A DNA stretch of 64,000 nucleotides from an uncultured Lachnospiraceae bacterium (GTDB lineage: Bacteria; Bacillota; Clostridia; Lachnospirales; Lachnospiraceae): assembly GCA_949878435.1 (NCBI GenBank), contig CATLAK010000018.1, forward strand, positions 1-64,000, written 5' to 3'. The notes under the pieces are model-generated. The model did not search any database, had not been told where the DNA came from, and was given only the letters and a program-made list of their open reading frames with translations. Position numbers and translations under genes: made by a program. Shown piece by piece: positions 1 to 64,000 of the stretch. Positions within the stretch are counted from its first letter, which is position 1, and each line of letters opens with the position of its first letter.

Positions 1-19
1 AGTGTTCTTTAAAAATCTT

Positions 20-48
20 TTGAAGGATGTTCATAAGAGTATTATGAA
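20..48 (+). promoter_or_regulatory. weak candidate promoter upstream of metK
   Basis: TTGAAG (20-25) and TATGAA (43-48) are separated by 17 bases. The -10 matches only four of six consensus positions, so this is a weak call; the real metK promoter could lie before the window. Confidence 0.25.
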
Positions 49-69
49 GGAATAAGGGACAGAAAACAA

Positions 70-124
70 CCCCACCCCTCAAGATTGAGGGGCAGGGGAG
101 TTGAATAGGCGAAGCCTATTTTTT
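70..124 (+). terminator. double hairpin with T-run (terminator or attenuator)
   Basis: CCCCTCA (75-81) pairs with TGAGGGG (86-92), extended by an outer CCCC/GGGG pair (70-73 and 95-98). It is followed by AATAGGC-GAA-GCCTATT (104-120) running into a T tract to 124. The second hairpin has the form of a Rho-independent terminator. It may end a gene that lies before the window or act as an attenuator in a metK leader. Confidence 0.55.
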
Positions 125-205
125 ATGCGCAGACCCGCATGTGGAAATTTGCTGCTGACGCAGCATGCGGACCGCGCAGCGAGCAGGGAGAAAAACTTTC
201 CCTGC
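125..205 (+). promoter_or_regulatory. structured 5' leader of metK, class unknown
   Basis: Nested inverted repeats are visible: TGCGC/GCGCA (125-129 and 174-178), CCGCAT/ATGCGG (135-140 and 165-170) and GCTGC/GCAGC (151-155 and 160-164). A separate hairpin GCAGGGA/TCCCTGC (183-189 and 199-205) lies just before the ribosome site. I looked for the conserved S-box (SAM-I) and SMK-box core elements often found before metK and did not see them. The structure is real in sequence; a regulatory role is inference. Confidence 0.4.
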
Positions 206-247
206 CCGATTCCAAAAAATTATTTTAACCAACAGGAGGAAAAAGAG

Positions 248-1435
248 ATGGAGAAACGTTTATTTACTTCAGAGTCTGTAACCGAAGGGCATCCCGACAA
301 GGTCTGCGATGCCATATCTGATGCGATTCTGGACGCATGTATGGAAAAGGATCCTATGAGCCGTGTAGCCTGCGAGACAGCTACTTGTACAGGATTCGTG
401 CTGGTAACAGGTGAGATTACCACCAACGCTTATGTGGATATCCAGAAGATCGTGCGGGAGACTGTTAAGGAGATTGGTTATACCAAATCTGAATACGGAT
501 TTGACGGAAATACCTGTGCAGTGCTGGTTGCCATTGACGAACAGTCCGCAGATATCGCTATGGGCGTTGACAAGGCGCTGGAAGCAAAGGAAAACAAGAT
601 GTCAGATGCCGAAATCGAAGCAATCGGTGCAGGCGATCAGGGCATGATGTTCGGCTATGCAACTAACGAGACAGAGGAATATATGCCTTACTCTATCGCA
701 CTTGCCCACAAGCTGGCGCTCCAGCTTACCAAGGTGCGCAAGGACGGTACCCTCCCTTACTTAAGACCCGACGGCAAGAGTCAGGTTTCCGTAGAATATG
801 ATGAGGCTGGCAAGCCCATCCGCTTAGAGGCAGTGGTTCTTTCCACCCAGCATGATCCTGATGTGACACAGGCACAGATTCATGAGGACATCAAGAAATT
901 CGTATTTGAACCCGTTCTTCCGAAGGAACTGCTGGATGCAGATACCAAGTACTTCATCAATCCTACAGGACGTTTCGTCATCGGCGGACCTCACGGTGAT
1001 GCAGGTCTTACCGGACGTAAGATCATCGTAGACACCTACGGCGGTTATGCACGCCACGGCGGCGGCGCTTTCTCCGGAAAAGACTGCACGAAGGTGGACA
1101 GAAGCGCGGCTTATGCAGCCCGTTATGTTGCAAAGAACATTGTGGCAGCAGGTTTGGCTGACAAGTGCGAAATCCAGCTGTCTTATGCAATCGGTGTGGC
1201 GCAGCCGACTTCTGTTATGGTCGATACATTCGGCACAGGCAAGGTTTCCGATGAAAAGCTGGTGGAAGTTGTCAGAGAAAACTTTGACTTACGTCCCGCT
1301 GGCATCATCAAGATGCTGGATCTGCGCCGCCCGATCTACAAGCAGACGGCAGCATACGGACACTTTGGACGTAACGATTTGGATCTGCCTTGGGAGAAAC
1401 TTGATAAGGTGGATGCGCTTAAAAAATATTTATAG
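248..1435 (+). CDS. metK: S-adenosylmethionine synthetase
   Basis: Makes S-adenosylmethionine from methionine and ATP in the cytoplasm, the methyl donor of the cell. The 395-residue protein has the usual family length. Visible signatures are GHPDKVCD near the N-terminus (ATP/methionine site), [12 protein letters not shown] (the nucleotide-binding hexapeptide region) and [13 protein letters not shown] (the P-loop-like segment). The start is ATG 248, eight bases after AGGAGG at 234-239; an in-frame TTG at 101 would add 49 residues that do not look like MetK and would translate the leader hairpins. The gene stands alone and ends at a strong terminator. The preceding structured leader may control it, but is not a recognised SAM riboswitch. 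Confidence 0.97.
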
Positions 1436-1460
1436 AAAACTATCCTAATTTAGACTTTGA

Positions 1461-1512
1461 GAAATAGTCGTCCAGTCAGTGCTAGTGAACGGGACGGCTA
1501 TTTCTTTTTTTT
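1461..1512 (+). terminator. Rho-independent terminator after metK
   Basis: GAAATAGTCGTCC (1461-1473) pairs over 13 bp, with one G-T, with GGGACGGCTATTTC (1491-1504), followed by eight T. A classical strong terminator. Confidence 0.92.
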
Positions 1513-1561
1513 CAGATTTAGAACCGCAACGATTAGCAAAATAAAAGTAAGTATTTTTTAC

Positions 1562-1619
1562 TTGATTTTTTCATAAGACTGTAGTAGTCTAAAACCATAC
1601 AGACTACTACAGTCTTATG
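1562..1619 (+). promoter_or_regulatory. BlaI-type operator/promoter of the first sensor module
   Basis: A perfect 19-base inverted repeat has arms at 1572-1590 and 1601-1619 separated by 10 bases. Each arm contains its own dyad, AGACT-N5-AGTCT. TTGATT (1562-1567) and TAGTCT (1585-1590) can serve as -35/-10 with 17-base spacing, so the left arm covers the promoter and the right arm reaches the ribosome site of the repressor gene. This is the layout expected for autoregulation by a BlaI/MecI repressor binding two dyads. The -10 match is poor. Confidence 0.7.
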
Positions 1620-1630
1620 GAGGCGAGGTT

Positions 1631-1999
1631 ATGGGAGAAGAATTTGTTAAACTTTTTGATTCGGAATTGAAGGTCATGGATGTCTTGTGGAAGGAGGGGG
1701 ATGTTCCGGCGAAGCTTGTGGCGGATCGGTTGACGAAGGAATTGGGCTGGAACAAAAACACCACGTACACCCTTATCAAGCGCTGTATCAACAAAGGGGC
1801 GATAGAGCGCACGGAGCCGGGGTTCATCTGCCATGCGCTGATTCCCAAGGAGAAGGTGCAGGAAGATGAAACCAATGAGCTGATTGACAAGATTTATGAC
1901 GGTTCGGCGGATAAATTGTTTACAGCGCTGCTTGGAAGGAAAAAGCTGTCTAAAGAGCAGATTGAAAAGCTGAGGCAGATTGTTGGAGAATGGGAGTGA
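1631..1999 (+). CDS. BlaI/MecI/CopY-family transcriptional repressor
   Basis: A 122-residue winged-helix repressor of the family that controls beta-lactam and cell-envelope responses and is inactivated through a partner M56 membrane peptidase. The N-terminal half carries the winged helix (ELKVMDVLWKEGDVPAK, then the recognition region around WNKNTTYTLIKRCINKGAI); the C-terminal half is the acidic dimerisation helix. It starts at ATG 1631 behind GGAGGCGAGG. It lies directly downstream of a double-dyad operator and 10 bases upstream of the M56 sensor gene, so the two almost certainly form one operon. No beta-lactamase or PBP2a gene is nearby, so the target is unknown. Confidence 0.9.
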   Translation: MGEEFVKLFDSELKVMDVLWKEGDVPAKLVADRLTKELGWNKNTTYTLIKRCINKGAIERTEPGFICHALIPKEKVQEDETNELIDKIYDGSADKLFTALLGRKKLSKEQIEKLRQIVGEWE

Positions 2000-2009
2000 G
2001 GAGATAAGG

Positions 2010-4202
2010 ATGGATATGAGTCTGATAGAAATGAGCATTTACGGTGCGGTTATGATAATCGCAGTAATCTTCGTCCGGGCGGTATTTTTTAACAGGCTGC
2101 CTAAGCGGGCGTTTATCCTTCTGTGGGCAGCGGTGATGCTGCGGCTTGCAATACCATTTCAAATTTCTGCGCCTTTCAGCGTATATTCCGCATTGCCGGA
2201 TCGGGCGGAGCTGGAAGAGGGCATAGAGAATCTGCCGGAACTACTTCCCATTCGCAGAAGACCGACTGCCGTCTGGCTCCCCGATGAGAATGCAATATGG
2301 GAAAAGGAAGAAAAAAAGACTTATCCAATAGGAAAATATATTCAGGTGGCAGGGATGCTCGCCTGCGGCAGCTTTTTCGTCCTTTCCTACTGGCGGTGTA
2401 GCAGAAAGTTTAAAATGTCCATTCCGGTAAAGGAGGTCAGGGTAGAAAGATGGCTGGCGGAGCACAGGCTTAGGAGAAACTTACATGTAAGGCAATCGGA
2501 ATATATAACTTTTCCGCTGACCTACGGGGTCTTAAGACCGATTATCCTGCTCCCGAAAGCAATGACCGGGGCAGATGATAAGACTTTAAATTATGTGCTG
2601 ACACACGAACTGATTCACATCAAAAGATTTGACCTGCCAATGAAGTGGGCGATGGCGGCAATCGTCTGTGTCCATTGGTTCAACCCACTGGTGTGGGTCA
2701 TGCTGACGCTCTTTAACAGAGATATTGAGCTTGCCTGTGACGAGGCGGTCATACAGTCCATGGGAGAAGGGGAAAAGTCCGGTTATGCCCGTGCCCTTAT
2801 TAGCATGGAAGAGGTAAAATCCGGTTTTGCGCCCTTTTACAGCGGCTTTAACAGAAATGCCATTGAGGCGAGGATCAAAGCAATCATGAAAATGAAAAAA
2901 GTCACTTTTGCGGCGGTTTCCGCAGCCATAATCATTGCTGGGACATTGACGGCTGTGCTGGCAACCTCGGCAAAAGAAAAGGTGCAGGCACCGGACTTTG
3001 TACTGGAGCAGGGATTTTCAGAGGAAGAATATGAGATGATCCGTGCACTTAAGATAGACGGCTATGAAAAAATGAGTGTTTCTGAATATCAAAATAAGTT
3101 GTGGGAAATGGTGGATACAGAGCAATATCGCTACCTGATAGAGCGGTTTTCCTTAAACGAAATGATTTACGGGAAAAAGGATGTAGACGAGACGACTTTT
3201 TATTATTTCTATGTCTTTGAACCGCTTACCGCTTCGAGATGGAAGGAAAGAGATTTTGGAGGCTCGCAGACAGCGTCTCCTTTCCATACGGCGCTCTTGG
3301 AATATGAATATAAACTTACGATTTCGGAGCCGGATGTACTGTTGGCAGGAGAATATGAAAAGACACACTTGGGGATAAAGCAGGAACTCCAACAGTTCAT
3401 GGAAAAATGGACAAGGGAAGAGCTGGCAAATGCGGATGCCATGGAAGAGGCGATTCATACAGAACTTGACATGTTGATACAAACTTATGAGAAAGAAGGA
3501 TTGGAAATTGCATTTGACTTCTCCTATCTGCCTTTGGAATATGAGCCGGAGGAACCGACGCAGGAGGCTTGGGAGCAGGAGATGCGCAGGTACCCCAAGG
3601 GAACGGAGGAGGATTACAAAGCGCTGCTTGCTCTCAAAACGGATGATTATGTGCAGGAGTCTATTTCTGAATTTAACGGTGCAGTTCTGGAATGGGCGAA
3701 TGCGGTGGGTGAGCGTATGGACTGGATTTGGGAGGACATTGAAAGGAATGAGTACCCAGAGTGGCTTTCCCCGGAGGAAGCGGCTTTTGTATCCCAGACG
3801 ATGTCGCGCTCTTGTAAAGAAAATGCCTGCATGATCAAAAGCCATAATACAGGCAGACCGGAGGAAGACCCATGGTGTTTCGGCGCAGATTGGTTCAAGC
3901 AGGAGGAAGGAAATGATAGGGGCAGCGCATGGTGCCAGCTGTGGTTCCAGTTCCCGTACCATATCTCCGACAAGGATGTGCTGACGGTGGGAGAGAGGGA
4001 CAAATGCCTCGATGGATTCCTAAACAATGTGGCGCGGTTCTGGGAAGAGCGCAGCGTGGACGAACTTCTGGGAATGACAAAAGAGGATGTGACAGCTTAT
4101 TTAAAGGAAACCGCTTCCGCATACAGTAATGATCTCATAACCATAGAGATTGATGAAGGACAGGTGTCCTTTGAGCATATGGATGAAAGGAATATCAATT
4201 AA
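2010..4202 (+). CDS. BlaR1/MecR1-like M56 membrane metallopeptidase sensor
   Basis: A 730-residue membrane sensor-protease that probably inactivates the BlaI repressor encoded just upstream. The N-terminal part has several membrane segments and the M56 zinc motif HELIH at residues 199-203 (with KRFDLP following), plus the downstream ELACDEAV motif typical of M56. A further membrane helix lies near residues 293-318. The extracytoplasmic C-terminal region of about 400 residues has no recognisable penicillin-binding SxxK/SxN/KTG set, so the ligand need not be a beta-lactam. That region holds an internal duplication: ALKIDGYEKMSVSEY near residues 336-350 resembles ALKTDDYVQESISEF near 540-555. 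Start ATG 2010 follows GAGGAG at 1998-2003; it overlaps nothing. Confidence 0.85.
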   Translation: MDMSLIEMSIYGAVMIIAVIFVRAVFFNRLPKRAFILLWAAVMLRLAIPFQISAPFSVYSALPDRAELEEGIENLPELLPIRRRPTAVWLPDENAIWEKEEKKTYPIGKYIQVAGMLACGSFFVLSYWRCSRKFKMSIPVKEVRVERWLAEHRLRRNLHVRQSEYITFPLTYGVLRPIILLPKAMTGADDKTLNYVLTHELIHIKRFDLPMKWAMAAIVCVHWFNPLVWVMLTLFNRDIELACDEAVIQSMGEGEKSGYARALISMEEVKSGFAPFYSGFNRNAIEARIKAIMKMKKVTFAAVSAAIIIAGTLTAVLATSAKEKVQAPDFVLEQGFSEEEYEMIRALKIDGYEKMSVSEYQNKLWEMVDTEQYRYLIERFSLNEMIYGKKDVDETTFYYFYVFEPLTASRWKERDFGGSQTASPFHTALLEYEYKLTISEPDVLLAGEYEKTHLGIKQELQQFMEKWTREELANADAMEEAIHTELDMLIQTYEKEGLEIAFDFSYLPLEYEPEEPTQEAWEQEMRRYPKGTEEDYKALLALKTDDYVQESISEFNGAVLEWANAVGERMDWIWEDIERNEYPEWLSPEEAAFVSQTMSRSCKENACMIKSHNTGRPEEDPWCFGADWFKQEEGNDRGSAWCQLWFQFPYHISDKDVLTVGERDKCLDGFLNNVARFWEERSVDELLGMTKEDVTAYLKETASAYSNDLITIEIDEGQVSFEHMDERNIN

Positions 4203-4221
4203 ATAATTTGCATACCTTCCT

Positions 4222-5481
4222 TTAAATATACCACACCGGAATCTGCAGCACATTTTCCCTGACCATTCCCGGCTGGGGGCAGGTGCACAGAATACAGCCC
4301 ATTCCCCGCTTTTTATCAGGTATCTTATCTAACAGCTGAAAGGCAGCCGTCATTTCAGCTGTTACTTTATTGTTCATTTTAATTTCGACAGGATAAAGCA
4401 CGCCGTTTTCTTCGATGATAAAATCGATTTCGGTTTCGGTCTGTAGGCTTTTGCCATCTTTTTTGATTTTCAGCTGATCTTTGCCGCGGTAATAGGAAAC
4501 CATATAGCGGTAATCGATTCCTTCGTTTGAAAATGATTTTAATATTTCGGATATGGCGAAGGTTTCAAACATTGCGCCATTCATAGCCCCATATGCCAGT
4601 GCCTCTGCACTCAGCCAGCGTGTCAAATAGCAGGCTAATCCTGTATCTCTGAAATACAATTTGGGGCTTTTAATTGCTCTTTTCAAAACGCTTGAAGTGT
4701 AGGGTTCTAACAGGTAGATGATTCCGGACGCTTCAAGGATGGAAAGCCAACGCTTGACGGTGTCGGCATCCTTTCCGATTTCGGAAGCAATGTTGCTGTA
4801 ATTGAGGATGGAGCCGGTACGGGCGGCAGCAGCAATCATGAATCGCCTGAATGCACTTAAGTCCTGCACGGCAGCCAATTCGCGTACATCTCTTTCAAGG
4901 TAGGTTTTTACGTAATCCGCATAAAAAGCCGCCCATTCCTTGCGGGAATCGATTAATTCGGGATAGCTTCCCCGGTGGATCACTTCCCATATGTTTTGGA
5001 TGGGCTGCACTGTCTGCTGGTGCTGTGCAATATGCTGCATGGTGGGAAGAAAATGCTTGTCATAAGGGTCATTGGACAATTCACGCATGGAAAGTCCCGA
5101 CAATTCTATAATACCGATCCGACCCGACAGGGATTCTGATACGTTTGCCATCAAATGAAAGGGCTGCGACCCGGATAGACAGTACAGACCGTAGGCATCT
5201 ATTTCATCACATTTGATTTTGATATACCGGAACAGTTCCTTTGCCCGCTGTACTTCGTCGATTGTGACGGGCGCCGGGTTTAAAGCCAGAAACATATCGC
5301 CGTTATACCTTGCCTGCTCTTCCAAAAAGGGATCATCCAAAGATACATATCTCCGGTCAGGAAATACCGTTTTCAGTAAAGTAGATTTTCCTACCTGTCT
5401 GGCTCCTGTTACTAATATTGCCTTATAGGTTTCATTATATTTTTTCAGCCGCGCTTCCATGGCTCTGGATATATATTTCAT
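4222..5481 (-). CDS. AAA-type ATPase with DUF4143 domain
   Basis: A 419-residue protein of the widespread AAA_14/DUF4143 group. The P-loop is GARQVGKST near residues 27-35, Walker B is the TIDEVQ segment, and sensor-1 is the LSGSQ segment. The C-terminal DUF4143 half carries the nuclease-like EIDFIIEENGVLYPVEIK pattern (D-ExK type). The family's role is poorly known; members often sit alone in accessory regions. Start ATG 5481 is chosen because GGAGGTG lies directly upstream; a GTG two codons earlier would overlap that site. It is transcribed against its neighbours, between the two BlaI/M56 modules, from its own promoter with a perfect palindrome in the leader. Confidence 0.85.
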   Translation of the reverse strand: MKYISRAMEARLKKYNETYKAILVTGARQVGKSTLLKTVFPDRRYVSLDDPFLEEQARYNGDMFLALNPAPVTIDEVQRAKELFRYIKIKCDEIDAYGLYCLSGSQPFHLMANVSESLSGRIGIIELSGLSMRELSNDPYDKHFLPTMQHIAQHQQTVQPIQNIWEVIHRGSYPELIDSRKEWAAFYADYVKTYLERDVRELAAVQDLSAFRRFMIAAAARTGSILNYSNIASEIGKDADTVKRWLSILEASGIIYLLEPYTSSVLKRAIKSPKLYFRDTGLACYLTRWLSAEALAYGAMNGAMFETFAISEILKSFSNEGIDYRYMVSYYRGKDQLKIKKDGKSLQTETEIDFIIEENGVLYPVEIKMNNKVTAEMTAAFQLLDKIPDKKRGMGCILCTCPQPGMVRENVLQIPVWYI

Positions 5482-5491
5482 AAGCACCTCC

Positions 5492-5522
5492 GACAGATTC
5501 CGAATATAATTCGGAATCTGTC
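5492..5522 (-). promoter_or_regulatory. perfect palindrome in the leader of the DUF4143 ATPase
   Basis: GACAGATTCCGAAT (5492-5505) and ATTCGGAATCTGTC (5509-5522) form a perfect 14-base inverted repeat around three bases. It lies between the -10 and the ribosome site on the minus strand, at or just after the expected start of transcription, so it can be an operator or an RNA hairpin that hides the ribosome site. Confidence 0.6.
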
Positions 5523-5525
5523 ATC

Positions 5526-5554
5526 ATTATAACAGCTTGCTATAAGCATTACAA
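5526..5554 (-). promoter_or_regulatory. promoter of the DUF4143 ATPase
   Basis: On the minus strand TTGTAA (5554-5549) and a perfect TATAAT (5531-5526) are 17 bases apart. Confidence 0.7.
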
Positions 5555-5575
5555 TCTTATTATACCAATTTATAC

Positions 5576-5626
5576 TTGACAAATGCAGACTGCGGTTGTA
5601 GACTATAATTGTCTACACGAGTAGAC
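5576..5626 (+). promoter_or_regulatory. promoter/operator of the second BlaI module
   Basis: TTGACA (5576-5581) is followed at 17 bases by TAGACT (5599-5604) and at 22 bases by TATAAT (5604-5609). A dyad TGTAGAC-N7-GTCTACA (5597-5617) covers the -10, and GTCTAC-ACGA-GTAGAC (5611-5626) makes a second overlapping dyad. The half-site GTAGAC differs from that of the first module (AGACT), which suggests that the two repressors have separate operators. Confidence 0.7.
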
Positions 5627-5708
5627 ATAAAGATAAGATGAGCGCAGGGCGGAATCTGACATTTCGCTTGCCGTCTCAGCATAAAAACGTTTCGGAATGG
5701 AGGAAAAG

Positions 5709-6074
5709 ATGGATAAGAAAATAACAGTTTCTGATGCAGAACTTGAGGTTTTAGAAGCATTATGGTCGGCGGGGACGGCGCTTAATGCCAGTGAGATTCG
5801 CACCCGGCTTTGCAAGGATTGGGAGAGGACGACGGTTCTCACCCTGATTCAGAGGCTTCTTAAAAAAGGCGTGATCAGCCAGGAAAAAAGGGATGTTTAT
5901 TATTATCTTCCCTGTATAAAACGGGAGGAATATATCAGGAAGGAAACCAAAAGTTTTGTAGATAAGTTCTTTAAGGGCAGTTCCCGGAATCTGGCGGCGG
6001 CGCTGGTTGACAGCGAGGCTTTGTCCAAAGAGGATATAGAGGAACTCCGTGACTACTTTAATCAAAATTGTTGA
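5709..6074 (+). CDS. BlaI/MecI-family transcriptional repressor (second copy)
   Basis: A 121-residue winged-helix repressor. The helix-turn-helix core is visible in ELEVLEALWSAGTALNA and WERTTVLTLIQRLLKKGVI; the C-terminal half (LAAALVDSEALSKEDIEEL) is the dimerisation domain. Start ATG 5709 follows GGAGGA at 5699-5704; an in-frame codon at 5697 overlaps that site. It lies just below a dyad operator and 21 bases above the second M56 gene, the same order as in the first module. It is clearly a paralogue of the 1631 gene but is diverged, which fits a distinct signal. Confidence 0.9.
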   Translation: MDKKITVSDAELEVLEALWSAGTALNASEIRTRLCKDWERTTVLTLIQRLLKKGVISQEKRDVYYYLPCIKREEYIRKETKSFVDKFFKGSSRNLAAALVDSEALSKEDIEELRDYFNQNC

Positions 6075-6095
6075 CCGCATAAGGAGGAAAGGCTC

Positions 6096-8195
6096 ATGAA
6101 AGAGATTTTTACGTGTGTCTTGTCGCTGTCTTTGTCTGGCGCCTTGATTGGAATATTGATTTTGCTGATACGTCCCTTTACAAAAAGAGTCTGCTCTAAA
6201 AGATGGAACTATTATATCTGGCTCCTTGTGGCGGCAAGGCTGGTATTTCCGTTTTCGATACACACAGGGATTTCCGAAGTCCTGACGCTGGAGACGGCGC
6301 GGCAGCAGGAAATCATGACGGGGACGGATGCGGCGGAAGTGCCGGAGAACCTGCCTGTAGAAGCGGCAGCAGGAGTGCAGACACAGCAACCCATCACCTG
6401 GGCGCAGCAGTCCGGTTCTTTGCAGGAAGATGGGATACGGTGGAGCGCTCCGGCGGTAGATTTGGTATTGGCAGCGGCAGTGATATGGCTTTTGGGAGTG
6501 ATTGTAAGCCTGCTTCTTAAGATCATAAATTATTGGCAGTTCACCCCCGGCATCAGAAAAAGATGCAAATTGATTTCCGACTACCGCGTGCAGGAAGCGG
6601 TAGAGGGGCTGTGCGCTGAACTTCATATCAGGAAAAAGCCGCTGATTTGCGAGTGCCAATCTACTCAGGGACCGATTACCATAGGGCTGTGGAGGACGGC
6701 AATCGTCCTGCCGGAAGAAAAGGGAGATTTGCAGCAGCTTCCCATGATTCTCCATCATGAACTGGTTCATGTAAAGAGAAAGGATCTGTGGTACAAATGG
6801 CTATATCAAATCCTGTTGTGCATTCACTGGTTCAATCCTGTCCTCTATCTGATCGTCAGAAAGATGAACATGGATTGCGAACTTGCCTGTGACGAGGCGG
6901 TGCTTGGGCGGCTTACCTACGAGGGCAAAAAGGCATACGGAAACATTCTGTTAGACACAGCGCAGCAAAAGATCGGTGCGGGCAGGAAGATACCGTCGCT
7001 GACTCTTCTTGAACGGAAGGAAGACTTAAAGGAACGCCTTAAGGGGATTTGCTCGTACAGAAAGAAGACCGGTGCAAAGGTGTTAGTATCCCTTTGTCTG
7101 ATGGGCTGTCTCATAGTCCTGACGGCATGTGCCGGCGTACAGATTTCTTCAAGTGAGAGTGAAGAATGGGATGAGGAGGAAGAGAGGGGATATTTTTGGG
7201 ATCGGCTTGCCGCATGGCTGGATATCGGACTGGAGGACTTCATGGAAACATCAGTCCGGATAGATAAAGACGGCGAAGCGTGGAAGTCTTATGATGATGA
7301 CGGGATGATTGCAGGAGATGATGTTTACGATCAGTGGCAATCGTACGTTTATATTGGAGGAAAGCACCTCAGATGCGACGGCATGTTCTTAAATGGCACT
7401 GCCACAGTCATGATTGTAAATGCCCATACAGATAAGGATATCGAGGTGAAATCAGCTTTTGAAGTGAAAGAAGGAAGATTTAAAGTAGTCTGCGTCGATC
7501 CGGAGGGGAATGTCACGGTCATAAATGAAAACGGCGAGAGCACTTTTGTTCCAATCACTCTGAAAGAAGGAAGAAACGTAATCAAACTGGTAGGGCAGGG
7601 GGCAAAGATAGGCAGTTTACGAGTAAGCTATCCGGGACTGCGAGAGAATGCGTTTGAGAGTATTTACTACTCTGCGGAGGAAGAAAAATCTGTTATGCTA
7701 AAAGACAAGATTCAGGCAGGGTATGTGGATAAGGACGAGACTATGGAGTACCTGTATTATTTGGATGGCGATGTTATCAGCAAAGCCCTTATCTTACTTT
7801 TAAAGAAAGGAGAGAATCTTAGCACGGATGAACTTCGTAATTTAATCATTTACTCTAACAGCGAGTTATCAGGAAGGTATCTGGCAGAAGCAATCGGCAA
7901 AGGTGAAATAGAGCCGCTAAGCGAGAAAGATATTTCCGAAATAAAATACTATCTGGAAGAAGAAAGCCTTTTGGCGCTGCTGGAAGCGATGGGAAGAAAT
8001 CTGACCTATGATTTGCTATACGATTGTGCGCCCTATTTAAGCAGTGAAGGCCTCGAAAAGGTTGTAAGAAAATATGAAGAGGCAGGGGGAGAATTTACAG
8101 AACTCCAGTGGCACAATCTAACTCCCTACCTGGACGATGACGCACTAGAAGCTCTAAAACCTTTAAAACCTCTAAAACCGTTGAAGCCTTTATAA
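6096..8195 (+). CDS. BlaR1-like M56 membrane metallopeptidase sensor (second copy)
   Basis: A 699-residue partner of the adjacent repressor. Membrane helices occur near residues 5-25, 36-55 and 125-148; the zinc motif HELVH is at 221-225, followed by HWFNP and ELACDEAV. A further hydrophobic segment near 330-350 (LMGCLIVLTACAG) looks like a membrane anchor and even like a lipobox. The outer region starts acidic, then has a beta-rich part, then about five helical repeats of some 30 residues with a YLxxExLxxL pattern (residues about 540-690). It ends in four KPL units encoded by a 9-base repeat (8157-8192). The outer domain is unlike that of the first module and unlike penicillin-binding sensors. 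Start ATG 6096 has AAGGAGGAAA upstream. Confidence 0.83.
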   Translation: MKEIFTCVLSLSLSGALIGILILLIRPFTKRVCSKRWNYYIWLLVAARLVFPFSIHTGISEVLTLETARQQEIMTGTDAAEVPENLPVEAAAGVQTQQPITWAQQSGSLQEDGIRWSAPAVDLVLAAAVIWLLGVIVSLLLKIINYWQFTPGIRKRCKLISDYRVQEAVEGLCAELHIRKKPLICECQSTQGPITIGLWRTAIVLPEEKGDLQQLPMILHHELVHVKRKDLWYKWLYQILLCIHWFNPVLYLIVRKMNMDCELACDEAVLGRLTYEGKKAYGNILLDTAQQKIGAGRKIPSLTLLERKEDLKERLKGICSYRKKTGAKVLVSLCLMGCLIVLTACAGVQISSSESEEWDEEEERGYFWDRLAAWLDIGLEDFMETSVRIDKDGEAWKSYDDDGMIAGDDVYDQWQSYVYIGGKHLRCDGMFLNGTATVMIVNAHTDKDIEVKSAFEVKEGRFKVVCVDPEGNVTVINENGESTFVPITLKEGRNVIKLVGQGAKIGSLRVSYPGLRENAFESIYYSAEEEKSVMLKDKIQAGYVDKDETMEYLYYLDGDVISKALILLLKKGENLSTDELRNLIIYSNSELSGRYLAEAIGKGEIEPLSEKDISEIKYYLEEESLLALLEAMGRNLTYDLLYDCAPYLSSEGLEKVVRKYEEAGGEFTELQWHNLTPYLDDDALEALKPLKPLKPLKPL
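8157..8192 (+). repeat. four 9-base repeats encoding a Lys-Pro-Leu tail
   Basis: Four near-identical 9-base units (type CTAAAACCT) encode repeated LKP triplets at the very C-terminus of the second M56 protein. Such a tract can change length by slippage. Confidence 0.7.
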
Positions 8196-8223
8196 CCATA
8201 AAACTTTATAAATTATATAAAAA

Positions 8224-8262
8224 AAAGAAATGCCTTAGTACTAGTAATGGCATTTCTTTTTT
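8224..8262 (+). terminator. Rho-independent terminator after the second M56 gene
   Basis: AAGAAATGCC (8225-8234) pairs with GGCATTTCTT (8249-8258), followed by T residues. It ends the repressor/sensor operon before dnaE. Confidence 0.9.
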
Positions 8263-8310
8263 GTTAAAATTAACCTGTATGTGTCAGGCACAAAAGATTG
8301 GAGGTTTACG

Positions 8311-11300
8311 ATGGCATTTGCACATCTCCACGTCCACACGGAGTACAGTCTGTTGGACGGTTCCAACAAAATAAAAGAATATGTAAAGCGGGTAAAGGAA
8401 CTTGGCATGGACAGTGCTGCCATCACGGACCACGGCGTCATGTACGGTGTCATTGATTTTTATAAGACCTGTAAGGAAGAGGGAATCAAACCCATCTTAG
8501 GCTGTGAGATTTATGTGGCGCCCAACTCCCGCTTCGATAAGGAGCTGACAGGGGGGGAGGACCGGTATTACCACCTCGTCCTGCTGGCGGAGAACAATAC
8601 AGGATATGATAATCTGATGAAGATCGTCAGCCGTGGATTTACAGAAGGCTATTACTATAAGCCCCGTGTGGATATGGAACTGCTTCGGGAGAACCATGAG
8701 GGACTCATCGCTTTGTCCGCCTGTCTGGCGGGGGAGGTGCAGCGCTATATCCAGAAAGGACTTGTGGAGGAAGCCAAAAAGGCGGCGCTGAAATACCGGG
8801 ACTGCTTTGGAAACGGCAACTTTTTCCTGGAATTGCAGGACCATGGTCTGCCGGAACAAAAGATGGTGAACACCACCCTTCTTCAAATGAGCAAGGAATT
8901 GAATATTCCCCTGGTTGCCACCAACGACGTCCATTACACTTATGCAGACGACGTAAAACCCCATGATATCCTGCTCTGCCTCCAGACAGGCAAGAAGCTG
9001 GCGGACGAGGACCGGATGCGCTACGAGGGCGGTCAGTATTATGTGAAAAGCGAGGAGGAAATGAAAGGGCTTTTCCCCTATGCGTGGGAGGCGGTGGAAA
9101 ATACCCAGCGCATTGCGGACCGCTGCCATGTGGAGATCGAGTTCGGAGTCACGAAGCTGCCGCACTTTGAGGTGCCCAAGGGGTATGATTCCTGGACTTA
9201 TCTAAATAAATTATGTTATGACGGATTAAAGGAGCGTTACGGGGAAGATGAAAATGCGCCGGCAGGGGACACCGGACAGACTTTGAAGGAACGCCTTGAT
9301 TATGAATTGAACGTCATAAAGACCATGGGCTATGTGGATTATTTCCTCATCGTGTGGGATTTTATCAATTATGCCAAAAGTAACGGCATCATGGTGGGAC
9401 CCGGGAGAGGATCGGCGGCTGGGAGCATCGTTTCCTATGCCCTCAAGATCACCAACATCGACCCCATTAAATATAACCTGCTGTTTGAGCGTTTCCTGAA
9501 TCCGGAGCGTGTATCCATGCCGGATATCGATATCGATTTCTGCTTTGAAAGACGGCAGGAAGTGATTGATTACGTGAGCCGGAAGTACGGTTCCGAAAAG
9601 GTGGTGCAGATCGTCACCTTCGGTACCTTGGCGGCAAAGGGTGTAATCAGGGACGTGGGCAGGGTAATGGATTTGCCCTATGCGTTTGTAGATTCCCTTG
9701 CAAAAATGATACCCAATGAATTGAACATCACCATAGACAGGGCACTTCAGATCAATCCTGAACTTCGCAGAACCTATGAGAGCGATCCTCAGGTGAAAGA
9801 ATTGATCGATATGAGCAAGCGGCTGGAGGGGCTGCCCAGGCATACCTCCATGCATGCAGCCGGCGTGGTAATCTGCTCAAGACCTGCGGAGGAATTGGTT
9901 CCTTTGTCCAGGGGAGCCGATGGTTCCATTACCACCCAGTTCACCATGACCACCATCGAGGAGTTAGGGCTCCTTAAAATGGACTTTCTTGGACTGCGCA
10001 CGCTGACGGTGCTTAGGGATGCGGTGGCATTGGTGGAAAAGGGAAAGGGTATCCATATCGACATCGATCACATAGATTTTGATGATAAAAAGGTGTTAGC
10101 CTCCATCGGTACAGGGCGGACGGACGGCGTGTTCCAGCTTGAAAGCGGCGGCATGAAAAGTTTTATGAAGGAGTTAAAGCCTAGGAATCTCGAGGATATC
10201 ATTGCGGGTATTTCCCTGTATCGTCCCGGTCCCATGGACTTTATCCCCAAGTATATCAAAGGGAAAAGCAATTCCGGCGCAATCACCTATTCCTGTCCGC
10301 AGCTAGAGCCGATCTTGTCCGCCACTTACGGCTGTATCGTTTATCAGGAGCAGGTCATGCAGATTGTCCGGGACTTAGGCGGTTATACCCTTGGACGAAG
10401 CGATCTGGTGCGCCGTGCCATGAGCAAGAAGAAACAGTCGGTGATGGAAAAGGAGCGTGCCAACTTCATATACGGAAACGAAGAAGAAGGGGTTCCGGGC
10501 TGTGCGGCTAATGGAATTTCAGAAAAGGTTGCTTCCCAGATTTATGATGATATGATGGATTTCGCAAAGTATGCTTTTAACAAGTCCCATGCGGCGTGCT
10601 ACGCGGTGGTGGCATATCAGACGGCGTATCTGAAATACTATTATCCGGTGGAGTTCATGGCGGCGCTTATGACCTCCGTTATCGATAATCCCAGTAAGGT
10701 GGCGGAGTACATCATGGTCTGCCGGAGCATGGGAATCACCATTCTGCCGCCGGATATCAATCAAGGGGAGAGCGGGTTTTCTGTGAGCGGAAAGGCCATC
10801 CGCTATGCGCTGACCGCCATCAAGAGCGTGGGGCGCCCTGTCATTGAGGCAGTGGTGGAAGAGCGCAGGGTGAGGGGACCTTACACTAATCTTAAGGACT
10901 TCATCACCAGAATGGCGGATAAGGAAGTGAACAAAAAGGCGATCGAGAATTTTATCAAGGCAGGCGCCTTTGACAGTCTTCCTGGCACCAGAAAGCAGTT
11001 CATGAGCGCTTATGTTCAGATCATGGATCGGATTGCCCACGATAAGAAAAATAATATGGCAGGTCAGATGAGCCTGTTTGACTTAGTCAGCGAGGAACAG
11101 AAGGAAGAATTTGACATGAAACTTCCCGAGGTAGGGGAGTACTCCAAGGAGATGACACTTGCCTTTGAAAAGGAAGTGCTGGGCATTTATATAAGCGGGC
11201 ACCCCTTAGAGGAGCAGGAAGAACTTTGGAAAAAGGGAATCACCAATACCACGGCAGACTTCCTTTTGGATGAGGAGAGTAATGAGACCAAGGTAAGGGA

Positions 11301-11802
11301 CAATGCCACAGCAGTAATCGGCGGCATGATCGCGGATAAGCGGATTAAGTATACCAAGAACGATAAGATTATGGCGTTCCTTCAGGTGGAGGATCTGGTG
11401 GGCAGTGTGGAGGTCATCGTCTTTCCAAGGGATTACGAGAAGAACAGCGAAAAGCTGACGGAGGATAACAAAGTATTTATCCGGGGGAGAGTGTCCCTTG
11501 AGGAGGATAAAGACGGAAAACTGATCTGCGAAAAAATCACAGCTTTTGATGAAATTCCGCGGAAGTTATGGATTAAATTCGGAACGAAAGAAGAGTATGA
11601 CCAAAAGGCGGAAGAGCTGCTTGCCATCCTTGCGGATTCCGACGGGAATGACAGCGTCGTCCTTTACATCGAAGAGATGAAAGCTATGAAAAAACTGCCG
11701 CCCAACAGAAATGTGTGCGCGGATGAAACGCTTTTTTCACAGTTATGCGAAAAGTACGGTAATGAAAACATAAAAATCGTCTGGGACGTGAAAAAGGATT
11801 GA
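8311..11802 (+). CDS. dnaE: DNA polymerase III alpha subunit (DnaE type)
   Basis: A replicative C-family DNA polymerase of 1163 residues, the usual length for DnaE; in Firmicutes it works beside PolC. It begins with the PHP domain (HLHVHTEYSLLDG at residues 5-17). The palm carries GRGSAAGSIV near 363 and the catalytic aspartates in PDIDIDF (residues 404-410). Helix-hairpin-helix and OB-fold regions follow; the OB fold is near residues 1000-1090 (AVIGGMIADKRIKYTKNDK). Start ATG 8311 follows GGAGG; an upstream in-frame GTG would add ten residues without a ribosome site. pfkA follows after 52 bases, and dnaE-pfkA linkage is common in Firmicutes. Confidence 0.97.
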   Translation: MAFAHLHVHTEYSLLDGSNKIKEYVKRVKELGMDSAAITDHGVMYGVIDFYKTCKEEGIKPILGCEIYVAPNSRFDKELTGGEDRYYHLVLLAENNTGYDNLMKIVSRGFTEGYYYKPRVDMELLRENHEGLIALSACLAGEVQRYIQKGLVEEAKKAALKYRDCFGNGNFFLELQDHGLPEQKMVNTTLLQMSKELNIPLVATNDVHYTYADDVKPHDILLCLQTGKKLADEDRMRYEGGQYYVKSEEEMKGLFPYAWEAVENTQRIADRCHVEIEFGVTKLPHFEVPKGYDSWTYLNKLCYDGLKERYGEDENAPAGDTGQTLKERLDYELNVIKTMGYVDYFLIVWDFINYAKSNGIMVGPGRGSAAGSIVSYALKITNIDPIKYNLLFERFLNPERVSMPDIDIDFCFERRQEVIDYVSRKYGSEKVVQIVTFGTLAAKGVIRDVGRVMDLPYAFVDSLAKMIPNELNITIDRALQINPELRRTYESDPQVKELIDMSKRLEGLPRHTSMHAAGVVICSRPAEELVPLSRGADGSITTQFTMTTIEELGLLKMDFLGLRTLTVLRDAVALVEKGKGIHIDIDHIDFDDKKVLASIGTGRTDGVFQLESGGMKSFMKELKPRNLEDIIAGISLYRPGPMDFIPKYIKGKSNSGAITYSCPQLEPILSATYGCIVYQEQVMQIVRDLGGYTLGRSDLVRRAMSKKKQSVMEKERANFIYGNEEEGVPGCAANGISEKVASQIYDDMMDFAKYAFNKSHAACYAVVAYQTAYLKYYYPVEFMAALMTSVIDNPSKVAEYIMVCRSMGITILPPDINQGESGFSVSGKAIRYALTAIKSVGRPVIEAVVEERRVRGPYTNLKDFITRMADKEVNKKAIENFIKAGAFDSLPGTRKQFMSAYVQIMDRIAHDKKNNMAGQMSLFDLVSEEQKEEFDMKLPEVGEYSKEMTLAFEKEVLGIYISGHPLEEQEELWKKGITNTTADFLLDEESNETKVRDNATAVIGGMIADKRIKYTKNDKIMAFLQVEDLVGSVEVIVFPRDYEKNSEKLTEDNKVFIRGRVSLEEDKDGKLICEKITAFDEIPRKLWIKFGTKEEYDQKAEELLAILADSDGNDSVVLYIEEMKAMKKLPPNRNVCADETLFSQLCEKYGNENIKIVWDVKKD

Positions 11803-11854
11803 AAATGGCATAAAATGGGGTTAAAATAGACAACAGAAAGGATGGTACCTACTT

Positions 11855-12829
11855 ATGGCAAAAGAAATTAAAACCATCGGTGTTCTGACCAGCGGCGGCG
11901 ATGCACCGGGAATGAATGCGGCAATCCGTGCCATTGTACGTAAAGCAATTGGAAACGGCGTGAAGGTAAAGGGCATCAAAAAGGGCTATCAGGGTCTTTT
12001 GAATGAAGAAATCGTGGATATGGAGAAGAAGGATGTTTCTGACACGATTCAAAGAGGCGGCACCATATTAGGTACGGCACGCTGCCCGGAATTTAAAAAT
12101 GAGGATGTTCAGGAGAGAGCGGCAGATATATGCAGGAAGCATGGCATTGACGGAATGGTGGTGATCGGAGGCGACGGCTCCTATCGGGGGGCACAGGCGC
12201 TGGCTAAGCAGGGGATCAACACCATAGGGATTCCGGGAACGATTGATTTGGATATCGCCTGCACGGAATATACCATCGGATTTGACACTGCCATCAATAC
12301 AGCGATGCAGGCAATCGACAAGGTAAGGGATACTTCGTCCTCCCACGAGAGATGCAGCATCATTGAGGTTATGGGAAGAAATGCCGGATATATTGCACTC
12401 TGGTGCGGCGTAGCCAACGGTGCAGAGGATATTCTCCTTCCCGAAAAATATGATTTCAATGAGCAGAACATCATTAACAACATTATTAATAACCGTAAGA
12501 GAGGCAAGACGCATCATATCATCGTAAACGCAGAAGGAATCGGACATTCCACCTCTATGGCGCGGAGAATCGAGGCGGCGACGGGAATCGAGACCAGAGC
12601 CACGATTCTAGGGTACATGCAAAGGGGCGGTTCACCTACCTGTAAGGATCGGTTTTACGCTTCCATCATGGGCGCTTATGCCGCAGATATCTTGTGCGAA
12701 GGCAAGACCAACAGAGTGGTGGGCTACAAAAAGGGAGAGTTCGTGGACTTCGATATAGAAGAGGCACTGAATATGCAGAAGATGATTCCGGAGTATCAGT
12801 TCCAGGTCAGCAAATTGCTGTCGCAGTAG
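11855..12829 (+). CDS. pfkA: ATP-dependent 6-phosphofructokinase
   Basis: Phosphorylates fructose 6-phosphate to the 1,6-bisphosphate, the committed step of glycolysis. At 324 residues it matches bacterial PfkA. GVLTSGGDAPGMNAAIR forms the ATP-binding start; GGDGSYRGA has the glycine typical of ATP-using rather than pyrophosphate-using enzymes. The catalytic loop reads TIDLD (residues 129-133), keeping both aspartates but with leucine where asparagine is usual, followed by IACTEYTIGFDTA where the family commonly has a PGTD-type segment. MGR and the C-terminal GGSPTCKDR are present. Start ATG 11855 follows AGAAAGGATGG. Probably co-transcribed with dnaE. Confidence 0.96.
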   Translation: MAKEIKTIGVLTSGGDAPGMNAAIRAIVRKAIGNGVKVKGIKKGYQGLLNEEIVDMEKKDVSDTIQRGGTILGTARCPEFKNEDVQERAADICRKHGIDGMVVIGGDGSYRGAQALAKQGINTIGIPGTIDLDIACTEYTIGFDTAINTAMQAIDKVRDTSSSHERCSIIEVMGRNAGYIALWCGVANGAEDILLPEKYDFNEQNIINNIINNRKRGKTHHIIVNAEGIGHSTSMARRIEAATGIETRATILGYMQRGGSPTCKDRFYASIMGAYAADILCEGKTNRVVGYKKGEFVDFDIEEALNMQKMIPEYQFQVSKLLSQ

Positions 12830-12855
12830 CTTGTACTATAAAAATATTTGTAAAA

Positions 12856-12912
12856 AGTATACCGACCCTCAAAAGGCAGATGCGGAATCTGGCGATTGAA
12901 GGTCGGTATTAT
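12856..12912 (+). other. inverted repeat between pfkA and the rRNA methyltransferase
   Basis: GTATACCGACC near 12856 and GGTCGGTATTATAC near 12899-12912 can pair across about 30 bases. There is no T-run after it, so it is not a clear terminator; it may be a processing site or a weak regulatory hairpin. Confidence 0.35.
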
Positions 12913-12943
12913 ACTAAAAGGGAACGTGTAAGGGAGGAAGCAA

Positions 12944-13810
12944 ATGATCAGCAGCACAGCAAATGGAAAGATCAAACAGGTGGTGACGCTGCGTGACAAG
13001 AGCCGCGCACGGAACCGGGAAGGGCTTTTCGTGGCGGAAGGCATAAAGATGTTTATGGAGGCGCCGTCTGACCGGTTAAGAGAGGTATACTGCAGCGAAG
13101 GGTTCTGGAAACAGGTTCAAAGCAAGGATGCTGGGCATGCGGAGATTTGGGAAAAGCTGCGGTGCTGCGGGGAGAAGAAAATCCTTGTGGAGCAAGTGTC
13201 GGAGGAAGTCTTCAGGTATGCGTCAGATACCCAGACTCCTCAGGGAATCTTATTCGTGATGGAGCAGATGTCCTATTCTTTGAAAGAAATAGTTGAGAAA
13301 GCTGCTGTAAGAGAAAAAGAGGGTGGCAGGATACCAATGTTCTTGCTTCTGGAGGACATTCAGGACCCGGGGAATCTGGGAACTATGATTCGGACAGGCG
13401 AGGGAGCGGGCGTGGATGGAATCATTATGAGTAAAGGAACAGTGGATATTTATAATCCTAAGACCATACGCGCTACCATGGGCTCCCTGTACAGAGTCCC
13501 CTTTGTCTATGTGCAGGAGTTATCTGAAGCAATCCGGCTTTTGCAGGAGAATCATACTACCGTCTATGCGGCGCATTTGAGAGGGAAGCAGTATTTCGAT
13601 GAGATTGCTTATGAAGGAGGAAGCGCCTTTTTGATTGGAAATGAAGGAAAAGGACTTACAGCGGAAGTATCGGAGCAGGCGGACTGTTATCTTAAGATAC
13701 CCATGGAGGGAAAGCTGGAATCTTTAAATGCATCTGTGGCGGCTGCGCTGCTTATGTATCAGGCTGCGGGGGATGGAAGAAAAAGAAATATGAACGGACA
13801 GCAAAAGTGA
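12944..13810 (+). CDS. TrmH/SpoU-family RNA 2'-O-methyltransferase
   Basis: A 288-residue SPOUT-class RNA methyltransferase using S-adenosylmethionine, probably acting on rRNA. The N-terminal substrate-binding region contains REGLFVAEGIKMFMEA. The C-terminal knotted domain has all three SpoU motifs: EDIQDPGNLGTMIRT (motif 1), FLIGNEGKGL (motif 2) and IPMEGKLESLNASVAAALLMY (motif 3). Start ATG 12944 follows AGGGAGGAAGC. The exact RNA target cannot be told from sequence alone. It lies between pfkA and proC without strong terminators. Confidence 0.92.
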   Translation: MISSTANGKIKQVVTLRDKSRARNREGLFVAEGIKMFMEAPSDRLREVYCSEGFWKQVQSKDAGHAEIWEKLRCCGEKKILVEQVSEEVFRYASDTQTPQGILFVMEQMSYSLKEIVEKAAVREKEGGRIPMFLLLEDIQDPGNLGTMIRTGEGAGVDGIIMSKGTVDIYNPKTIRATMGSLYRVPFVYVQELSEAIRLLQENHTTVYAAHLRGKQYFDEIAYEGGSAFLIGNEGKGLTAEVSEQADCYLKIPMEGKLESLNASVAAALLMYQAAGDGRKRNMNGQQK

Positions 13811-13869
13811 GAGCTTTCAGTTCGCTCTATGTGAGTAAATTATATTAAAAAAAAGGAAGGAATAAGCAA

Positions 13870-14664
13870 ATGAAAATAGGATTTATCGGACTTGGAAATA
13901 TGGCAAAGGCAATGATTGGCGGAATGCTTGCAAAGGGCATGGCAGAGCCGGCGGATATTTTAGGATCAGCCAGAACGCAGGAGACGGGCAGGGCTGTCAG
14001 GGAAACATATGGAATTGAAATCCTGGGAAGCAATGCGGCGGTGGCAGCAGAGGCGGACATGCTGATTCTGGCGGTAAAGCCGCAGATGTTTGGAAGCGTC
14101 ATTCCTGAAATCAGGGATTGCATAAAAAATGACGCCATTATCATAAGCATCGCTGCGGGAAAGACCATGGCACAGATAGAAGATGCTTTTGGAAAGAGCA
14201 TCAAGCTGGTGCGCTGCATGCCCAACACGCCTGCTATGGTGGGCGAGGGATGCAGTGGCGTGTGCAGAAATGAGAATGTGACAGACCAAGAGATGAAGGG
14301 ATGTATGGAACTGCTTGAGAGCTTTGGCATCGCAGAGGAGGTGCCGGAAAAACTGATGGATGCAGTGGTAGGCGTCAGTGGCAGCTCTCCTGCGTTTGTC
14401 TTTCTGTTTCTTGAGGCACTGGCGGACGGGGCAGTGAAAGCAGGCATGCCCAGGAGCCAGGCATACCGCTTCGCGGCGCAGACAGTGCTTGGAAGCGCCA
14501 GGTTGATGCTTGAGACGGGAAAGCATCCGGGGGAGCTTAAGGATATGGTGTGCTCACCGGCGGGAACCACCATTGAGGGCGTGCAGGTTTTGGAGGACTT
14601 AGGTCTGCGCAGCGCTGTGATGAGCGCCGTAGATGCGTGTGTAAAAAAATCGGAAAGCATGTAA
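13870..14664 (+). CDS. proC: pyrroline-5-carboxylate reductase
   Basis: Last step of proline synthesis, reducing pyrroline-5-carboxylate with NAD(P)H. The 264-residue protein starts with the Rossmann motif GFIGLGNMAKAM. It has the VKPQ segment and RCMPNTPAMVGEG, and ends with the family signature around GELKDMVCSPAGTTIEGV. Length is normal. AAGGAAGG precedes ATG 13870. A new promoter begins shortly downstream. Confidence 0.96.
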   Translation: MKIGFIGLGNMAKAMIGGMLAKGMAEPADILGSARTQETGRAVRETYGIEILGSNAAVAAEADMLILAVKPQMFGSVIPEIRDCIKNDAIIISIAAGKTMAQIEDAFGKSIKLVRCMPNTPAMVGEGCSGVCRNENVTDQEMKGCMELLESFGIAEEVPEKLMDAVVGVSGSSPAFVFLFLEALADGAVKAGMPRSQAYRFAAQTVLGSARLMLETGKHPGELKDMVCSPAGTTIEGVQVLEDLGLRSAVMSAVDACVKKSESM

Positions 14665-14734
14665 AAAAAATGTAATATATTTGGATTATTTTGGTACAAA
14701 AAAAACGGAAAGCCGCGGTGGAAAATCCCGAAAC

Positions 14735-14763
14735 TTGACAAAACTGGGTTTATTTGCTAATAT
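14735..14763 (+). promoter_or_regulatory. promoter of the SH3/SleB-like hydrolase
   Basis: TTGACA (14735-14740) and TAATAT (14758-14763) with 17-base spacing; the leader to the start codon is about 85 bases. Confidence 0.75.
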
Positions 14764-14852
14764 AGTTCACATACCTGTTGTAATAAATTTGTAACATATA
14801 GCATATGTATATAAGTGTGCATTGAAATACAATATATTGTGGAGGTAGCAAA

Positions 14853-15932
14853 ATGAACCGGAGAAATAGACTGCTGGCAGCGGCGGCAGGTGTGTGTACC
14901 ACCCTGTTTTTTCTTTCAGCAGAGGAAATAACCGTTCAGGCAAGTGAAAAAGAAGGCTATGATTTTTTTGGTGTGGGTGTGGCTGAAGTCCTCGATCCCA
15001 GTGCAATCAGCAATGAGCAGCCGGTGGAAGAACAGGAAGAACTGAACATCAACCAGAAATTTGAAGTCGAAAAGGAAAGAATGGAACAGGAACTGACCAT
15101 GGCCAATGTGCAGAACGCGCTTAACATCAGGGCTCAGGCCAGTGAAGATTCTGAAAAAGTAGGACTTTTATATAAGGACTGCGGCGGTACCATTTTGGAG
15201 CGCAAGGATGGCTGGACAAAGTTAAAATCCGGCAATGTGATTGGCTGGGCAAAGGACGAGTACCTTTTGTTCGGAGAAGATGCCAAGGATATGGCGGAAG
15301 ATGTGGGAAACTGGATCGTCACCCTGGACTCGTCAGCTGTCCGTGTGAGAATGGAACCAAGCGAAAAGGCGGATGTATACGGACTGCTGGCATATGAAGA
15401 TTCCGTGGAATTTATTGAGACGGTGAAGGACGGCTGGATCAGCGTTGATTTCAACGATGAGATCGGATACGTAAATTCAGAGTATGTCAATGTAAGATAC
15501 CACATTGACGAAGCCGAGAGCATGGAAGTCATAAGGGCTAGGGAACGGGAAGAAGCAGAGCGTAAGCGCAGGGCTAACCGAGGAGCAGTGGCAGCGGATG
15601 CCGATGAACTGCGGCTTTTAGGAGCGCTGATTTATTGCGAAGCGGGCAACCAGTCCTATGAGGGAATGGTAGGCGTAGGAGCAGTGGTCATGAACCGCGT
15701 AAGAAGCGGCGCTTATCCGAATACGATTCATTCTGTTATCTATGCGTCGGGGCAGTTTACCCCGGCTATGACCGGAAAGGTGGCAAGGGTCTACGAAGGA
15801 AACGTGCCGGATGCCTGCATGCAGGCGGCACAGGCGGCAATCAATGGAGAAACTACCGTGGGAGGCGCCACACACTTTAGGCGCGCCGGCAAACGGGAGG
15901 GATTCGTTTTGGGAGACCACGTATTCTGGTAA
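14853..15932 (+). CDS. secreted cell-wall hydrolase with two SH3-like domains and a SleB-type catalytic domain
   Basis: A 359-residue exported protein: a signal peptide spans residues 1-31 (RRNR then a hydrophobic run, likely cut near VQA). Two bacterial SH3-like repeats follow, at about 85-140 (ANVQNALNIRAQASEDSEKVG) and 150-215 (LDSSAVRVRMEPSEKADVYG), which should hold it to peptidoglycan. After a charged linker the C-terminal domain from about 250 is Hydrolase_2/SleB-like: LGALIYCEAGNQSYEGMVGV with its catalytic glutamate, then AVVMNRV, QFTPAM and THFRRAG. SleB relatives are spore-cortex lytic transglycosylases; this domain order is also used for vegetative wall turnover. Start ATG 14853 follows TGGAGG. 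Confidence 0.88.
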   Translation: MNRRNRLLAAAAGVCTTLFFLSAEEITVQASEKEGYDFFGVGVAEVLDPSAISNEQPVEEQEELNINQKFEVEKERMEQELTMANVQNALNIRAQASEDSEKVGLLYKDCGGTILERKDGWTKLKSGNVIGWAKDEYLLFGEDAKDMAEDVGNWIVTLDSSAVRVRMEPSEKADVYGLLAYEDSVEFIETVKDGWISVDFNDEIGYVNSEYVNVRYHIDEAESMEVIRAREREEAERKRRANRGAVAADADELRLLGALIYCEAGNQSYEGMVGVGAVVMNRVRSGAYPNTIHSVIYASGQFTPAMTGKVARVYEGNVPDACMQAAQAAINGETTVGGATHFRRAGKREGFVLGDHVFW

Positions 15933-15950
15933 AAATATGGATGGGTTTGT

Positions 15951-15987
15951 GGGCATCACGATTTGCGGGAGGTAAGTCGTGGTGCCC
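15951..15987 (+). terminator. hairpin after the wall hydrolase, weak terminator
   Basis: GGGCATCACG (15951-15960) pairs with CGTGGTGCCC (15978-15987), with one G-T. Only two T follow, so termination efficiency is uncertain. Confidence 0.4.
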
Positions 15988-16079
15988 TTATCCCTATAGC
16001 GCCGCCACTGCCGGAGAATGCCTTGCGCCCATACCGTTCCGCACTGTTACGTTTATGCCATATAAAAAGTCATTTTTTA

Positions 16080-16110
16080 TTGACATTTAAGAACTGTATG
16101 TTATTATATT
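16080..16110 (+). promoter_or_regulatory. promoter of the ToxI-like RNA
   Basis: TTGACA (16080-16085) is followed by TTATAT/TATATT at 16104-16110, an 18-19 base spacing. The start of transcription would fall right at the beginning of the ToxI-like repeat. Confidence 0.65.
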
Positions 16111-16111
16111 T

Positions 16112-16206
16112 TTAGGGTGAGTCCTACCTATAAGTGGAAGTTGTAAAAGCGATGGGACCGCCGATGGTGGTTTCACATTATGGCTATGCCTTATGGCATA
16201 GCCATA
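16112..16206 (+). ncRNA. ToxI-like antitoxin RNA of a type III toxin-antitoxin system, with its terminator
   Basis: The segment from 16114 reads AGGGTGAGTCCTACCTATAA then GTGGAAGTTGTAAAA, matching position by position the layout of known ToxI repeats as I recall them (AGGTGA, CTACCT, TAAGTG, then an A-rich end). The AGG/CCT stem that begins the ToxI pseudoknot is present. Only one such unit is visible, where characterised loci have two or more. A second stem ACCGCC-GAT-GGTGGT follows (about 16157-16171). A perfect 12-bp hairpin TATGGCTATGCC/GGCATAGCCATA (16179-16190 and 16195-16206) sits between RNA and toxin gene, as the ToxI-ToxN attenuator does. Confidence 0.65.
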
Positions 16207-16246
16207 TTTATATAATTTCTGAAATTCAAAAGTTAATGAGGTGCAA

Positions 16247-16774
16247 ATGAAGCAAGAAAGATTAAACCTGTATCTGATGGACATGAAATACATACGGAAT
16301 CTGCATAGAGCAGACGATAAAGTATCTTCGGTTTCACCACAGATAGGGAAGCAGCATCGTATTTATGTAGGGATTATTGTTTTGTGTAATAACAGAAAAT
16401 ATCTCATCCCGCTTTCCCATGCTGTTGTAAAACATACGAAAATGAAGCCGAGGGCTGATTTTGACAAGATATTTGACAGAAAGGGCAAACTGATCGGTGT
16501 CCTTAATTATAATCTTATGATTCCAGTTGAGGAGGCTCAGATATACAAAGTCAATCTAAAATCTGATTCGAACGATTCTGTAAGTGAGCGTCACTATAAG
16601 CAGCTGTGTATAGATGAACTAGCGTGGTGCAGAAAAAATCAGGAAATAATTGTAAATAAGGCTAACTGTTTGTACGATTTGTGCCGAGGTGAATCCGGGT
16701 ATAAAGGGAAAGCAAGGTGTCTTGATTTTGCGAAACTGGAACAGATATGTGATAAGTACAATTCCCGGTTTTAA
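16247..16774 (+). CDS. ToxN/AbiQ-family type III toxin endoribonuclease
   Basis: A 175-residue RNase-like toxin related to ToxN, AbiQ and CptN. These cleave cellular and their own antitoxin RNA and can abort phage infection. Family hallmarks are visible: LYLMDMKYIRNLHRADDKV at the start (the KYI..L...D.KV pattern), YVGIIVLCNNRKYLIPLSH (the GI...KY..PL strand pair), GKLIGVLNYNLMIPV, and HYKQLCIDELAWCRKNQE near the end. ATG 16247 lies close behind GAGGTG (16238-16243); GTG 16241 overlaps that site. It lies just below a ToxI-like RNA and terminator. It splits a housekeeping block, a sign of horizontal arrival. The nearest subfamily (ToxN versus CptN) cannot be settled here. Confidence 0.82.
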   Translation: MKQERLNLYLMDMKYIRNLHRADDKVSSVSPQIGKQHRIYVGIIVLCNNRKYLIPLSHAVVKHTKMKPRADFDKIFDRKGKLIGVLNYNLMIPVEEAQIYKVNLKSDSNDSVSERHYKQLCIDELAWCRKNQEIIVNKANCLYDLCRGESGYKGKARCLDFAKLEQICDKYNSRF

Positions 16775-16835
16775 AAAGAGCGAAAATACCCTTGTCTGTC
16801 ACATAATAGGGCATGATATGTCTCCCGTCCTAGAC

Positions 16836-16880
16836 GTAACAGTTCAGCCTGCCCTCCTGTACTTGCAGGCTGAACCGTTA
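16836..16880 (+). terminator. long hairpin after the toxin gene
   Basis: GTTCAGCCTGC (16842-16852) pairs perfectly with GCAGGCTGAAC (16865-16875), extended by TAAC/GTTA outside. T residues come only about 15 bases later, so it may be a terminator of modest strength or a boundary structure of the inserted locus. Confidence 0.5.
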
Positions 16881-16909
16881 CTCCTAGCCTTCCATTTTTT
16901 GCATTATAG

Positions 16910-16938
16910 TTGCCTACTTTACGTTTGTGTAGTAAAAT
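16910..16938 (+). promoter_or_regulatory. promoter of the nfeD-SPFH pair
   Basis: TTGCCT (16910-16915) and TAAAAT (16933-16938) with 17-base spacing. Confidence 0.6.
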
Positions 16939-17015
16939 ATTTTTAATGGTCAGCAGCGGCAAAATTGTAATGCTGTCCATAATATTAGTATAAGGCTATC
17001 ATCAAGGAGGGTAAA

Positions 17016-17483
17016 ATGAACTTAATGACAATCTGGCTTATCGTTTTTGTCGCCTGCATTGTTATTGAAATCATCACCATGGGTCTTACAACGATCTGGT
17101 TCGCAGGGGGAGCGCTGATTGCGGCAGCAGCCGCAGCTTTAAATGCGCCGTTATGGCTGCAGATCGTCCTTTTTATAGCAGTGTCGCTGGTACTTCTGTA
17201 TTTCACGCGGCCTGTTGCGGTGAAGTATTTCAATAAAGACAGAGTAAGAACCAATGCAGAGAGCCTTGTGGGGAAACAGGCGATCGTGATCAGTGAGATC
17301 GACAATCTGCAGGGAATTGGGCAGGTAACCGTAGGGGGGCAGGAATGGAGCGCCAGAACTACGATAGAAGGGATTACGCTGCCTGTAGGAAGTGTAGTGG
17401 TTATCAGGGCAATCAGCGGCGTGAAACTGATGGTGGAGGAAAAGACCATGCAGGAAGTGCCGGCGCCTGAAAAGAACAATTAA
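17016..17483 (+). CDS. NfeD-family membrane protein
   Basis: A 155-residue protein of the short NfeD type. Two or three membrane helices fill residues 5-70 (WLIVFVACIVIEIITMG, then an alanine-rich segment, then the second hydrophobic stretch). The C-terminal OB-fold domain spans about 80-145 (VGKQAIVISEID, GQVTVGGQEWSART, VGSVVVIRAISGVKL). NfeD proteins are normally encoded next to SPFH/stomatin-type proteins and help organise membrane microdomains; here the SPFH gene follows after 40 bases, confirming the pairing. Start ATG 17016 follows AAGGAGGG. Confidence 0.9.
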   Translation: MNLMTIWLIVFVACIVIEIITMGLTTIWFAGGALIAAAAAALNAPLWLQIVLFIAVSLVLLYFTRPVAVKYFNKDRVRTNAESLVGKQAIVISEIDNLQGIGQVTVGGQEWSARTTIEGITLPVGSVVVIRAISGVKLMVEEKTMQEVPAPEKNN

Positions 17484-17523
17484 ACAGATTTGAGGGGGAG
17501 ACCCCGGAAAGAAGAGGGATCAA

Positions 17524-18444
17524 ATGGGATATTTAGTACTTGTATTATTTGTAGTTATTTTAATTTTGCTTGCATCATGCATTAAGATTGTGCCGCAGGC
17601 ATATGCGTACGTGGTAGAAAGATTGGGCGCTTATCAGGGTACATGGTCGGTAGGTCTTCACATCAAGCTTCCCCTTTTGGATAAGGTTGCCAAGAAGATC
17701 AATTTGAAGGAACAGGTTGTGGATTTCGCACCTCAGCCGGTTATTACCAAGGATAATGTTACCATGAGAATCGATACCGTCGTATTCTTCCAGATTACAG
17801 ATCCTAAGATGTTTGCATACGGTGTGGAAAATCCAATCATGGCAATCGAGAACCTGACGGCAACCACCCTGCGTAACATTATCGGCGATCTGGAACTGGA
17901 TCAGACTTTGACATCCAGAGAGACCATCAATACCAAGATGAGAGCTTCCCTTGACGAAGCTACCGATCCATGGGGTATCAAGGTAAACAGAGTAGAGCTT
18001 AAGAATATCATTCCTCCCGCTGAAATCCAGAATGCAATGGAAAGGCAGATGAAGGCAGAGCGTGAGAGAAGAGAAGCAGTTACTCGTGCAGAAGGTGAAA
18101 AGAAGGCAAGCGTAACGGTTGCAGAAGGTAAGAAGGCAGCAGCCATTCTGGAAGCAGAGGCAGAGAAACAGTCCGCAATCCTCCGTGCAGAGGCACAGAA
18201 GGAAAAGATGATCCGCGAGGCGGAAGGTGAGGCAGAGGCAATCCTTAAGGTGCAGCAGGCGACTGCAGACGGTATCAGAATGATCCGCGAGGCAGGAGCA
18301 GACGAATCCGTTCTGCGCATCAAGAGCCTTGAGGCATTTGAAAAGGCAGCAGACGGCAAGGCGACCAAGATCATCATCCCTTCCGAGATTCAGGGGCTGG
18401 CTGGTCTGGCAGCATCCGTAAAGGAACTGGTAAGCGATAAATAA
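17524..18444 (+). CDS. SPFH/Band 7 (stomatin/slipin-like) membrane scaffold protein
   Basis: A 306-residue protein with an N-terminal membrane helix (residues 4-20) and the Band 7 domain that follows: [47 protein letters not shown] and [21 protein letters not shown] long charged, alanine/glutamate-rich coiled-coil runs from about 180 to 265, followed by a short C-terminal tail. Such proteins oligomerise into rings or scaffolds and recruit partners, often proteases, in the cytoplasmic membrane. Operon with the NfeD gene. Start ATG 17524 is close to AGAAGAGGGATCAA; no better start is visible. Confidence 0.92.
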
Positions 18445-18464
18445 GGAGACGAGAGGATATACAC

Positions 18465-19451
18465 ATGAATTTAAAGGGCAGAAACTTTTTAAAACTCCTT
18501 GACTTTACGCCGGAGGAAATCCTGTATCTGGTAGATCTGGCGGCGGAGTTAAAGGATAAAAAGAAAAAAGGAATCCTTACCACAGATATGCATAAGGGTA
18601 AGAATGTAGCGCTGATTTTTGAAAAGACCAGCACTAGGACCAGATGTTCCTTTGAGGTGGCTGCCCATGATCTAGGGGTGGGAACCACTTATCTGGATCC
18701 GAAAGGTTCCCAAATCGGGAAAAAGGAGAGCATTGCGGATACGGCGCGGGTGCTTGGCAGGATGTATGAAGGAATCGAATACCGCGGCTACGGACAGGAG
18801 ATTGTGGAAGAACTTGCAAAGTATGCAGGCGTGCCTGTGTGGAATGGGCTCACCAACGAATTTCATCCCACCCAGATGCTTGCCGATCTTCTGACCATCA
18901 AAGAAAAACTAGGGCGCATAGAGGGCGTGAAGCTGACCTATATGGGAGATGCCCGCTATAATATGGGCAATTCCCTGATGGTGGTCTGCGCAAAGCTGGG
19001 CATGCATTTTACCGCCTGCACGTCTTCCAAGTATTTTCCGGAGGAAGCGCTGGTGAAGGAATGCCAATCCATTGCGCAAAAGACGGGCGCATCCATCACG
19101 CTCACGGAAGATGTGGCGGCAGGAACCAAGGGCGCTGACGTAATCTATACGGACGTATGGGTGTCTATGGGAGAGCCGGAAGAGATATGGGAGGAGAGAA
19201 TCAGAGAGCTATCTCCTTATCAGGTAAACGGCAAGGTAATGGAGAACGCTGGGAAAGATGCAGTCTTTATGCATTGTCTGCCTGCCTTCCATGATCTTAA
19301 GACCGAGATTGGCAGGGAAATGAGCGAAAGATTTGGCATCACGGAGATGGAAGTGACGGATGAAGTGTTTGAATCTCCGGCGTCTGTAGTGTTTGACGAG
19401 GCTGAGAACCGGATGCATACGATCAAGGCAGTGATGGCGGCAACACTTTAA
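18465..19451 (+). CDS. argF: ornithine carbamoyltransferase
   Basis: Transfers carbamoyl from carbamoyl phosphate to ornithine to give citrulline. The 328-residue enzyme carries the carbamoyl-phosphate motif STRTR, the HPTQ loop, [11 protein letters not shown], and the ornithine-side motif [10 protein letters not shown]. The catalytic cysteine is in HCLP. It could serve arginine biosynthesis (argF) or catabolism (arcB); neither set of partner genes is nearby, so the symbol is a functional guess. Start ATG 18465 follows AGGAGACGAGAGG, 20 bases after the SPFH gene, so co-transcription is likely although no functional link is obvious. Confidence 0.93.
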
Positions 19452-19502
19452 TGCCATAGGATGGTTCATAAAGAAATAGGTGCTTAGTCTGGAGAGATAT
19501 AT

Positions 19503-19871
19503 ATGAAACAGGATGCCAGAGAAGAGACGATTGTGCTCTGCGGGGCAAATGCGTACGAAAAAAAATATTATTTTAACGAGACCTTCAAGGGTATACCGGA
19601 TTCCATCAAGGAAGAACTGCACATCATCTGCGTGCTGTTCACGGAGGAAATAGGCGGGATATTTACCATTGAATTTGAACAGGACGGAAGCGTGAATATG
19701 CGCACCGAATATGCGGAGGATGATTTCCTATATGACGAGATTGGAAGCGGACTTATGGTAAACGAAGTGCGCCTGAAACGGCAGGAGATGTTTGAATCCT
19801 TAAGCCTGTATTACCGGGTGTTCGTCCTGCATGAGGATGTAGGCGGTCTATTGGATGATCTTGAAAAATGA
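19503..19871 (+). CDS. conserved hypothetical protein
   Basis: I do not recognise this 122-residue family. It is soluble, acidic, without signal peptide or membrane helices, and looks like a small alpha/beta fold: an N-terminal NAYEKKYYFNETFKGIP segment, an IICVLFTEEIGGIFTIEFEQDG strand region and a C-terminal helix (RLKRQEMFESLSLYYRVFVL). Codon usage is like its housekeeping neighbours and it is packed between argF and dus, which supports a real gene. Start ATG 19503 follows a GGAGAG. Confidence 0.7.
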   Translation: MKQDAREETIVLCGANAYEKKYYFNETFKGIPDSIKEELHIICVLFTEEIGGIFTIEFEQDGSVNMRTEYAEDDFLYDEIGSGLMVNEVRLKRQEMFESLSLYYRVFVLHEDVGGLLDDLEK

Positions 19872-19904
19872 AAATAAGAAACGAAGGAAAGGCTGATAGA
19901 GGTT

Positions 19905-20885
19905 ATGGCAGGTGCAGTGAAAAAACTGCAGATCGGAAATGTGGTTTTAGACAATAATTTGATATTGGCTCCCATGGCAGGTGTGACAGACCTGCCATTT
20001 CGTTTGCTTTGCAGGGAGCACGGCGCGGGGCTTGTCTGTATGGAAATGATCAGTGCCAAGGCGATTTATTTTAGAAACAAGAATACCCAGGAACTGATGG
20101 AGATACATCCTGACGAGACGCCGGTGTCGCTTCAATTATTTGGTTCTGATCCAGACATTATCAGCGAGATGGCAAAGCAGATCGAGGACAGACCCTTTTC
20201 CATACTGGATATCAACATGGGATGTCCGGTGCCCAAGGTGGTGAATAATGGGGAAGGCTCTGCACTCATGAAAAACCCCAAGCTGGTGGAGAAAATTGTT
20301 TCCAAAACGGTGAAAGCAATCCACAAGCCGGTCACGGTGAAAATCCGGAAGGGATTTAACGACAGCATGGTAAACGCCGTGGAAATCGCCAAAATTGCGG
20401 AAGGAAGCGGGGCAGCCGCAGTGGCAGTCCATGGCAGGACCAGGGAACAGTACTATGCGGGTAAGGCGGACTGGGATATTATTGCAAAGGTGAAGGAATC
20501 GGTGACCATTCCAGTCATTGGCAATGGGGATGTGACGGACGGCCCATCTGCGAAGGCAATGCTTGAACAGACAGGCTGTGATGGAATCATGGTGGGAAGA
20601 GCTGTGAGAGGGAATCCGTGGATTTTTGAACAGATAACGAATTTTTTGGAAACAGGAAGAGAGCAGGCAAGGCGCCCGGCGGCGGAGGTACAGGACACCA
20701 TTCTCCGTCATGCCCGCATGGAACTTCAGATAAAGGGCGAGTACACGGCGGTAAGGGAAATGCGCAAGCATATAGGGTGGTACACTGCAGGTTATCCTAA
20801 TTCCGCCGCACTCAGAAGGAAAGTCAACGAAATGGAATCCTTTAAAGAACTGGAGCAGGCAGTAAAAAGTATTTTTTCGGAATAG
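19905..20885 (+). CDS. dus: tRNA-dihydrouridine synthase
   Basis: A flavin enzyme that reduces specific uridines in tRNA to dihydrouridine. The 326-residue protein shows the Dus pattern: LAPMAGVTDLPFRLLCREHGA, the active-site cysteine in INMGCPVPKVV, KIRKGF, AVHGRTREQYYAGKADW, and the FMN phosphate site around IMVGRAVRGNPWIF. It resembles the bacterial DusB group. Start ATG 19905 follows AGGAAAGG at a distance; it lies 33 bases after the preceding gene, in the same transcription unit. Confidence 0.95.
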   Translation: MAGAVKKLQIGNVVLDNNLILAPMAGVTDLPFRLLCREHGAGLVCMEMISAKAIYFRNKNTQELMEIHPDETPVSLQLFGSDPDIISEMAKQIEDRPFSILDINMGCPVPKVVNNGEGSALMKNPKLVEKIVSKTVKAIHKPVTVKIRKGFNDSMVNAVEIAKIAEGSGAAAVAVHGRTREQYYAGKADWDIIAKVKESVTIPVIGNGDVTDGPSAKAMLEQTGCDGIMVGRAVRGNPWIFEQITNFLETGREQARRPAAEVQDTILRHARMELQIKGEYTAVREMRKHIGWYTAGYPNSAALRRKVNEMESFKELEQAVKSIFSE

Positions 20886-20913
20886 GAAAGAGGGAGACTA
20901 CATATGCTTTTCT

Positions 20914-21660
20914 ATGGAAACGAATGGAATCAATCTTTTTTACATGGGAATTGCATATGGAGATTATCCTGGGGGCGATGGACGGGCAGGTCATCGCAAG
21001 GTCAAAAAGGAAGGACTTCCGATTGGAAAGGTGCGGCGGGAGTTTCCCTATCTTTTAGGCGAAAGCCGCAGAGCCGGCAGAATCCAGATATATTATGCGC
21101 TGCTGCCTGAATATAGGAAGAAGGCGGCTTTTTTCTCACATCCCAAAAGTTGGAAACCGGAAGCCGCCCGGCGGTTATTGGAGGAAGCGGACAGGAAGGC
21201 AGCCTTGACGCTGGACTGCAGGGAGCAGGTGTGGGCGGCTGAATTGAATCTGCAGCATAGCGAGATTCCGACTGAACTTACGGCAGCTTTGCTGTACCGT
21301 CAAAGACCCTTTGACAAGATCTGCATTACTTTTTCCCCTGACGCAGGAGAATATGAATTTGAGAGGGTAATAGAACTGGTCGGTCCCTATCTGTCAAGAA
21401 CCCGTCAGGTGCTCTTCAAAGGAGATGAAAACCCCATGTATGAGATGCTGGAGGGTTATCTTTACGATCAGTTTGGAATCCTTGCGGCAAGGACAGATGT
21501 GCCTCCGGCAGAAGTTCCCTGGTTGGATATGAAGGAGGACGGAGCAGATTTGATAACAGGAAGCGCTTCCCTTTTGAGCGGGAAGCATATAAACAGGCGG
21601 GAAACGCTGAAATTCCTTGACACTACGGTGAAAAATGGTTATAATACGAAAGTTAATTAA
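20914..21660 (+). CDS. conserved hypothetical protein (Lachnospiraceae-type)
   Basis: Unrecognised 248-residue soluble protein with no signal or membrane helix. It reads like a small alpha/beta domain with a possible Rossmann-like part (KICITFSPDAGEYEFERVIELVGPYLSRTRQVLF) and a C-terminal segment DLITGSASLLSGKHINRRET. The start is uncertain: ATG 20914 lies 18 bases from the nearest purine-rich site, while an ATG at 20904 with better spacing is in another frame and reads only 68 codons. Located between dus and greA in the housekeeping run, with matching codon use. Confidence 0.65.
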   Translation: METNGINLFYMGIAYGDYPGGDGRAGHRKVKKEGLPIGKVRREFPYLLGESRRAGRIQIYYALLPEYRKKAAFFSHPKSWKPEAARRLLEEADRKAALTLDCREQVWAAELNLQHSEIPTELTAALLYRQRPFDKICITFSPDAGEYEFERVIELVGPYLSRTRQVLFKGDENPMYEMLEGYLYDQFGILAARTDVPPAEVPWLDMKEDGADLITGSASLLSGKHINRRETLKFLDTTVKNGYNTKVN

Positions 21661-21704
21661 GAACCTTTATAAATTGAAAATAAACATAAAAGGATGGAAA
21701 GGAA

Positions 21705-22187
21705 ATGGAAGAGAAGAAGAACATACTTACCTATGAGGGATTAAGAAAGTATGAAGACGAGCTTCACGAACTCAAGGTGGTAAAAAGGCAGGAAGTAGCA
21801 CAGAAAATCAAAGAGGCAAGAGAGCAGGGCGATTTGTCCGAAAATGCAGAATACGATGCAGCTAAGGATGAACAGCGCGATATCGAAGCCAGAATTGAAG
21901 AACTGGAAAAAATCTTAAAGAATGTGGAAGTCGTTGTGGAGGATGAAGTAGATCTTGACAAAATCAACATCGGATGCTGCGTCAAGATTCGTGACTTGGA
22001 ATACAACGAGGACTTAGAGTATAAAATCGTTGGTTCCACCGAGGCAAACAGTTTAAAGGGGAAGATTTCAAACGAATCTCCCGTAGGTAAAGCATTGATC
22101 GGCAGCAAGATGGGAGATATCGTTGAAGTGGAGACGCAGGTCGGTGTTTTGAGATATCAGGTTCTTGAAATCCAGAGATCGAACTAA
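21705..22187 (+). CDS. greA: transcription elongation factor GreA
   Basis: Rescues backtracked RNA polymerase by stimulating transcript cleavage through its secondary channel. The 160-residue protein has the usual length. An N-terminal coiled coil carries the acidic tip [15 protein letters not shown]; the C-terminal FKBP-like domain ends in the family pattern [18 protein letters not shown]. Start ATG 21705 follows AGGATGGAAAGG. lysS follows after 50 bases; greA-lysS adjacency is common in Clostridia. Confidence 0.97.
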
Positions 22188-22237
22188 CCCCGGAAACGTT
22201 TATAACAAAGGCAGAGCCCTTAAAAGGAGTGTTTATA

Positions 22238-23752
22238 GTGGAGAACCAGCAGAAGAATCAACAAAGCGGAAACAATCAGAAGCAGGAACAGGACATCAAC
22301 CAGCTTCTGAAGATAAGAAGAGAAAAGCTTGCCACCCTCCAGGAAGCAGGCAAAGACCCTTTTAAAATCACCAAATTCGATGTGACTGCACATAGCAGAG
22401 AAATCAAAGAAAATTTTGAGCAGATGGAAGGCAAAATTGTGTCAGTCGCAGGACGTATCATGCAAAAGCGCGTGATGGGAAAGGCTTCTTTCTGTAATAT
22501 ACAGGATCTGAAAGGAAACATCCAGTCCTATGTTGCAAGGGACAGCATTGGAGAAGAGTCCTATGCAGATTTCAAAAAGTACGATGTGGGCGATATCGTG
22601 GGCATCACGGGAGAAGTGTTCAAGACCAAGACGGAGGAAATCTCCATCCACGCTTCCAGCGTGACATTGCTCTCCAAGAGCCTTCAGATTCTTCCCGAAA
22701 AATATCATGGACTTACCAACACAGATATCCGGTACCGCCAGAGATACACGGATCTTATTATGAATGAGGAAGTAAAGGAAACATTTGTAAAGCGTTCAAA
22801 GATTATTTCCGCCATCAGAAGATATCTGGATGAGCAGGGCTTTATGGAAGTGGAGACGCCCATGCTGGTGTCCAATGCTGGCGGCGCCGCTGCAAGACCT
22901 TTCGAGACTCACTTCAACGCGCTGGACGAGGATGTAAAGCTGCGTATCTCCTTGGAACTGTATCTTAAGAGGCTGATCGTAGGCGGGCTGGAGCGCGTTT
23001 ATGAAATTGGTCGTGTATTCAGAAACGAAGGTCTGGACACGAGACACAATCCGGAATTTACGCTGATGGAACTTTATCAGGCATATACAGATTACAACGG
23101 CATGATGGATCTGACCGAGAACATGTTCCGCTATGTGGCGCAGGAGGTCTGCGGCACCACCACAGTACCTTACGGCGAGCATATGATCGATTTGGGCAAG
23201 CCTTTTGAGCGGCTGACCATGATCGAAGCGGTGAAGAAATATACGGGTATCGATTTCGACCAGGTTGCCGACACGGCAGAAGCCAAGAAGCTGGCAGATG
23301 AAAAGGAAGTACACTATGAGGACAGGCATACAAAGGGCGATATCCTGAATCTCTTCTTCGAGGAGTTCGTGGAAGAACATCTGGTGCAGCCTACCTTCGT
23401 GATGGACCATCCGGTGGAGATTTCCCCGCTCACTAAGAGAAAACCGGACAAGCCGGATTATGTGGAACGCTTTGAACTGTTTATCACCGGGCGCGAGATG
23501 TGCAACGCTTACTCTGAGCTGAACGACCCCATTGACCAGCGGGAGCGCTTTAAGGCGCAGGAGGAACTGTTCGCACAGGGAGATGAAGAGGCGAACCATA
23601 CGGATGAAGATTTCCTGAATGCACTGGAAATCGGCATGCCGCCTACCGGAGGGATTGGATATGGCATTGACAGACTGGTCATGCTGCTCACCAATTCACC
23701 GGCGATTAGGGATGTGCTGCTCTTCCCGACGATGAAAAGCCTTGATAAGTAA
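22238..23752 (+). CDS. lysS: lysyl-tRNA synthetase, class II
   Basis: Charges tRNA-Lys. The 504-residue class II synthetase has an OB-fold anticodon-binding domain (about 60-150, [20 protein letters not shown]) and a catalytic core with motif 1 ([19 protein letters not shown]), motif 2 ([18 protein letters not shown]) and motif 3 ([17 protein letters not shown]). The start is taken as GTG 22238, eight bases after AAAGGAG (22223-22229); an in-frame GTG at 22229 overlaps this site. A terminator follows, closing the housekeeping run. Confidence 0.97.
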
Positions 23753-23759
23753 AAAAATA

Positions 23760-23798
23760 AGACATCATTACTTATAGATATAAGTAGTGATGTCTTTT
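23760..23798 (+). terminator. Rho-independent terminator after lysS
   Basis: AGACATCATTACTTATA and TATAAGTAGTGATGTCT (to 23796) pair over 17 bp with one G-T, then TTTT. It marks the end of the core block and the start of the AT-rich island. Confidence 0.93.
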
Positions 23799-23850
23799 GT
23801 AAAAAAGATTGTTAGGGTAAAGTTTTCTGTAGGAAAAATATCTGCATAGA

Positions 23851-23879
23851 TTGAAAGAATTAAGTATTCTTGATAAAAT
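23851..23879 (+). promoter_or_regulatory. promoter of the ImmA-like/2-TM pair
   Basis: TTGAAA (23851-23856) and TAAAAT (23874-23879) are 17 bases apart. Confidence 0.65.
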
Positions 23880-23961
23880 AAATATATAAATTACCTGATA
23901 TTTATGCTTGCTTGCTCATATATTTTTACCGTTAGGAGAAGATATGTGAGGAGGTGACTAT

Positions 23962-24525
23962 ATGGAAAGGATATGGGTGTATTTAATGGCAATTCAATTC
24001 TCAAAGGACGAAATGAAAAGAATGGAAGAGTTGATTGATGCGTTCCTTAAAACAATGAAAATAGATTATGCAGTACCTGTTGATATTTTTAGGGTTGCAA
24101 CTGATTTGGGATTTGATGTTCGTGGAGCTGAGTTTGAAGAGAAACTTGAAGGATTGATTGTTGTTAATGAGTATACAGAAAAAATTGAGGGTTTTAATTC
24201 AAACAAAGTTATAGCATATAATTGCTTCAAAGATATTAGCATGAAGAAATTTATTGTTGCGCATGAGTTGGCACATTATATTAGCGAAAAAGCAAATGCG
24301 TATGATAAAAAAATAGTCATTGCTGCAAGAGATCATGTGGATAGTTATTCAGAAGATATAAAAGAGCAGCAAATGGATTATATGGCTGCAAGTTTATTAA
24401 TTCCTAAGAATGATTTGTGTCAGTTTTTAGAAAGAAATATCGGTATAAATGATTCGGAAGTGGCAAAACGATATAAAGTAACGGAAGAAATGGCACGAAG
24501 ACGTATAAATGAGGTACGGGAATGA
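23962..24525 (+). CDS. ImmA/IrrE-family zinc metallopeptidase
   Basis: A 187-residue protein with the zinc motif HELAH at residues 101-105 followed by YISEKANAYD, and the later QQMDYMAASLLIPKN segment in which the third metal ligand region and the typical AxxLLxP pattern of this family lie. ImmA-type proteases cleave repressors of mobile elements, and IrrE-type ones cleave DdrO; here no XRE repressor is adjacent. Instead the gene overlaps a 2-TM protein gene by four bases (ATGA). The start ATG 23962 follows GAGGAGGTG. Base composition is much more AT-rich than the core genes before it. Confidence 0.85.
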   Translation: MERIWVYLMAIQFSKDEMKRMEELIDAFLKTMKIDYAVPVDIFRVATDLGFDVRGAEFEEKLEGLIVVNEYTEKIEGFNSNKVIAYNCFKDISMKKFIVAHELAHYISEKANAYDKKIVIAARDHVDSYSEDIKEQQMDYMAASLLIPKNDLCQFLERNIGINDSEVAKRYKVTEEMARRRINEVRE

Positions 24526-25130
24526 GTAGGGACAAATCATCGTATATAGAAGTGCTAAGAGATTTGTTGACATCCAATTTTGATAATAAACCAACAAAAG
24601 ATGAAGAATATGCCGAACAATTGATGAATGTTCATGCACAGTTTGTTAATCGAAATGGGAAATTGACCGATTTATTGGATGATTTTATAGAGCAGCGCCG
24701 CAAGAGAGTCAGCACAAATAATTTTCTTAAAAAGTTTATATTTTGGTTTTTTGTTGGTTTGCTTGCTGTTTTAACAATAGCAGTGGTTGTATTTATAGTT
24801 TGTAACAGAAATAGTGATTCTATTCCTTCTATGGTGTCGTTGCTTTCAGTTTCAGTTACATATTTAGCAAGTTTGATTGCTGTTTTTGAAATTATGTCTA
24901 AGTATTTATTCCCGATTGATGAAGAAAAAGATACTATTACTATGATTCAAGCCGTAATCAATAATGATGTACAAGTAGAAGAATTGATGTCAAAGGCTAT
25001 TGATAAAAAACACAGTGAAGTTATTGAAAGATTAAAACTCTTGAAACAGTTGTGTGATGAAAGCGTTCTGACAGATGAGGAGTTCAATGAAATAAAGAGG
25101 AATCTTATTGAAAAGATTAAAGAAGAATAA
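24522..25130 (+). CDS. two-helix membrane protein with SHOCT-like C-terminus
   Basis: Unrecognised 202-residue protein, translationally coupled to the ImmA-like protease. It has a charged N-terminal cytoplasmic part (residues 1-68), membrane helices at about 71-95 and 104-127, and a C-terminal cytoplasmic tail. The end (LLKQLCDESVLTDEEFNEIKRNLI) resembles SHOCT-type short helical domains, which are oligomerisation modules in accessory genes. The protease could cleave or release this protein at the membrane; that is inference from gene overlap only. Confidence 0.7.
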   Translation: MSRDKSSYIEVLRDLLTSNFDNKPTKDEEYAEQLMNVHAQFVNRNGKLTDLLDDFIEQRRKRVSTNNFLKKFIFWFFVGLLAVLTIAVVVFIVCNRNSDSIPSMVSLLSVSVTYLASLIAVFEIMSKYLFPIDEEKDTITMIQAVINNDVQVEELMSKAIDKKHSEVIERLKLLKQLCDESVLTDEEFNEIKRNLIEKIKEE

Positions 25131-25278
25131 TATTTTTATGACAGATAATTGATTTATTGCGGCAGATGTTTGGAATAGTGACGACATCATAGGAAACAAT
25201 TGACTATTGGGGAGAATAAATGGGGGCTTGTACCGCGCAAACAACCATATATGTAACCAATTGACGATTTATAGCGAT

Positions 25279-25322
25279 AAGGCAGATACGAAACTAAAAC
25301 GGTTAAGTATCTGCCTTTTTAC
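25279..25322 (+). terminator. Rho-independent terminator
   Basis: AAGGCAGATAC (25279-25289) pairs with GTATCTGCCTT (25307-25317), followed by T. It ends the ImmA-like operon. The rest of the 354-base gap (25131-25484) holds no supported gene; a TATAAT at 25416-25421 without a good -35 may start the KAP gene transcript. Confidence 0.9.
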
Positions 25323-25484
25323 GATTAAGAAAATTGGTGGATTTTATGACAACAAAGTGTTTTACAGAAAGAAGAAAAAATGTCCATTAAAAATAGTTTC
25401 TACAAAAATTTCTGATATAATAGAACAGAAAGAATGAAAGGTATCGTGATTGGATAATTAATAGAAAATTGGAGGAAAGAGGGC

Positions 25485-28412
25485 ATGATGACTATTGTAG
25501 AAGATATTATAGATCAATATTATTTTTGCAGTACTGTGATACTTCAATGTTTTTTGGGTATTTTTATAATTGCTTCAATATGTGGCTTTATTTATACTTT
25601 CTTGGAGGATTTCTCTTGCTGGCTGAATGTTCTCATAAAGTCTATCGGGAATAGACTTTATGTAGCAAGCGGTGAAGAACTTAATGCAAAGAAAAGCAAA
25701 ATAAGAATAAGATACAATATAAATAAGCTAATATATAAAATAATTTATAGTGTAATTGTAGCTGGAATTGGCATATTACTTTGCCAGGTGGGGGTAAAAT
25801 TAGAAATAGGATATGCTTATTTCAATGCAGTAGTTTTTGTGCTTATTGTTGGGGCTATGATTGCATATGGGATTTTATTATGCGTTATGTTTCGAAAGGT
25901 ATTATTACCTATGCAACAGATCTGCAGACATATTCAGTTTGTTATTTTTTTGGAACTTTTTTTGTTGGCAGTTACGCGGCATTTAGATTTGCGGGAATGG
26001 CTGACGGCAACATTGGGAATTATTTCTGCAGAAGTGATGACTAAATTGTTGGAAAAGCTGATGCTTAAACAAAAAAGGAAGAAAGAAAAGAAGGAAAATA
26101 AGGGGTATGATTATCCAGACCCCGATTTGTATCCGACAAGAAAAAGACAATTAGAAAGATTTATAGCAGTATTGAAGGAACAGAGATATGAACCATATGC
26201 AGTTATGATTTCCGGGGAGTGGGGAAAAGGAAAAACCAGCTTTGTTAAGGCACTGGAAAAAGAATTAGAAGAAAGCTGTTTTATATGGGTTTGGGCAGGA
26301 AGTGAAAAAAATGTTTCAGAAATCATGTCAAGAATTTCTGATCAGATTGTGGCGAAACTCAAGGAGAATAATATCTTTTTAGATCGTCAAGATTTGATTG
26401 AAAAATATTTTCTTACTTTTTCTGATTTACTTGAAGATACCGCATTAAAGCCATTAAGGAAAGTGGCTGGTACTATGTTGAATAAAAAGAGTATAGATGA
26501 AAGTAAATATTTAAATAGTAAGTTAGATGAATTGGATAAGGTTATTTATCTGATTATTGATGATTTGGACAGATGCGATAGGGAATATCAGTCAAAGATG
26601 TTCAAAGTAATTCGGGAAAGTATGGAGCTTCACAACTGCAAAACGATATTTCTGGTCGATAAAACAAAATTTCTTACGAAAAAACAGGATGCTAACTATA
26701 TTGAGAAATATGTAAATTACACTTTGGATTTGTGCGAAGTTGACTACCCTGAGATTGTAAATTTTGTAATTGAAGATATATGGGATGATGAGTTTATTCA
26801 AAACATGCATCCTATTCTTTTGAGAAACAGAAGTGCAGAACAGATAAGAGATATAGTATACAGGTTCCCAATTACCCTTATTGAGAAAATAGAGAATGAA
26901 ATATTAACGGAGAAGAATCAGCATAATAAGAAGAATAATAATGTAAAAAAAATCAAAAAACTTGAACAGGCAGTGCTCAGAATAAAGAAAGAGATTATAA
27001 TTCCCAGAAAAGTAAAGAATTACTTAAAAGGAATTAAGAGGGATGCAGATGCGTTCAATAACGGCATAGATATGATTGATGGAGAACTATTAGAGGAGGA
27101 CTGGCTTGGAGCTATTATCAGGGTACAGTATGTCAAGAATTTTATGCCGAAAGTTTTTGATGATATTAGAATGGACAGCAATATTTATGAATTTTGCAAA
27201 AAGTATAAAAAATATACATTAGATATGGTTTTTGATTTGAATTTTGCAGGTTTAATTCACAATGAGAAAAAGGAAATTTTATTGAATCTTATTATATACA
27301 AAATAGATGTAATAGATTTTTCGCAGGTCAAGACAATGAGAGAGAAACGTCTTTTCGAATTACATAGTGGTCGTGCCGTAATTAGCCATATAAAAGAATA
27401 TTTAGAGTTTGCCGAGACTTATGATGATTTGAAGAAAATACTCGATATATATGCAAAACAGGAATTTAATGATAGAGCTGCTAAAGACGATTTTATTGAG
27501 ATACTTTTTGGGAACTTATCTCAACAAACAATTCGCTTTAAGGCAAATACGAAAGAGTTTTTGAATTTTTCAAAACAGTTAATGGAATGCCTTATCAAAA
27601 AGGGGCTGTCAAATAGAGAGAAGATAGTATGCGTAAGTGGTGGGAGTCAGGTTATCAGAAGAGCGATAGTCGATAATGCAAGATTGTTTATCAATATTTT
27701 ATGCATCTTATTTGATGTAACAACTGTTATGGATAAGTGGAATACTTTATCTGTTACAGATATAGACGAATTTTATGATATACTCAAAAAAATTGATAAA
27801 GGAGAAAGATTCAAAGGGCTTGGGGATAAAACTGATAAATTATTAAGCATAAAAACTTATTACGGAAATTTGAAAACTGAATTACAAAAGGATCAATATG
27901 AGAGAATAAAGTCGGATATAGATCAAATGTTTACCGATGTCGAAATCGTTTTTGAGATTTGTGAGTTTTGGAACAACATAGAATATACTATCGATAATAT
28001 CAGTCAAGAAGAAAATATGGTGTTGCTTAAAAGATATTTTATATTGGAAGATGAATATAGATTTCGGGAAGATGCATTTCGCAGCGTTTCTGATTTAATA
28101 GAAGCGTTAACGGCATTGCAAAAGTTTTATACATCTAAAGAGAATGATTATAATTCAAATTACTCAAATTTATCATTGGTGTTCTTGTATCGAATTGTTT
28201 TGCAATGTGAGCAACAACCATCATTTTTTGGCGATAAGAAAAAGGAAGTCGCTAAACTATTGTCGGAACTGGCGGAAATGGTTAGCAGACTGGATATGCC
28301 ATCAGGCTATTATGAAAAAGACACAGTAACAAAAATTAGAATATACGCATACAAATTTAATGCATATTGTGAAAAAGAAGAAACGGAAAGAGGGGAGATT
28401 CTAAACCACTAA
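25485..28412 (+). CDS. membrane KAP-family P-loop NTPase
   Basis: A 975-residue KAP-type NTPase. Four hydrophobic segments lie in the N-terminal 200 residues (about 15-40, 80-103, 108-135 and 145-165), then a basic stretch (KQKRKKEKKENKG). The NTPase core has Walker A GEWGKGKTS at 244-252 and Walker B IYLIIDDLDRCD near 354-365, both with the KAP pattern. A long helical, charged C-terminal region without known motifs completes it. KAP NTPases insert their membrane helices at the cytoplasmic face, and several bacterial versions are linked to phage defence. Start is ATG 25485 or 25488 after GGAGGAAAGAGG. A single-gene unit, AT-rich, in the accessory island; defence is a hypothesis from family and context. 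Confidence 0.82.
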   Translation: MMTIVEDIIDQYYFCSTVILQCFLGIFIIASICGFIYTFLEDFSCWLNVLIKSIGNRLYVASGEELNAKKSKIRIRYNINKLIYKIIYSVIVAGIGILLCQVGVKLEIGYAYFNAVVFVLIVGAMIAYGILLCVMFRKVLLPMQQICRHIQFVIFLELFLLAVTRHLDLREWLTATLGIISAEVMTKLLEKLMLKQKRKKEKKENKGYDYPDPDLYPTRKRQLERFIAVLKEQRYEPYAVMISGEWGKGKTSFVKALEKELEESCFIWVWAGSEKNVSEIMSRISDQIVAKLKENNIFLDRQDLIEKYFLTFSDLLEDTALKPLRKVAGTMLNKKSIDESKYLNSKLDELDKVIYLIIDDLDRCDREYQSKMFKVIRESMELHNCKTIFLVDKTKFLTKKQDANYIEKYVNYTLDLCEVDYPEIVNFVIEDIWDDEFIQNMHPILLRNRSAEQIRDIVYRFPITLIEKIENEILTEKNQHNKKNNNVKKIKKLEQAVLRIKKEIIIPRKVKNYLKGIKRDADAFNNGIDMIDGELLEEDWLGAIIRVQYVKNFMPKVFDDIRMDSNIYEFCKKYKKYTLDMVFDLNFAGLIHNEKKEILLNLIIYKIDVIDFSQVKTMREKRLFELHSGRAVISHIKEYLEFAETYDDLKKILDIYAKQEFNDRAAKDDFIEILFGNLSQQTIRFKANTKEFLNFSKQLMECLIKKGLSNREKIVCVSGGSQVIRRAIVDNARLFINILCILFDVTTVMDKWNTLSVTDIDEFYDILKKIDKGERFKGLGDKTDKLLSIKTYYGNLKTELQKDQYERIKSDIDQMFTDVEIVFEICEFWNNIEYTIDNISQEENMVLLKRYFILEDEYRFREDAFRSVSDLIEALTALQKFYTSKENDYNSNYSNLSLVFLYRIVLQCEQQPSFFGDKKKEVAKLLSELAEMVSRLDMPSGYYEKDTVTKIRIYAYKFNAYCEKEETERGEILNH

Positions 28413-28772
28413 GTAAATAGCGAAATATAACGATAAGACAGATATGGTGTGGGGCTGACATAGGATGTGCTGATGAAGGCATTTACGGAGTTTGTGCGCA
28501 CCAATGAAAAAAGTAGCTCGTATCCATCCAGGCAAAGATGAAGCAGGATTTGGCAAAGGACCAGAACCGAAACGCACAAGGGAAAAATAGATAAATAAGA
28601 GACATTTTTCTGTGTTGCAGATTAACAGAATTTAGATTGTTGTTTTCTATGACAAAACGTGTTTAGATTTATACCACAAGTATAATGACAAACTAATTTA
28701 TCTGTGGTATTCTGTCGATAACAAAGAAAGAGAAAGCGGATCCGAAAGTTGATCCCGGAAAGGAAAACAGAC

Positions 28773-28925
28773 ATGGCAACAATAAATCGTTTTGATTATC
28801 TCAATAGTGAACGCCACCAGTCAGCAGCACTCTATAGTAAAAAAGAGTGGGGTTTTAGTTTCATGCGCTCATCAGAGATAAAGCAAATACGAGGAAATTG
28901 TTTGGAGAGATGTAGATGCAGGTAG
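28773..28925 (+). CDS. possible small or truncated ORF (50 residues)
   Basis: An ATG at 28773 behind GGAAAGGAAA opens 50 codons (begins MATINRFDYLNSERHQSAAL) and stops at 28925. It lies downstream of the bracketed TATAAT. The composition is protein-like, but it may be the front of a truncated gene. I do not recognise it. Confidence 0.25.
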   Translation: MATINRFDYLNSERHQSAALYSKKEWGFSFMRSSEIKQIRGNCLERCRCR

Positions 28926-28957
28926 ATACTGCAGAATACAATTGATAAATGTTTTCG

Positions 28958-28995
28958 GTATGCCGCTTGCTCACGATGGGTAGGCGGTATTTTTA
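28958..28995 (+). terminator. terminator-like hairpin before rtcB
   Basis: ATGCCGC (28960-28966) pairs with GCGGTAT (28984-28990), including a G-T, followed by a T-run. It would end any transcript of the small ORF. Confidence 0.5.
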
Positions 28996-28996
28996 A

Positions 28997-29032
28997 TGCG
29001 TGTGGGTTCGAATCCCACCTCGTGTACTGTCC
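28997..29032 (+). tRNA. 3' fragment of a tRNA gene
   Basis: A perfect T-arm (GTGGG-TTCGAAT-CCCAC, 29003-29019) is followed by a possible acceptor 3' strand CTCGTGT. No matching 5' half, D-arm or anticodon arm is present upstream; a terminator hairpin sits there instead. This is a tRNA remnant, of the kind left when elements integrate at or delete within tRNA genes. Confidence 0.6.
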
Positions 29033-29063
29033 AATGTAAATAAATTATTTAGAGGTGAGTATC

Positions 29064-30278
29064 ATGGATATGATTGAAATCAAAGGAAAAGTAAATACAG
29101 CCATCTGCTATGCAAGAGTCGTAGAGGATGAAGCGATAGAGCAGATCAGGCGAATGTGTGATTACCCCATGACGGAGGGTGTGAAGATTCGTATCATGCC
29201 TGATGTTCATTCCGGTAAAGGCTGTACGATTGGAACTACAATGACTATTACTGATAAGGCTGTTCCAAATGTGGTTGGAGTTGATATCGGATGTGGAATG
29301 TACACCGTTAATCTTGGAAAAGTAGATATTGACTTTGAAAAGGTTGATGAAGCTGCACATTTTATTCCATCAGGAATGAATGTCTGGGAAGGAAGACAGG
29401 AGAGATTTGATCTGACTGTTCTTAGATGCTACAGAGATCTGAAGGATACAAAGAGATTAGAGCGCTCTCTCGGAACTCTTGGCGGCGGCAACCACTTTAT
29501 AGAAATAGATGAAGCCAAAGACGGAACAAAATATCTTGTTATTCATTCGGGATCCAGAAATTTGGGTAAACAGGTTGCTGAGCTTTATCAGAGACTGGCA
29601 ATTAATCTGAATCGTGGATATGGAGATTATCTTGAGAAAAGAGATGAGATTATTAGAACCTACAAGGAGCAGGGACGCAGGAATGAAATACAAGAGGCGT
29701 TAAAGCAGCTCCACTGGCAGGTTTATGAATCAGAAACATGTATGCCGGAAGATTTATGCTATCTTCACGGTAAATATCTCGAAGACTATCTTCACGATGT
29801 TGAGATTTGTCAGGCATTTGCAAAGAGAAGCCGCGAAAAGATGGCAGAGATTATTCTTGAAAGAACCGGTATGACTGGCAGCGATGCTTTCCATACAATT
29901 CATAATTATATTGATACAGATGAAATGATTTTAAGAAAGGGCGCAATAGCAGCCCATAATGGAGAGAAAGTGCTGATTCCAATAAATATGAGAGATGGAA
30001 GTGTTCTTGCGGTCGGAAAGGGAAATCCGGAATGGAATTATTCTGCACCTCACGGGGCAGGAAGATTAATGTCCAGAACCAAGGCAAAGGCAAACCTCAG
30101 CATGGAGGAATACAGAGAAACAATGAAGGGTATTTATACCACTTCGATTAATGAAAATACATTGGACGAAGCACCGATGGCGTACAAGAGTCTTGAGGAC
30201 ATCATTGATGTAATTAGAGAGTCTGTAGATGTCATCGATGTGATGAAACCTATTTACAACTTTAAGGCTTCTGAGTAG
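29064..30278 (+). CDS. rtcB: RtcB-family RNA ligase
   Basis: A GTP- and manganese-dependent ligase joining RNA 2',3'-cyclic phosphate to 5'-OH ends, used in RNA repair and tRNA ligation. The 404-residue protein has the RtcB landmarks: MPDVHSGKGCTIGTT, VGVDIGCGMY with the metal cysteine C77, GTLGGGNHFIEI, VIHSGSRNLG, and the guanylylated histidine (H330) in SAPHGAGRLMSR. Length is that of the shorter bacterial RtcB form. Start ATG 29064 follows AGAGGTGAG; a GTG at 29055 lies within that site. No archease or rtcA is nearby. An HTH gene and a tRNA array follow within 350 bases, which suggests a tRNA-repair context. Confidence 0.93.
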   Translation: MDMIEIKGKVNTAICYARVVEDEAIEQIRRMCDYPMTEGVKIRIMPDVHSGKGCTIGTTMTITDKAVPNVVGVDIGCGMYTVNLGKVDIDFEKVDEAAHFIPSGMNVWEGRQERFDLTVLRCYRDLKDTKRLERSLGTLGGGNHFIEIDEAKDGTKYLVIHSGSRNLGKQVAELYQRLAINLNRGYGDYLEKRDEIIRTYKEQGRRNEIQEALKQLHWQVYESETCMPEDLCYLHGKYLEDYLHDVEICQAFAKRSREKMAEIILERTGMTGSDAFHTIHNYIDTDEMILRKGAIAAHNGEKVLIPINMRDGSVLAVGKGNPEWNYSAPHGAGRLMSRTKAKANLSMEEYRETMKGIYTTSINENTLDEAPMAYKSLEDIIDVIRESVDVIDVMKPIYNFKASE

Positions 30279-30329
30279 GGCACTGTCAGGAATTGACTCC
30301 ATACTGCAGAGGCAGAAATGGAGGAAGAA

Positions 30330-30584
30330 ATGTTCACTATGCCAACCATCAATATGGTGGCTACAGGCAGGAATATTACGAGATTAAGAGAGGCTGTAGG
30401 TATGACAGTCAAGGATATCCAGGATATCTTTGGTTTCGCAACGCCTCAAGCTATCTACAAGTGGCAGCACGGTACTGCAATGCCAACAATCGACAATATG
30501 GTTGTATTGGCTGTGGTACTGGGTGTGACCATTGATGAGATTCTTGTTGTAGATGACAACACCAGAGCGCGAATCAGCGCATGA
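30330..30584 (+). CDS. small XRE-type helix-turn-helix protein
   Basis: An 84-residue protein that is almost only an HTH domain: RNITRLREAVGMTVKDIQDIFGF, then the recognition helix region ATPQAIYKWQHGTAMPTIDN, then VVLAVVLGVTIDEIL. The pattern is that of small XRE/Cro-like regulators abundant in gut Clostridia. ATG 30330 is preferred because GGAGGA lies at 30320-30325; ATG 30318 would add four residues and overlaps that site. It lies between rtcB and the tRNA array, 52 bases after rtcB, so it may control the unit. Confidence 0.8.
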   Translation: MFTMPTINMVATGRNITRLREAVGMTVKDIQDIFGFATPQAIYKWQHGTAMPTIDNMVVLAVVLGVTIDEILVVDDNTRARISA

Positions 30585-30627
30585 AAAGAAAATAAACAGG
30601 GCCAAATCGTATGATTTGGCTCCATAT

Positions 30628-30700
30628 GGCTCCCTGGTCTAAAGGTTAGGACACAGCCCTTTCAAGGCTGGAATGCTCGGTTCAAGTCCGGCGGGAGTCA
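30628..30700 (+). tRNA. tRNA-Glu (UUC)
   Basis: Cloverleaf readable by hand: acceptor GGCTCCC/GGGAGTC, D-arm GGTC-loop-GGAC, anticodon arm CAGCC-CTTTCAA-GGCTG giving anticodon TTC, and T-loop TTCAAGT. The T-stem has a C-C mismatch at its outer pair and a G-T next to it, so it is imperfect. No CCA is encoded. First of a tightly packed array. Confidence 0.85.
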
Positions 30701-30702
30701 CT

Positions 30703-30777
30703 GTGGCTATAGAATAATGGCTAATTCGGCAGATTGTGGTTCTGCACATCCGGGTTCGATTCCCGGCAGCCACCCCA
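30703..30777 (+). tRNA. tRNA-His (GUG)
   Basis: Acceptor GTGGCTA with AGCCAC and discriminator C followed by an encoded CCA; the innermost acceptor pair is A-C mismatched. D-stem GAAT/ATTC, anticodon arm GCAGA-TTGTGGT-TCTGC (anticodon GTG), T-arm CCGGG-TTCGATT-CCCGG. The base before the acceptor is T, so the extra G-1 normally encoded for tRNA-His is absent here. It starts two bases after tRNA-Glu. Confidence 0.85.
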
Positions 30778-30778
30778 T

Positions 30779-30860
30779 GGGCAGGTCGCATAGTGGCAAT
30801 TGCAGCGGACTGTAAATCCGCCGACTTCGGTCTACGTTGGTTCGAATCCAACCCTGCCCA
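30779..30860 (+). tRNA. tRNA-Tyr (GUA)
   Basis: Acceptor GGGCAGG/CCTGCCC with discriminator A; anticodon arm GCGGA-CTGTAAA-TCCGC with anticodon GTA; a short variable arm GAC-TTCG-GTC as in type II tRNAs; T-arm GTTGG-TTCGAAT-CCAAC. No CCA encoded. One base separates it from tRNA-His. Confidence 0.88.
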
Positions 30861-30865
30861 CTTAT

Positions 30866-30920
30866 GTTTGCGTGTCCGAGATAGTTTAAGGTGCCACTCT
30901 GCTAAGATGGTGTGACTATA
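30866..30920 (+). pseudogene. 5' part of a tRNA-Ser (GCU)-like gene, truncated
   Basis: After a possible acceptor strand GTTTGCG, the D-arm region TGTCCGAGATAGTTTAAGG and an anticodon loop CTGCTAA (anticodon GCT) follow, as in tRNA-Ser. The anticodon stem is mismatched and the variable arm runs into a terminator; there is no T-arm or 3' acceptor. A degenerate last member of the array. Confidence 0.55.
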
Positions 30921-30965
30921 AAGACATTTTTCTAAAAGAAATTTTAGAGAAGTGTCCTTTTTGCG
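30921..30965 (+). terminator. Rho-independent terminator of the tRNA array
   Basis: GACATTTTTCTAAAA (30923-30937) pairs over 15 bp with TTTTAGAGAAGTGTC (30942-30956), capped by a GAAA tetraloop and followed by CTTTTT. Confidence 0.92.
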
Positions 30966-31017
30966 TGAGCAGGAGCTGAAATAGCCCAAGATATTATTTT
31001 TACTGCAATATTGGCAC

Positions 31018-31046
31018 TTGACAAAAGTTGAGCACGTGCTTAACAT
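31018..31046 (+). promoter_or_regulatory. promoter of the TetR/CPBP operon with an internal operator palindrome
   Basis: TTGACA (31018-31023) and TAACAT (31041-31046) are 17 bases apart. Between and across them lies GTTGAGCAC-GTGCTTAAC (31028-31045), an 18-base palindrome with one mismatch, in the place expected for a TetR autorepressor site. Confidence 0.72.
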
Positions 31047-31116
31047 ATAAAGCGTAAGATATTAAAATGCAAAGTTTAGTAAAGAAATGAATTTGTATAT
31101 AGGCATGGAGGTAAGG

Positions 31117-31701
31117 ATGACAAAAAAAGAAAAGCAGCATGAAATGCGTAAATGGCAGATTTTAGATATTGCATTAAATCATTTTATCCGGTATGGATTT
31201 TATGGAACATCCACTAGAAAAATTGCAGAAGAAGCAGGAATAAGTTCAGGTCTGATGTTTCACTATTTTTCAAATAAGCTGGCGCTTTATGAAGCATTGG
31301 CAGAAATTGGATGTGAAAAATTGACAGTTGATAATGGCGAAGGCGAATCACCAATCATGTTTTTTGAAAAACAGATTGATTGGTTTTTATCTGTGGCAGC
31401 GCAAAATAATTTTGCAGCAAGGATGTTTGTTTTTATGGGATTGGCAGCCATAAATGCAAAAGATGTTTCAGAGCGTGCAGCTCAAATGATAAAAGAGCAT
31501 GATGTAGAGGCGATGAGTGTTCCATACATAGAAAAAGGGCAAGAATTAGGGGAAATCAGGCCGGGAGACCCCTTGACACTTTCTGCACTCTTTTACAGCA
31601 GTGTTCAAGGGTTTGCAGAAGCATTAGTTTCTAGAGATGATCTGAAGCTGCCGGATAAGGAATGGTTTTTAGCCATATTAAGAAATGAAAATAGAGAGTG
31701 A
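31117..31701 (+). CDS. TetR/AcrR-family transcriptional regulator
   Basis: A 194-residue regulator. The N-terminal HTH is clear: QILDIALNHFIRYGFYGTSTRKIAEEAGISSGLMFHYFSNK. The C-terminal ligand and dimer domain is all-helical. Start ATG 31117 follows GGAGGTAAGG; upstream in-frame codons lack a site. A palindrome between the -35 and -10 upstream suggests autoregulation. The CPBP protease gene begins 16 bases downstream, so both belong to one operon and the protease is the probable regulated function. Confidence 0.92.
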   Translation: MTKKEKQHEMRKWQILDIALNHFIRYGFYGTSTRKIAEEAGISSGLMFHYFSNKLALYEALAEIGCEKLTVDNGEGESPIMFFEKQIDWFLSVAAQNNFAARMFVFMGLAAINAKDVSERAAQMIKEHDVEAMSVPYIEKGQELGEIRPGDPLTLSALFYSSVQGFAEALVSRDDLKLPDKEWFLAILRNENRE

Positions 31702-31717
31702 AGGAGATAAAAGAAAA

Positions 31718-32554
31718 ATGAATGAGAAGGTAAGCAAACGAGACAAAATGATGCTTGCGGTATTCATATTTGTGACAATCACGGCAGGAAGCTTCGGATA
31801 TTTCGTGGATCAATTACTCACAGAACAACCGGAAGGCAATTCGCTGGGAATGGGATTATGGTTAGTGCTCCCTTTTTTTACAGGTATTGTATTACAAATA
31901 ATCAACAAGGATTTGAATAGAATTGGCATTCGCCCAAATTTTAAAAACAATTTGAAATGGTATGCAATTGCAGTAATGGTCTTTCCCTGCATAGCGCTAG
32001 TCAGTGTAATTTTGGCGAAAATTAGCGGAGGATTAATTGTAAGAGAAATCAAGTTAAATGCATTATTTGGATTAGTGATTACCGCTTTTTTTGCAAATTT
32101 TATAAAGAATATATTTGAGGAATTTGCATGGAGGGGATATCTGTTTTTAAACCTGGAAAAAATAGGGATGAATGATTGGTATTTATATTTGACTAATGGC
32201 TTGATCTGGGGAATGTGGCATATTACATACTATATGTTTTTCCTGCCGGACGAATATTTCACAAAGATCAGCAGACCAATGATGGTGATAGTAGGAATTG
32301 TATTGATGATTTTCTGGACACCAATGTTTGTGGAAATACGCAGACTGACAAATTCTGTCTGGTCTTGTGTTATCTTACATTCAATGGAAGATGCAGTACC
32401 TACTATGTTGTTCGTAACAGCTAATGTATTTCAGATTGAGGAAAGATATTCTATTATGTTAGATCCAATATCCGGAATCGTACCTACGGCGTTCGTATTC
32501 TTTATTGGATTAGGATTAAGAAGATGCCGGGCGAAGCGGGAGCAAAATAGTTGA
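31718..32554 (+). CDS. CPBP-family intramembrane metalloprotease
   Basis: A 278-residue polytopic membrane protein with about eight hydrophobic segments and the CPBP (Abi, Rce1-like) motifs: EEFAWRGYLF (motif 1, paired glutamates), GLIWGMWHITYYM (motif 2, histidine) and VILHSMEDAV (motif 3). Bacterial members are linked to peptide or bacteriocin self-immunity and protein processing, mostly without known substrates. Start ATG 31718 follows AAGGAGATA. Regulated by the adjacent TetR gene. Confidence 0.88.
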   Translation: MNEKVSKRDKMMLAVFIFVTITAGSFGYFVDQLLTEQPEGNSLGMGLWLVLPFFTGIVLQIINKDLNRIGIRPNFKNNLKWYAIAVMVFPCIALVSVILAKISGGLIVREIKLNALFGLVITAFFANFIKNIFEEFAWRGYLFLNLEKIGMNDWYLYLTNGLIWGMWHITYYMFFLPDEYFTKISRPMMVIVGIVLMIFWTPMFVEIRRLTNSVWSCVILHSMEDAVPTMLFVTANVFQIEERYSIMLDPISGIVPTAFVFFIGLGLRRCRAKREQNS

Positions 32555-32597
32555 ATGCTATGTAAAAGACAAGGAGAGAGTACTTTTTGTTCAATAG

Positions 32598-33775
32598 ATG
32601 TTTGGGATGGACACTCCCTTTATAAAAATACTCACGGGAGTACGCCGCTGCGGAAAGTCTACGATGCTCAAAATGATTATGGAAAAGCTGAAAGCGGAGC
32701 GAAATGTTCCGGTGGAGCGTATCATAAGCTGCCGTTACGATTCAATGGAATATGAGGATATGACAGCGAAGCAGATGTATGCCCAATTAAAGAATCGTCT
32801 TTCGGCTGATGGAAAAACCTATTTATTTCTTGATGAGGTTCAGGAAATCAAAGGGTGGGAAAAGGTTGTTAATTCACTCGCATCGGATTTTGAGGTTGAC
32901 CTGTATATAACAGGTTCGAACTCCCGAATGATGTCCTCCGAAATATCAACTTATCTTACAGGAAGATATGTCTCCTTCCGAATTTTTACATTGTCTTTTA
33001 GTGAATACCTGATGTTCAAAGCGCAGTATGCCGCTGTGGGAGATCCCAAAGCAGAGCTTGCGGACTATGTCCGTTTAGGAGGCTTCCCGGCAACTCGTTT
33101 ACAGGCGTATTCTCAGGATGAAATTTATACGATTGTCAGGGATATATATAATTCAACAATTTTTTCAGATATTGTAAAGCGGAATCAGATCAGGAAAATA
33201 GACCAGTTGGAGCGTGTTGTAAAATACACCTTTCATATGTCGGCAACACTTTCTCTGCAAAGTCGATTGCGGACTACCTGAAATCGGAGCGCCGGTCTCT
33301 TGACAATGAGACAGTCTACAGTTATTTGGAAAAGCTGGAGAAGGCATATTTACTCCATCGCTGTTCGAGGTATGACTTGCAGGGCAAGGAAATTCTGAAA
33401 ACGCAGGAGAAATTCTATCTTGCAGATACTGCCCTGCGGTACAGCGTTCTTGGATATAATGCAGACAGCGTGGCTTCAAGTCTTGAAAATATCGTGTATT
33501 TGGAGCTTTGCAGGCGTGGGTACACCGTCAATGTGGGTAAAACAGGCGATGGCGAAATTGATTTTGTGGCTGCAAGGCAAAATGAAAAGGTATATGTCCA
33601 GGTCACACAGGAGATTAAATCTGAAAAGGCGGAGAAGCGAGAGTATGACAGGCTGCTTGAAATACGCGATAATTACCCTAAGTATGTTCTCTCGACAGAT
33701 GCATTTGCAGGAGGAAACTATGAGGGCATTAAGACAATGCACATAGCGGATTTTCTGCTCAGTTCTGAATTTTAA
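32598..33775 (+). pseudogene. frameshifted DUF4143-type AAA ATPase
   Basis: The first reading frame (32598-33281) carries the P-loop GVRRCGKST, Walker B LFLDEVQ and the sensor segment YITGSNSRMM. It runs out at about 33236, where the frame changes; the sequence then continues as GNTFSAKSIADYLKSE and EKLEKAYLLHRCSRYD and ends in the DUF4143 nuclease-like domain (GEIDFVAARQNEKVYVQV). One missing base near 33236-33240 explains it. The N-terminus also seems to lack some 15 residues. It is a paralogue, of another subgroup, of the intact gene at 4222. If the read is right the gene is dead. Confidence 0.85.
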
Positions 33776-33836
33776 AAATTACAAGAACGCTCACTTACTT
33801 AATGCCCACAAAAAGCGTATCAGCCGAAAAGCAGGC

Positions 33837-33865
33837 TTGACTTTTTGCATAAAGTTGAGTATTAT
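33837..33865 (+). promoter_or_regulatory. promoter of the AbiE-type operon
   Basis: TTGACT (33837-33842) and TATTAT (33860-33865) with 17-base spacing. A short inverted repeat ACTTT/AAAGT lies between them and could be the antitoxin's site. Confidence 0.65.
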
Positions 33866-33907
33866 AAAAGTGAAAATAATTATTTCAAAAATGTGAGGCA
33901 AACCGAT

Positions 33908-34513
33908 ATGATATATGATTATATCATTCAGAATTATAAGAATGGCGAGCCGATTTTCCTAAGTGAATTGCCGGGCAGGTCAAAGGATTACCTCCGGCAG
34001 GAGATGAAGCAGCTTGTGGATGAAGGAAGATTGGAACGCTTGTATAACGGTGTATACTATCTTTCCTATCTGACCATACTCGGAACTAAGGGAAAGGTTT
34101 CGATGGACCGTTATATAGAGAAGAAATACCTGAATGCAGGCGGTTATGTGACGGGGCTTCAGCTGGCGAACAAGTATGGCTTTACGACGCAGAGTCCGTC
34201 ATGCTATGAGGTATCCAGCAACGAGGCAACCACGAAGCAGAGGAAACAAACCATTGATGGCAATACGATAATCGTTTACAAGCCCGTGACTAATATCACG
34301 GAAAAGAATAAGTCCGTCCTTCAGTTTCTTGACCTGATGTCCGTGATAGATAAGTACAGTGAGATTTCAGGGGCGGAACTGGCAGCGAAGCTGAAGAAAT
34401 ATGTGGAGTCTGTCAGGGTTGATTTTTCTGTGGTAAAAGAACTCCTGCCTCTTTATCCGGATAAGGTTTATCGGAATATCTATGAAGGGGGGCTGATGGG
34501 TGAGCTGGTATAA
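33908..34513 (+). CDS. AbiEi-like (DUF6088-type) antitoxin of a type IV toxin-antitoxin system
   Basis: A 201-residue protein. The N-terminal winged helix (IFLSELPGRSKDYLRQEMKQLVDEGRLERLYNGVYYL) is the DNA-binding part typical of AbiEi relatives; the C-terminal region (YVTGLQLANKYGFTTQSPS onward) is the antitoxin part. In AbiE systems this protein represses the operon and neutralises the nucleotidyltransferase without stable binding. ATG 33908 is chosen after GAGG at 33896-33899; the longer frame from TTG 33845 overlaps the promoter -10. The toxin gene overlaps its end by 14 bases. Confidence 0.78.
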   Translation: MIYDYIIQNYKNGEPIFLSELPGRSKDYLRQEMKQLVDEGRLERLYNGVYYLSYLTILGTKGKVSMDRYIEKKYLNAGGYVTGLQLANKYGFTTQSPSCYEVSSNEATTKQRKQTIDGNTIIVYKPVTNITEKNKSVLQFLDLMSVIDKYSEISGAELAAKLKKYVESVRVDFSVVKELLPLYPDKVYRNIYEGGLMGELV

Positions 34514-35417
34514 GGAATACAAGGATGCATGGAAAGAAATCATAGAGACGGTTGCGGCAGAAGAGCATAGGACTACGCAGATGGTTGAGAAGGATACGAT
34601 ACAGTCCATGTTCCTTCAGGGGCTGTCGAAAAGCGGGCTGCCGTTTGTTTTCAAGGGAGGAACCGCGCTTTCAAAGGCGTATGCTCTGATTGACAGGTTT
34701 TCCGAGGATATTGATCTGTCGATGAACAGGAAGCCTACGGAGTCCGAAAAGAAGAAGGCAAAAAGTACCGTGACCGGGATAGCGGAAGAGATAGGGCTTA
34801 CGCTTACCAATCCGGAGAATATTCAATCCAGGCATAGCTACAATAAGTATGTGTTTGAGTATGAATCACTCTTTAGCGAAACCCCATTGGAGATAATCGT
34901 TGAAACGAGCTTTTATCAGGTGGTGTATCCGGTTGAGACTCATGTGGTATATAGCTTTGTAGGAAGGTTCTGCGAGAAGAGGGGAATAAAGTTTCCAATT
35001 CCTTTTGAGGCGGCGGTTGTGAATATGCAGGTACAGTCGCTGGAGCGTACCTTCATTGATAAGGTCTTTGCCATCTGTGATTACAGATTGCAGGATATGC
35101 AGGATCGGGATTCAAGGCATCTGTATGATATCGCGAAGCTTCTTCCCAAGGTGGAGATTAATGCTGAGTTGGATGCCCTCATTGATGAAGTCCGGGAGGA
35201 TCGTATGCAATCGAAAAACAATCCTTCCGCGCAGCCGGAGTATAACATTCCTCAAATGCTCCGAGAGATTATAAGCAGCTGTTTCTATGAACCGGATTAT
35301 AACAACATAACAAAGAAGCTGCTTTATGAGGATGTTTCGTATGATGAGGCGATAGCCGGTGGGATTGCCAAGATAGCCGAGTTGGATGTGTTTGAGTATA
35401 AGAGGACAAAATTCTAA
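34500..35417 (+). CDS. AbiEii-family nucleotidyltransferase toxin
   Basis: A 305-residue DNA-polymerase-beta-fold nucleotidyltransferase of the AbiEii group (PF08843 type). The signature GGTALSKAYALIDRFSEDID, with GG at 53-54 and the catalytic DID at 70-72, is intact, and a third acidic region lies near IIVETSFYQ. AbiEii toxins block growth, in related systems by modifying tRNA, and protect against phage. Start is GTG 34500 behind GAAGGGGGG, inside the antitoxin gene, so translation is coupled. GC content is nearer to the core genome than the KAP/ImmA part of the island. Confidence 0.88.
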   Translation: MSWYKEYKDAWKEIIETVAAEEHRTTQMVEKDTIQSMFLQGLSKSGLPFVFKGGTALSKAYALIDRFSEDIDLSMNRKPTESEKKKAKSTVTGIAEEIGLTLTNPENIQSRHSYNKYVFEYESLFSETPLEIIVETSFYQVVYPVETHVVYSFVGRFCEKRGIKFPIPFEAAVVNMQVQSLERTFIDKVFAICDYRLQDMQDRDSRHLYDIAKLLPKVEINAELDALIDEVREDRMQSKNNPSAQPEYNIPQMLREIISSCFYEPDYNNITKKLLYEDVSYDEAIAGGIAKIAELDVFEYKRTKF

Positions 35418-35567
35418 TGTAGCCTGCCAGATTACAGTGGACTACGGTTGCAAGTCAAAAAATGATTGCTAAAATGCTTCGATAGTGATACGCTAAAAAA
35501 TAGTATCTGGAATTTTGTTTTAGAGTTTGACTTTGGGGAAGATAATTGAATGAAGGGATAAAAAATT

Positions 35568-35966
35568 ATGGACAAGGAAAAGGATTCAAAGTTCAACTCA
35601 TATGTAAGTTTTTATAAAAGTATTGTGGATCAAGACAGAAGTTCGGTAGTAATCTGTAATCTGAACCACGAGATTATTTATATGAATCCGGCAGCCATAC
35701 ATAATTACGAGAAGCGGGGCGGAGACAAGCTGATAGGAAGAAGTCTCTTAGAATGCCATAATCAGGAGTCAAACGAAAAGATCCGGCAGGTGGTCAAGTG
35801 GTTTGAGGCAGATGAACGCCATAATATCGTATATACATTTTATAATCAGAAGCAGAATAAGGATGTATATATGGTGGCGCTTAGGGATGAAGGAAAGCTG
35901 ATTGGATACTACGAGAAGCATGAGTATCGAAATGCGGAATCGATGCAGCTTTATGATTTATGGTAG
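35568..35966 (+). CDS. stand-alone PAS-domain protein
   Basis: A 132-residue protein consisting of one PAS fold (SIVDQDRSSVVICNLNHEIIYMNPAA, then the LIGRSLLECHN segment and the C-terminal strands YMVALRDEGKLIGYYEKHEY). No output domain is fused, so it must act through a partner. A chemoreceptor gene begins 79 bases downstream and may be co-transcribed; the two could form one sensory unit. Start ATG 35568 has only a weak GAAGGG site about 10 bases upstream. The 150-base gap before it holds no clear promoter. Confidence 0.78.
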   Translation: MDKEKDSKFNSYVSFYKSIVDQDRSSVVICNLNHEIIYMNPAAIHNYEKRGGDKLIGRSLLECHNQESNEKIRQVVKWFEADERHNIVYTFYNQKQNKDVYMVALRDEGKLIGYYEKHEYRNAESMQLYDLW

Positions 35967-36044
35967 GCGGAACAGAGGAATGTGGTTTGACCGTCATAGG
36001 AAACGCTTACAGATTAAATAATGCAGTATGCAGAAGGAGTTCAA

Positions 36045-38114
36045 ATGAAAAAGACCAGTATTTTCAGACAGCTGCTGTTCCCGATGATAGCGATCGTATG
36101 CGCGTTTGCCATATGCTTGACGGGAATTGTGGTATTTATTTTTGCAAAGTCCTATGAAAATGAAATCTTTGGGGAGAGCCGGGATAAGTCTCAGCTTGTT
36201 TCTGGTGAGATAGCTACGTTTTTAAGCGGGGCATATAGCGTTACGCAGGAGCTGGCGGTCAACCCCAGTATCCTGACAATGAAAACTGAGGTACAAACAC
36301 CAATCTTGGAAGATTGTGTGAATCGTAATTCCTATCTGGAACTGCTCTATATTCAGGGCACGGACGGCATGCAGACCGGGCGTTCTTCGGGGGAGCTTGC
36401 TGACCGTTCCACAAGGTGGTGGTTTACCCAGACGATGGAGGAGCAGAAAGCGTTCGTCTCAAAATCTTACTATTCGGTGAATACCGGAATGCCCTGTGCT
36501 TCCATCTTCTTCCCCATGTATCAGGAGGGCACCCTCGTTGGCATATTTGCGGCGGACTTGAAATTGGATTATCTGCAAAGCCTTATAGAGCAATTTTCGG
36601 ATGTGGAGAATGGAGAATACTCTTTTGTAATTGATGGGGAAGGCGTTGTTGTGGCGCATCCTGACAGTACGCAAATCGAGGAGCTGTATAATTACAAGCT
36701 GTTGACGAAAACCGTATCGCAAAAGGACGAGGCGGGTCAGCCCCTGACGGATGAACAGGGTAATATTTTGACTGAGGAGCAGGCAATAACAGTTTCGGAG
36801 GATTATCAGGAAATCATTTTGGATGTTATGGCAGGAAACAGCGGAAGCTGCAAGATGGAAAATGATGGGACCTCCTATTTTGTAAGCTATGCGTCTATAC
36901 CGCTTAAAGGGGAATCGGATTCGTGGTCCGTCATAACGCTTCACAAGGAATCGGATGCGATGGCGCCGGTATACAGGGTGATTGCGATTGCAGCAGCAGT
37001 GGATCTGCTGGTGATTCTTGTTGCGGTTTTGGTGATTGCGCTTTTGGCGCGCAAGCTGACGCAGCCGATTGTTATGATTACGGAGTTGATCGGGGAGGCT
37101 TCCGAGGGAGATTTCACGGTTCAGGCGAAGGAGAACAGCAGCAATGAAATCGGCATTCTTGCAAAGAGTTTTAACAAAATGACAGGAAAAATATCTGCAA
37201 TCCTCACGAAAATCGCAGCAATTACGGGAGAGGTCGTAGAAAGCTCCGGTCATTTAAAGAAGATAGAGGAAGAAATGGATGCCACCAATCAGGCAGTCCG
37301 GGAGATAGCAGACGGCACGGATGCACAAAATGCAGATGTGACGCAGGTCGTTAAGCAGGAGGAGGAGCTGGGAGAGAAGTTCGGGCAGTTACAGGAAAAA
37401 AGCGCGCTTCTTTTGTCAGACGCACAGAATACGATTATTTCCGGGGAAAACGGAATGAAGAGCGTGGCAGAGCTCAAGAAGCAAAACGAAACGGCATCAG
37501 AGAGAATGGCGGAAGCTTATGGGAAGATCATGACATTGGAGCAGCAGTCCAGAAAGATTTCGGGAATTTTAAATACGATTACAGAGATTTCTTCGGAGAC
37601 AAGCCTGCTTGCGTTAAATGCTTCCATTGAGGCGGCGCGCGCGGGAGAGCATGGCAGGGGATTTGCAGTCGTAGCGGAATCTATTGGAAAGCTCGCCTCT
37701 GATTCTTCTTCAGCAGCCACTGATATAGAAAAGATTATTGCAGAATTGTGCAAGGATGTATCGGAAACGGTTGAAAATATTGAATTTATCCGGACAGGGA
37801 TGGAGGAACAGACGCAGGTAGTGGATACGGTGCAGGATACTTTTGCGGATTTCAATGCACTTGCAGAAAAGACACGGGAGTCTGTCAAGGATATGGAAAA
37901 ATTGATAGAGGAGATTCATGAATGCGACAACTCTGTAGTCATTGCAGTGGAACGAATCCGGAATATTTCGGCAAATACAGCCAATCTGACGGAGAAGGCA
38001 GCTGCTTATTTGGAGAAGCAATTGGTTGGAATCAAAAATGTAGCAAGCCGCATCGATCATTTGTCAACCGTTTCAGAGGAAATGGAACAGGAAATGACAA
38101 AATTTAAACTTTGA
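36045..38114 (+). CDS. methyl-accepting chemotaxis protein with Cache-type sensor
   Basis: A 689-residue chemoreceptor. First membrane helix about 16-40; an extracytoplasmic double-Cache-like sensor follows to about 305 ([31 protein letters not shown]); second helix 309-333; HAMP about 335-385; then the methylation and signalling helices with the conserved hairpin tip [20 protein letters not shown] and [15 protein letters not shown] near 515-545. No C-terminal CheR pentapeptide is seen. Start ATG 36045 follows AAGGAG. The sensor's ligand cannot be read from sequence. A 72-residue protein gene follows after 21 bases. Confidence 0.93.
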
Positions 38115-38135
38115 CGTTAAAATGGGAGCGGCAAC

Positions 38136-38354
38136 ATGGGATTATTTAAAAAGAAATCTGCGGCGCAGTCGTATGATAAGGAAAATAAGAAGCCTGTAAT
38201 CCGGTCAAGCATCTGCAGTGGCGAACAGGTGGCGGGATTTAAAGATATACATACAGGTAAGATGGAAGAGGTCATGTTGATTAAGAATCCTGCGGATCTT
38301 GACCAGTTCAGGGCGATGTATGGAATAGAGGGGGAAATCACAAAAGAATATTGA
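38136..38354 (+). CDS. small conserved-looking protein downstream of a chemoreceptor
   Basis: A 72-residue hydrophilic protein (begins MGLFKKKSAAQSYDKENKK; later GEQVAGFKDIHTGKMEEVM). It has no membrane helix or known motif. A GGGAG at about 38124 lies 12 bases from ATG 38136, and it is 21 bases from the receptor gene, so it is probably co-expressed. Function unknown. Confidence 0.55.
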   Translation: MGLFKKKSAAQSYDKENKKPVIRSSICSGEQVAGFKDIHTGKMEEVMLIKNPADLDQFRAMYGIEGEITKEY

Positions 38355-38481
38355 AAATTAGAAGAGAAAACAGAGGGACAAACAGTTCCTTTGTTTTTTG
38401 TTACGATAAGCTGGCTCGCAAAGCGTGGCGGCGTTCGTTATAGACAGACCTGTTTGCTAGAAAAATTCACATAAATCAAGG

Positions 38482-38572
38482 AGTGCTACGTAAAGTAGCG
38501 AAAAAATTTGAAATGCAACCGGTCTTTGCTTGTGATATAAAATACACTTTCCTATACTTGGCATATAAAAGC
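38482..38572 (+). promoter_or_regulatory. three-copy promoter element, copy A
   Basis: Contains a small stem GCTAC-GTAAA-GTAGC (from 38485), a spacer, then TTGTGA (38530-38535) and TATACT (38553-38558) 17 bases apart, followed at the expected start site by TTGGCATATAAAAG. It aligns along its length with the elements at 50331 and 56449. The dyad at the start site is weaker here (TTGGC for TTGAC). It drives a CPBP pseudogene. Confidence 0.75.
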
Positions 38573-38589
38573 GAGGGAGGTATGAAGTG

Positions 38590-38986
38590 ATGAAAACAAA
38601 TTATTTAAAGAGGTATATCATCAGTTCTTATATTTTAGCCTGAGGAATTTAACGAGAAGTACGATTTTCTGAAATCCGCTGTCTGCCAGGGCTTGGTGTG
38701 GTGTTTCTGGCATGCCCTGTTGTGGGTAGTGGATTCAGAGTATACCGACTGGAGGGCAATCCCTTATGTCATTTCCAATATTGTGGTCATTACCTGCATG
38801 ACCATTTTGATGAATATTTTTCTGGAAAGACATAACAATCTGATCTATTCAGTGCTGCTGCACTTTGGATTTAATATTTTCTATGTGTTTTTGGACGCAG
38901 ATATCGGATTCTTTGTAATTTTAACTATTCTTTATCTGATAATCACACCGATTGCCGTGTTGATAAGAAACCGATTGAACCGCTGA
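38590..38986 (+). pseudogene. CPBP-family membrane protease, internally deleted
   Basis: ATG 38590 behind GGGAGG begins MKTNYLKRYIISSYILA and hits a stop at once (38641). Immediately afterwards a different frame continues with the C-terminal half of a CPBP protein: EEFNEKYDFLKSAVCQGLVW, the CFWHALLWV histidine motif and LLHFGFNIFYVF. The middle of the gene, with the glutamate motif, is missing. The intact promoter element upstream suggests that the gene was lost recently. A related intact gene lies at 39318. Confidence 0.75.
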
Positions 38987-39317
38987 GGGTTGTCGTTAAG
39001 GTAAAGGCAAATGTAGCCCGAAAAGCATAGCAGGGAAGAAGGATTACGGCAAAAAATAGGATTTATTGTCACGAGGATAAGTGGTATCATTCTGATAGCA
39101 AGTGTTCTATACTGGCATTTCTGCCAGTTTTGGGGATGTTGACGCAAGGGACAGATGTCTGTCTGCCGGAAAACTGCATATAAAGAAGATCAGTGTTTTT
39201 GCAGCTTACCTATGCTGGGAAGCAACTTACCGTTTGCCATCTTGCTGGATGCCATTTGGACTGCTATGATACTCCCAGCTGAAGCAGGAAGTGAAAAGGA
39301 GTTAAAGTAAGGGGAAA
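38987..39317 (+). other. 331-base gap with gene debris
   Basis: No supported gene. A short hydrophobic reading (IGFIVTRISGIILIASVLYW near 39057) looks like one membrane helix of a lost gene, and another short reading lies near 39196. AGGAGTTAAAG just before 39318 belongs to the next gene. Confidence 0.45.
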
Positions 39318-40217
39318 ATGGATACAAGTAAAAAACAAATTAGAATATATTTGCTATTTGTATTAGGAATCTGCTGGGGGCTTGGCATAGTAGCGTTCTG
39401 CTTGCAGGGGAATAGCCAAAACATCATATATCAAATTTTGCAAAAGGGATTTACCGCTTTTCCCGTTATAGCAGCTGTTTTTACAAGACGCGTTACAAGG
39501 GATGAATCCGAATGGCGAATTTCTTTCCGCATATGGAAAAACAAAAAACTATGGGCTTTCTGTGCTTTTGTTCCCAGTATTTTAATTGTGATGGGAGTGG
39601 CTTTATATTTTATGCTGTTTCCTAAACAATACAGCGGCGTTTTTAATCTGGGCAGTCTGATAGGAACAGAACAGGTTATACATATCACTGACCCGTTGCG
39701 GTTCTGCGTAATATGTGTATTGATTGCGGCAATATGCATTCCTATCCAGGTGTTGGAGCTGGGCGAAGAGATTGGCTGGAGAGAATACTTACTCCCAAAA
39801 CAAATTGCGGTATATGGAGTAAGAAAAGGAACCTTGCTGAATGGTCTTTATTGGGGAATAGCCCATTTGCCGCTCATTTACTTTGGCTTTAATTACAGTC
39901 CGGAAAATGCAGGCGCACCGTGGAGCAATATGCTTATGATGATGCTTGTGTGCGTGATGCTGGGAATTATATGTTCCTACGTTATGGTGCGCAGCAACAA
40001 TGTCATGTATCCTGCAATTATACATGGAGCAGTTAACGTCATAGGGGAAATACCTGTCTTTGTTTCCGTCTCGGGGAAAAATGGGCTGTTAGGACCCAAT
40101 CCGACAGGATTAATCAGTATGTCGGGACTGATACTATGTGCTGCTATAATGTTCATAAAACTGCCAACAGTAAAGATGATTTGCAGAGGAAACGGAGGAA
40201 AATATAAATGGTTTTAA
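39318..40217 (+). CDS. CPBP-family intramembrane metalloprotease
   Basis: A 299-residue membrane protein with about eight hydrophobic segments and intact CPBP motifs: LGEEIGWREYLLP (paired glutamates and arginine), GLYWGIAHLPLIYF (histidine) and AIIHGAVNVIGE (second histidine). It is larger than the TetR-linked copy at 31718 and from another subgroup. Start ATG 39318 follows TAAGGGGA. The flavodoxin-like gene overlaps its last ten bases, so they are co-transcribed. Confidence 0.87.
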   Translation: MDTSKKQIRIYLLFVLGICWGLGIVAFCLQGNSQNIIYQILQKGFTAFPVIAAVFTRRVTRDESEWRISFRIWKNKKLWAFCAFVPSILIVMGVALYFMLFPKQYSGVFNLGSLIGTEQVIHITDPLRFCVICVLIAAICIPIQVLELGEEIGWREYLLPKQIAVYGVRKGTLLNGLYWGIAHLPLIYFGFNYSPENAGAPWSNMLMMMLVCVMLGIICSYVMVRSNNVMYPAIIHGAVNVIGEIPVFVSVSGKNGLLGPNPTGLISMSGLILCAAIMFIKLPTVKMICRGNGGKYKWF

Positions 40218-40720
40218 TGATTGATACAACAACAGAACATATAGGAAAAGGAATAGCAGAGGAATTGACTCGCAGCGGTGAAAGTGCAGTCGGGTTTGAG
40301 TTGGTTGATACCACTGGGATGAACATTTCGCACTGCGTTGGATGTAATTACTGCTGGCTGAAAACGCCGGGGGTATGTACCATTTCGGACGATTATGAGC
40401 CGATTTTGAGAAAAATGAGCAATGCAGACCAAGTTTGGCTGATTTCGGATACGCACTTTGGATTTGTTTCCTGGCAGACCAAAAACATTGTAGACAGAAT
40501 TATGCCGCTTGTCACTATGTATCTGAAATTCAAAGATGGGCAGATGCGTCATGTAATGCGCTATGATCACCAACCGGATATTGGGATTATCTACACCGGA
40601 GACGGCGACCAGGCTTACCTCGAACGGTGGTGTCAGCGTACTGCGCTGAATATAGGAACCCGTTCACTGGGAGTCTTTTCTGAAAGCAGCAAAAAGGAGG
40701 CGGTTTCATGCATGTTGTAA
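40208..40720 (+). CDS. flavodoxin-fold protein, possibly N-terminally shortened
   Basis: A 170-residue protein resembling the NADPH-dependent FMN reductase/flavodoxin group. The segment ISHCVGCNYCWLKTPGVCTISDDYEPILRKM is typical of iron-sulfur-flavoprotein-like reductases. The usual N-terminal phosphate loop (GSPR type) is absent; the protein begins at VLMIDTTTEHIGKGIAEEL. It may have lost its first strand. Start ATG 40208 has GAGGA upstream and overlaps the CPBP gene; its own end overlaps the next reductase by 13 bases. Confidence 0.65.
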   Translation: MVLMIDTTTEHIGKGIAEELTRSGESAVGFELVDTTGMNISHCVGCNYCWLKTPGVCTISDDYEPILRKMSNADQVWLISDTHFGFVSWQTKNIVDRIMPLVTMYLKFKDGQMRHVMRYDHQPDIGIIYTGDGDQAYLERWCQRTALNIGTRSLGVFSESSKKEAVSCML

Positions 40721-41370
40721 TTATCAATGGAAGTCCACGGGTACAGAAATACAGCAACACCGAGAAAATCATTGCTGCCTTTGCAAAAGGATTGTCAGAA
40801 AAAGGAGCCACCTTTGAAACTTATGCGATTTCCGACCGAAAAACATGGGACATCATTCGTGATGCTTATATAAAAAAAGATGAAATCCTCATCGCCCTGC
40901 CATTATATGTGGAGTGCGTGCCCGGACTTCTTTTGGAATTTTTGGAAACGCTTCCCCGAAAGGATGAACAAACAAGGCTTTCATTTCTTTTGCAGAGCGG
41001 CTTCGCGGAGGGATGCCAGCTTCGCTGCGGCGAAGCATTTCTGGAAAAATTACCAAAATATTTGAATGTTCGTTATGGCGGCTGTCTGGTTAAAGGAGAT
41101 AATTTCGGAATCCGTATTTTGGATGAAGAGAAACAGGCTCAGGTCACAAGACCATATCAGGCAATGGGCGAACTGTTTGCAGAGGGAGACGGTTTTTTCC
41201 GTGAGGAAGCAAAGAAATTTACCGGTCCAGAATATTTTCCATTTCCGATACGCCTGATGATGGGGTTGATATTCAAACCCCTTGGGAAAAAGATATTTCA
41301 GAAGGCGGCAGCATCGCTGGGGTGTAGAGTGCCGCTTGATGAGAGAGTCTGGGAAACAGGTCGTAACTAA
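40708..41370 (+). CDS. NAD(P)H-dependent FMN reductase-like protein
   Basis: A 220-residue flavodoxin-fold protein with an intact N-terminal phosphate loop (VVIINGSPRVQKYSNTEKI) and the ILIALPLYVECVPGLLLEFLE segment found in NADPH-dependent FMN reductases. The gene overlaps the previous flavodoxin-like gene by 13 bases, so the two probably form one functional pair. GGAGG lies before ATG 40708. Substrate unknown. Confidence 0.75.
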   Translation: MHVVIINGSPRVQKYSNTEKIIAAFAKGLSEKGATFETYAISDRKTWDIIRDAYIKKDEILIALPLYVECVPGLLLEFLETLPRKDEQTRLSFLLQSGFAEGCQLRCGEAFLEKLPKYLNVRYGGCLVKGDNFGIRILDEEKQAQVTRPYQAMGELFAEGDGFFREEAKKFTGPEYFPFPIRLMMGLIFKPLGKKIFQKAAASLGCRVPLDERVWETGRN

Positions 41371-41485
41371 CGGATATTCTTTTCACAGGCAGAGGGCAAG
41401 CCGCCGCGCAGCGATTTTGTTCAATCGGGATTTTGTCGGAGCGTTAGATAAATCAGAAAATGAAAGTTGATGGAGGGTAAAATCT

Positions 41486-41751
41486 ATGGAATTAATTATG
41501 CAGCCTACTTTTTCAGCGTGTGGACAGGCGTGTATTGCCATGATTACTGGAAAAAGTGTTAAAGAAGTAATTAAGGATATGAAAACAGATGGAGCTACAA
41601 GTATTCGATTCTGACAGTCCATACAGATGCGGGATATACACATTGGACACTGCTTTATGATAATAAATATTATGATCCCGAGTTTGGCTTGATTGAGGGC
41701 GAATACACACATGGGAAAATCACATCATTTTTAGAAATATATGCCGAGTAG
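41486..41751 (+). pseudogene. broken papain-like (C39-type) peptidase gene
   Basis: ATG 41486 behind TGGAGGG reads QPTFSACGQACIAMITGKSV, with a catalytic-type cysteine, then stops near 41612. Another frame resumes with TVHTDAGYTHWTLLYDNKYY and DPEFG, which supplies the histidine and aspartate side. A deletion or frameshift near 41605 has removed the middle. The two halves together look like a small C39-like cysteine protease. Confidence 0.7.
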
Positions 41752-41893
41752 AAAAACCTCGTTCATTGGGGAATTAAATAGGGTGACGAATCGGTGTTTA
41801 AAGGAAGATTAAGATGATGCATTTAGTGTATTGCAAAATTGTAGTTGTTGGTACGAGTATTTTCTATAATTATGAAAAATTGAGGTTTTAGAA

Positions 41894-42619
41894 ATGACAC
41901 TGTGGAATCCGTGGCGTGGCTGCCGCAAATGCAGCGAAGGCTGTTTATATTGTTACATACATAAAGGTGATGCAAAGCGTGGCATCAATACGGCTGAAAT
42001 TGTAAAGACAAAGGATTTTACAAAGCCCGTAGAGAAAAAGAAAAATGGCGAATACAAGATGAAGTCAGGAACTGTCTATCTTTGTTTTTCTACCGATTTT
42101 CTCATAGAAGAAGCAGACGGCTGGCGTAGTGAATGTTGGCAGATGATAAAGCAGAGGCAAGATTGCACGTTTCTTTTTCTCACAAAACGCATAGACCGGT
42201 TTATGGACTGCATCCCCGATGATTGGGGCAGCGGATATGAAAATGTTGTAGTCTGCTGCACCATAGAAAATCAGAAGAATGCAGATTATAAGCTCAGCAT
42301 ATTTAAGGAACTGCCCATAAAACATAAGTGTATTACTGCACAGCCTTTAATTGAAGTAATCAGCCTTGAAAAATATCTTGATGGCATTGATCTTGTTGTG
42401 GTTGGCGGTGAATCTGACAGAAACGCCCGTCCTCTTGATTACGGCTGGGTGTTGGATATTCGAGAGCAATGTATCCGGAAGAGGGTTAACTTTGAGTTCC
42501 GGCAGTGCGGTACACACTTTATAAAAGATGGAAAGAACTACACAATTCAAACAAAGGATTTGATGAGGCAGGCAAAACTTGCCAACATTGATTACAAGGT
42601 GAATGAGGAATCAGAGTGA
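41894..42619 (+). CDS. DUF5131 (phage Gp37/Gp68-like) cysteine-rich protein
   Basis: A 241-residue protein of the DUF5131 family, common in phages and accessory regions. The N-terminus NPWRGCRKCSEGCLYCYIHKG has cysteines at 10, 13, 17 and 20 arranged like a radical-SAM cluster site. Later hallmarks are FLFLTKRIDRF, VVVCCTIENQKNADYKLSIFK and LVVVGGESDRNARPL. The family is thought to be radical-SAM related, with no proven reaction. Start ATG 41894 lies 11 bases after TGAGG. The next gene, a ferredoxin-type membrane protein, begins 29 bases downstream and could supply electrons. Confidence 0.85.
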   Translation: MTLWNPWRGCRKCSEGCLYCYIHKGDAKRGINTAEIVKTKDFTKPVEKKKNGEYKMKSGTVYLCFSTDFLIEEADGWRSECWQMIKQRQDCTFLFLTKRIDRFMDCIPDDWGSGYENVVVCCTIENQKNADYKLSIFKELPIKHKCITAQPLIEVISLEKYLDGIDLVVVGGESDRNARPLDYGWVLDIREQCIRKRVNFEFRQCGTHFIKDGKNYTIQTKDLMRQAKLANIDYKVNEESE

Positions 42620-42648
42620 CAACCTCTGCTTTGTTGAGGAGTAATGGA

Positions 42649-43467
42649 ATGAAAAAATATTTTTTACCGCTTATTATGTTGGCGATATTTGAAACTGTTG
42701 CAATTACATTATGGCTGACACAAAACAATATATTTTATTTGTTCAATTTTAGTTATATTGGAATATCTATTTCTTTGGGGATATTTCTATTCATCAAAAA
42801 ATATAAATATGCCCGCAGAGTTGCGCAACTTTTAGTCGGACTCTATATGTTAGTTTATCTGGGCTTTATTTGTGGAGAAAATATGCAGATAGAGGGATTT
42901 TGGTATTATCTTTTCACGGGTGTGTTTGAAGCCGCAACAATTCATTATGCGGTGGCAAAAATTTTTGGACCATTGATTTTTGGCAGAGGCTGGTGCGGGT
43001 ATGCCTGCTGGACGGCAATGGTGCTTGATTTTCTCCCATATAAAGTCCCTGAAACACCAAGAAAAAAGATAGGGTGGATAAGGTATATTACATTTGTAAT
43101 TTCTCTTATATTTGTTTCGGCATTATTCCTTGCGCATGTCGGCAACATTGAGAAAATTATGTTTTGGGCGTTTATTATAGGAAATGTCATATATTATGCA
43201 GTTGGGATCATACTGGCTTTTGCTTTTAAGGATAATCGTGCATTTTGCAAATACATATGTCCGATCACAATATTTTTAAAACCTATGAGTTATTTTTCCC
43301 TGCTCCGAATTAAGTGTGATAAAAACAAATGTATATCTTGTGGTAAATGCAAAAAAGTGTGCCCAATGGAAGTAGACGTAACGGACAATTCCCGAAAGCG
43401 AAAGAACGGCACAGAATGTATTCTTTGTTTTGAGTGTGTGAAAAATTGTCCAAAGGATGCACTATAA
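42649..43467 (+). CDS. membrane protein with two 4Fe-4S clusters (NapH/CcoG-like)
   Basis: A 272-residue protein with six or so membrane helices and a C-terminal double ferredoxin domain: CDKNKCISCGKCKKVCPMEV and CILCFECVKNCPKDAL. The membrane part contains GRGWCGYACWTAMVLDFLP, the periplasmic-side cysteine motif of NapH/NosR/RdxA-type electron-transfer proteins. It likely moves electrons across or along the membrane to an unknown acceptor. Start ATG 42649 follows TGAGGAG; an overlapping GTG at 42616 is possible but less likely. Confidence 0.87.
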   Translation: MKKYFLPLIMLAIFETVAITLWLTQNNIFYLFNFSYIGISISLGIFLFIKKYKYARRVAQLLVGLYMLVYLGFICGENMQIEGFWYYLFTGVFEAATIHYAVAKIFGPLIFGRGWCGYACWTAMVLDFLPYKVPETPRKKIGWIRYITFVISLIFVSALFLAHVGNIEKIMFWAFIIGNVIYYAVGIILAFAFKDNRAFCKYICPITIFLKPMSYFSLLRIKCDKNKCISCGKCKKVCPMEVDVTDNSRKRKNGTECILCFECVKNCPKDAL

Positions 43468-43488
43468 ATTTAAGTATGAGGTGATGGT

Positions 43489-44181
43489 ATGAAAAAATTA
43501 GGTTTAGTTGGTGGAATGGGACCGGAATCAACAATTCCCTATTATCATGATATTGTTTACGGAGTTCAAGACAGGGTTGGAAAAAATTTCTTTCCGAATT
43601 TAGCCATTGAGAGTGTAAATGTATTTGATGTGTTAAGATTATGCAATGAACAAAAATATGATGAATTGACGAATTATCTTATGCAGGCAATTAAAAACCT
43701 TATAGCAAGCGGAGCTGACTTTATAGCTTTATCGGCAAATACCCCGCATATTGTATTTGACAGATTACAAGCAAGAATGGCAGTGCCGTTAGTCAGCATT
43801 GTTGAAGCTGCATGCAATGAAGCAATTCGGCTAAATAAACATAGGGTAGGGTTGCTTGGAACCATTTTTACTATGAAAGAGGATTTTTTTAAGAAACCAT
43901 TTTATAGCAGCAATATTGAAATCGTTACACCGACTACGGAAGAAATGGAATATATAAATTTAAAAATATCTTCGGAATTAGAACTTGGCATTATAAAAGA
44001 GGAAACCCTACAGGAGTTTCAAAGAATAATAAAGCGTATGCAGCAAGAAGATGGCATTGAAGCTATAATATTGGGCTGTACAGAATTACCTCTTTTGCTT
44101 AATGATGAAGTAAGTCCGGTTCCATGCTTAGATACTATGAAAATACATATACAACGCTTAATAGACATGATTGTTGAATAA
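43489..44181 (+). CDS. aspartate/glutamate racemase-family protein
   Basis: A 230-residue member of the Asp/Glu racemase superfamily: GLVGGMGPESTIPYYHDI at the start, LSANTPHIVFD in the middle and ILGCTELPLLL near the end. The second catalytic cysteine is present (C197 in GCTE). The first is replaced by alanine (A83 in SANT, where canonical enzymes have cysteine and the E. coli YgeA type has threonine). The enzyme may then be one-sided, stereospecific or non-racemising. Start ATG 43489 follows TGAGGTGATGGT. Confidence 0.87.
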   Translation: MKKLGLVGGMGPESTIPYYHDIVYGVQDRVGKNFFPNLAIESVNVFDVLRLCNEQKYDELTNYLMQAIKNLIASGADFIALSANTPHIVFDRLQARMAVPLVSIVEAACNEAIRLNKHRVGLLGTIFTMKEDFFKKPFYSSNIEIVTPTTEEMEYINLKISSELELGIIKEETLQEFQRIIKRMQQEDGIEAIILGCTELPLLLNDEVSPVPCLDTMKIHIQRLIDMIVE

Positions 44182-44207
44182 GGCAAATAAGGGACGGTAT
44201 ATAGACG

Positions 44208-45506
44208 ATGGAAAGGGAAATATTGCAAATACTGGAAACGGCGGCAATCACAGTCAGCGGTTTCCTGATAAAAAAGTATGTATTCTTAGAGCCGGATATG
44301 GAGGCGAAGAAGCAGCGCATTTATTATCTTGTCAGCTTTTTCCTAATTGGAATGGTGTATTTTGCGCTGGGGAAAGATGCCGCATCAATGGCGGCGCTTC
44401 TTATGATCGGGTTCAATATCTGTCTTGGCAGGAAAAGGCATAGGCTGCGGGGATTGGCTTTGATGATACCGTTTCCAGGTATTATCAACGGACTGTTGGT
44501 TCCGGCTCTGCTTGTGCCGCCCTATCTGTTTGCAATGTCTGAACAGGAAAAGAATGTTTATCAGTTTATGCTCTATGGGGTATTGGCTGTGCTGCTTATA
44601 TCATTTTACGTGAAAGGGAAAAACTGGCGCAGTTGGTTTCATGAGAATATGCAGCACAGGAGCCTGAGAAAATCAGAGAAGTATCTGCTCTGGATAATTG
44701 GGATTCTGATGCTGCTCTTTGCCAATCATACGGTAGTGCAGATTACGCTGGATGGCGGAAATATACGGACGGCGGACAGTATGTATGGGCGGGAATTGGC
44801 ACCTTTTATCGGAGTTACCAGCGTTTCTGCCTTTGTCATGACGCTTACGATCATTGTGCTGATTATGCAGGGCAATAAGCGTACTTTTTACCATGAACGG
44901 GTTTCGAGCATGCAGTCAGGCATGATTACGTTCATGGCGGAGGTCGTGGAGAACAGGGACGACAATACAGGCGGACATATCAGGCGCACGGCGGAATATG
45001 TGGCATCCATCGCGAAGGAATTGAAAAGGGAGGGAATATACAGTACTATTCTGACTGACAGGTATCTAAGCGATATGGTGGTGGCAGCGCCGCTTCACGA
45101 TATTGGCAAGATACATATACCGGACTCCGTCTTAAATAAGCCGGGGAAGCTGACGGAAGAAGAATTTGAGATTATGAAGACGCATACCACGGCAGGAGAG
45201 GAACTGCTTACCCATGCAAAGGCGGAGCTTGGGGAATCAGGGTATCTGAATACGGCGGTGGAAATGGCGGCGTATCATCATGAGTGGTGGAATGGAAAAG
45301 GTTATCCCTATGGCATCAGCGGGGAAGAAATACCGCTTTGTGCCAGAATTATGGCGGTAGCAGACGTTTTTGACGCGCTTACCTCCAAGCGCTGTTATAA
45401 GAGTGCCATGCCGCTTGAAAAGGCATATGCGATTATCAGGGAGGAATCCGGCACGCATTTTGATCCGGCAGTCGTGGAGGCATTTTTGAGTGTTTCCTTA
45501 GCGTAA
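44208..45506 (+). CDS. membrane HD-GYP phosphodiesterase-like protein
   Basis: A 432-residue protein: seven to eight membrane helices in residues 1-235, then a cytoplasmic HD-GYP domain. HD is at 297-298 (APLHDIGKIHIPD) and GYP at 365-367 (HHEWWNGKGYP), followed by VADVFDALTSKRCYK. HD-GYP enzymes degrade cyclic di-GMP or related cyclic dinucleotides. The membrane part is a 7TM-like sensor of unknown ligand. Start ATG 44208; a purine-rich site AAGGGACGG lies 12 bases upstream. It begins 26 bases after the racemase gene. Confidence 0.88.
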   Translation: MEREILQILETAAITVSGFLIKKYVFLEPDMEAKKQRIYYLVSFFLIGMVYFALGKDAASMAALLMIGFNICLGRKRHRLRGLALMIPFPGIINGLLVPALLVPPYLFAMSEQEKNVYQFMLYGVLAVLLISFYVKGKNWRSWFHENMQHRSLRKSEKYLLWIIGILMLLFANHTVVQITLDGGNIRTADSMYGRELAPFIGVTSVSAFVMTLTIIVLIMQGNKRTFYHERVSSMQSGMITFMAEVVENRDDNTGGHIRRTAEYVASIAKELKREGIYSTILTDRYLSDMVVAAPLHDIGKIHIPDSVLNKPGKLTEEEFEIMKTHTTAGEELLTHAKAELGESGYLNTAVEMAAYHHEWWNGKGYPYGISGEEIPLCARIMAVADVFDALTSKRCYKSAMPLEKAYAIIREESGTHFDPAVVEAFLSVSLA

Positions 45507-45675
45507 AATGTTGGAATGGAGGAAAATATGAATTAGAAATTCATAATTTTATGGGTGTTCATTACACCTCATAGAGTTTTAATAAAATCCTCCAAACGCC
45601 TTGAAAATAAAGGATTTATCGCAATCAGTCCGCCTTATCCCTTTATATGATTTCACACAATGTTACCCTTGTCTT

Positions 45676-45907
45676 GCTTTGCCAACCGAAAAAGAAAACA
45701 AGCCAAGCGGCAAGCTGAACAGTTATCTTGCCGATATTGACGAACAGGCGGAGGATATGTTTTTTTAGGCTGGTAAAGGAATATGCCGACAGGCAGGGAG
45801 TGACGGAACAGTTAAAAGTTGAAAATCAACTTTTATGGGTACAAAAAATGAACAATATTCGGGCGTGTGTACAGGAAGTTATTGAGCATGAGATAACTTA
45901 TTCATAG
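45676..45907 (+). pseudogene. TnpV-like transposon protein remnant
   Basis: The translation shows PSGKLNSYLADIDEQAEDMF, then a one-base frame change, then RLVKEYADRQGVTEQLKVEN and QLLWVQKMNNIRACVQEV ending at 45907. This is the C-terminal part of TnpV, a small protein of Tn4451/conjugative-transposon-type elements. The N-terminus is lost. Confidence 0.75.
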
Positions 45908-45914
45908 GCAGTAG

Positions 45915-45945
45915 GCGGCACTTCTGCGATGTGCAGAAGTGCCGC
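45915..45945 (+). terminator. strong hairpin after the TnpV remnant
   Basis: GCGGCACTTCTGC (45915-45927) and GCAGAAGTGCCGC (45933-45945) form a perfect 13-bp stem. No long T-run follows, so it could be a bidirectional terminator or an end structure of the lost element. Confidence 0.6.
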
Positions 45946-46085
45946 TTAGACCTAAACAAAGGCAGTTCAGAGGATTGAAACAGCCTATACTTTCGTGTAT
46001 AATTGAGAAGGAAAATCAGATAGAGAAATCGTTGTTTGTAGAGCCTGTAAGTTCTTATTTACTTAACATAGGAGGATGGTTGAAT

Positions 46086-46559
46086 ATGGATAATTTAGAA
46101 TTTGTTAGATGTTCTGGTATAAATGAGGACTTTATTATGAACTGTCAGCTATTAGATATGGATTTAGATAGGCGAGTAGGAAAAATAATTAAGAGAGACA
46201 AATACAAACAATATAATCAGCTTGATGAAATTAGAGAGGCTATAGTTGTATATGTTGGTGGCAGAGCCGCTGGTGCAGGAGCAATTAGAGAATATCAGTA
46301 TGGTGATATCGATGATGCAACCGAATTGAAGAGAGTATTTGTCAGAGAAGAGTTTCAAGGGAAAGGAATAGGAACCAAGCTGGTTCTTGAATTGATTGAG
46401 TGGGCAAAAGAGCTAGGATACAAGAGGGTGATTCTTGAAACTGGAGAACTGCTACAAGAATCATGTCATGTATATCGAAAAGTAGGATTTGAAAAAATAG
46501 ATAATTATGGTTCTTACATTTCAATGCCAGAATCATTGTGTATGATGAAAGAATTGTAG
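46086..46559 (+). CDS. GNAT-family N-acetyltransferase
   Basis: A 157-residue acetyl-CoA-dependent transferase. The fold is readable: beta-strand region [15 protein letters not shown], then the acetyl-CoA loop [20 protein letters not shown] (RxxGxG/A type) and C-terminal [18 protein letters not shown]. Substrate unknown. ATG 46086 follows AGGAGG at 46071-46076; an in-frame extension to 45939 runs through the TnpV hairpin and is not credible. Confidence 0.88.
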
Positions 46560-46603
46560 CTGACAACTTCCAGTTTTATAAATATGGAAAGAATAATTAT
46601 AAA

Positions 46604-46854
46604 ATGAATACGGATAATGATTTGCTAAAGAATTTAGGGGAATTACACACAACAGAATTAGGCGTAGAACGCATTAAAAAAATCTGTCTTTAGATACAAA
46701 TGATGTGGTTGACTAGTGCAAAACTAAAATCAATTCTGTAAACGCTGTAATCACAAGAAACGGAAAGAACTGGTATGTGAATGTGGATAACTGCATCATA
46801 ACTGTAAATGCTTATAGTTATACGATTATTACGGCACATAGGGAAAAGAAATGA
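46604..46854 (+). pseudogene. decayed DUF3781 gene
   Basis: ATG 46604 begins NTDNDLLKNLGELHTTELGV, then ERIKK and a frame break near 46685. The C-terminal half resumes as KNWYVNVDNCIITVNAYSYT and ends at 46854. It is a paralogue of the intact DUF3781 gene at 54896, which has the same KNWY, ITVNAYSYTIITAH pattern. Confidence 0.8.
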
Positions 46855-46860
46855 AATATA

Positions 46861-47019
46861 CAGCCGCATAAATATCTTGTTGTAGAGCATATTGGCTCTA
46901 TGGATAACCTATATGAAACTTTTTTACACATGGAAGAGATGAAGAAAAAATATCCTTTCCCACCAGACTATGATTATGAATTTTTGAAAAGTATTGACAA
47001 AAATATACTTCGCATGTAG
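46861..47019 (+). pseudogene. C-terminal gene fragment, possibly a GyrI-like effector domain
   Basis: An open stretch without start codon (PHKYLVVEHIGSMDNLYETF, then KYPFPPDYDYEFLKSID) stops at 47019. The first part resembles the C-terminal ligand domain of AraC/GyrI-like proteins. The assignment is weak; it is only a fragment. Confidence 0.4.
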
Positions 47020-47047
47020 AATTAAATTAATTCGACATGCGAAGTAT
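46994..47047 (+). promoter_or_regulatory. marR promoter with long palindromic operator
   Basis: TTGACA (46994-46999) and TAGAAT (47017-47022) are 17 bases apart. ATACTTCGCATGT (47005-47017) before the -10 is repeated inverted as ACATGCGAAGTAT (47035-47047), with GAATT/AATTC between them; the whole is a near-perfect 43-base palindrome. The half-site ATACTTCG recurs upstream of arsA. The likely binder is the MarR protein encoded just downstream. Confidence 0.75.
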
Positions 47048-47077
47048 TTTTAAAAGACAAAATTCACAGGAGCTGCC

Positions 47078-47575
47078 ATGAAGCTGAATGACCAAGGAAT
47101 ACCCCAAGAGACATTCCAGATGATCAAAGACTATATAGAAGAAGTAAAGGAGTTATTGTCTTCAGACCTATGGGAAAATATATTCCTTGACTGTTCCAAA
47201 AACGAAGTTTTGATCTTTTGGCTGCTCTATCAAAGAAGCGAAGTGAACATGACAGAAATCGCGGAATACATCCATGTACCTCTCAATACGGCGACAGGAA
47301 TCATTAACCGCATGGAAAAGAATGAGTTGATTGTAAGAACCCGTTCCCAAGAGGACAAAAGAGTGGTACTGATCGGCTTCAGCGAAAGAGGAATGGCACA
47401 GTTCCAGAATCTGGTTAATGAAATGATGTATTACGGTATGAAGATTGTGAGTTCCTTCACGAAGGAAGAAATGGATCTCTTTTATAAAATGACGACGAAG
47501 GTAAAGGAAATCTTAAGGCAGGAAAAGAGGAAAGAGGAAACGCCGAAGAAGATAAGAAAAATTACGATTGAATAA
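47078..47575 (+). CDS. MarR-family transcriptional regulator
   Basis: A 165-residue winged-helix regulator: LIFWLLYQRSEVNMTEIAEY, the recognition helix region HVPLNTATGIINRMEKNELI and the wing RTRSQEDKRVVLIGFSERG. A basic C-terminal tail (EKRKEETPKKIRK) is unusual for the family. Start ATG 47078 has AGGAGCTGCC upstream. It sits between its own palindromic promoter and the arsA operon, whose upstream region shares the ATACTTCG half-site, so it is the probable local repressor. Confidence 0.9.
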   Translation: MKLNDQGIPQETFQMIKDYIEEVKELLSSDLWENIFLDCSKNEVLIFWLLYQRSEVNMTEIAEYIHVPLNTATGIINRMEKNELIVRTRSQEDKRVVLIGFSERGMAQFQNLVNEMMYYGMKIVSSFTKEEMDLFYKMTTKVKEILRQEKRKEETPKKIRKITIE

Positions 47576-47582
47576 CAATACA

Positions 47583-47638
47583 AGGCAGCCAGGCGCTGCC
47601 TAATAAAAAAATGAATACTTCGGATTACGAAATATTCG
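47583..47638 (+). promoter_or_regulatory. terminator-like hairpin and second MarR-type site before arsA
   Basis: AGGCAGC-CAGGC-GCTGCCT (47583-47601) is a short hairpin after marR followed by A-rich sequence. Then ATACTTCG-GATTA-CGAAATAT (from about 47615) repeats the half-site of the marR promoter palindrome as an imperfect inverted repeat. No clear -35/-10 pair is seen, so arsA may be read through from marR. Confidence 0.5.
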
Positions 47639-47666
47639 ATGGATGAAGTTTTGAGAGGAGAATGAA

Positions 47667-48845
47667 ATGAGCAGGATTTACATTTTTACAGGAAAAGGCG
47701 GCGTGGGGAAAAGCAGTATAGCAGCGGCGCATGCAGTTAAGAGCGCAGCAGAAGGAAAGAAGACATTGCTTGTGAGTACAGACATGGCGCACAATCTAGG
47801 CGATATCTTTGAGCGGAAATTGGGAAAAGAGGCGGAAAACATGCTGCCTGATTTGGATGTTTATGAGATCGATCCCGAGTATGTCATGGAAAATGATTTT
47901 TCCGATATCATGAAGTATTTGGGAAATCTGCTTTCAGAGACCGGAAATTATGATCTTCAGGACATGGGGATGATGCCGGGAATGGAAGAATTGTTTTCGC
48001 TGCTTAAAATTGCTGACATTTACCGCAGCGAAAGATATGAGAGAATCATCGTTGACTGTGCGCCTACGGGTGAAACCCTTGCATTGCTGAAATTTCCCGA
48101 ATTGCTTTCCTGGTATATGGAAAAGCTCTTTCCCATTGGCAAAGTCGGAGTGAGAATACTCTCGCCCATATCCAAACTGGCGTTCAAAGTTGAGATGCCG
48201 AACAAAAACGCCATGAATGATATTGAGAAAATGTACCTGAAATTAATAGAGCTGCAGGAACTGTTAAAGGATCGGGACATTACGAGTATAAGGATTGTAA
48301 CGACCCCTGAAAAAATGGTGGTGGAGGAGACGAAACGCAGTTATATGTATCTGAACCTCTATAATTTCAATGTGGATGGGCTTTACATTAACCGGATTCT
48401 TCCCAAAGATATTAGTAATGACTTTTTTAGTCAATGGATCATGATCCAGAGAGAATATATCACCTGCCTGAAAGAAAGTTTTTCGGCACTTCCAATCTAT
48501 GAAATACCTTGGTATGACGAAGAACTGCGGGGAGTGGAGAATATCAGAAGGATTGTGGATGACGCACTGCCGGAAAAGGAGGTCTTTGCAAATAAAATCA
48601 TTACAGAAAGGGAAAGTTTCAAACAGATTGAAACAGGGTATCAGTTGGAGGTATTTTTACCCTGTGCAGATAAATCGAGTATTGAGTTATATCAGGCGGC
48701 TGCTGATATCGTAATCAAAGCGGGGAATTTCAAACGGAATATCCCGCTGCCCAATATACTTCGGAAGTACGAGGTCGCAGGGGCAAAATTTGAGGAAGGG
48801 AAACTGCGTATCCTATTTGAGAAAGGAAGTGACCATGATGACTAA
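47667..48845 (+). CDS. ArsA/Get3-like ATPase with C-terminal HSP20-like domain, first copy
   Basis: A 392-residue SIMIBI-class ATPase. The deviant Walker A is FTGKGGVGKSS (residues about 6-16); switch I reads LLVSTDMAHNLGDIF and switch II IIVDCAPTGETLALLKFPE, in the form of the ArsA/Get3 DTAPTGHTLRLL motif but with glutamate. The C-terminal 70 residues (YQLEVFLPCADKSS, AGAKFEEGKLRILF) form the alpha-crystallin-like domain found in many bacterial ArsA homologues. No arsenic pump, ArsD or ArsC is near, so arsenic export is unlikely. A chaperone-like role for membrane or hydrophobic proteins is possible. Start ATG 47667 follows GAGAGGAG. Confidence 0.9.
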   Translation: MSRIYIFTGKGGVGKSSIAAAHAVKSAAEGKKTLLVSTDMAHNLGDIFERKLGKEAENMLPDLDVYEIDPEYVMENDFSDIMKYLGNLLSETGNYDLQDMGMMPGMEELFSLLKIADIYRSERYERIIVDCAPTGETLALLKFPELLSWYMEKLFPIGKVGVRILSPISKLAFKVEMPNKNAMNDIEKMYLKLIELQELLKDRDITSIRIVTTPEKMVVEETKRSYMYLNLYNFNVDGLYINRILPKDISNDFFSQWIMIQREYITCLKESFSALPIYEIPWYDEELRGVENIRRIVDDALPEKEVFANKIITERESFKQIETGYQLEVFLPCADKSSIELYQAAADIVIKAGNFKRNIPLPNILRKYEVAGAKFEEGKLRILFEKGSDHDD

Positions 48846-49074
48846 GGAAATGCTGCATAGAATGAAAACGGCGGGAGAATATCAGAGAAAAGCCATCCGT
48901 GCACTGTTCCCGGAGGAGATGGGCGGACATTTGGATATGATTGAAAGAGAAATGAAAATGATGGTCATGGAGGCAGTGGCAGAATTGCTGAAAGGCTGCA
49001 ACAAGGAAGATGCCAATAAGGACGGACAAAGCCATGAGCAGACATCAAAAGCAAAAAAAATAAATATTGACTAA
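48835..49074 (+). CDS. small Met-rich helical protein between two ArsA genes
   Basis: A 79-residue unrecognised protein. The first 55 residues are predicted helical with seven to ten methionines (MMTKEMLHRMKTAGEYQRK; GGHLDMIEREMKMMVMEAV), followed by a polar tail. ATG 48835 follows GGAAG and overlaps the end of the first ArsA gene by 11 bases, and the second ArsA gene starts 24 bases later. Its place suggests a client, adaptor or regulator of the ArsA pair. No membrane helix or signal. Confidence 0.75.
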   Translation: MMTKEMLHRMKTAGEYQRKAIRALFPEEMGGHLDMIEREMKMMVMEAVAELLKGCNKEDANKDGQSHEQTSKAKKINID

Positions 49075-49098
49075 GAAGGTCAGAGAGGAAGAGTAGAG

Positions 49099-50250
49099 AT
49101 GCGCGTGATTATTTATACAGGAAAAGGCGGCGTGGGGAAGACCAGCATGGCGGCTGCGACCGCATGTAAGATCGCCGGGGATGGAAAAAAGGTACTTGTG
49201 ATGAGCACAGACCAGGCACACAGCCTGGGCGATTCCTTTGACAGGAAAATAGAAAAAGACCCCACACTTATTGCGGAAAATCTGTATGCAATGGAAATAG
49301 ATACCGTCTATGAAAGCGAGAAGAGCTGGGGGAACTTAAAAGACTATTTTAAGCAGCTTCTTACGCTGAAAGGCGGAAGCGGGATAGAGGCGGAAGAATT
49401 ATTAGTGTTTCCGGGGCTGGAGGAATTGTTCTCCATGTTCAAGATTTTGGAGATGTATGAAAGCGGAGAATACGATACCATTATCGTGGATTGCGCTCCC
49501 ACAGGCGAAACACTGGCTTTGCTGAAATATCCGGAAAGACTGTCCGGCATGATAAAAAAAGTATTGCCGGTAAAAAGGGCGGCAGTGAAATCCGCGGGCA
49601 CAGTGGTGGAAAAGGTTATGAAAATGCCGATGCCAAAGGATAATGTGTTTGACGATATCGAATATTTGATGGATAAGATGCAGCGCCTGCAGGAGCTGCT
49701 GCTGAATAAGGAAGTGGTCAGCCTGCGCGTGGTGACTACACCGGAAAAGATTGTAATTCGAGAAGCAAAGCGAAACTTTACCTGCCTGTATTTGTATCAT
49801 TATAATGTGGATGCGGTCATCGTGAATCATATCTATCCGGCAAAAGCAATGGAAGGGTACTTTAATAAGTGGATAAAATTGCAGGAGGAGGCGCTGCAGG
49901 AAATCAAAGAAAGTTTTAGCGAAGTGCCGCGGTTTTATGTAGAATTGCTCAAGCAGGAACTGCGCACATTAGAGGTACTCGAAAAGGTCGGGGATTCTAT
50001 TTTTGAAAAGACGGAACCGGACGAGGTCCTTTTCAAAAAAGAGATTTACCACATCGACGAGGAGGGAAATTGTCTTAAGATCTATCTGCCGTTTGCCGAT
50101 AAGAAAGAGCTGAGGCTGGAACAGGATAAAAATGAGCTTGTGGTAGGCGTGAGAAATGAAAGCCGGAGATTTCCAGTACCAGTCCAATTTGCAGAAAAGG
50201 AAATTACAGGGGCTAAATTTGAGGACGGATACTTAAATATTCAGTTTTAA
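49099..50250 (+). CDS. ArsA/Get3-like ATPase with C-terminal HSP20-like domain, second copy
   Basis: A 383-residue paralogue of the first ArsA-like protein. It has YTGKGGVGKTS (Walker A), LVMSTDQAHSLGDSF (switch I), IVDCAPTGETLALLKYPE (switch II) and a C-terminal crystallin-like domain (LKIYLPFADKKELRLEQDKN, ITGAKFEDGYLNIQF). Both copies keep the ATPase motifs, so they may form a heterodimer, in contrast with the homodimeric Get3 or the fused ArsA. Start ATG 49099 follows AGAGAGGAAGAG. Last gene of the MarR-linked operon. Confidence 0.9.
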   Translation: MRVIIYTGKGGVGKTSMAAATACKIAGDGKKVLVMSTDQAHSLGDSFDRKIEKDPTLIAENLYAMEIDTVYESEKSWGNLKDYFKQLLTLKGGSGIEAEELLVFPGLEELFSMFKILEMYESGEYDTIIVDCAPTGETLALLKYPERLSGMIKKVLPVKRAAVKSAGTVVEKVMKMPMPKDNVFDDIEYLMDKMQRLQELLLNKEVVSLRVVTTPEKIVIREAKRNFTCLYLYHYNVDAVIVNHIYPAKAMEGYFNKWIKLQEEALQEIKESFSEVPRFYVELLKQELRTLEVLEKVGDSIFEKTEPDEVLFKKEIYHIDEEGNCLKIYLPFADKKELRLEQDKNELVVGVRNESRRFPVPVQFAEKEITGAKFEDGYLNIQF

Positions 50251-50330
50251 AAGACTGGGAAATATATTGAAAAATGCAATTCTTTAATTGAAAAAATGAA
50301 GGGATTCACGGGATTGCTACGAGAAGTAGC

Positions 50331-50402
50331 AGAAAAATCCGCGGTGTAATCCCTATTTGCTTGTAATAAAAAGCGTTATTTCCTACACTTGACGTGTCAA
50401 AA
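50331..50402 (+). promoter_or_regulatory. three-copy promoter element, copy B
   Basis: Stem GCTAC-GAGAA-GTAGC (50336-50350) sits in a larger hairpin AGGGATT/AATCCCT (50310-50316 and 50348-region to 50354). Then TTGTAA (50361-50366) and TACACT (50384-50389) are 17 bases apart, followed by the dyad TTGACGTGTCAA (50389-50400) at the expected start site. Aligns with copies A and C. It drives the MFS/ABC operon. Confidence 0.8.
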
Positions 50403-50425
50403 CAAAAGCAAGGGAGGAAAGCGTT

Positions 50426-51712
50426 TTGAAAAAATTTGTATTAATTTGGTTAGGAGAATTGATTTCCGGTATTGGAAGCGGAATGACTGCGTTTGCGTTA
50501 TCTATTTATGTTTATCAGGCTGCGGGCAGTGTGAGCCTGGTTTCCCTTATATCGCTGGCGGCGTTCCTTCCCACGATTTTATTAAGCCCTTTGGGCGGCG
50601 TATTGGCAGACCGTTATGACAGGCGGCTGTTGATGGTTGTGGGAGATCTGTTTTCCGGTCTTGGACTTTTATATGTTCTGTGGAATATTCATATTGGAAC
50701 CGAGAGCATGATTCCGATTATAGCAGGCGTTGCTTTCAATGCAATTTTTGTTGCGCTTCTGGAACCTTCTTTCAGGGCAACCATTACGGAGCTTCTGACA
50801 AAAGAAGAATACGCAAGGGCAAGCGGCATGGTGCAGATTGCCGGAAATGCAAGGTATTTGATTTCCCCTGCGCTTGCGGGAGTCCTGCTTGCAGTATCGG
50901 ATATCCGGCTAATTCTGCTTTTGGATATCTGTACGTTTTTTGTTACAATCATAGCGGCGATGATCGTCAGAAAGTCGATTGCAAAGCTGTTGCCAAAACA
51001 AAAGCAGGGTGCATTTGCAGAAATGAAAGAAGGGTTCTCTACTTTAAAAGAGAACAAAGGAATCTGCGCTTTGGTTGCTTTAATGGCATTTGTCTGCTTT
51101 TTTGTAGGCTTTTTACAGACGCTGGTCTCTCCGATGGTGCTTGCTGTCAGCGATGCAAAGACGGTGGGCATCCTGGAATCGGTTTGTGCGGTGGGTATGC
51201 TTGTTGGAAGCGTAATCATCGGCATTCTGGGAATCAAGAAAAATTATGTCCGTGTACTCAGTCTTGCGGGAATGTCAGCTTCTGTTTTTATGGCGCTGTC
51301 AGGCATCAGCACGAATATCTTCATAACCGGCGCCGGAATATTTTCATTTTTCCTATCCCTTCCATTTATCAACACCTCCGCAGATGTGCTGGTGAGGAGC
51401 AATGTTCCGAATGAAGTGCAGGGGCGCGCATGGGGGATAATCAGCCTGCTTTCACAGGCTGGGACTGCCGCAGCCTATGCGCTCAGCGGCGTATTGGCAG
51501 ATTGGGTTTTTGAACCGCTCCTTTGCGGGCAGGGATTGCTGGCAGGAAGTGTGGGCAGATTGATTGGCGCGGGTCGGGGGAGAGGAATTGGATTTATGCT
51601 TGTTCTGTCAGGAATGGGGATGCTGCCGGCGGCATTTGCCATTGGGCAGAACAGAGCTATCCGGAAATTACAGGAATCATCACAATCCATGAAGGAGGAA
51701 AAGGCGTCATGA
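50426..51712 (+). CDS. major facilitator superfamily exporter
   Basis: A 428-residue transporter with about 12 membrane helices. The MFS loop motif is GVLADRYDRRLLM (residues 54-66), followed by ARASGMVQIAGNARYLISPALAGVL, typical of the macrolide-efflux-like (Mef/enterobactin exporter) group. The start is TTG 50426 behind AGGGAGGA (50411-50418); no other start fits. It overlaps the ABC permease gene by four bases (ATGA), so efflux and the ABC system are expressed together. Drug or antimicrobial peptide export is a family-based guess. Confidence 0.88.
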   Translation: MKKFVLIWLGELISGIGSGMTAFALSIYVYQAAGSVSLVSLISLAAFLPTILLSPLGGVLADRYDRRLLMVVGDLFSGLGLLYVLWNIHIGTESMIPIIAGVAFNAIFVALLEPSFRATITELLTKEEYARASGMVQIAGNARYLISPALAGVLLAVSDIRLILLLDICTFFVTIIAAMIVRKSIAKLLPKQKQGAFAEMKEGFSTLKENKGICALVALMAFVCFFVGFLQTLVSPMVLAVSDAKTVGILESVCAVGMLVGSVIIGILGIKKNYVRVLSLAGMSASVFMALSGISTNIFITGAGIFSFFLSLPFINTSADVLVRSNVPNEVQGRAWGIISLLSQAGTAAAYALSGVLADWVFEPLLCGQGLLAGSVGRLIGAGRGRGIGFMLVLSGMGMLPAAFAIGQNRAIRKLQESSQSMKEEKAS

Positions 51713-54066
51713 ATTTAAAAATGCTTAAGCAGGATTTTCAAAAAAATCCGTGGAAGAACCTGATTCTGTTCCTGTTCATATGCCTGTCTGCAATGATTGC
51801 AGTTACGGTTACATTGACGCTGGCACAGCTTTTTACATCCATTTCGTCCATGTATGAAACGGCAAATCCGCCGCATTTCCTGCAAATGCATGAAGGGGAT
51901 GTTTCCCAGGATGATCTGGATGATTTTAACAGCAGTTATAGTGGGATTAAGCACTGGCAGACAATTCCCATGATCAATGTTTACGGGGAAGAACTGCGTA
52001 TATCAAATGAAACGGGAAAACAATTCACGCTCTCCGATTGCAGATTAGATATCAGTTTGGTCAGGCAGAATGATGAATATGATGTCCTGCTTGACGAAAA
52101 CAGGGACAGACTGGAAATGCAGGAGGGAAGAATCGGTGTTCCGGTAATCCTGTTGGATCAATTTGACATTGAAATCGGAGATACAGTTACCTTAAACAGC
52201 AAAGGCATGGTGAAGGAATTTATGGTATCGGATTATGTTTACGACGGACAAATGAATTCTACCCTTTGTTCCTCCACACGGTTTTTGATCAGTGATGCAG
52301 ATTTTAGCGCCATGTCCGGTAAGGTAGGTGAAACGGAATATCTGATTGAAGCGTGGTTTGCTGACAGCGGGCAGGCAGCGGATTATCAGACCGCTTATGA
52401 ACAAAGTGACAAAAATCTTCCCAAGAACGGTCAGGCAATTACCTATACCATGATTTTTTTGCTGAGTGCCCTGACGGATCTGCTGATGGCAGTTGTGTTT
52501 TTGCTGGCAGGCATTTTGCTGATGATCATTGCCCTTGTGTGCCTGCGGTATGCCGTTTTGGCGGAATTGGAAGAAGATATGCGTGAGATTGGAACCATGA
52601 AAGCGATGGGGATTCCGGAAAAAGGGATTCGGAATTTGTATCTTGGTAAAATTCGGGTTTTGACGGCGGCAGGCTGCGGCATAGGATTTTTGCTCGGCTT
52701 CTTCATGACGGCACTCATAACAGGTCATATCAGCCGTACTTTCGGAAACCAGTCTTTTGGAAGCATGAGCATATGTACGGCTGCGTTGACGGCGGCTGCG
52801 GTGTATGGCATTATCCTCATTTTTTCCAAAAAAATATTGCGCCATCTGAAAAAGGCGGGCGTAATCGATCTTATGGTCACGGAAAAGGGTTTTGGACGCG
52901 GGACGGCGGCGCATGACGGTCTCCGCAGATCAAAGAAGCTCCCCGTAAGTCTGCTGATAGGACTGTACGAAGTGCGTCATGGCTACGGCATTGTATTCGG
53001 ACTGCTTTTAATCGTATCCTTCTTGATCGTGATACCGATCAGGACTGTCCAGACCATGGAGAACAGGGAATTTGTCACTTACATGGGAAGCGCTGAATGT
53101 GACCTCCTTGTGGAGGCAGGGCAGGGCGAGAACTTAGAAGCGCGCAGAGCGCTTGCGGAAAAGGTTTTGCTGGAAGAGGCAGAACAGGGGGCAATCCAAA
53201 ATGTAGACACTTTGCGCAGAGTGCGTCTGCAGGCTGTACGCAGTGACGGAGAGGTGATCGGTATTCATATCGATACAGGCAGAAGCGCCGGTGCGGGTTT
53301 AAAATACCTTGACGGCAAAAATCCGGCTTCGGATACGGAAATCGCGCTTTCTTATCTGATGGCTGATGAATTGGGAAAAAGTGTCGGCGATGCGGTGGAT
53401 ATTTTGGTGAGCGGTGAGAAAAGAAGATTTATCGTTTGTGGTATCTATCAGGATGTGACCAGCGGCGGCAGAACGGCAAAAACGTGTTCTGGCTTTCCAG
53501 GGGAGCAGGCGGAAAAATATGCGTTTGCGCTTACGTTGTCACAGGAAAATGCAGACAATCTGGCTTTTCGTCTGCGCAAGAAGCTGGGAAGCGGTTATAG
53601 CATTGAAAATATGGAGGAGTTCTTAGGGCAGACCCTGGGCGGCGTCACTGCACAGGTGCGGCAGGCAGAAAGAGCGGTATTATGGATTGGAATTTGCCTT
53701 ACCGTTTTGATAACAGCGCTGTTCTTAAGGCTTCGCATTGCAAGGCATGCCGCCGCTTTGTCGGCAAAGAAAGCGATGGGCATTCCGTTTGCGGAAATTT
53801 GGAAACAGGAGCTTTACCCGGTTCTGCTTGCGGGGGGATTCGGTTCTGTCTGCGGTATAGTCTTGGCGGAGCTGTCCGGAGACCGGCTGATCAGCGCATT
53901 GTTCCAGATGCTGGGTATGGGATTGAAAAGAATTGTGTTTGTAAGGGTATCAGCGGTGCAGTTTATTATGATTCCGGCAATATTGCTTGTGACGCTTACA
54001 GTTGTGGTATCAGGCGTGTGCATGAAGATAAGAAAGATGAACGTATCAGATTACGTGAACGAATAA
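51709..54066 (+). CDS. FtsX/MacB-type ABC transporter permease
   Basis: A 785-residue permease. First helix about 20-43, a large outer domain to about 245, a three-helix FtsX unit about 250-380, a second outer domain (about 440-650) and a second three-helix unit to the C-terminus. This is the layout of BceB/MacB-like permeases of the two-FtsX type. Such ABC systems remove or sense antimicrobial peptides, or act on the envelope. Start ATG 51709 follows GAAGGAGG, overlapping the MFS stop. The ATPase gene follows after 16 bases. Confidence 0.88.
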   Translation: MNLKMLKQDFQKNPWKNLILFLFICLSAMIAVTVTLTLAQLFTSISSMYETANPPHFLQMHEGDVSQDDLDDFNSSYSGIKHWQTIPMINVYGEELRISNETGKQFTLSDCRLDISLVRQNDEYDVLLDENRDRLEMQEGRIGVPVILLDQFDIEIGDTVTLNSKGMVKEFMVSDYVYDGQMNSTLCSSTRFLISDADFSAMSGKVGETEYLIEAWFADSGQAADYQTAYEQSDKNLPKNGQAITYTMIFLLSALTDLLMAVVFLLAGILLMIIALVCLRYAVLAELEEDMREIGTMKAMGIPEKGIRNLYLGKIRVLTAAGCGIGFLLGFFMTALITGHISRTFGNQSFGSMSICTAALTAAAVYGIILIFSKKILRHLKKAGVIDLMVTEKGFGRGTAAHDGLRRSKKLPVSLLIGLYEVRHGYGIVFGLLLIVSFLIVIPIRTVQTMENREFVTYMGSAECDLLVEAGQGENLEARRALAEKVLLEEAEQGAIQNVDTLRRVRLQAVRSDGEVIGIHIDTGRSAGAGLKYLDGKNPASDTEIALSYLMADELGKSVGDAVDILVSGEKRRFIVCGIYQDVTSGGRTAKTCSGFPGEQAEKYAFALTLSQENADNLAFRLRKKLGSGYSIENMEEFLGQTLGGVTAQVRQAERAVLWIGICLTVLITALFLRLRIARHAAALSAKKAMGIPFAEIWKQELYPVLLAGGFGSVCGIVLAELSGDRLISALFQMLGMGLKRIVFVRVSAVQFIMIPAILLVTLTVVVSGVCMKIRKMNVSDYVNE

Positions 54067-54082
54067 GAAGGGAGAACGGACA

Positions 54083-54832
54083 ATGGGACAGAAAAAACTT
54101 GAGGTAAAATGCCTTTGTAAGAACTTTGGAGATAGTACGGTTTTGCAAAAGATAGACTTTTATGTAGACGCCGGTGAGTTCGTGGCTGTCATGGGGCAGT
54201 CCGGATGCGGAAAATCAACGCTTCTTTACTGCGTCAGCGGTATGGACAGACCGACCGCAGGAGAAATTTACTTTGACGGACGCGAAATGCTTAGCTTATC
54301 CGATAAAGAAATGGAGAAACTGCGGCTGCAGCATATGGGATTTATCTTTCAGAAGGCGAACTTCCTTAAAAATCTCTCAATTGCAGACAACATTGTATTT
54401 CCGGCGTTTCAGCTTGGAGGGCGGGACCGCCTTGCAATCAGAAGGGAAGCGGAACAGATGATGAAGCGGCTGGGGATTATTTCCGTGGCGGATCATGATA
54501 TCCGCAAGGTGTCCGGCGGACAGCTTCAGCGAGCGGCAATCTGCAGAGCCATGATCAACCACCCGGATATCCTTTTTGGAGACGAGCCTACCGGCGCGCT
54601 TAATTCCTCAGCTACGCAGGAAGTGATGGATATTATTGGTAAGATTAACCGGGATGGAACTACCGTACTGTTCGTGACACATGATGCCAAAGTTGCAGCA
54701 AGAGCGGACCGCATTATCTATTTGGAGGATGGGCGCGTGAAGGATGAACTGCGGCTGGGCAAATATAAGGATCCCGAACGGCTGAACCGTGAACAGAAAA
54801 TGCAGAAATGGCTTGGGGATATGAAATTCTAA
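54083..54832 (+). CDS. ABC transporter ATP-binding protein (MacB/LolD type)
   Basis: A 249-residue ATPase: Walker A GQSGCGKST (38-46), Q-loop GFIFQKANFL, signature VSGGQLQRAAICRA, Walker B ILFGDEPTGALN and the H-loop VTHDAKVA. The signature and DEPTGALN identify the MacB/LolD/BceA branch that pairs with FtsX-type permeases, here the gene just upstream. A charged C-terminal extension (KDPERLNREQKMQKWLGDMKF) is unusual. Start ATG 54083 follows AGAAGGGAGA. Confidence 0.93.
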   Translation: MGQKKLEVKCLCKNFGDSTVLQKIDFYVDAGEFVAVMGQSGCGKSTLLYCVSGMDRPTAGEIYFDGREMLSLSDKEMEKLRLQHMGFIFQKANFLKNLSIADNIVFPAFQLGGRDRLAIRREAEQMMKRLGIISVADHDIRKVSGGQLQRAAICRAMINHPDILFGDEPTGALNSSATQEVMDIIGKINRDGTTVLFVTHDAKVAARADRIIYLEDGRVKDELRLGKYKDPERLNREQKMQKWLGDMKF

Positions 54833-54895
54833 TGCCTTGAAATATGCAATCTTTTTAAGTAGAATATTAGCATAATGTGAAAGAAGGTGCGGAAA

Positions 54896-55150
54896 ATGGA
54901 AGACAAGCAAGTGTTGATAAATAATATTGATCAAATACATACTACTGCAATGGGCGTTGACAGGATTAAGAGGAATTTGAAATTAAGTTCCGGGGATGAT
55001 GCGGTTCAATATTGCAAAAATAAAATTATGGACAAGGACTGTATGATTTATCGGAAAGGCAAAAACTGGTATTGTGAGATTGACGGGATAAAGATAACTG
55101 TTAACGCCTACAGTTATACGATTATAACGGCGCATGTAGTGGAAAAATAG
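54896..55150 (+). CDS. DUF3781 protein
   Basis: An 84-residue protein of DUF3781, function unknown. The N-terminal NIDQIHTTAMGVDRIKRNL helix and C-terminal KNWYCEIDGIKITVNAYSYT strand pair are the family pattern. Members occur beside transporters, reductases and acetyltransferases in gut Firmicutes. A broken paralogue lies at 46604. ATG 54896 follows AGAAGG. It begins 63 bases after the ABC ATPase gene and may be read through from it. Confidence 0.85.
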   Translation: MEDKQVLINNIDQIHTTAMGVDRIKRNLKLSSGDDAVQYCKNKIMDKDCMIYRKGKNWYCEIDGIKITVNAYSYTIITAHVVEK

Positions 55151-55274
55151 GAGCCGGAAGAAGCAGAAGATACTACATTTAGCCGGCATATATGCTCGAC
55201 ATAGCGGATAAGAATGTTTAGTGGATTAGAACATTTAAAAACAGTTATTTTCATATGTTTTTTACTATGGTTTG

Positions 55275-55283
55275 TGCTATAAT
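55275..55283 (+). promoter_or_regulatory. extended -10 promoter of the SDH-type protease
   Basis: TGCTATAAT is an extended -10 (TGN-TATAAT). No good -35 is seen. The ribosome site TGAGGTG follows at 55291. Confidence 0.5.
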
Positions 55284-55303
55284 GAAAATATGAGGTGACA
55301 TTT

Positions 55304-56161
55304 ATGGTAAATCCTATTGATGAAGCGGCAAGAAGTTTGATTACGAAGAAATTACAAGATTTAGAGGACTATTTAAATGCAGACGTAATAGTATATTATG
55401 GGGAAATTTTTGACTCGGCTGAAGATCAGATGAAAAAAGTTGTTGAAGAGTTGCAAAGTGAAGCTGAACCCAAAACGACCTGTTATATTATGCTTACTAC
55501 TCCGGGTGGGAGCTTAAATCCTGTAAATAGAATGGTCACTATTTTTAGGCATTTTTACTCTGAAGTAAATTTTATTGTGCCTAATTTTGCATATAGTGCA
55601 GGAACTATTTTTTGCATGAGTGGGGATAATATCTATATGAATTATTATAGTGCATTAGGTCCGGTTGATCCTCAAGTGCAAAATAGGGATGGAAAATTAG
55701 TTGCAGCGTTGGGATACTTAGATAAAATTAATGATTTATTGGCTAAGGCACAAAATAATACCATTTCTCAAGCAGAGTTTTTAATTCTTAAAGATTTTGA
55801 TTTAGCAGAGTTACGCGCATATGAACAGGCGAAAGAACTTGCCGTTGATTTGATTCAAAAATGGCTGGTTAAATATAAATTTAAAGATTGGATAGTTCAT
55901 TCTGATGGTGCAAATGTTACTTTAGAAGAAAAGAAACAACGTGCATATGAAATTGCTAATAGATTGAGCAATAATAACATATGGAAATCGCATGGCAGAG
56001 CTATCAATTTGGAAGAATTAAGAGAAATGAACTTAAAAATTATAGATTATGGAGAAGATAAGGAATTAAGCTGTAGGATAGACGATTATTATTCTATAAT
56101 GAAAGATTATGTTGCTAAATATAATTTAGGTGTATTTGTCCATACAAGGAGGTTTTTATGA
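55304..56161 (+). CDS. ClpP-fold serine protease of the SDH (serine dehydrogenase proteinase) type
   Basis: A 285-residue protein of the ClpP/SppA superfamily. Conserved pieces are LTTPGGSLNPVNRMVTIFR, the nucleophile region FAYSAGTIFCMSGD (Ser98) and YSALGPVDPQV, as in the SDH_protease family. The C-terminal part is helical. There is no signal peptide or membrane helix, so it should act in the cytoplasm. Members of this family turn up in defence-like and accessory contexts with undefined substrates. Start ATG 55304 follows TGAGGTG. A 60-codon gene overlaps its end by four bases and is probably a partner. The gene is AT-rich compared with the transporter operon. Confidence 0.83.
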   Translation: MVNPIDEAARSLITKKLQDLEDYLNADVIVYYGEIFDSAEDQMKKVVEELQSEAEPKTTCYIMLTTPGGSLNPVNRMVTIFRHFYSEVNFIVPNFAYSAGTIFCMSGDNIYMNYYSALGPVDPQVQNRDGKLVAALGYLDKINDLLAKAQNNTISQAEFLILKDFDLAELRAYEQAKELAVDLIQKWLVKYKFKDWIVHSDGANVTLEEKKQRAYEIANRLSNNNIWKSHGRAINLEELREMNLKIIDYGEDKELSCRIDDYYSIMKDYVAKYNLGVFVHTRRFL

Positions 56162-56340
56162 TGAGTATCGTCGATAAAATTCAATCACTCAATATAGAAG
56201 TTGATGAACAGTATTGTTCATTAGTAGAGGCTCTTGAAATGTATCATTCCCTAATAGAAAATAATGTGATGCAGCCACGCGGAAATCAATTAAATAAAAG
56301 CGGACTTGTCCCTCAAATCGTGCATTTTAATTCAAACTAA
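56158..56340 (+). CDS. small partner protein of the SDH-type protease
   Basis: A 60-residue protein (MSIVDKIQSLNIEVDEQYCS; MYHSLIENNVMQPRGNQLNK) coupled to the protease gene by an ATGA overlap, with AAGGAGG at 56146-56152. A helical first half and a polar second half; no known family. It may be an inhibitor, adaptor or substrate of the protease. A terminator follows. Confidence 0.7.
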   Translation: MMSIVDKIQSLNIEVDEQYCSLVEALEMYHSLIENNVMQPRGNQLNKSGLVPQIVHFNSN

Positions 56341-56359
56341 ATATTTTATAGAAATATAG

Positions 56360-56406
56360 AGCTGTTGCAAAGGTGGATTGACTTACTTGAGCAACAGCCT
56401 TTTTAT
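56360..56406 (+). terminator. Rho-independent terminator after the protease pair
   Basis: GCTGTTGC (56361-56368) pairs with GCAACAGC (56391-56398), followed by CTTTTTA. Confidence 0.85.
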
Positions 56407-56448
56407 ACGAATATACAAAAGGAAGGAATGAAACAGTCTGAAAAGGGA

Positions 56449-56538
56449 AATGCCACGACAAGTAGCACAAAAATCCGCGATGCCATCTTTATTTGCTTGT
56501 AATGTAAAGCATAATTACCTACACTTGACATATCAAAA
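56449..56538 (+). promoter_or_regulatory. three-copy promoter element, copy C
   Basis: Stem-like TGCCAC-GACA-AGTAGCA (56451-56467), then TTGTAA (56497-56502) and TACACT (56520-56525) 17 bases apart, with the dyad TTGACATATCAA (56525-56536) at the start site. Nearly the same as copy B. It drives the XRE-DUF4097 gene, a candidate regulator of all three copies. Confidence 0.8.
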
Positions 56539-56568
56539 ATACAATTTAAAACATTTGGAGGGTTCAAA

Positions 56569-57462
56569 ATGACATTTGCAGAGAAATTAAAAGCAATCCG
56601 CAAGCAGGCGGGTATGTCCCAGGAAAAGCTGGCGGAGAAGCTTGGCGTATCCAGACAGGCAGTCACGAAGTGGGAAACGGACGCAGGGATTCCGGACATT
56701 GAAAATATCATGGCGATTTCTACGCTGTTTGATATTTCTATTGATAAGCTGTTTTCTAATGAAAAAGGGGAGAAAAAGCCCGCAGATTATCTGTATGAGA
56801 GCGTTACGGAATACGATATCGATGAGCCGAAACACTATGATATGAAATTTGGCGGTGCAAAAAGGTTTCAGCTGTCAGGTTATCATGGAGAAAAGATTCG
56901 TGTCCGTTTAGCGTCCAACACGCTTTCCACGCTTCAGAGCGACTTAAAGGTGAAGATTGATGATGTTAAGAAAAGAATCGATGTGGATGTGAGCCGTAAG
57001 AACGGCATGACCGAAGCAAAGGCAAAAGAAGAGGTCAGTATTTTTGTCCAGATTCCGACGCCTTATATCGGGAAGATCGAGTGTGCGGTCAATGCCAGAA
57101 CGGTAGAAATCAATTCTCTGGAATGTGACAGCATAGAGCTTGACATAAAGACGCCGGATGTGATTCTTAAAGATGTCATCGGCACGGTGGAGATCAACTG
57201 CAATCTCGATATGGAAGTGATTTGTCATTCCCTGCAGGGGGAGGTAGCAATCAATCAGGTGTCGGCGACTTCAAAAATCTATCTTCCCGAGGGGACGGCG
57301 TTTGCCGCTGTCACTAAGGGAGTCGGCACAAGCATATCTTATGAGAAAAGCGGGCAGAAAGTGGAACCTTTTGCGGTGCCGGAAGCCGACAATCTGATCG
57401 AATTGAATGGAATTAAAAGTGAGCTTGTGATCTGCATGGGGCAGCAGAAAATGGGAGGGTGA
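56569..57462 (+). CDS. XRE-family regulator fused to a DUF4097-type beta domain
   Basis: A 297-residue protein. Residues 4-58 are a clear XRE HTH (KLKAIRKQAGMSQEKLAEKL; GVSRQAVTKWETDAGIPDIE). After a linker the rest (about 85-290) is a repetitive beta-strand domain (VEINSLECDSIELDIKTPDV; GTVEINCNLDMEVICHSLQG), of the DUF4097 beta-solenoid type usually found in envelope proteins. There is no membrane helix, so the protein should be cytoplasmic. ATG 56569 follows TTGGAGGG. Its promoter is copy C of the three-copy element, so autoregulation is plausible. Confidence 0.85.
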   Translation: MTFAEKLKAIRKQAGMSQEKLAEKLGVSRQAVTKWETDAGIPDIENIMAISTLFDISIDKLFSNEKGEKKPADYLYESVTEYDIDEPKHYDMKFGGAKRFQLSGYHGEKIRVRLASNTLSTLQSDLKVKIDDVKKRIDVDVSRKNGMTEAKAKEEVSIFVQIPTPYIGKIECAVNARTVEINSLECDSIELDIKTPDVILKDVIGTVEINCNLDMEVICHSLQGEVAINQVSATSKIYLPEGTAFAAVTKGVGTSISYEKSGQKVEPFAVPEADNLIELNGIKSELVICMGQQKMGG

Positions 57463-57838
57463 CATAACGGTCGGGTCAGAGCCAAGACGGCATCCATGCC
57501 GTTTGGCTCCTAAAATCGCCATCCATGGCGATTTTCCCCTAGGAATCTAACATTCTGTAAGTGAAATTGCCGATTTTTCGCAAAGACTTGAAACGATATG
57601 ATTTGCCGCTCCCAATATAGCCCCCGCCAAGTCTGCGGTGTGAAGGACCGTCCGGGGATTGTTTTTAGCCCCAGCTGTCCGGCTCCTCATCTGCGCCGAG
57701 CCATCCTTTCTCCAAATTGCTCCCCTGTATTTAGAGGCTGAATTGTTACAATTAAAAAGGGCTTTGATATTGCTCATATTGATTCTTGGGTGTTAGAATA
57801 GTAAATGTATACTTGAGAGTAAAAAGCAGGGAGGGTGA
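57463..57838 (+). other. 376-base gap with hairpins and a weak promoter
   Basis: Two hairpins follow the XRE gene: GCCAA-GA-CGGCA paired with TGCCG-T-TTGGC (57481-57507) and AAAATCGCC/GGCGATTTT (57512-57520 and 57527-57535). The second may terminate. TTGCTC (57770-57775) and TAGAAT (57794-57799), 18 bases apart, may start the next gene. Nothing coding is supported between them. Confidence 0.5.
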
Positions 57839-58996
57839 ATGATGAGGGAGAATTATTTGTTTTCAAAGACTAAGAGGAAATTGGCAGGGTTGTTGGTGAT
57901 TTACCTGCTGCTTGCGGCGGCGTGTTTTGGGTTTGTGCTGTTTGCGGTCTTTTCCAAAACGAAAGAGGAGGAAGTCTTGGACTTGTCTGAGCTTGTCTCA
58001 GACGGTCAGGTGGAAGAGGGGCTGTGCGTCGGGCTGGATGTTGAGGTCTATCCAACGCTGATGCTTCCAAAGCCGGAAGAGGGCAGCCCGCTTTATTTTG
58101 TGACGGATGTGAATGGACATGTATATATTGCAGAGCTGTCCAAGGAAACGTACAGCGATGCCATAGATACGATTAATGGGGAAAAGGGAGCGCCTGTTTA
58201 TCATCTGGAAGGGGTTACGGTAAATATCGATGAGCAGGTTATGAAGATGGCGCTGTCTAATGGAGGTAAGGTGTTTAAAGACGGTGGGCTTAACCGTGAT
58301 AGTTTTTCGGAGTATCTGGATGGATTTTACATAAAGGATAACCGTGTAAGCGAAAGGACGGTCACTGTTTATCAAATTGCAGCGCTTCTCGGCGTGTTTT
58401 TCCTTGTGATGGCATTGGGGCATATCGTGCCTGCCATGGTCAGAATCAATAAGGGAGATTTCGGTGTCCTCGATGAGAAAAAGATGATGCAGGCTTTGGG
58501 TAAAAACCTTCCTGACAGGGAAAGCCTGACGGCAGGCGTCTATGGCGTGGGAGTTGAGACAGAAATCAAGCAGGTTTTCGGTAAGTGCAGATTGGTTGAT
58601 GAAAAGCTTGTGCCGGATGAAAACGGCGCTGCAATTCAAGTGACGAAAGGAAAGCGTGCCAAATTTGAAGTGTACGTGGGCGTCAGCGAGAACTATTTGA
58701 TTCTTGCTGAATGTAAGGAGTATCAGCACTTTTATCAGTTTGATAATTCCACGGAACCGGCTGAGGCAATCGATACCAGTATTCCGATACAGGATATTGG
58801 AAATTGTTTCCCACTTGCGGAGATTCAGGCCTGCACGGTTAAAAGAGCGGGGAAGGGAGACGTCAACTGCACCATTACCATGAAAAACGGAGGCTTCATC
58901 AAGCTGAGCATACCAGGGAACGGGGGAATCGGTATGCCCAACCATGAAAAATATCGTGAAGAGTTGATAACTCGTTTGAGCGTCAAAAACATATAA
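57839..58996 (+). CDS. two-helix membrane protein of unknown function
   Basis: A 385-residue protein that I do not recognise. Membrane helices are at about 17-38 and 176-200; the 135 residues between them should be outside the cell and look like a mixed fold with a cystatin- or PepSY-like feel (YFVTDVNGHVYIAELSKETY). The C-terminal 180 residues are cytoplasmic and may resemble a PH-like domain (YLILAECKEYQHFYQFDNST; ITMKNGGFIKLSIPG). Start ATG 57839 or 57842 after GGAGGGTG. It is convergent with the surface protein gene at 59081. Confidence 0.65.
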   Translation: MMRENYLFSKTKRKLAGLLVIYLLLAAACFGFVLFAVFSKTKEEEVLDLSELVSDGQVEEGLCVGLDVEVYPTLMLPKPEEGSPLYFVTDVNGHVYIAELSKETYSDAIDTINGEKGAPVYHLEGVTVNIDEQVMKMALSNGGKVFKDGGLNRDSFSEYLDGFYIKDNRVSERTVTVYQIAALLGVFFLVMALGHIVPAMVRINKGDFGVLDEKKMMQALGKNLPDRESLTAGVYGVGVETEIKQVFGKCRLVDEKLVPDENGAAIQVTKGKRAKFEVYVGVSENYLILAECKEYQHFYQFDNSTEPAEAIDTSIPIQDIGNCFPLAEIQACTVKRAGKGDVNCTITMKNGGFIKLSIPGNGGIGMPNHEKYREELITRLSVKNI

Positions 58997-58999
58997 GAG

Positions 59000-59045
59000 A
59001 CAAAATAAGGAGCAGCCACCAGTGACAGGCTGCTCCTTATTTTGT
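59000..59045. terminator. bidirectional terminator between convergent genes
   Basis: ACAAAATAAGGAGCAGCC (59000-59017) and GGCTGCTCCTTATTTTGT (59028-59045) form a perfect 18-bp stem; A-rich on one side and T-rich on the other, so it works for both strands. Confidence 0.93.
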
Positions 59046-59080
59046 TTCATATCCGGAAATATAACTGCCATGCAGAAAAT

Positions 59081-61009
59081 TTACTGCGTATTATTCCTGC
59101 GTTTTGTGGCTGCGCGTATGAACAGCAATCCAAGACATACAATTATTATAATTGCAGCAATTAAAATCATGACCCATCCGGAGCTTCCGGCTTCCTGTGG
59201 ATTCGCAGGATTGTCCTGAATGGCGCTTGTATCATTGCTTTCGGCAGCGTCAGAATCATGGGAAACGGTATCGTCACAGCTCAGTTTCCACACCTGTGCG
59301 CCGTAGAAAGGATTTGCGGTGCCTACGCACAAGCCCTCGTTTGTGACGCCGAAAGCCCGACAGCCGTGATTGAATTTATCGCCGAATCCGTCGGTGGTGA
59401 TGGTATCGAAATGAATGCCATCCTTAGTGACATAGAGGTCAAATCCGAAATCGGCGCGGCTTAAGTACTCCGCACATTCGCCGACGCCGACGGGAACACC
59501 GTCTTCTGATTCGCTAATTTGCGCCGCATAGGTATTCACAAGCTGCTTCCATTCCTCGGGGGCATTTTCATCATTGGCATATGCATCAAGCGGTAAAAGG
59601 AAGCTGGAGGCATCGTAGGTGCCGATGAACAGCTTGTCATCATACACTTGCAGTTTCCATATGTATTGGTTCTCATTTCTGCCATAGCCGGAGCCGAATC
59701 CGGAAAGGCTGCCCTCCGGGAACATGTTGTCAGCATCTCCCACTACCAGTTCCATATTTTCGTCATGGTCCATGCGGTAGAGATTGACAGGCTGTGCAAA
59801 ATTGGCGTTCATAAAGGTAAAATCGTTCTCGAACAGCATGCGCTCCACGGCGATTTCTTCGTCGTTGTATTCCCCAATGTATAGATAATCCTGAAATACG
59901 ATAAGGTTGGCAGCGCCGCTTCTGGTGCGCTCCGGGTCGATGCCGAAGGTATACTTCGCATTGTCCTTTTCCTGATCTCCGGCAATACTGGTCCAGTGCC
60001 AGCTTCCGTCCTCGTTCAAATCGCCTCTTACGAGCGCAAAGGGCTGCATGGTGTTGGCGTCGATGGCATTTTCAGGGGTTCCTGTACAAATGGAAACATA
60101 AAGGCTGCTTCCGAACTGGGTCATATCAAAAATGGATCCGCCGTAGATACTGTCTTCATAATGGTAAGCCGGATAGCCGAATAAGTCTTCGTCAGCTGCG
60201 ATGACTTTAAAGGAGTCCTGATCCTCGGGATTTTCAGATTCACATATGACAGCGCCTTCTGTGTTGATGCAACTGATGATCAGCTTATCTTCATAAACAC
60301 ACATTCCGCGGATGCCGGCGCTGAGCCCGGCTTTGTAGGCAGCTGCATATTCTTCCAGGGTCATGCCGGCATAGACCTGCTTGCACGCATCTGTCTCCGG
60401 ATCGACCTGATAAATGCAGGGTACGCCGTTCACCGCGCCGCAAAAATAGAGTTTTCCTTTAAACTCCACGGCATTGCGGAACAGGCAGTTGGTGTTCGTC
60501 CGGTCCATGGACATAAGAATCTTTACTTCTCCGGTTTTCACATTGAGTTTAACTAGGATTCCCATAGGGTTTCCGCCGTCTGCTTCCCCTGTATAGAAAT
60601 CTCCTTGGAAAATTGCGTTCAGGGCGTCTGTCATAACGGCATCGTCGTAATTGTGGCCAAGCACATTCTTCATGGAAGAAAGGGTGTTGAGCCAGGCGCC
60701 GTAGCAGGTTCCGATATACATGTAATCGCCGTATCCAATAGAGCCCCAGGTATAGTTCTGTCCCCGGTCCCCGGCTCCGTTTTCGATATTTTCTCCCAGA
60801 GTTCCGTCCCCGGTGTAATCTACAATACCATCGGTGGTCTCCGCACCGTTTTCGGGATGGGTGATCTTCTCGGCGGTATATCCGCTGTCCGACTGGTAGA
60901 CCGCCCCAGTGGGAGGCGTTTCGGCATGGACATGTATGGTGCTTGACAACAGCGCTGCTGCAGACAAGGCAGCAGATAACAGCTGCATAGCGTATCGTTT
61001 CTTTTTCAT
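59081..61009 (-). CDS. secreted, membrane-anchored surface protein (beta-propeller-like)
   Basis: A 642-residue exported protein. The signal peptide covers residues 1-30 (MKKKRYAMQLLSAALSAAAL, cut near VHAE). The bulk repeats pieces of the form GKLYFCG, DKLIISC, SSLYVSI, DYLYIGE, DKLFIGT at roughly 60-90 residue intervals, as in beta-propeller or kelch-like blades. A Ser/Asp/Asn-rich spacer (about 585-610) leads to a single C-terminal helix (WVMILIAAIIIIVCLGLLFI) and a basic tail (RAATKRRNN), so it is anchored in the membrane and displayed outside. No sorting LPxTG is seen. Start: ATG 61009 behind GAGGTG on the minus strand. The ligand or enzyme role is unknown. Confidence 0.75.
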   Translation of the reverse strand: MKKKRYAMQLLSAALSAAALLSSTIHVHAETPPTGAVYQSDSGYTAEKITHPENGAETTDGIVDYTGDGTLGENIENGAGDRGQNYTWGSIGYGDYMYIGTCYGAWLNTLSSMKNVLGHNYDDAVMTDALNAIFQGDFYTGEADGGNPMGILVKLNVKTGEVKILMSMDRTNTNCLFRNAVEFKGKLYFCGAVNGVPCIYQVDPETDACKQVYAGMTLEEYAAAYKAGLSAGIRGMCVYEDKLIISCINTEGAVICESENPEDQDSFKVIAADEDLFGYPAYHYEDSIYGGSIFDMTQFGSSLYVSICTGTPENAIDANTMQPFALVRGDLNEDGSWHWTSIAGDQEKDNAKYTFGIDPERTRSGAANLIVFQDYLYIGEYNDEEIAVERMLFENDFTFMNANFAQPVNLYRMDHDENMELVVGDADNMFPEGSLSGFGSGYGRNENQYIWKLQVYDDKLFIGTYDASSFLLPLDAYANDENAPEEWKQLVNTYAAQISESEDGVPVGVGECAEYLSRADFGFDLYVTKDGIHFDTITTDGFGDKFNHGCRAFGVTNEGLCVGTANPFYGAQVWKLSCDDTVSHDSDAAESNDTSAIQDNPANPQEAGSSGWVMILIAAIIIIVCLGLLFIRAATKRRNNTQ

Positions 61010-61359
61010 AATTAGTCACCTCGCTATTTTTGTTTTAGATGCTGGATTCACAGGCATTTGCAATCAATGTAGTGGGAAGAAAAAGGGAAGTCAAGACTTT
61101 CAGCACTAACGTCACCGTAACTGCATGAATTGTGCACGCGAATATTTCTGCATACGCTGGTCACGGACGCGATTACTTGATGCCTCCTTTGAAATCTGAC
61201 AGTTTGAACGAAAAATATAAAAAAAACTATTTTTTTTTGTGGAAAACGTAGAATAAATTGTAAAAGTCTGATAAAATAGAACGGTAGTTATATTTACATC
61301 CAAAATGATTTGGGGATTGGCGCGTCAGGAGATTTGGCGTAAAGGAAAGAGGGGGTATT
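61010..61359. other. 350-base divergent intergenic region
   Basis: It holds the upstream region of the minus-strand surface protein gene and that of the chemoreceptor. Apart from the possible sigma-28 promoter (separate entry) I see no riboswitch core, including no c-di-GMP-I type motif, and no gene. Confidence 0.5.
61249..61275 (+). promoter_or_regulatory. possible sigma-28 (flagellar) promoter of the chemoreceptor gene
   Basis: TAGA (61249-61252), 15 bases, then CTGATAAA (61268-61275) resemble the motility consensus TAAA-N15-GCCGATAT. The match is partial, but the use would fit a chemoreceptor gene. No good sigma-A pair is seen here. Confidence 0.4.
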
Positions 61360-63381
61360 ATGCAAGGGAAGAATGCAAGTGAACGAAAGCCGTCGAACAG
61401 CGGTAAGCAAGGGCAGTTTTTAGGTATCGAAAAGAAGATTTCCAAGAGCTTCGGTCAGGTGATCATACTCTGTTGTATTATTCTGGGTGTTATTTCATCT
61501 GTTCTGAGTTATGTTTCATCTATAAGCGCGGTTTCGGAAACGCTGAATGACACTTCTGATGTGGCGGCAGATTATGTGACGGCAGCGCTGGAAGTGTATA
61601 TATCGATTGCTTACGAGACGGGAAGTATAGCCAGACTGGCGGATCCGGAAAAATCTCCGGAGGAGAAGGACGCCATCTTACAGCAGAGAATCAAGGATCA
61701 TAATTTTTCGGGCGCATATCTTCTTGACAGCAATGGAATCGATGTGATTACCGGGACAGATTTTTCTGACAGAGAATTTTACAAAGAGTGTATGAAGGGA
61801 AACACCTACGTTTCCACACCGGCATACAGCGAGGTCACCGGCGAGGTATCGTTTGCGGTAGCGGCTCCTTTGTGGGAGGACGGCATCCCGGATACGACAC
61901 CGGTTGGCGCTGTCGTTTATGTTCCGGACGGAGAAAGCCTGAATGATATTATGCGCTCTATACACGTAGGAGAGGGCGGTACGGCATTCATGCTTGATGC
62001 CAATGGAATTACCATCGCCGATATCAATTCGGAGAACGTGGGAGTGGAAGACTGTGTCAGGGCAGGGGAGACGAACCCCGGGCTTAAGAAATTCAGCAGT
62101 ATCTGTAAAAAAATGGTCGCAGGAGAAAATGGCATAGGAACCTATTCTTACGGCGGAGTTACAAAAGTCGTTGCTTATTCACCGGTTCCGAATACGGAAG
62201 GCTGGAGTATCGGTGTGGCGGCTGTCAGGAATGAGTTTTTAGGAAAGCTGTTTTTGTCAATCATTCTTACGATCGTTGTTGTAATCGTGTTTGTATTCTT
62301 AGGAATCAAGAGTGGAATCCGGCTTGGGCGAAGGGTGGCGCAGCCATTAGAAGATGCGGTAGAGCGGCTGAAACTTCTGGCAGCAGGCGACCTGCATTCC
62401 GATACCTTGATACCGGAGACGAATGATGAGACGGAAATATTGATGAAATGTCTTTCTGAGACCATTCAGGATATGAATATGGTTATTTCCGAGATCAGCC
62501 ATTATTTAGCTGAAATGTCTCAGGGCAATTTTAAAGTCAGCGTTGATAAGACTTATAAAGGGGATTTTGCAAAGATCAGCGAGTCCTTTAGAGAAATCGT
62601 GACAGCATTGAACGAGGCTATGAGGAACGTGGACAGCAACGCGCAGAGCGTTCAGCATGGAGCCGGGGATCTTGCCGGTGCAGCACAGGTGCTGGCAGAG
62701 GGAGCAACCGATCAGGCGAGCGCTATTGAAGAACTGACGGCGATGATGACGGATATTTCAGAAAAGATTCATGATAATGCGGAGAATGCCGAAAAGGCAA
62801 GGGGCATTGTGGAAAGCATGAATGCACAGGTGATTGCAAGCAATGAGCAGATGTGCTCCAATATGGAAGCAATGGTGAAAATTGGAGGGGCATCCAATAA
62901 GATTGCGGAAATCATCAGCAGTATTGAAGAGATTGCAGATCAGACAAATCTTCTCGCGCTGAATGCATCTATAGAGGCGGCGAGGGCAGGCGAGGCAGGA
63001 AGGGGATTTGCCGTTGTTGCCACACAGGTTGGGATTTTGGCGGATCAAAGTTCAGAGGCGGCTAGAAATACAAAGAATTTGATACAGAATGCAATTGCAG
63101 CTGTGGATGAAGGAACCAGATTGGCGAAATCAACGGCAGAATCCCTTATCTCCGTTGTAGAAAATGCAAAGGTTGCAGCAGAATCTATTGCGGATATTGC
63201 GGAGGCTTCTGACAATCAGGCAGAGGCTGCAGCCCAGATCACAGAGGGAATCAGTCAGATTGCAGGCGTTGTGGAGTCCAACTCGGCTACTTCCGAGGAA
63301 AGCGCTGCCGCATCGGAGGAATTATCTAATCAGGCGGATATGCTGAAAGAGCTTCTTGGCAGATTCCAATATTATACATAA
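61360..63381 (+). CDS. methyl-accepting chemotaxis protein with Cache-type sensor
   Basis: A 673-residue chemoreceptor. A polar N-terminus precedes the first membrane helix (about 33-55). The outer sensor, about 60-285, shows the dCache pattern ([53 protein letters not shown]). The second helix is about 293-315, HAMP to about 370, and a second HAMP-like segment precedes the signalling region with [19 protein letters not shown] and [18 protein letters not shown] near 525-560. It has no CheR pentapeptide. Start ATG 61360 follows AAGAGGGGG. Only distantly like the receptor at 36045. Confidence 0.93.
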
Positions 63382-63411
63382 TTTGATATAATTAAACAGT
63401 GAATATTTAGA

Positions 63412-63453
63412 GGCGGCTGCTGGTGTGCTCAGCACGGGACAGCCGCCCTCTTT
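63412..63453 (+). terminator. Rho-independent terminator after the chemoreceptor
   Basis: GGCGGCTG (63412-63419) pairs with CAGCCGCC (63440-63447), with an inner GTGC/GCAC, then CTCTTT. Confidence 0.8.
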
Positions 63454-63502
63454 ATGCCAGGAGACAGTATTACATATAAATATTTTGAAATGGAGAAGAA
63501 TT

Positions 63503-63985
63503 ATGAAATTCGTGAAAGCGGTAAAGGAGGATAAAACGGCGGTTCTTGCGTTGTATCGCTCTCTGGTGGGGACAGCGTTTTGTGCGTGGACCTGTGACTA
63601 TCCGGGGGAGAAAGATTTTGAAGGTGACTTGGCAAGGGATGGACTGTTCTGCCTGAAGGAGGACGATGGAGAAATCGTGGGTGTGATTTCTATCGACCAG
63701 GATGAGGCGGTTGAAAGTCTTTCGTGCTGGAGTGATGAATTAAAACCGGGAGCGGAGTTGTCCAGACTGGGTGTACGGATAGAAAGCCAAAATCAGGGAA
63801 TAGCCAGAAAACTGCTGGAATATGGCATGGATGAGCTGCGGAGCAGAGGAATGAAAAGTGTACATTTTATCGTGTGCAAAAGCAATGAAAAGGCGATTCG
63901 TTCATACAATAGGCTCGATTTCGACGTTGTAGGTGAGTGTGAAATGTTTGGAGAAGAGTGGTGGTGTTACGAAAAGAGGTTGTAG
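63503..63985 (+). CDS. GNAT-family N-acetyltransferase
   Basis: A 160-residue acetyltransferase. Visible parts are the strand LKEDDGEIVGVISIDQDE, the acetyl-CoA loop LGVRIESQNQGIARKLLEYG (QxxGxA type), and the C-terminal VHFIVCKSNEKAIRSYNRLDF. Start ATG 63503 follows TGGAGAAG. Substrate unknown. The gene is complete; 15 bases of the window remain. Confidence 0.9.
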   Translation: MKFVKAVKEDKTAVLALYRSLVGTAFCAWTCDYPGEKDFEGDLARDGLFCLKEDDGEIVGVISIDQDEAVESLSCWSDELKPGAELSRLGVRIESQNQGIARKLLEYGMDELRSRGMKSVHFIVCKSNEKAIRSYNRLDFDVVGECEMFGEEWWCYEKRL

Positions 63986-64000
63986 GAAAATCGTGGAAAG

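Follow-up and report, generated by a model that had tools for sequence, protein, structure and literature searches.

A 64,000-nucleotide stretch of an uncultured Lachnospiraceae bacterium (GCA_949878435.1, contig CATLAK010000018.1, positions 1 to 64,000; hereafter the window) carries a locus in which a ToxN endoribonuclease is probably paired with an RNA antitoxin of the ToxI type that has shrunk to a single releasable unit on each transcript. The elements found at 16080-16774 are, in this order, a promoter-like site, one ToxI-like pseudoknot unit, an AAxAG motif, a 10-bp hairpin, a terminator hairpin and a ToxN-family gene (Table 1). Judging from its sequence, we describe this locus as a type III-like system based on ToxN and do not count it as a canonical ToxIN member. 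The reading draws on the family and fold of the toxin, the conserved layout, covariation in the RNA, the AAxAG motif present in 54 of 54 single-unit loci, a 9-nt gap between promoter and unit, low dN/dS values and an asymmetric loss of the two components. The original prediction, made from the letters alone, had proposed a single ToxI-like unit in front of a ToxN gene, and this was supported by toxin family and fold, pseudoknot stems, promoter spacing and terminator.

Table 1. Features of the single-unit ToxN locus, in window coordinates
Feature	Position	Strand	Basis and remarks
Promoter	16080..16107	+	-35 TTGACA 16080-16085, -10 TATTAT 16102-16107; start predicted near 16114; conserved distance to the unit
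Single ToxI-like unit, putative H-type pseudoknot	16114..16149	+	Stems S1 and S2 (see text)
AAxAG motif (AAAAG), probable toxin cut site at the unit/hairpin junction	16145..16149	+	54/54 single-unit loci
Middle hairpin (10 bp, 3-nt loop) where a second unit would lie	16153..16175	+	Strong covariation; RNAalifold; window folding -12.8 kcal/mol
Intrinsic-terminator-like hairpin with T-rich tail	16179..16216	+	Arms 16179-16190/16195-16206; core GGCTATG/CATAGCC
ToxN/AbiQ-family endoribonuclease toxin, 175 aa	16247..16774	+	Pfam, PADLOC, fold match
Inserted module, approximate extent	16047..16888		About 36 nt instead at the empty site of a relative

Toxin gene, promoter and boundaries of the module

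The toxin gene is an intact frame of 175 codons, or of 177 if translation began at an in-frame GTG 6 nt upstream. Its product was matched by the Pfam family ToxN_toxin over nearly its full length (E-value 1.3e-39) and by the PADLOC model AbiQ (4.6e-28), and its best match among crystal structures was 4ato, an entry titled TOXN (1e-13), which we take to be the protein of Bacillus thuringiensis. A structure model built from 24 sequences reached a pLDDT of 82.7, residues 31-39 being poorly modelled. Foldseek searches with this model gave four matches with E-values below 0.001, all to ToxN or AbiQ structures (4ato, 7d8o, 4glk and 2xd0), with TM-scores by query length of 0.71-0.79, the highest being that of 4ato. 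Pfam, PADLOC and Foldseek thus agree on the 175-residue ToxN-family protein that had been predicted, and the nearest folds were those of ToxN and AbiQ when the model was checked for a fold outside this family.

Values of dN/dS between 0.04 and 0.10 in 26 close pairs (loci L010 and L059 being identical) indicated that these toxins are under purifying selection. The active site may nevertheless be unusual. Lys33, Thr52, Ser53 and Lys55 are given as catalytic residues of E. coli ToxN in the available text of PMC8860590, and residues 57-58 of the window protein, aligned with Thr52-Ser53, are Ser-His. The same pair occupied this position in 35 of the 52 single-unit loci, out of 54, in which the motif pattern was readable, whereas most other ToxN proteins carried Ser-Ser or Thr-Ser. 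A histidine in place of the catalytic Ser53 means that catalysis may differ, which counts against the preferred reading. Toxins of at least 160 aa accompanied by a single-unit RNA diverged to pairwise identities as low as 28%, suggesting an old and stable layout.

The predicted promoter is present as TTGACA and TATTAT separated by a 16-nt spacer, with 11 of 12 consensus matches, and is the sole such site in 15940-16900. Because shuffled versions of the region yielded 2.7 promoter-like sites by chance, the call is supported by the spacing conserved in relatives and not by its score. The -35 box lay 33-38 nt before the unit in the 26 relatives where it was readable. Across 53 single-unit loci, the median gap between the -10 box and the unit was 9 nt (quartiles 9-9), compared with 22 nt (quartiles 8-35) to the first unit of 75 tandem loci, whose first-unit start was taken roughly from self-alignment; promoter picks in this comparison look wrong in L022, L025 and L119. 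Such a fixed gap implies that the transcription start itself can supply the 5' end of the unit. Two loci of the first-branching subclade, L068 and L129, had a gap of 24 nt and have apparently kept a leader hairpin, and their sequences make them a possible intermediate between the two layouts.

The flanks of the locus, at 15901-16046 and 16889-16967, could be aligned to a genome of the same genus (G611) lacking the module, and a second one (G625) likewise lacked it, with fuzzier edges. With two genomes of the genus showing an empty site, the module has the appearance of an insertion some 840 bp long. An inverted repeat with 17-base arms (16836-16852 and 16865-16881), seen by eye, lies near its 3' edge.

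The predicted antitoxin unit and the hairpins behind it

The unit, AGGGTGAGTCCTACCTATAAGTGGAAGTTGTAAAAG, begins at A16114, where a ToxI-like segment had been placed beforehand. Self-alignment of the 230 nt upstream of the toxin gene revealed no repeat of it: the best score was 26, against 19 ± 4 in 12 shuffles, and corresponded to an AT-rich promoter run. Among 161 ToxN loci analyzed in the same way, those labeled tandem (threshold 44) scored 44-178, the window and its single-unit kin at most 28 and shuffles about 19. Low scores outside the single-unit clade included a mis-set start (L073, where repeats are visible), lost upstream DNA (L061 and L041), seemingly degenerate arrays (L098, L151 and L154) and, perhaps, true single units. 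The claim of only one antitoxin repeat therefore stands in so far as self-alignment can detect a second one, and the tandem array by which type III systems are recognized gives way to one unit, both in the window and in all 54 single-unit loci.

Like the RNAs of type III systems, the unit is able to form an H-type pseudoknot. In the window, stem S1 would consist of G16116-C16128, G16117-C16127 and U16118-A16126, plus G16115-U16129, and stem S2 of U16122-A16138, C16123-G16137 and C16124-G16136. The 54 single-unit loci, several of which represent the same organism reached via two routes, supplied 47 distinct RNAs for a MAFFT alignment (A2). S1 read GGT/ACC in 40 of the 47, GGA/GCC in six and GGT/ACT in one; S2, re-anchored because MAFFT had moved one arm by a column in some rows, read TCC/GGA in 44, TCC/GTGA in two, where an alternative AGTC/GACT was found, and TCC/AGA in one. 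Both stems hardly vary inside the clade, so that support for the pseudoknot has to come from outside it: over 22 classes of S2 arms from single-unit and tandem loci, own arms paired with a score of 9.64 against 7.38 ± 0.56 when permuted (0 of 2000 permutations), a value favored by the choice of each class representative according to its own pairing. The window unit alone folded no better than shuffles (z-score 0.87), and the minimum-energy fold of the window RNA pairs the 5' part of the unit with the 3' arm of the following hairpin, which again counts against the preferred reading; this competing fold was absent from the consensus of the 47 sequences.

In Rfam release 15, no family matched the window RNA above its cut-off, hits with E-values up to 10 being sub-threshold and from unrelated families, and no ToxI match was obtained at the ToxN loci of the other members and tandem relatives submitted. 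One candidate, RsaF at 16174-16269, was rejected: its 27.4 bits fall below the cut-off of 60, and the match spans the terminator hairpin.

The AAxAG motif follows the unit in every single-unit locus. In six tandem relatives from the enclosing group, it precedes units at 13 sites, and none of the six has it behind the last unit (in L099, this stretch was read directly from the sequence). That AAxAG has been retained with no unit behind it suggests continued cutting at this junction, the hairpin serving as downstream helix. ToxN enzymes are described in accessible parts of PMC8860590 as cleaving A-rich sites, typically between two A residues. Distant ToxN loci such as L037 and L038 have an AAAAAGC stretch between last unit and terminator, which makes the motif alone no proof of a role for the hairpin; to judge from their layout, the terminator may take the hairpin's part in such loci.

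The middle hairpin had escaped the original prediction. Its arms were paired in 93.1% of alignment cells, against 74.9% when shuffled and 36-52% when slid, and 82 cells were changed on both sides, against 26.7 when shuffled, such changes affecting 8 of its 10 pairs. RNAalifold found it unprompted, together with the terminator. It starts at a fixed distance of 3 nt from AAxAG in most aligned rows and sits where unit 2 lies in tandem relatives. The original prediction had offered a diverged second unit as an alternative for the 60 bases after the first; these turned out to be a simple covarying hairpin and the terminator. That such a diverged unit still folds and acts as antitoxin is highly improbable. 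The stretch does stand where unit 2 would be, and in one subclade six loci showed a weak similarity at a 50-nt lag, starting from GATGGTG, but these similarities scored 18-22 against 16-18 in shuffles, no second pseudoknot stem was predicted, and the double-sided changes in 8 of 10 pairs fit a simple hairpin.

The hairpin might also be foreign to the antitoxin, guarding the 3' side of the RNA or tuning how much transcription reads through into the toxin gene, with neutralization left to the single pseudoknot alone. Its place directly 5' of the terminator would suit such a role, as would a free sequence with kept pairing, expected of a passive structural element. The fixed 3-nt distance from AAxAG, the coincidence with unit 2 and the lack of any predicted conserved pairing competing with the terminator make this unlikely. 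An antiterminator function was set aside on the last of these grounds.

The perfect 12-bp hairpin claimed between RNA and gene was confirmed (RNA folding z-score -5.86), and with its T-rich tail it occupies the place that a terminator takes in type III loci. Its core (16181-16204) barely varies, the outer and inner pairs covarying around it, and GGCTATG was found in 44 of the 54 single-unit loci, whereas only one of the 107 other ToxN loci had it in its upstream DNA. A core held in sequence represents more constraint than termination should need.

A different reading takes the RNA as uncut: pseudoknot, hairpin and terminator stem, about 95 nt in all, would together be the antitoxin and bind one ToxN 1:1, with the hairpin at the position of the next repeat's 5' end. 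Conservation of the hairpin, and even of the terminator stem core, as parts of one RNA would agree with it; according to the available text of PMC5772629, most ToxI in cells is full-length and may occupy both of the RNA surfaces on ToxN, and the AbiF antitoxin RCd22 is uncleaved between its motifs in that of PMC12373285. We consider this reading unlikely, since an uncut RNA would not need AAxAG, the inter-unit motif of tandem relatives, which has been kept in 54 of 54 loci.

Known systems and a candidate mode of action

In toxin family and fold (4ato, 2xd0, 7d8o), the window locus resembles the ToxIN systems of B. thuringiensis, Pectobacterium atrosepticum and E. coli, with which it shares an H-type pseudoknot unit, an A-rich junction and a terminator between RNA and toxin gene. 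Its one unit compares with 2.9 repeats in B. thuringiensis and 5.5 in P. atrosepticum (PMC5086642), and with 3 to 5.6 in E. coli clusters as far as given in the available text of PMC8860590. Unlike ToxIN, it has no 5' leader before the unit and has a dedicated hairpin after the junction. The toxin is also akin to AbiQ of Lactococcus (PADLOC AbiQ, Foldseek 4glk), whose antiQ has 2.8 repeats. Minimum repeat numbers have been reported as at least 2.5 for ToxI of Pectobacterium and at least 1.8 for antiQ, 0.8 being inviable (PMC5086642), and count against the preferred reading. For CptIN of Eubacterium rectale, the accessible part of PMC4627078 describes one CptI repeat as fully antitoxic when overexpressed, natural CptI having, unlike the window RNA, two genetic repeats. 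The CptIN assembly is 2:2, so ring size can change; its toxin is distant from that of the window (Foldseek TM-score 0.48 by query length).

The AbiF/RCd22 system of Clostridioides difficile likewise sets an RNA antitoxin against a protein whose gene lies behind a terminator (excerpts of PMC12373285), but toxin and RNA structure differ and RCd22 has two motifs. Three predicted structured RNAs, HMP2_3156 (106 bp), HMP2_5421 and HMP2_14852, are reported directly upstream of ToxN in Clostridiales and Leptotrichia and were proposed as possible, uncharacterized ToxI in the portion of PMC8040213 available; compared by description only, they may include the window RNA.

A tandem repeat array is a stated criterion for type III loci (PMC5086642; also in the available text of PMC8860590), under which the window locus would be excluded, and none of 45 tabulated gut loci had fewer than 1.9 repeats (PMC6315513, Table 3). 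The single-unit clade could thus have been screened out of surveys. Our literature search, which covered some sources in part and did not extend to the founding survey (Blower 2012), retrieved no description of a single-unit ToxN antitoxin.

The reading that we consider likely, with one releasable unit per transcript, can be put as a sequence of steps. RNA polymerase would set the 5' end of the unit, making an upstream cut unnecessary, and most transcripts would end at the terminator, leaving the antitoxin in excess. ToxN would bind the junction of pseudoknot and downstream helix and cut once in AAxAG, the hairpin taking over from the second unit as the helix beyond the cut site. The cut unit would remain in the active site, and units from separate transcripts would together inhibit ToxN, as a ring or a smaller complex. 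Once transcription stops, for instance upon phage infection, the short-lived RNA would be depleted and ToxN freed. A rather improbable variant does away with the ring: pseudoknot and hairpin, perhaps with the terminator stem, would fill both RNA surfaces of one ToxN, so that repeats and ring closure would be unneeded in this clade, the altered active site having co-evolved.

The clade offers a natural test of what repeats are for, be it dose, ring assembly or the far side of the cut. If unit, cut site and simple hairpin suffice, they define a minimal type III antitoxin, and a single-unit dose might let the system fire sooner once transcription stops.

Distribution and history of the single-unit layout

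Searches of genome contigs yielded 30 relatives, and once three without a toxin start were left out, all 27 others had one unit of the same kind. A toxin tree was built from 132 of the 161 ToxN loci, 23 being dropped for length and six as identical. It contained a clade of 39 toxins (support 99/83), each with a single unit; its sister L114 and the deeper branches L045/L115, L092/L099, L047 and L057/L106/L137 were tandem. The enclosing group under midpoint rooting (50 rows, support 100/100) included two more low-scoring rows, L061 and L073. With tandem loci as nearest outgroups, the most parsimonious history involves a single change from the tandem to the single-unit state, and the presence of the layout in 27 of 27 relatives and 39 of 39 clade toxins argues against chance loss.

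Surveys with the Pfam model, on overlapping samples, detected ToxN in 18 of 37 genomes at genus level, 44 of 299 at family level, 41 of 344 at order level and 35 of 391 at class level. The three-part RNA model hit 34 of 397 genomes of the family, at 43 places. In a class-wide sample, it matched 6 of 391 genomes: three belonged to the same family, and the other three scored 36-41 bits, a range also reached by tandem loci (up to 51.6 bits, 100 of the 107 other ToxN loci being searched). No match was found in viral contigs; two phage and 78 plasmid records matched, all below 60% identity.

An assembly collapse of repeats, or a dead or decaying module, is barely credible. The window genome is indeed a 51-contig draft, and 10 of the 54 single-unit loci had toxin frames below 160 aa as read (those of L078, L125 and L126 were read from the match, no start being found). 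Against this, the layout recurs in 54 loci with 47 distinct RNAs, including records titled as strains and not as MAGs (L013 and L023), tandem ToxN loci occur in the same draft genome, and the toxin dN/dS is low.

The RNA was kept beside 39 of 39 clade toxins, and 8 of 16 RNA-model loci inspected by eye had no ToxN ORF behind them. This asymmetry, RNA without toxin and not toxin without RNA, fits an RNA needed while the toxin is intact. RNAs lacking a downstream ToxN ORF included L186, L192, L193, L187, L180 and L183, the last with an acetyltransferase-like frame (by eye) at the toxin's place. In the window's own genome, a decayed RNA copy (L169, G000:C23:10787-10880, 46 bits) had no ToxN behind it, and the next frame resembled ornithine carbamoyltransferase by eye.

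The same genome has three further ToxN places. Those on C1 and at C11:18928 each have two tandem units, and the one at C11:20103 has a single unit directly before the terminator and a TGA in the toxin frame. Two unlike ToxN loci (L003 and L004) thus stand about 0.7 kb apart at G000:C11:18928-20615, the single-unit one without a middle hairpin. Elsewhere, L041 and L061 have group II intron sequence immediately 5' of ToxN, at the place of the antitoxin RNA. The tandem units of L047 (49-nt lag), longer than those of relatives, seem to have an extra small hairpin before AAGTGG. Outside the clade, L140 encodes a 180-aa ToxN and shows, by eye, one unit with a terminator directly behind it; it may be a single-unit case of independent origin.
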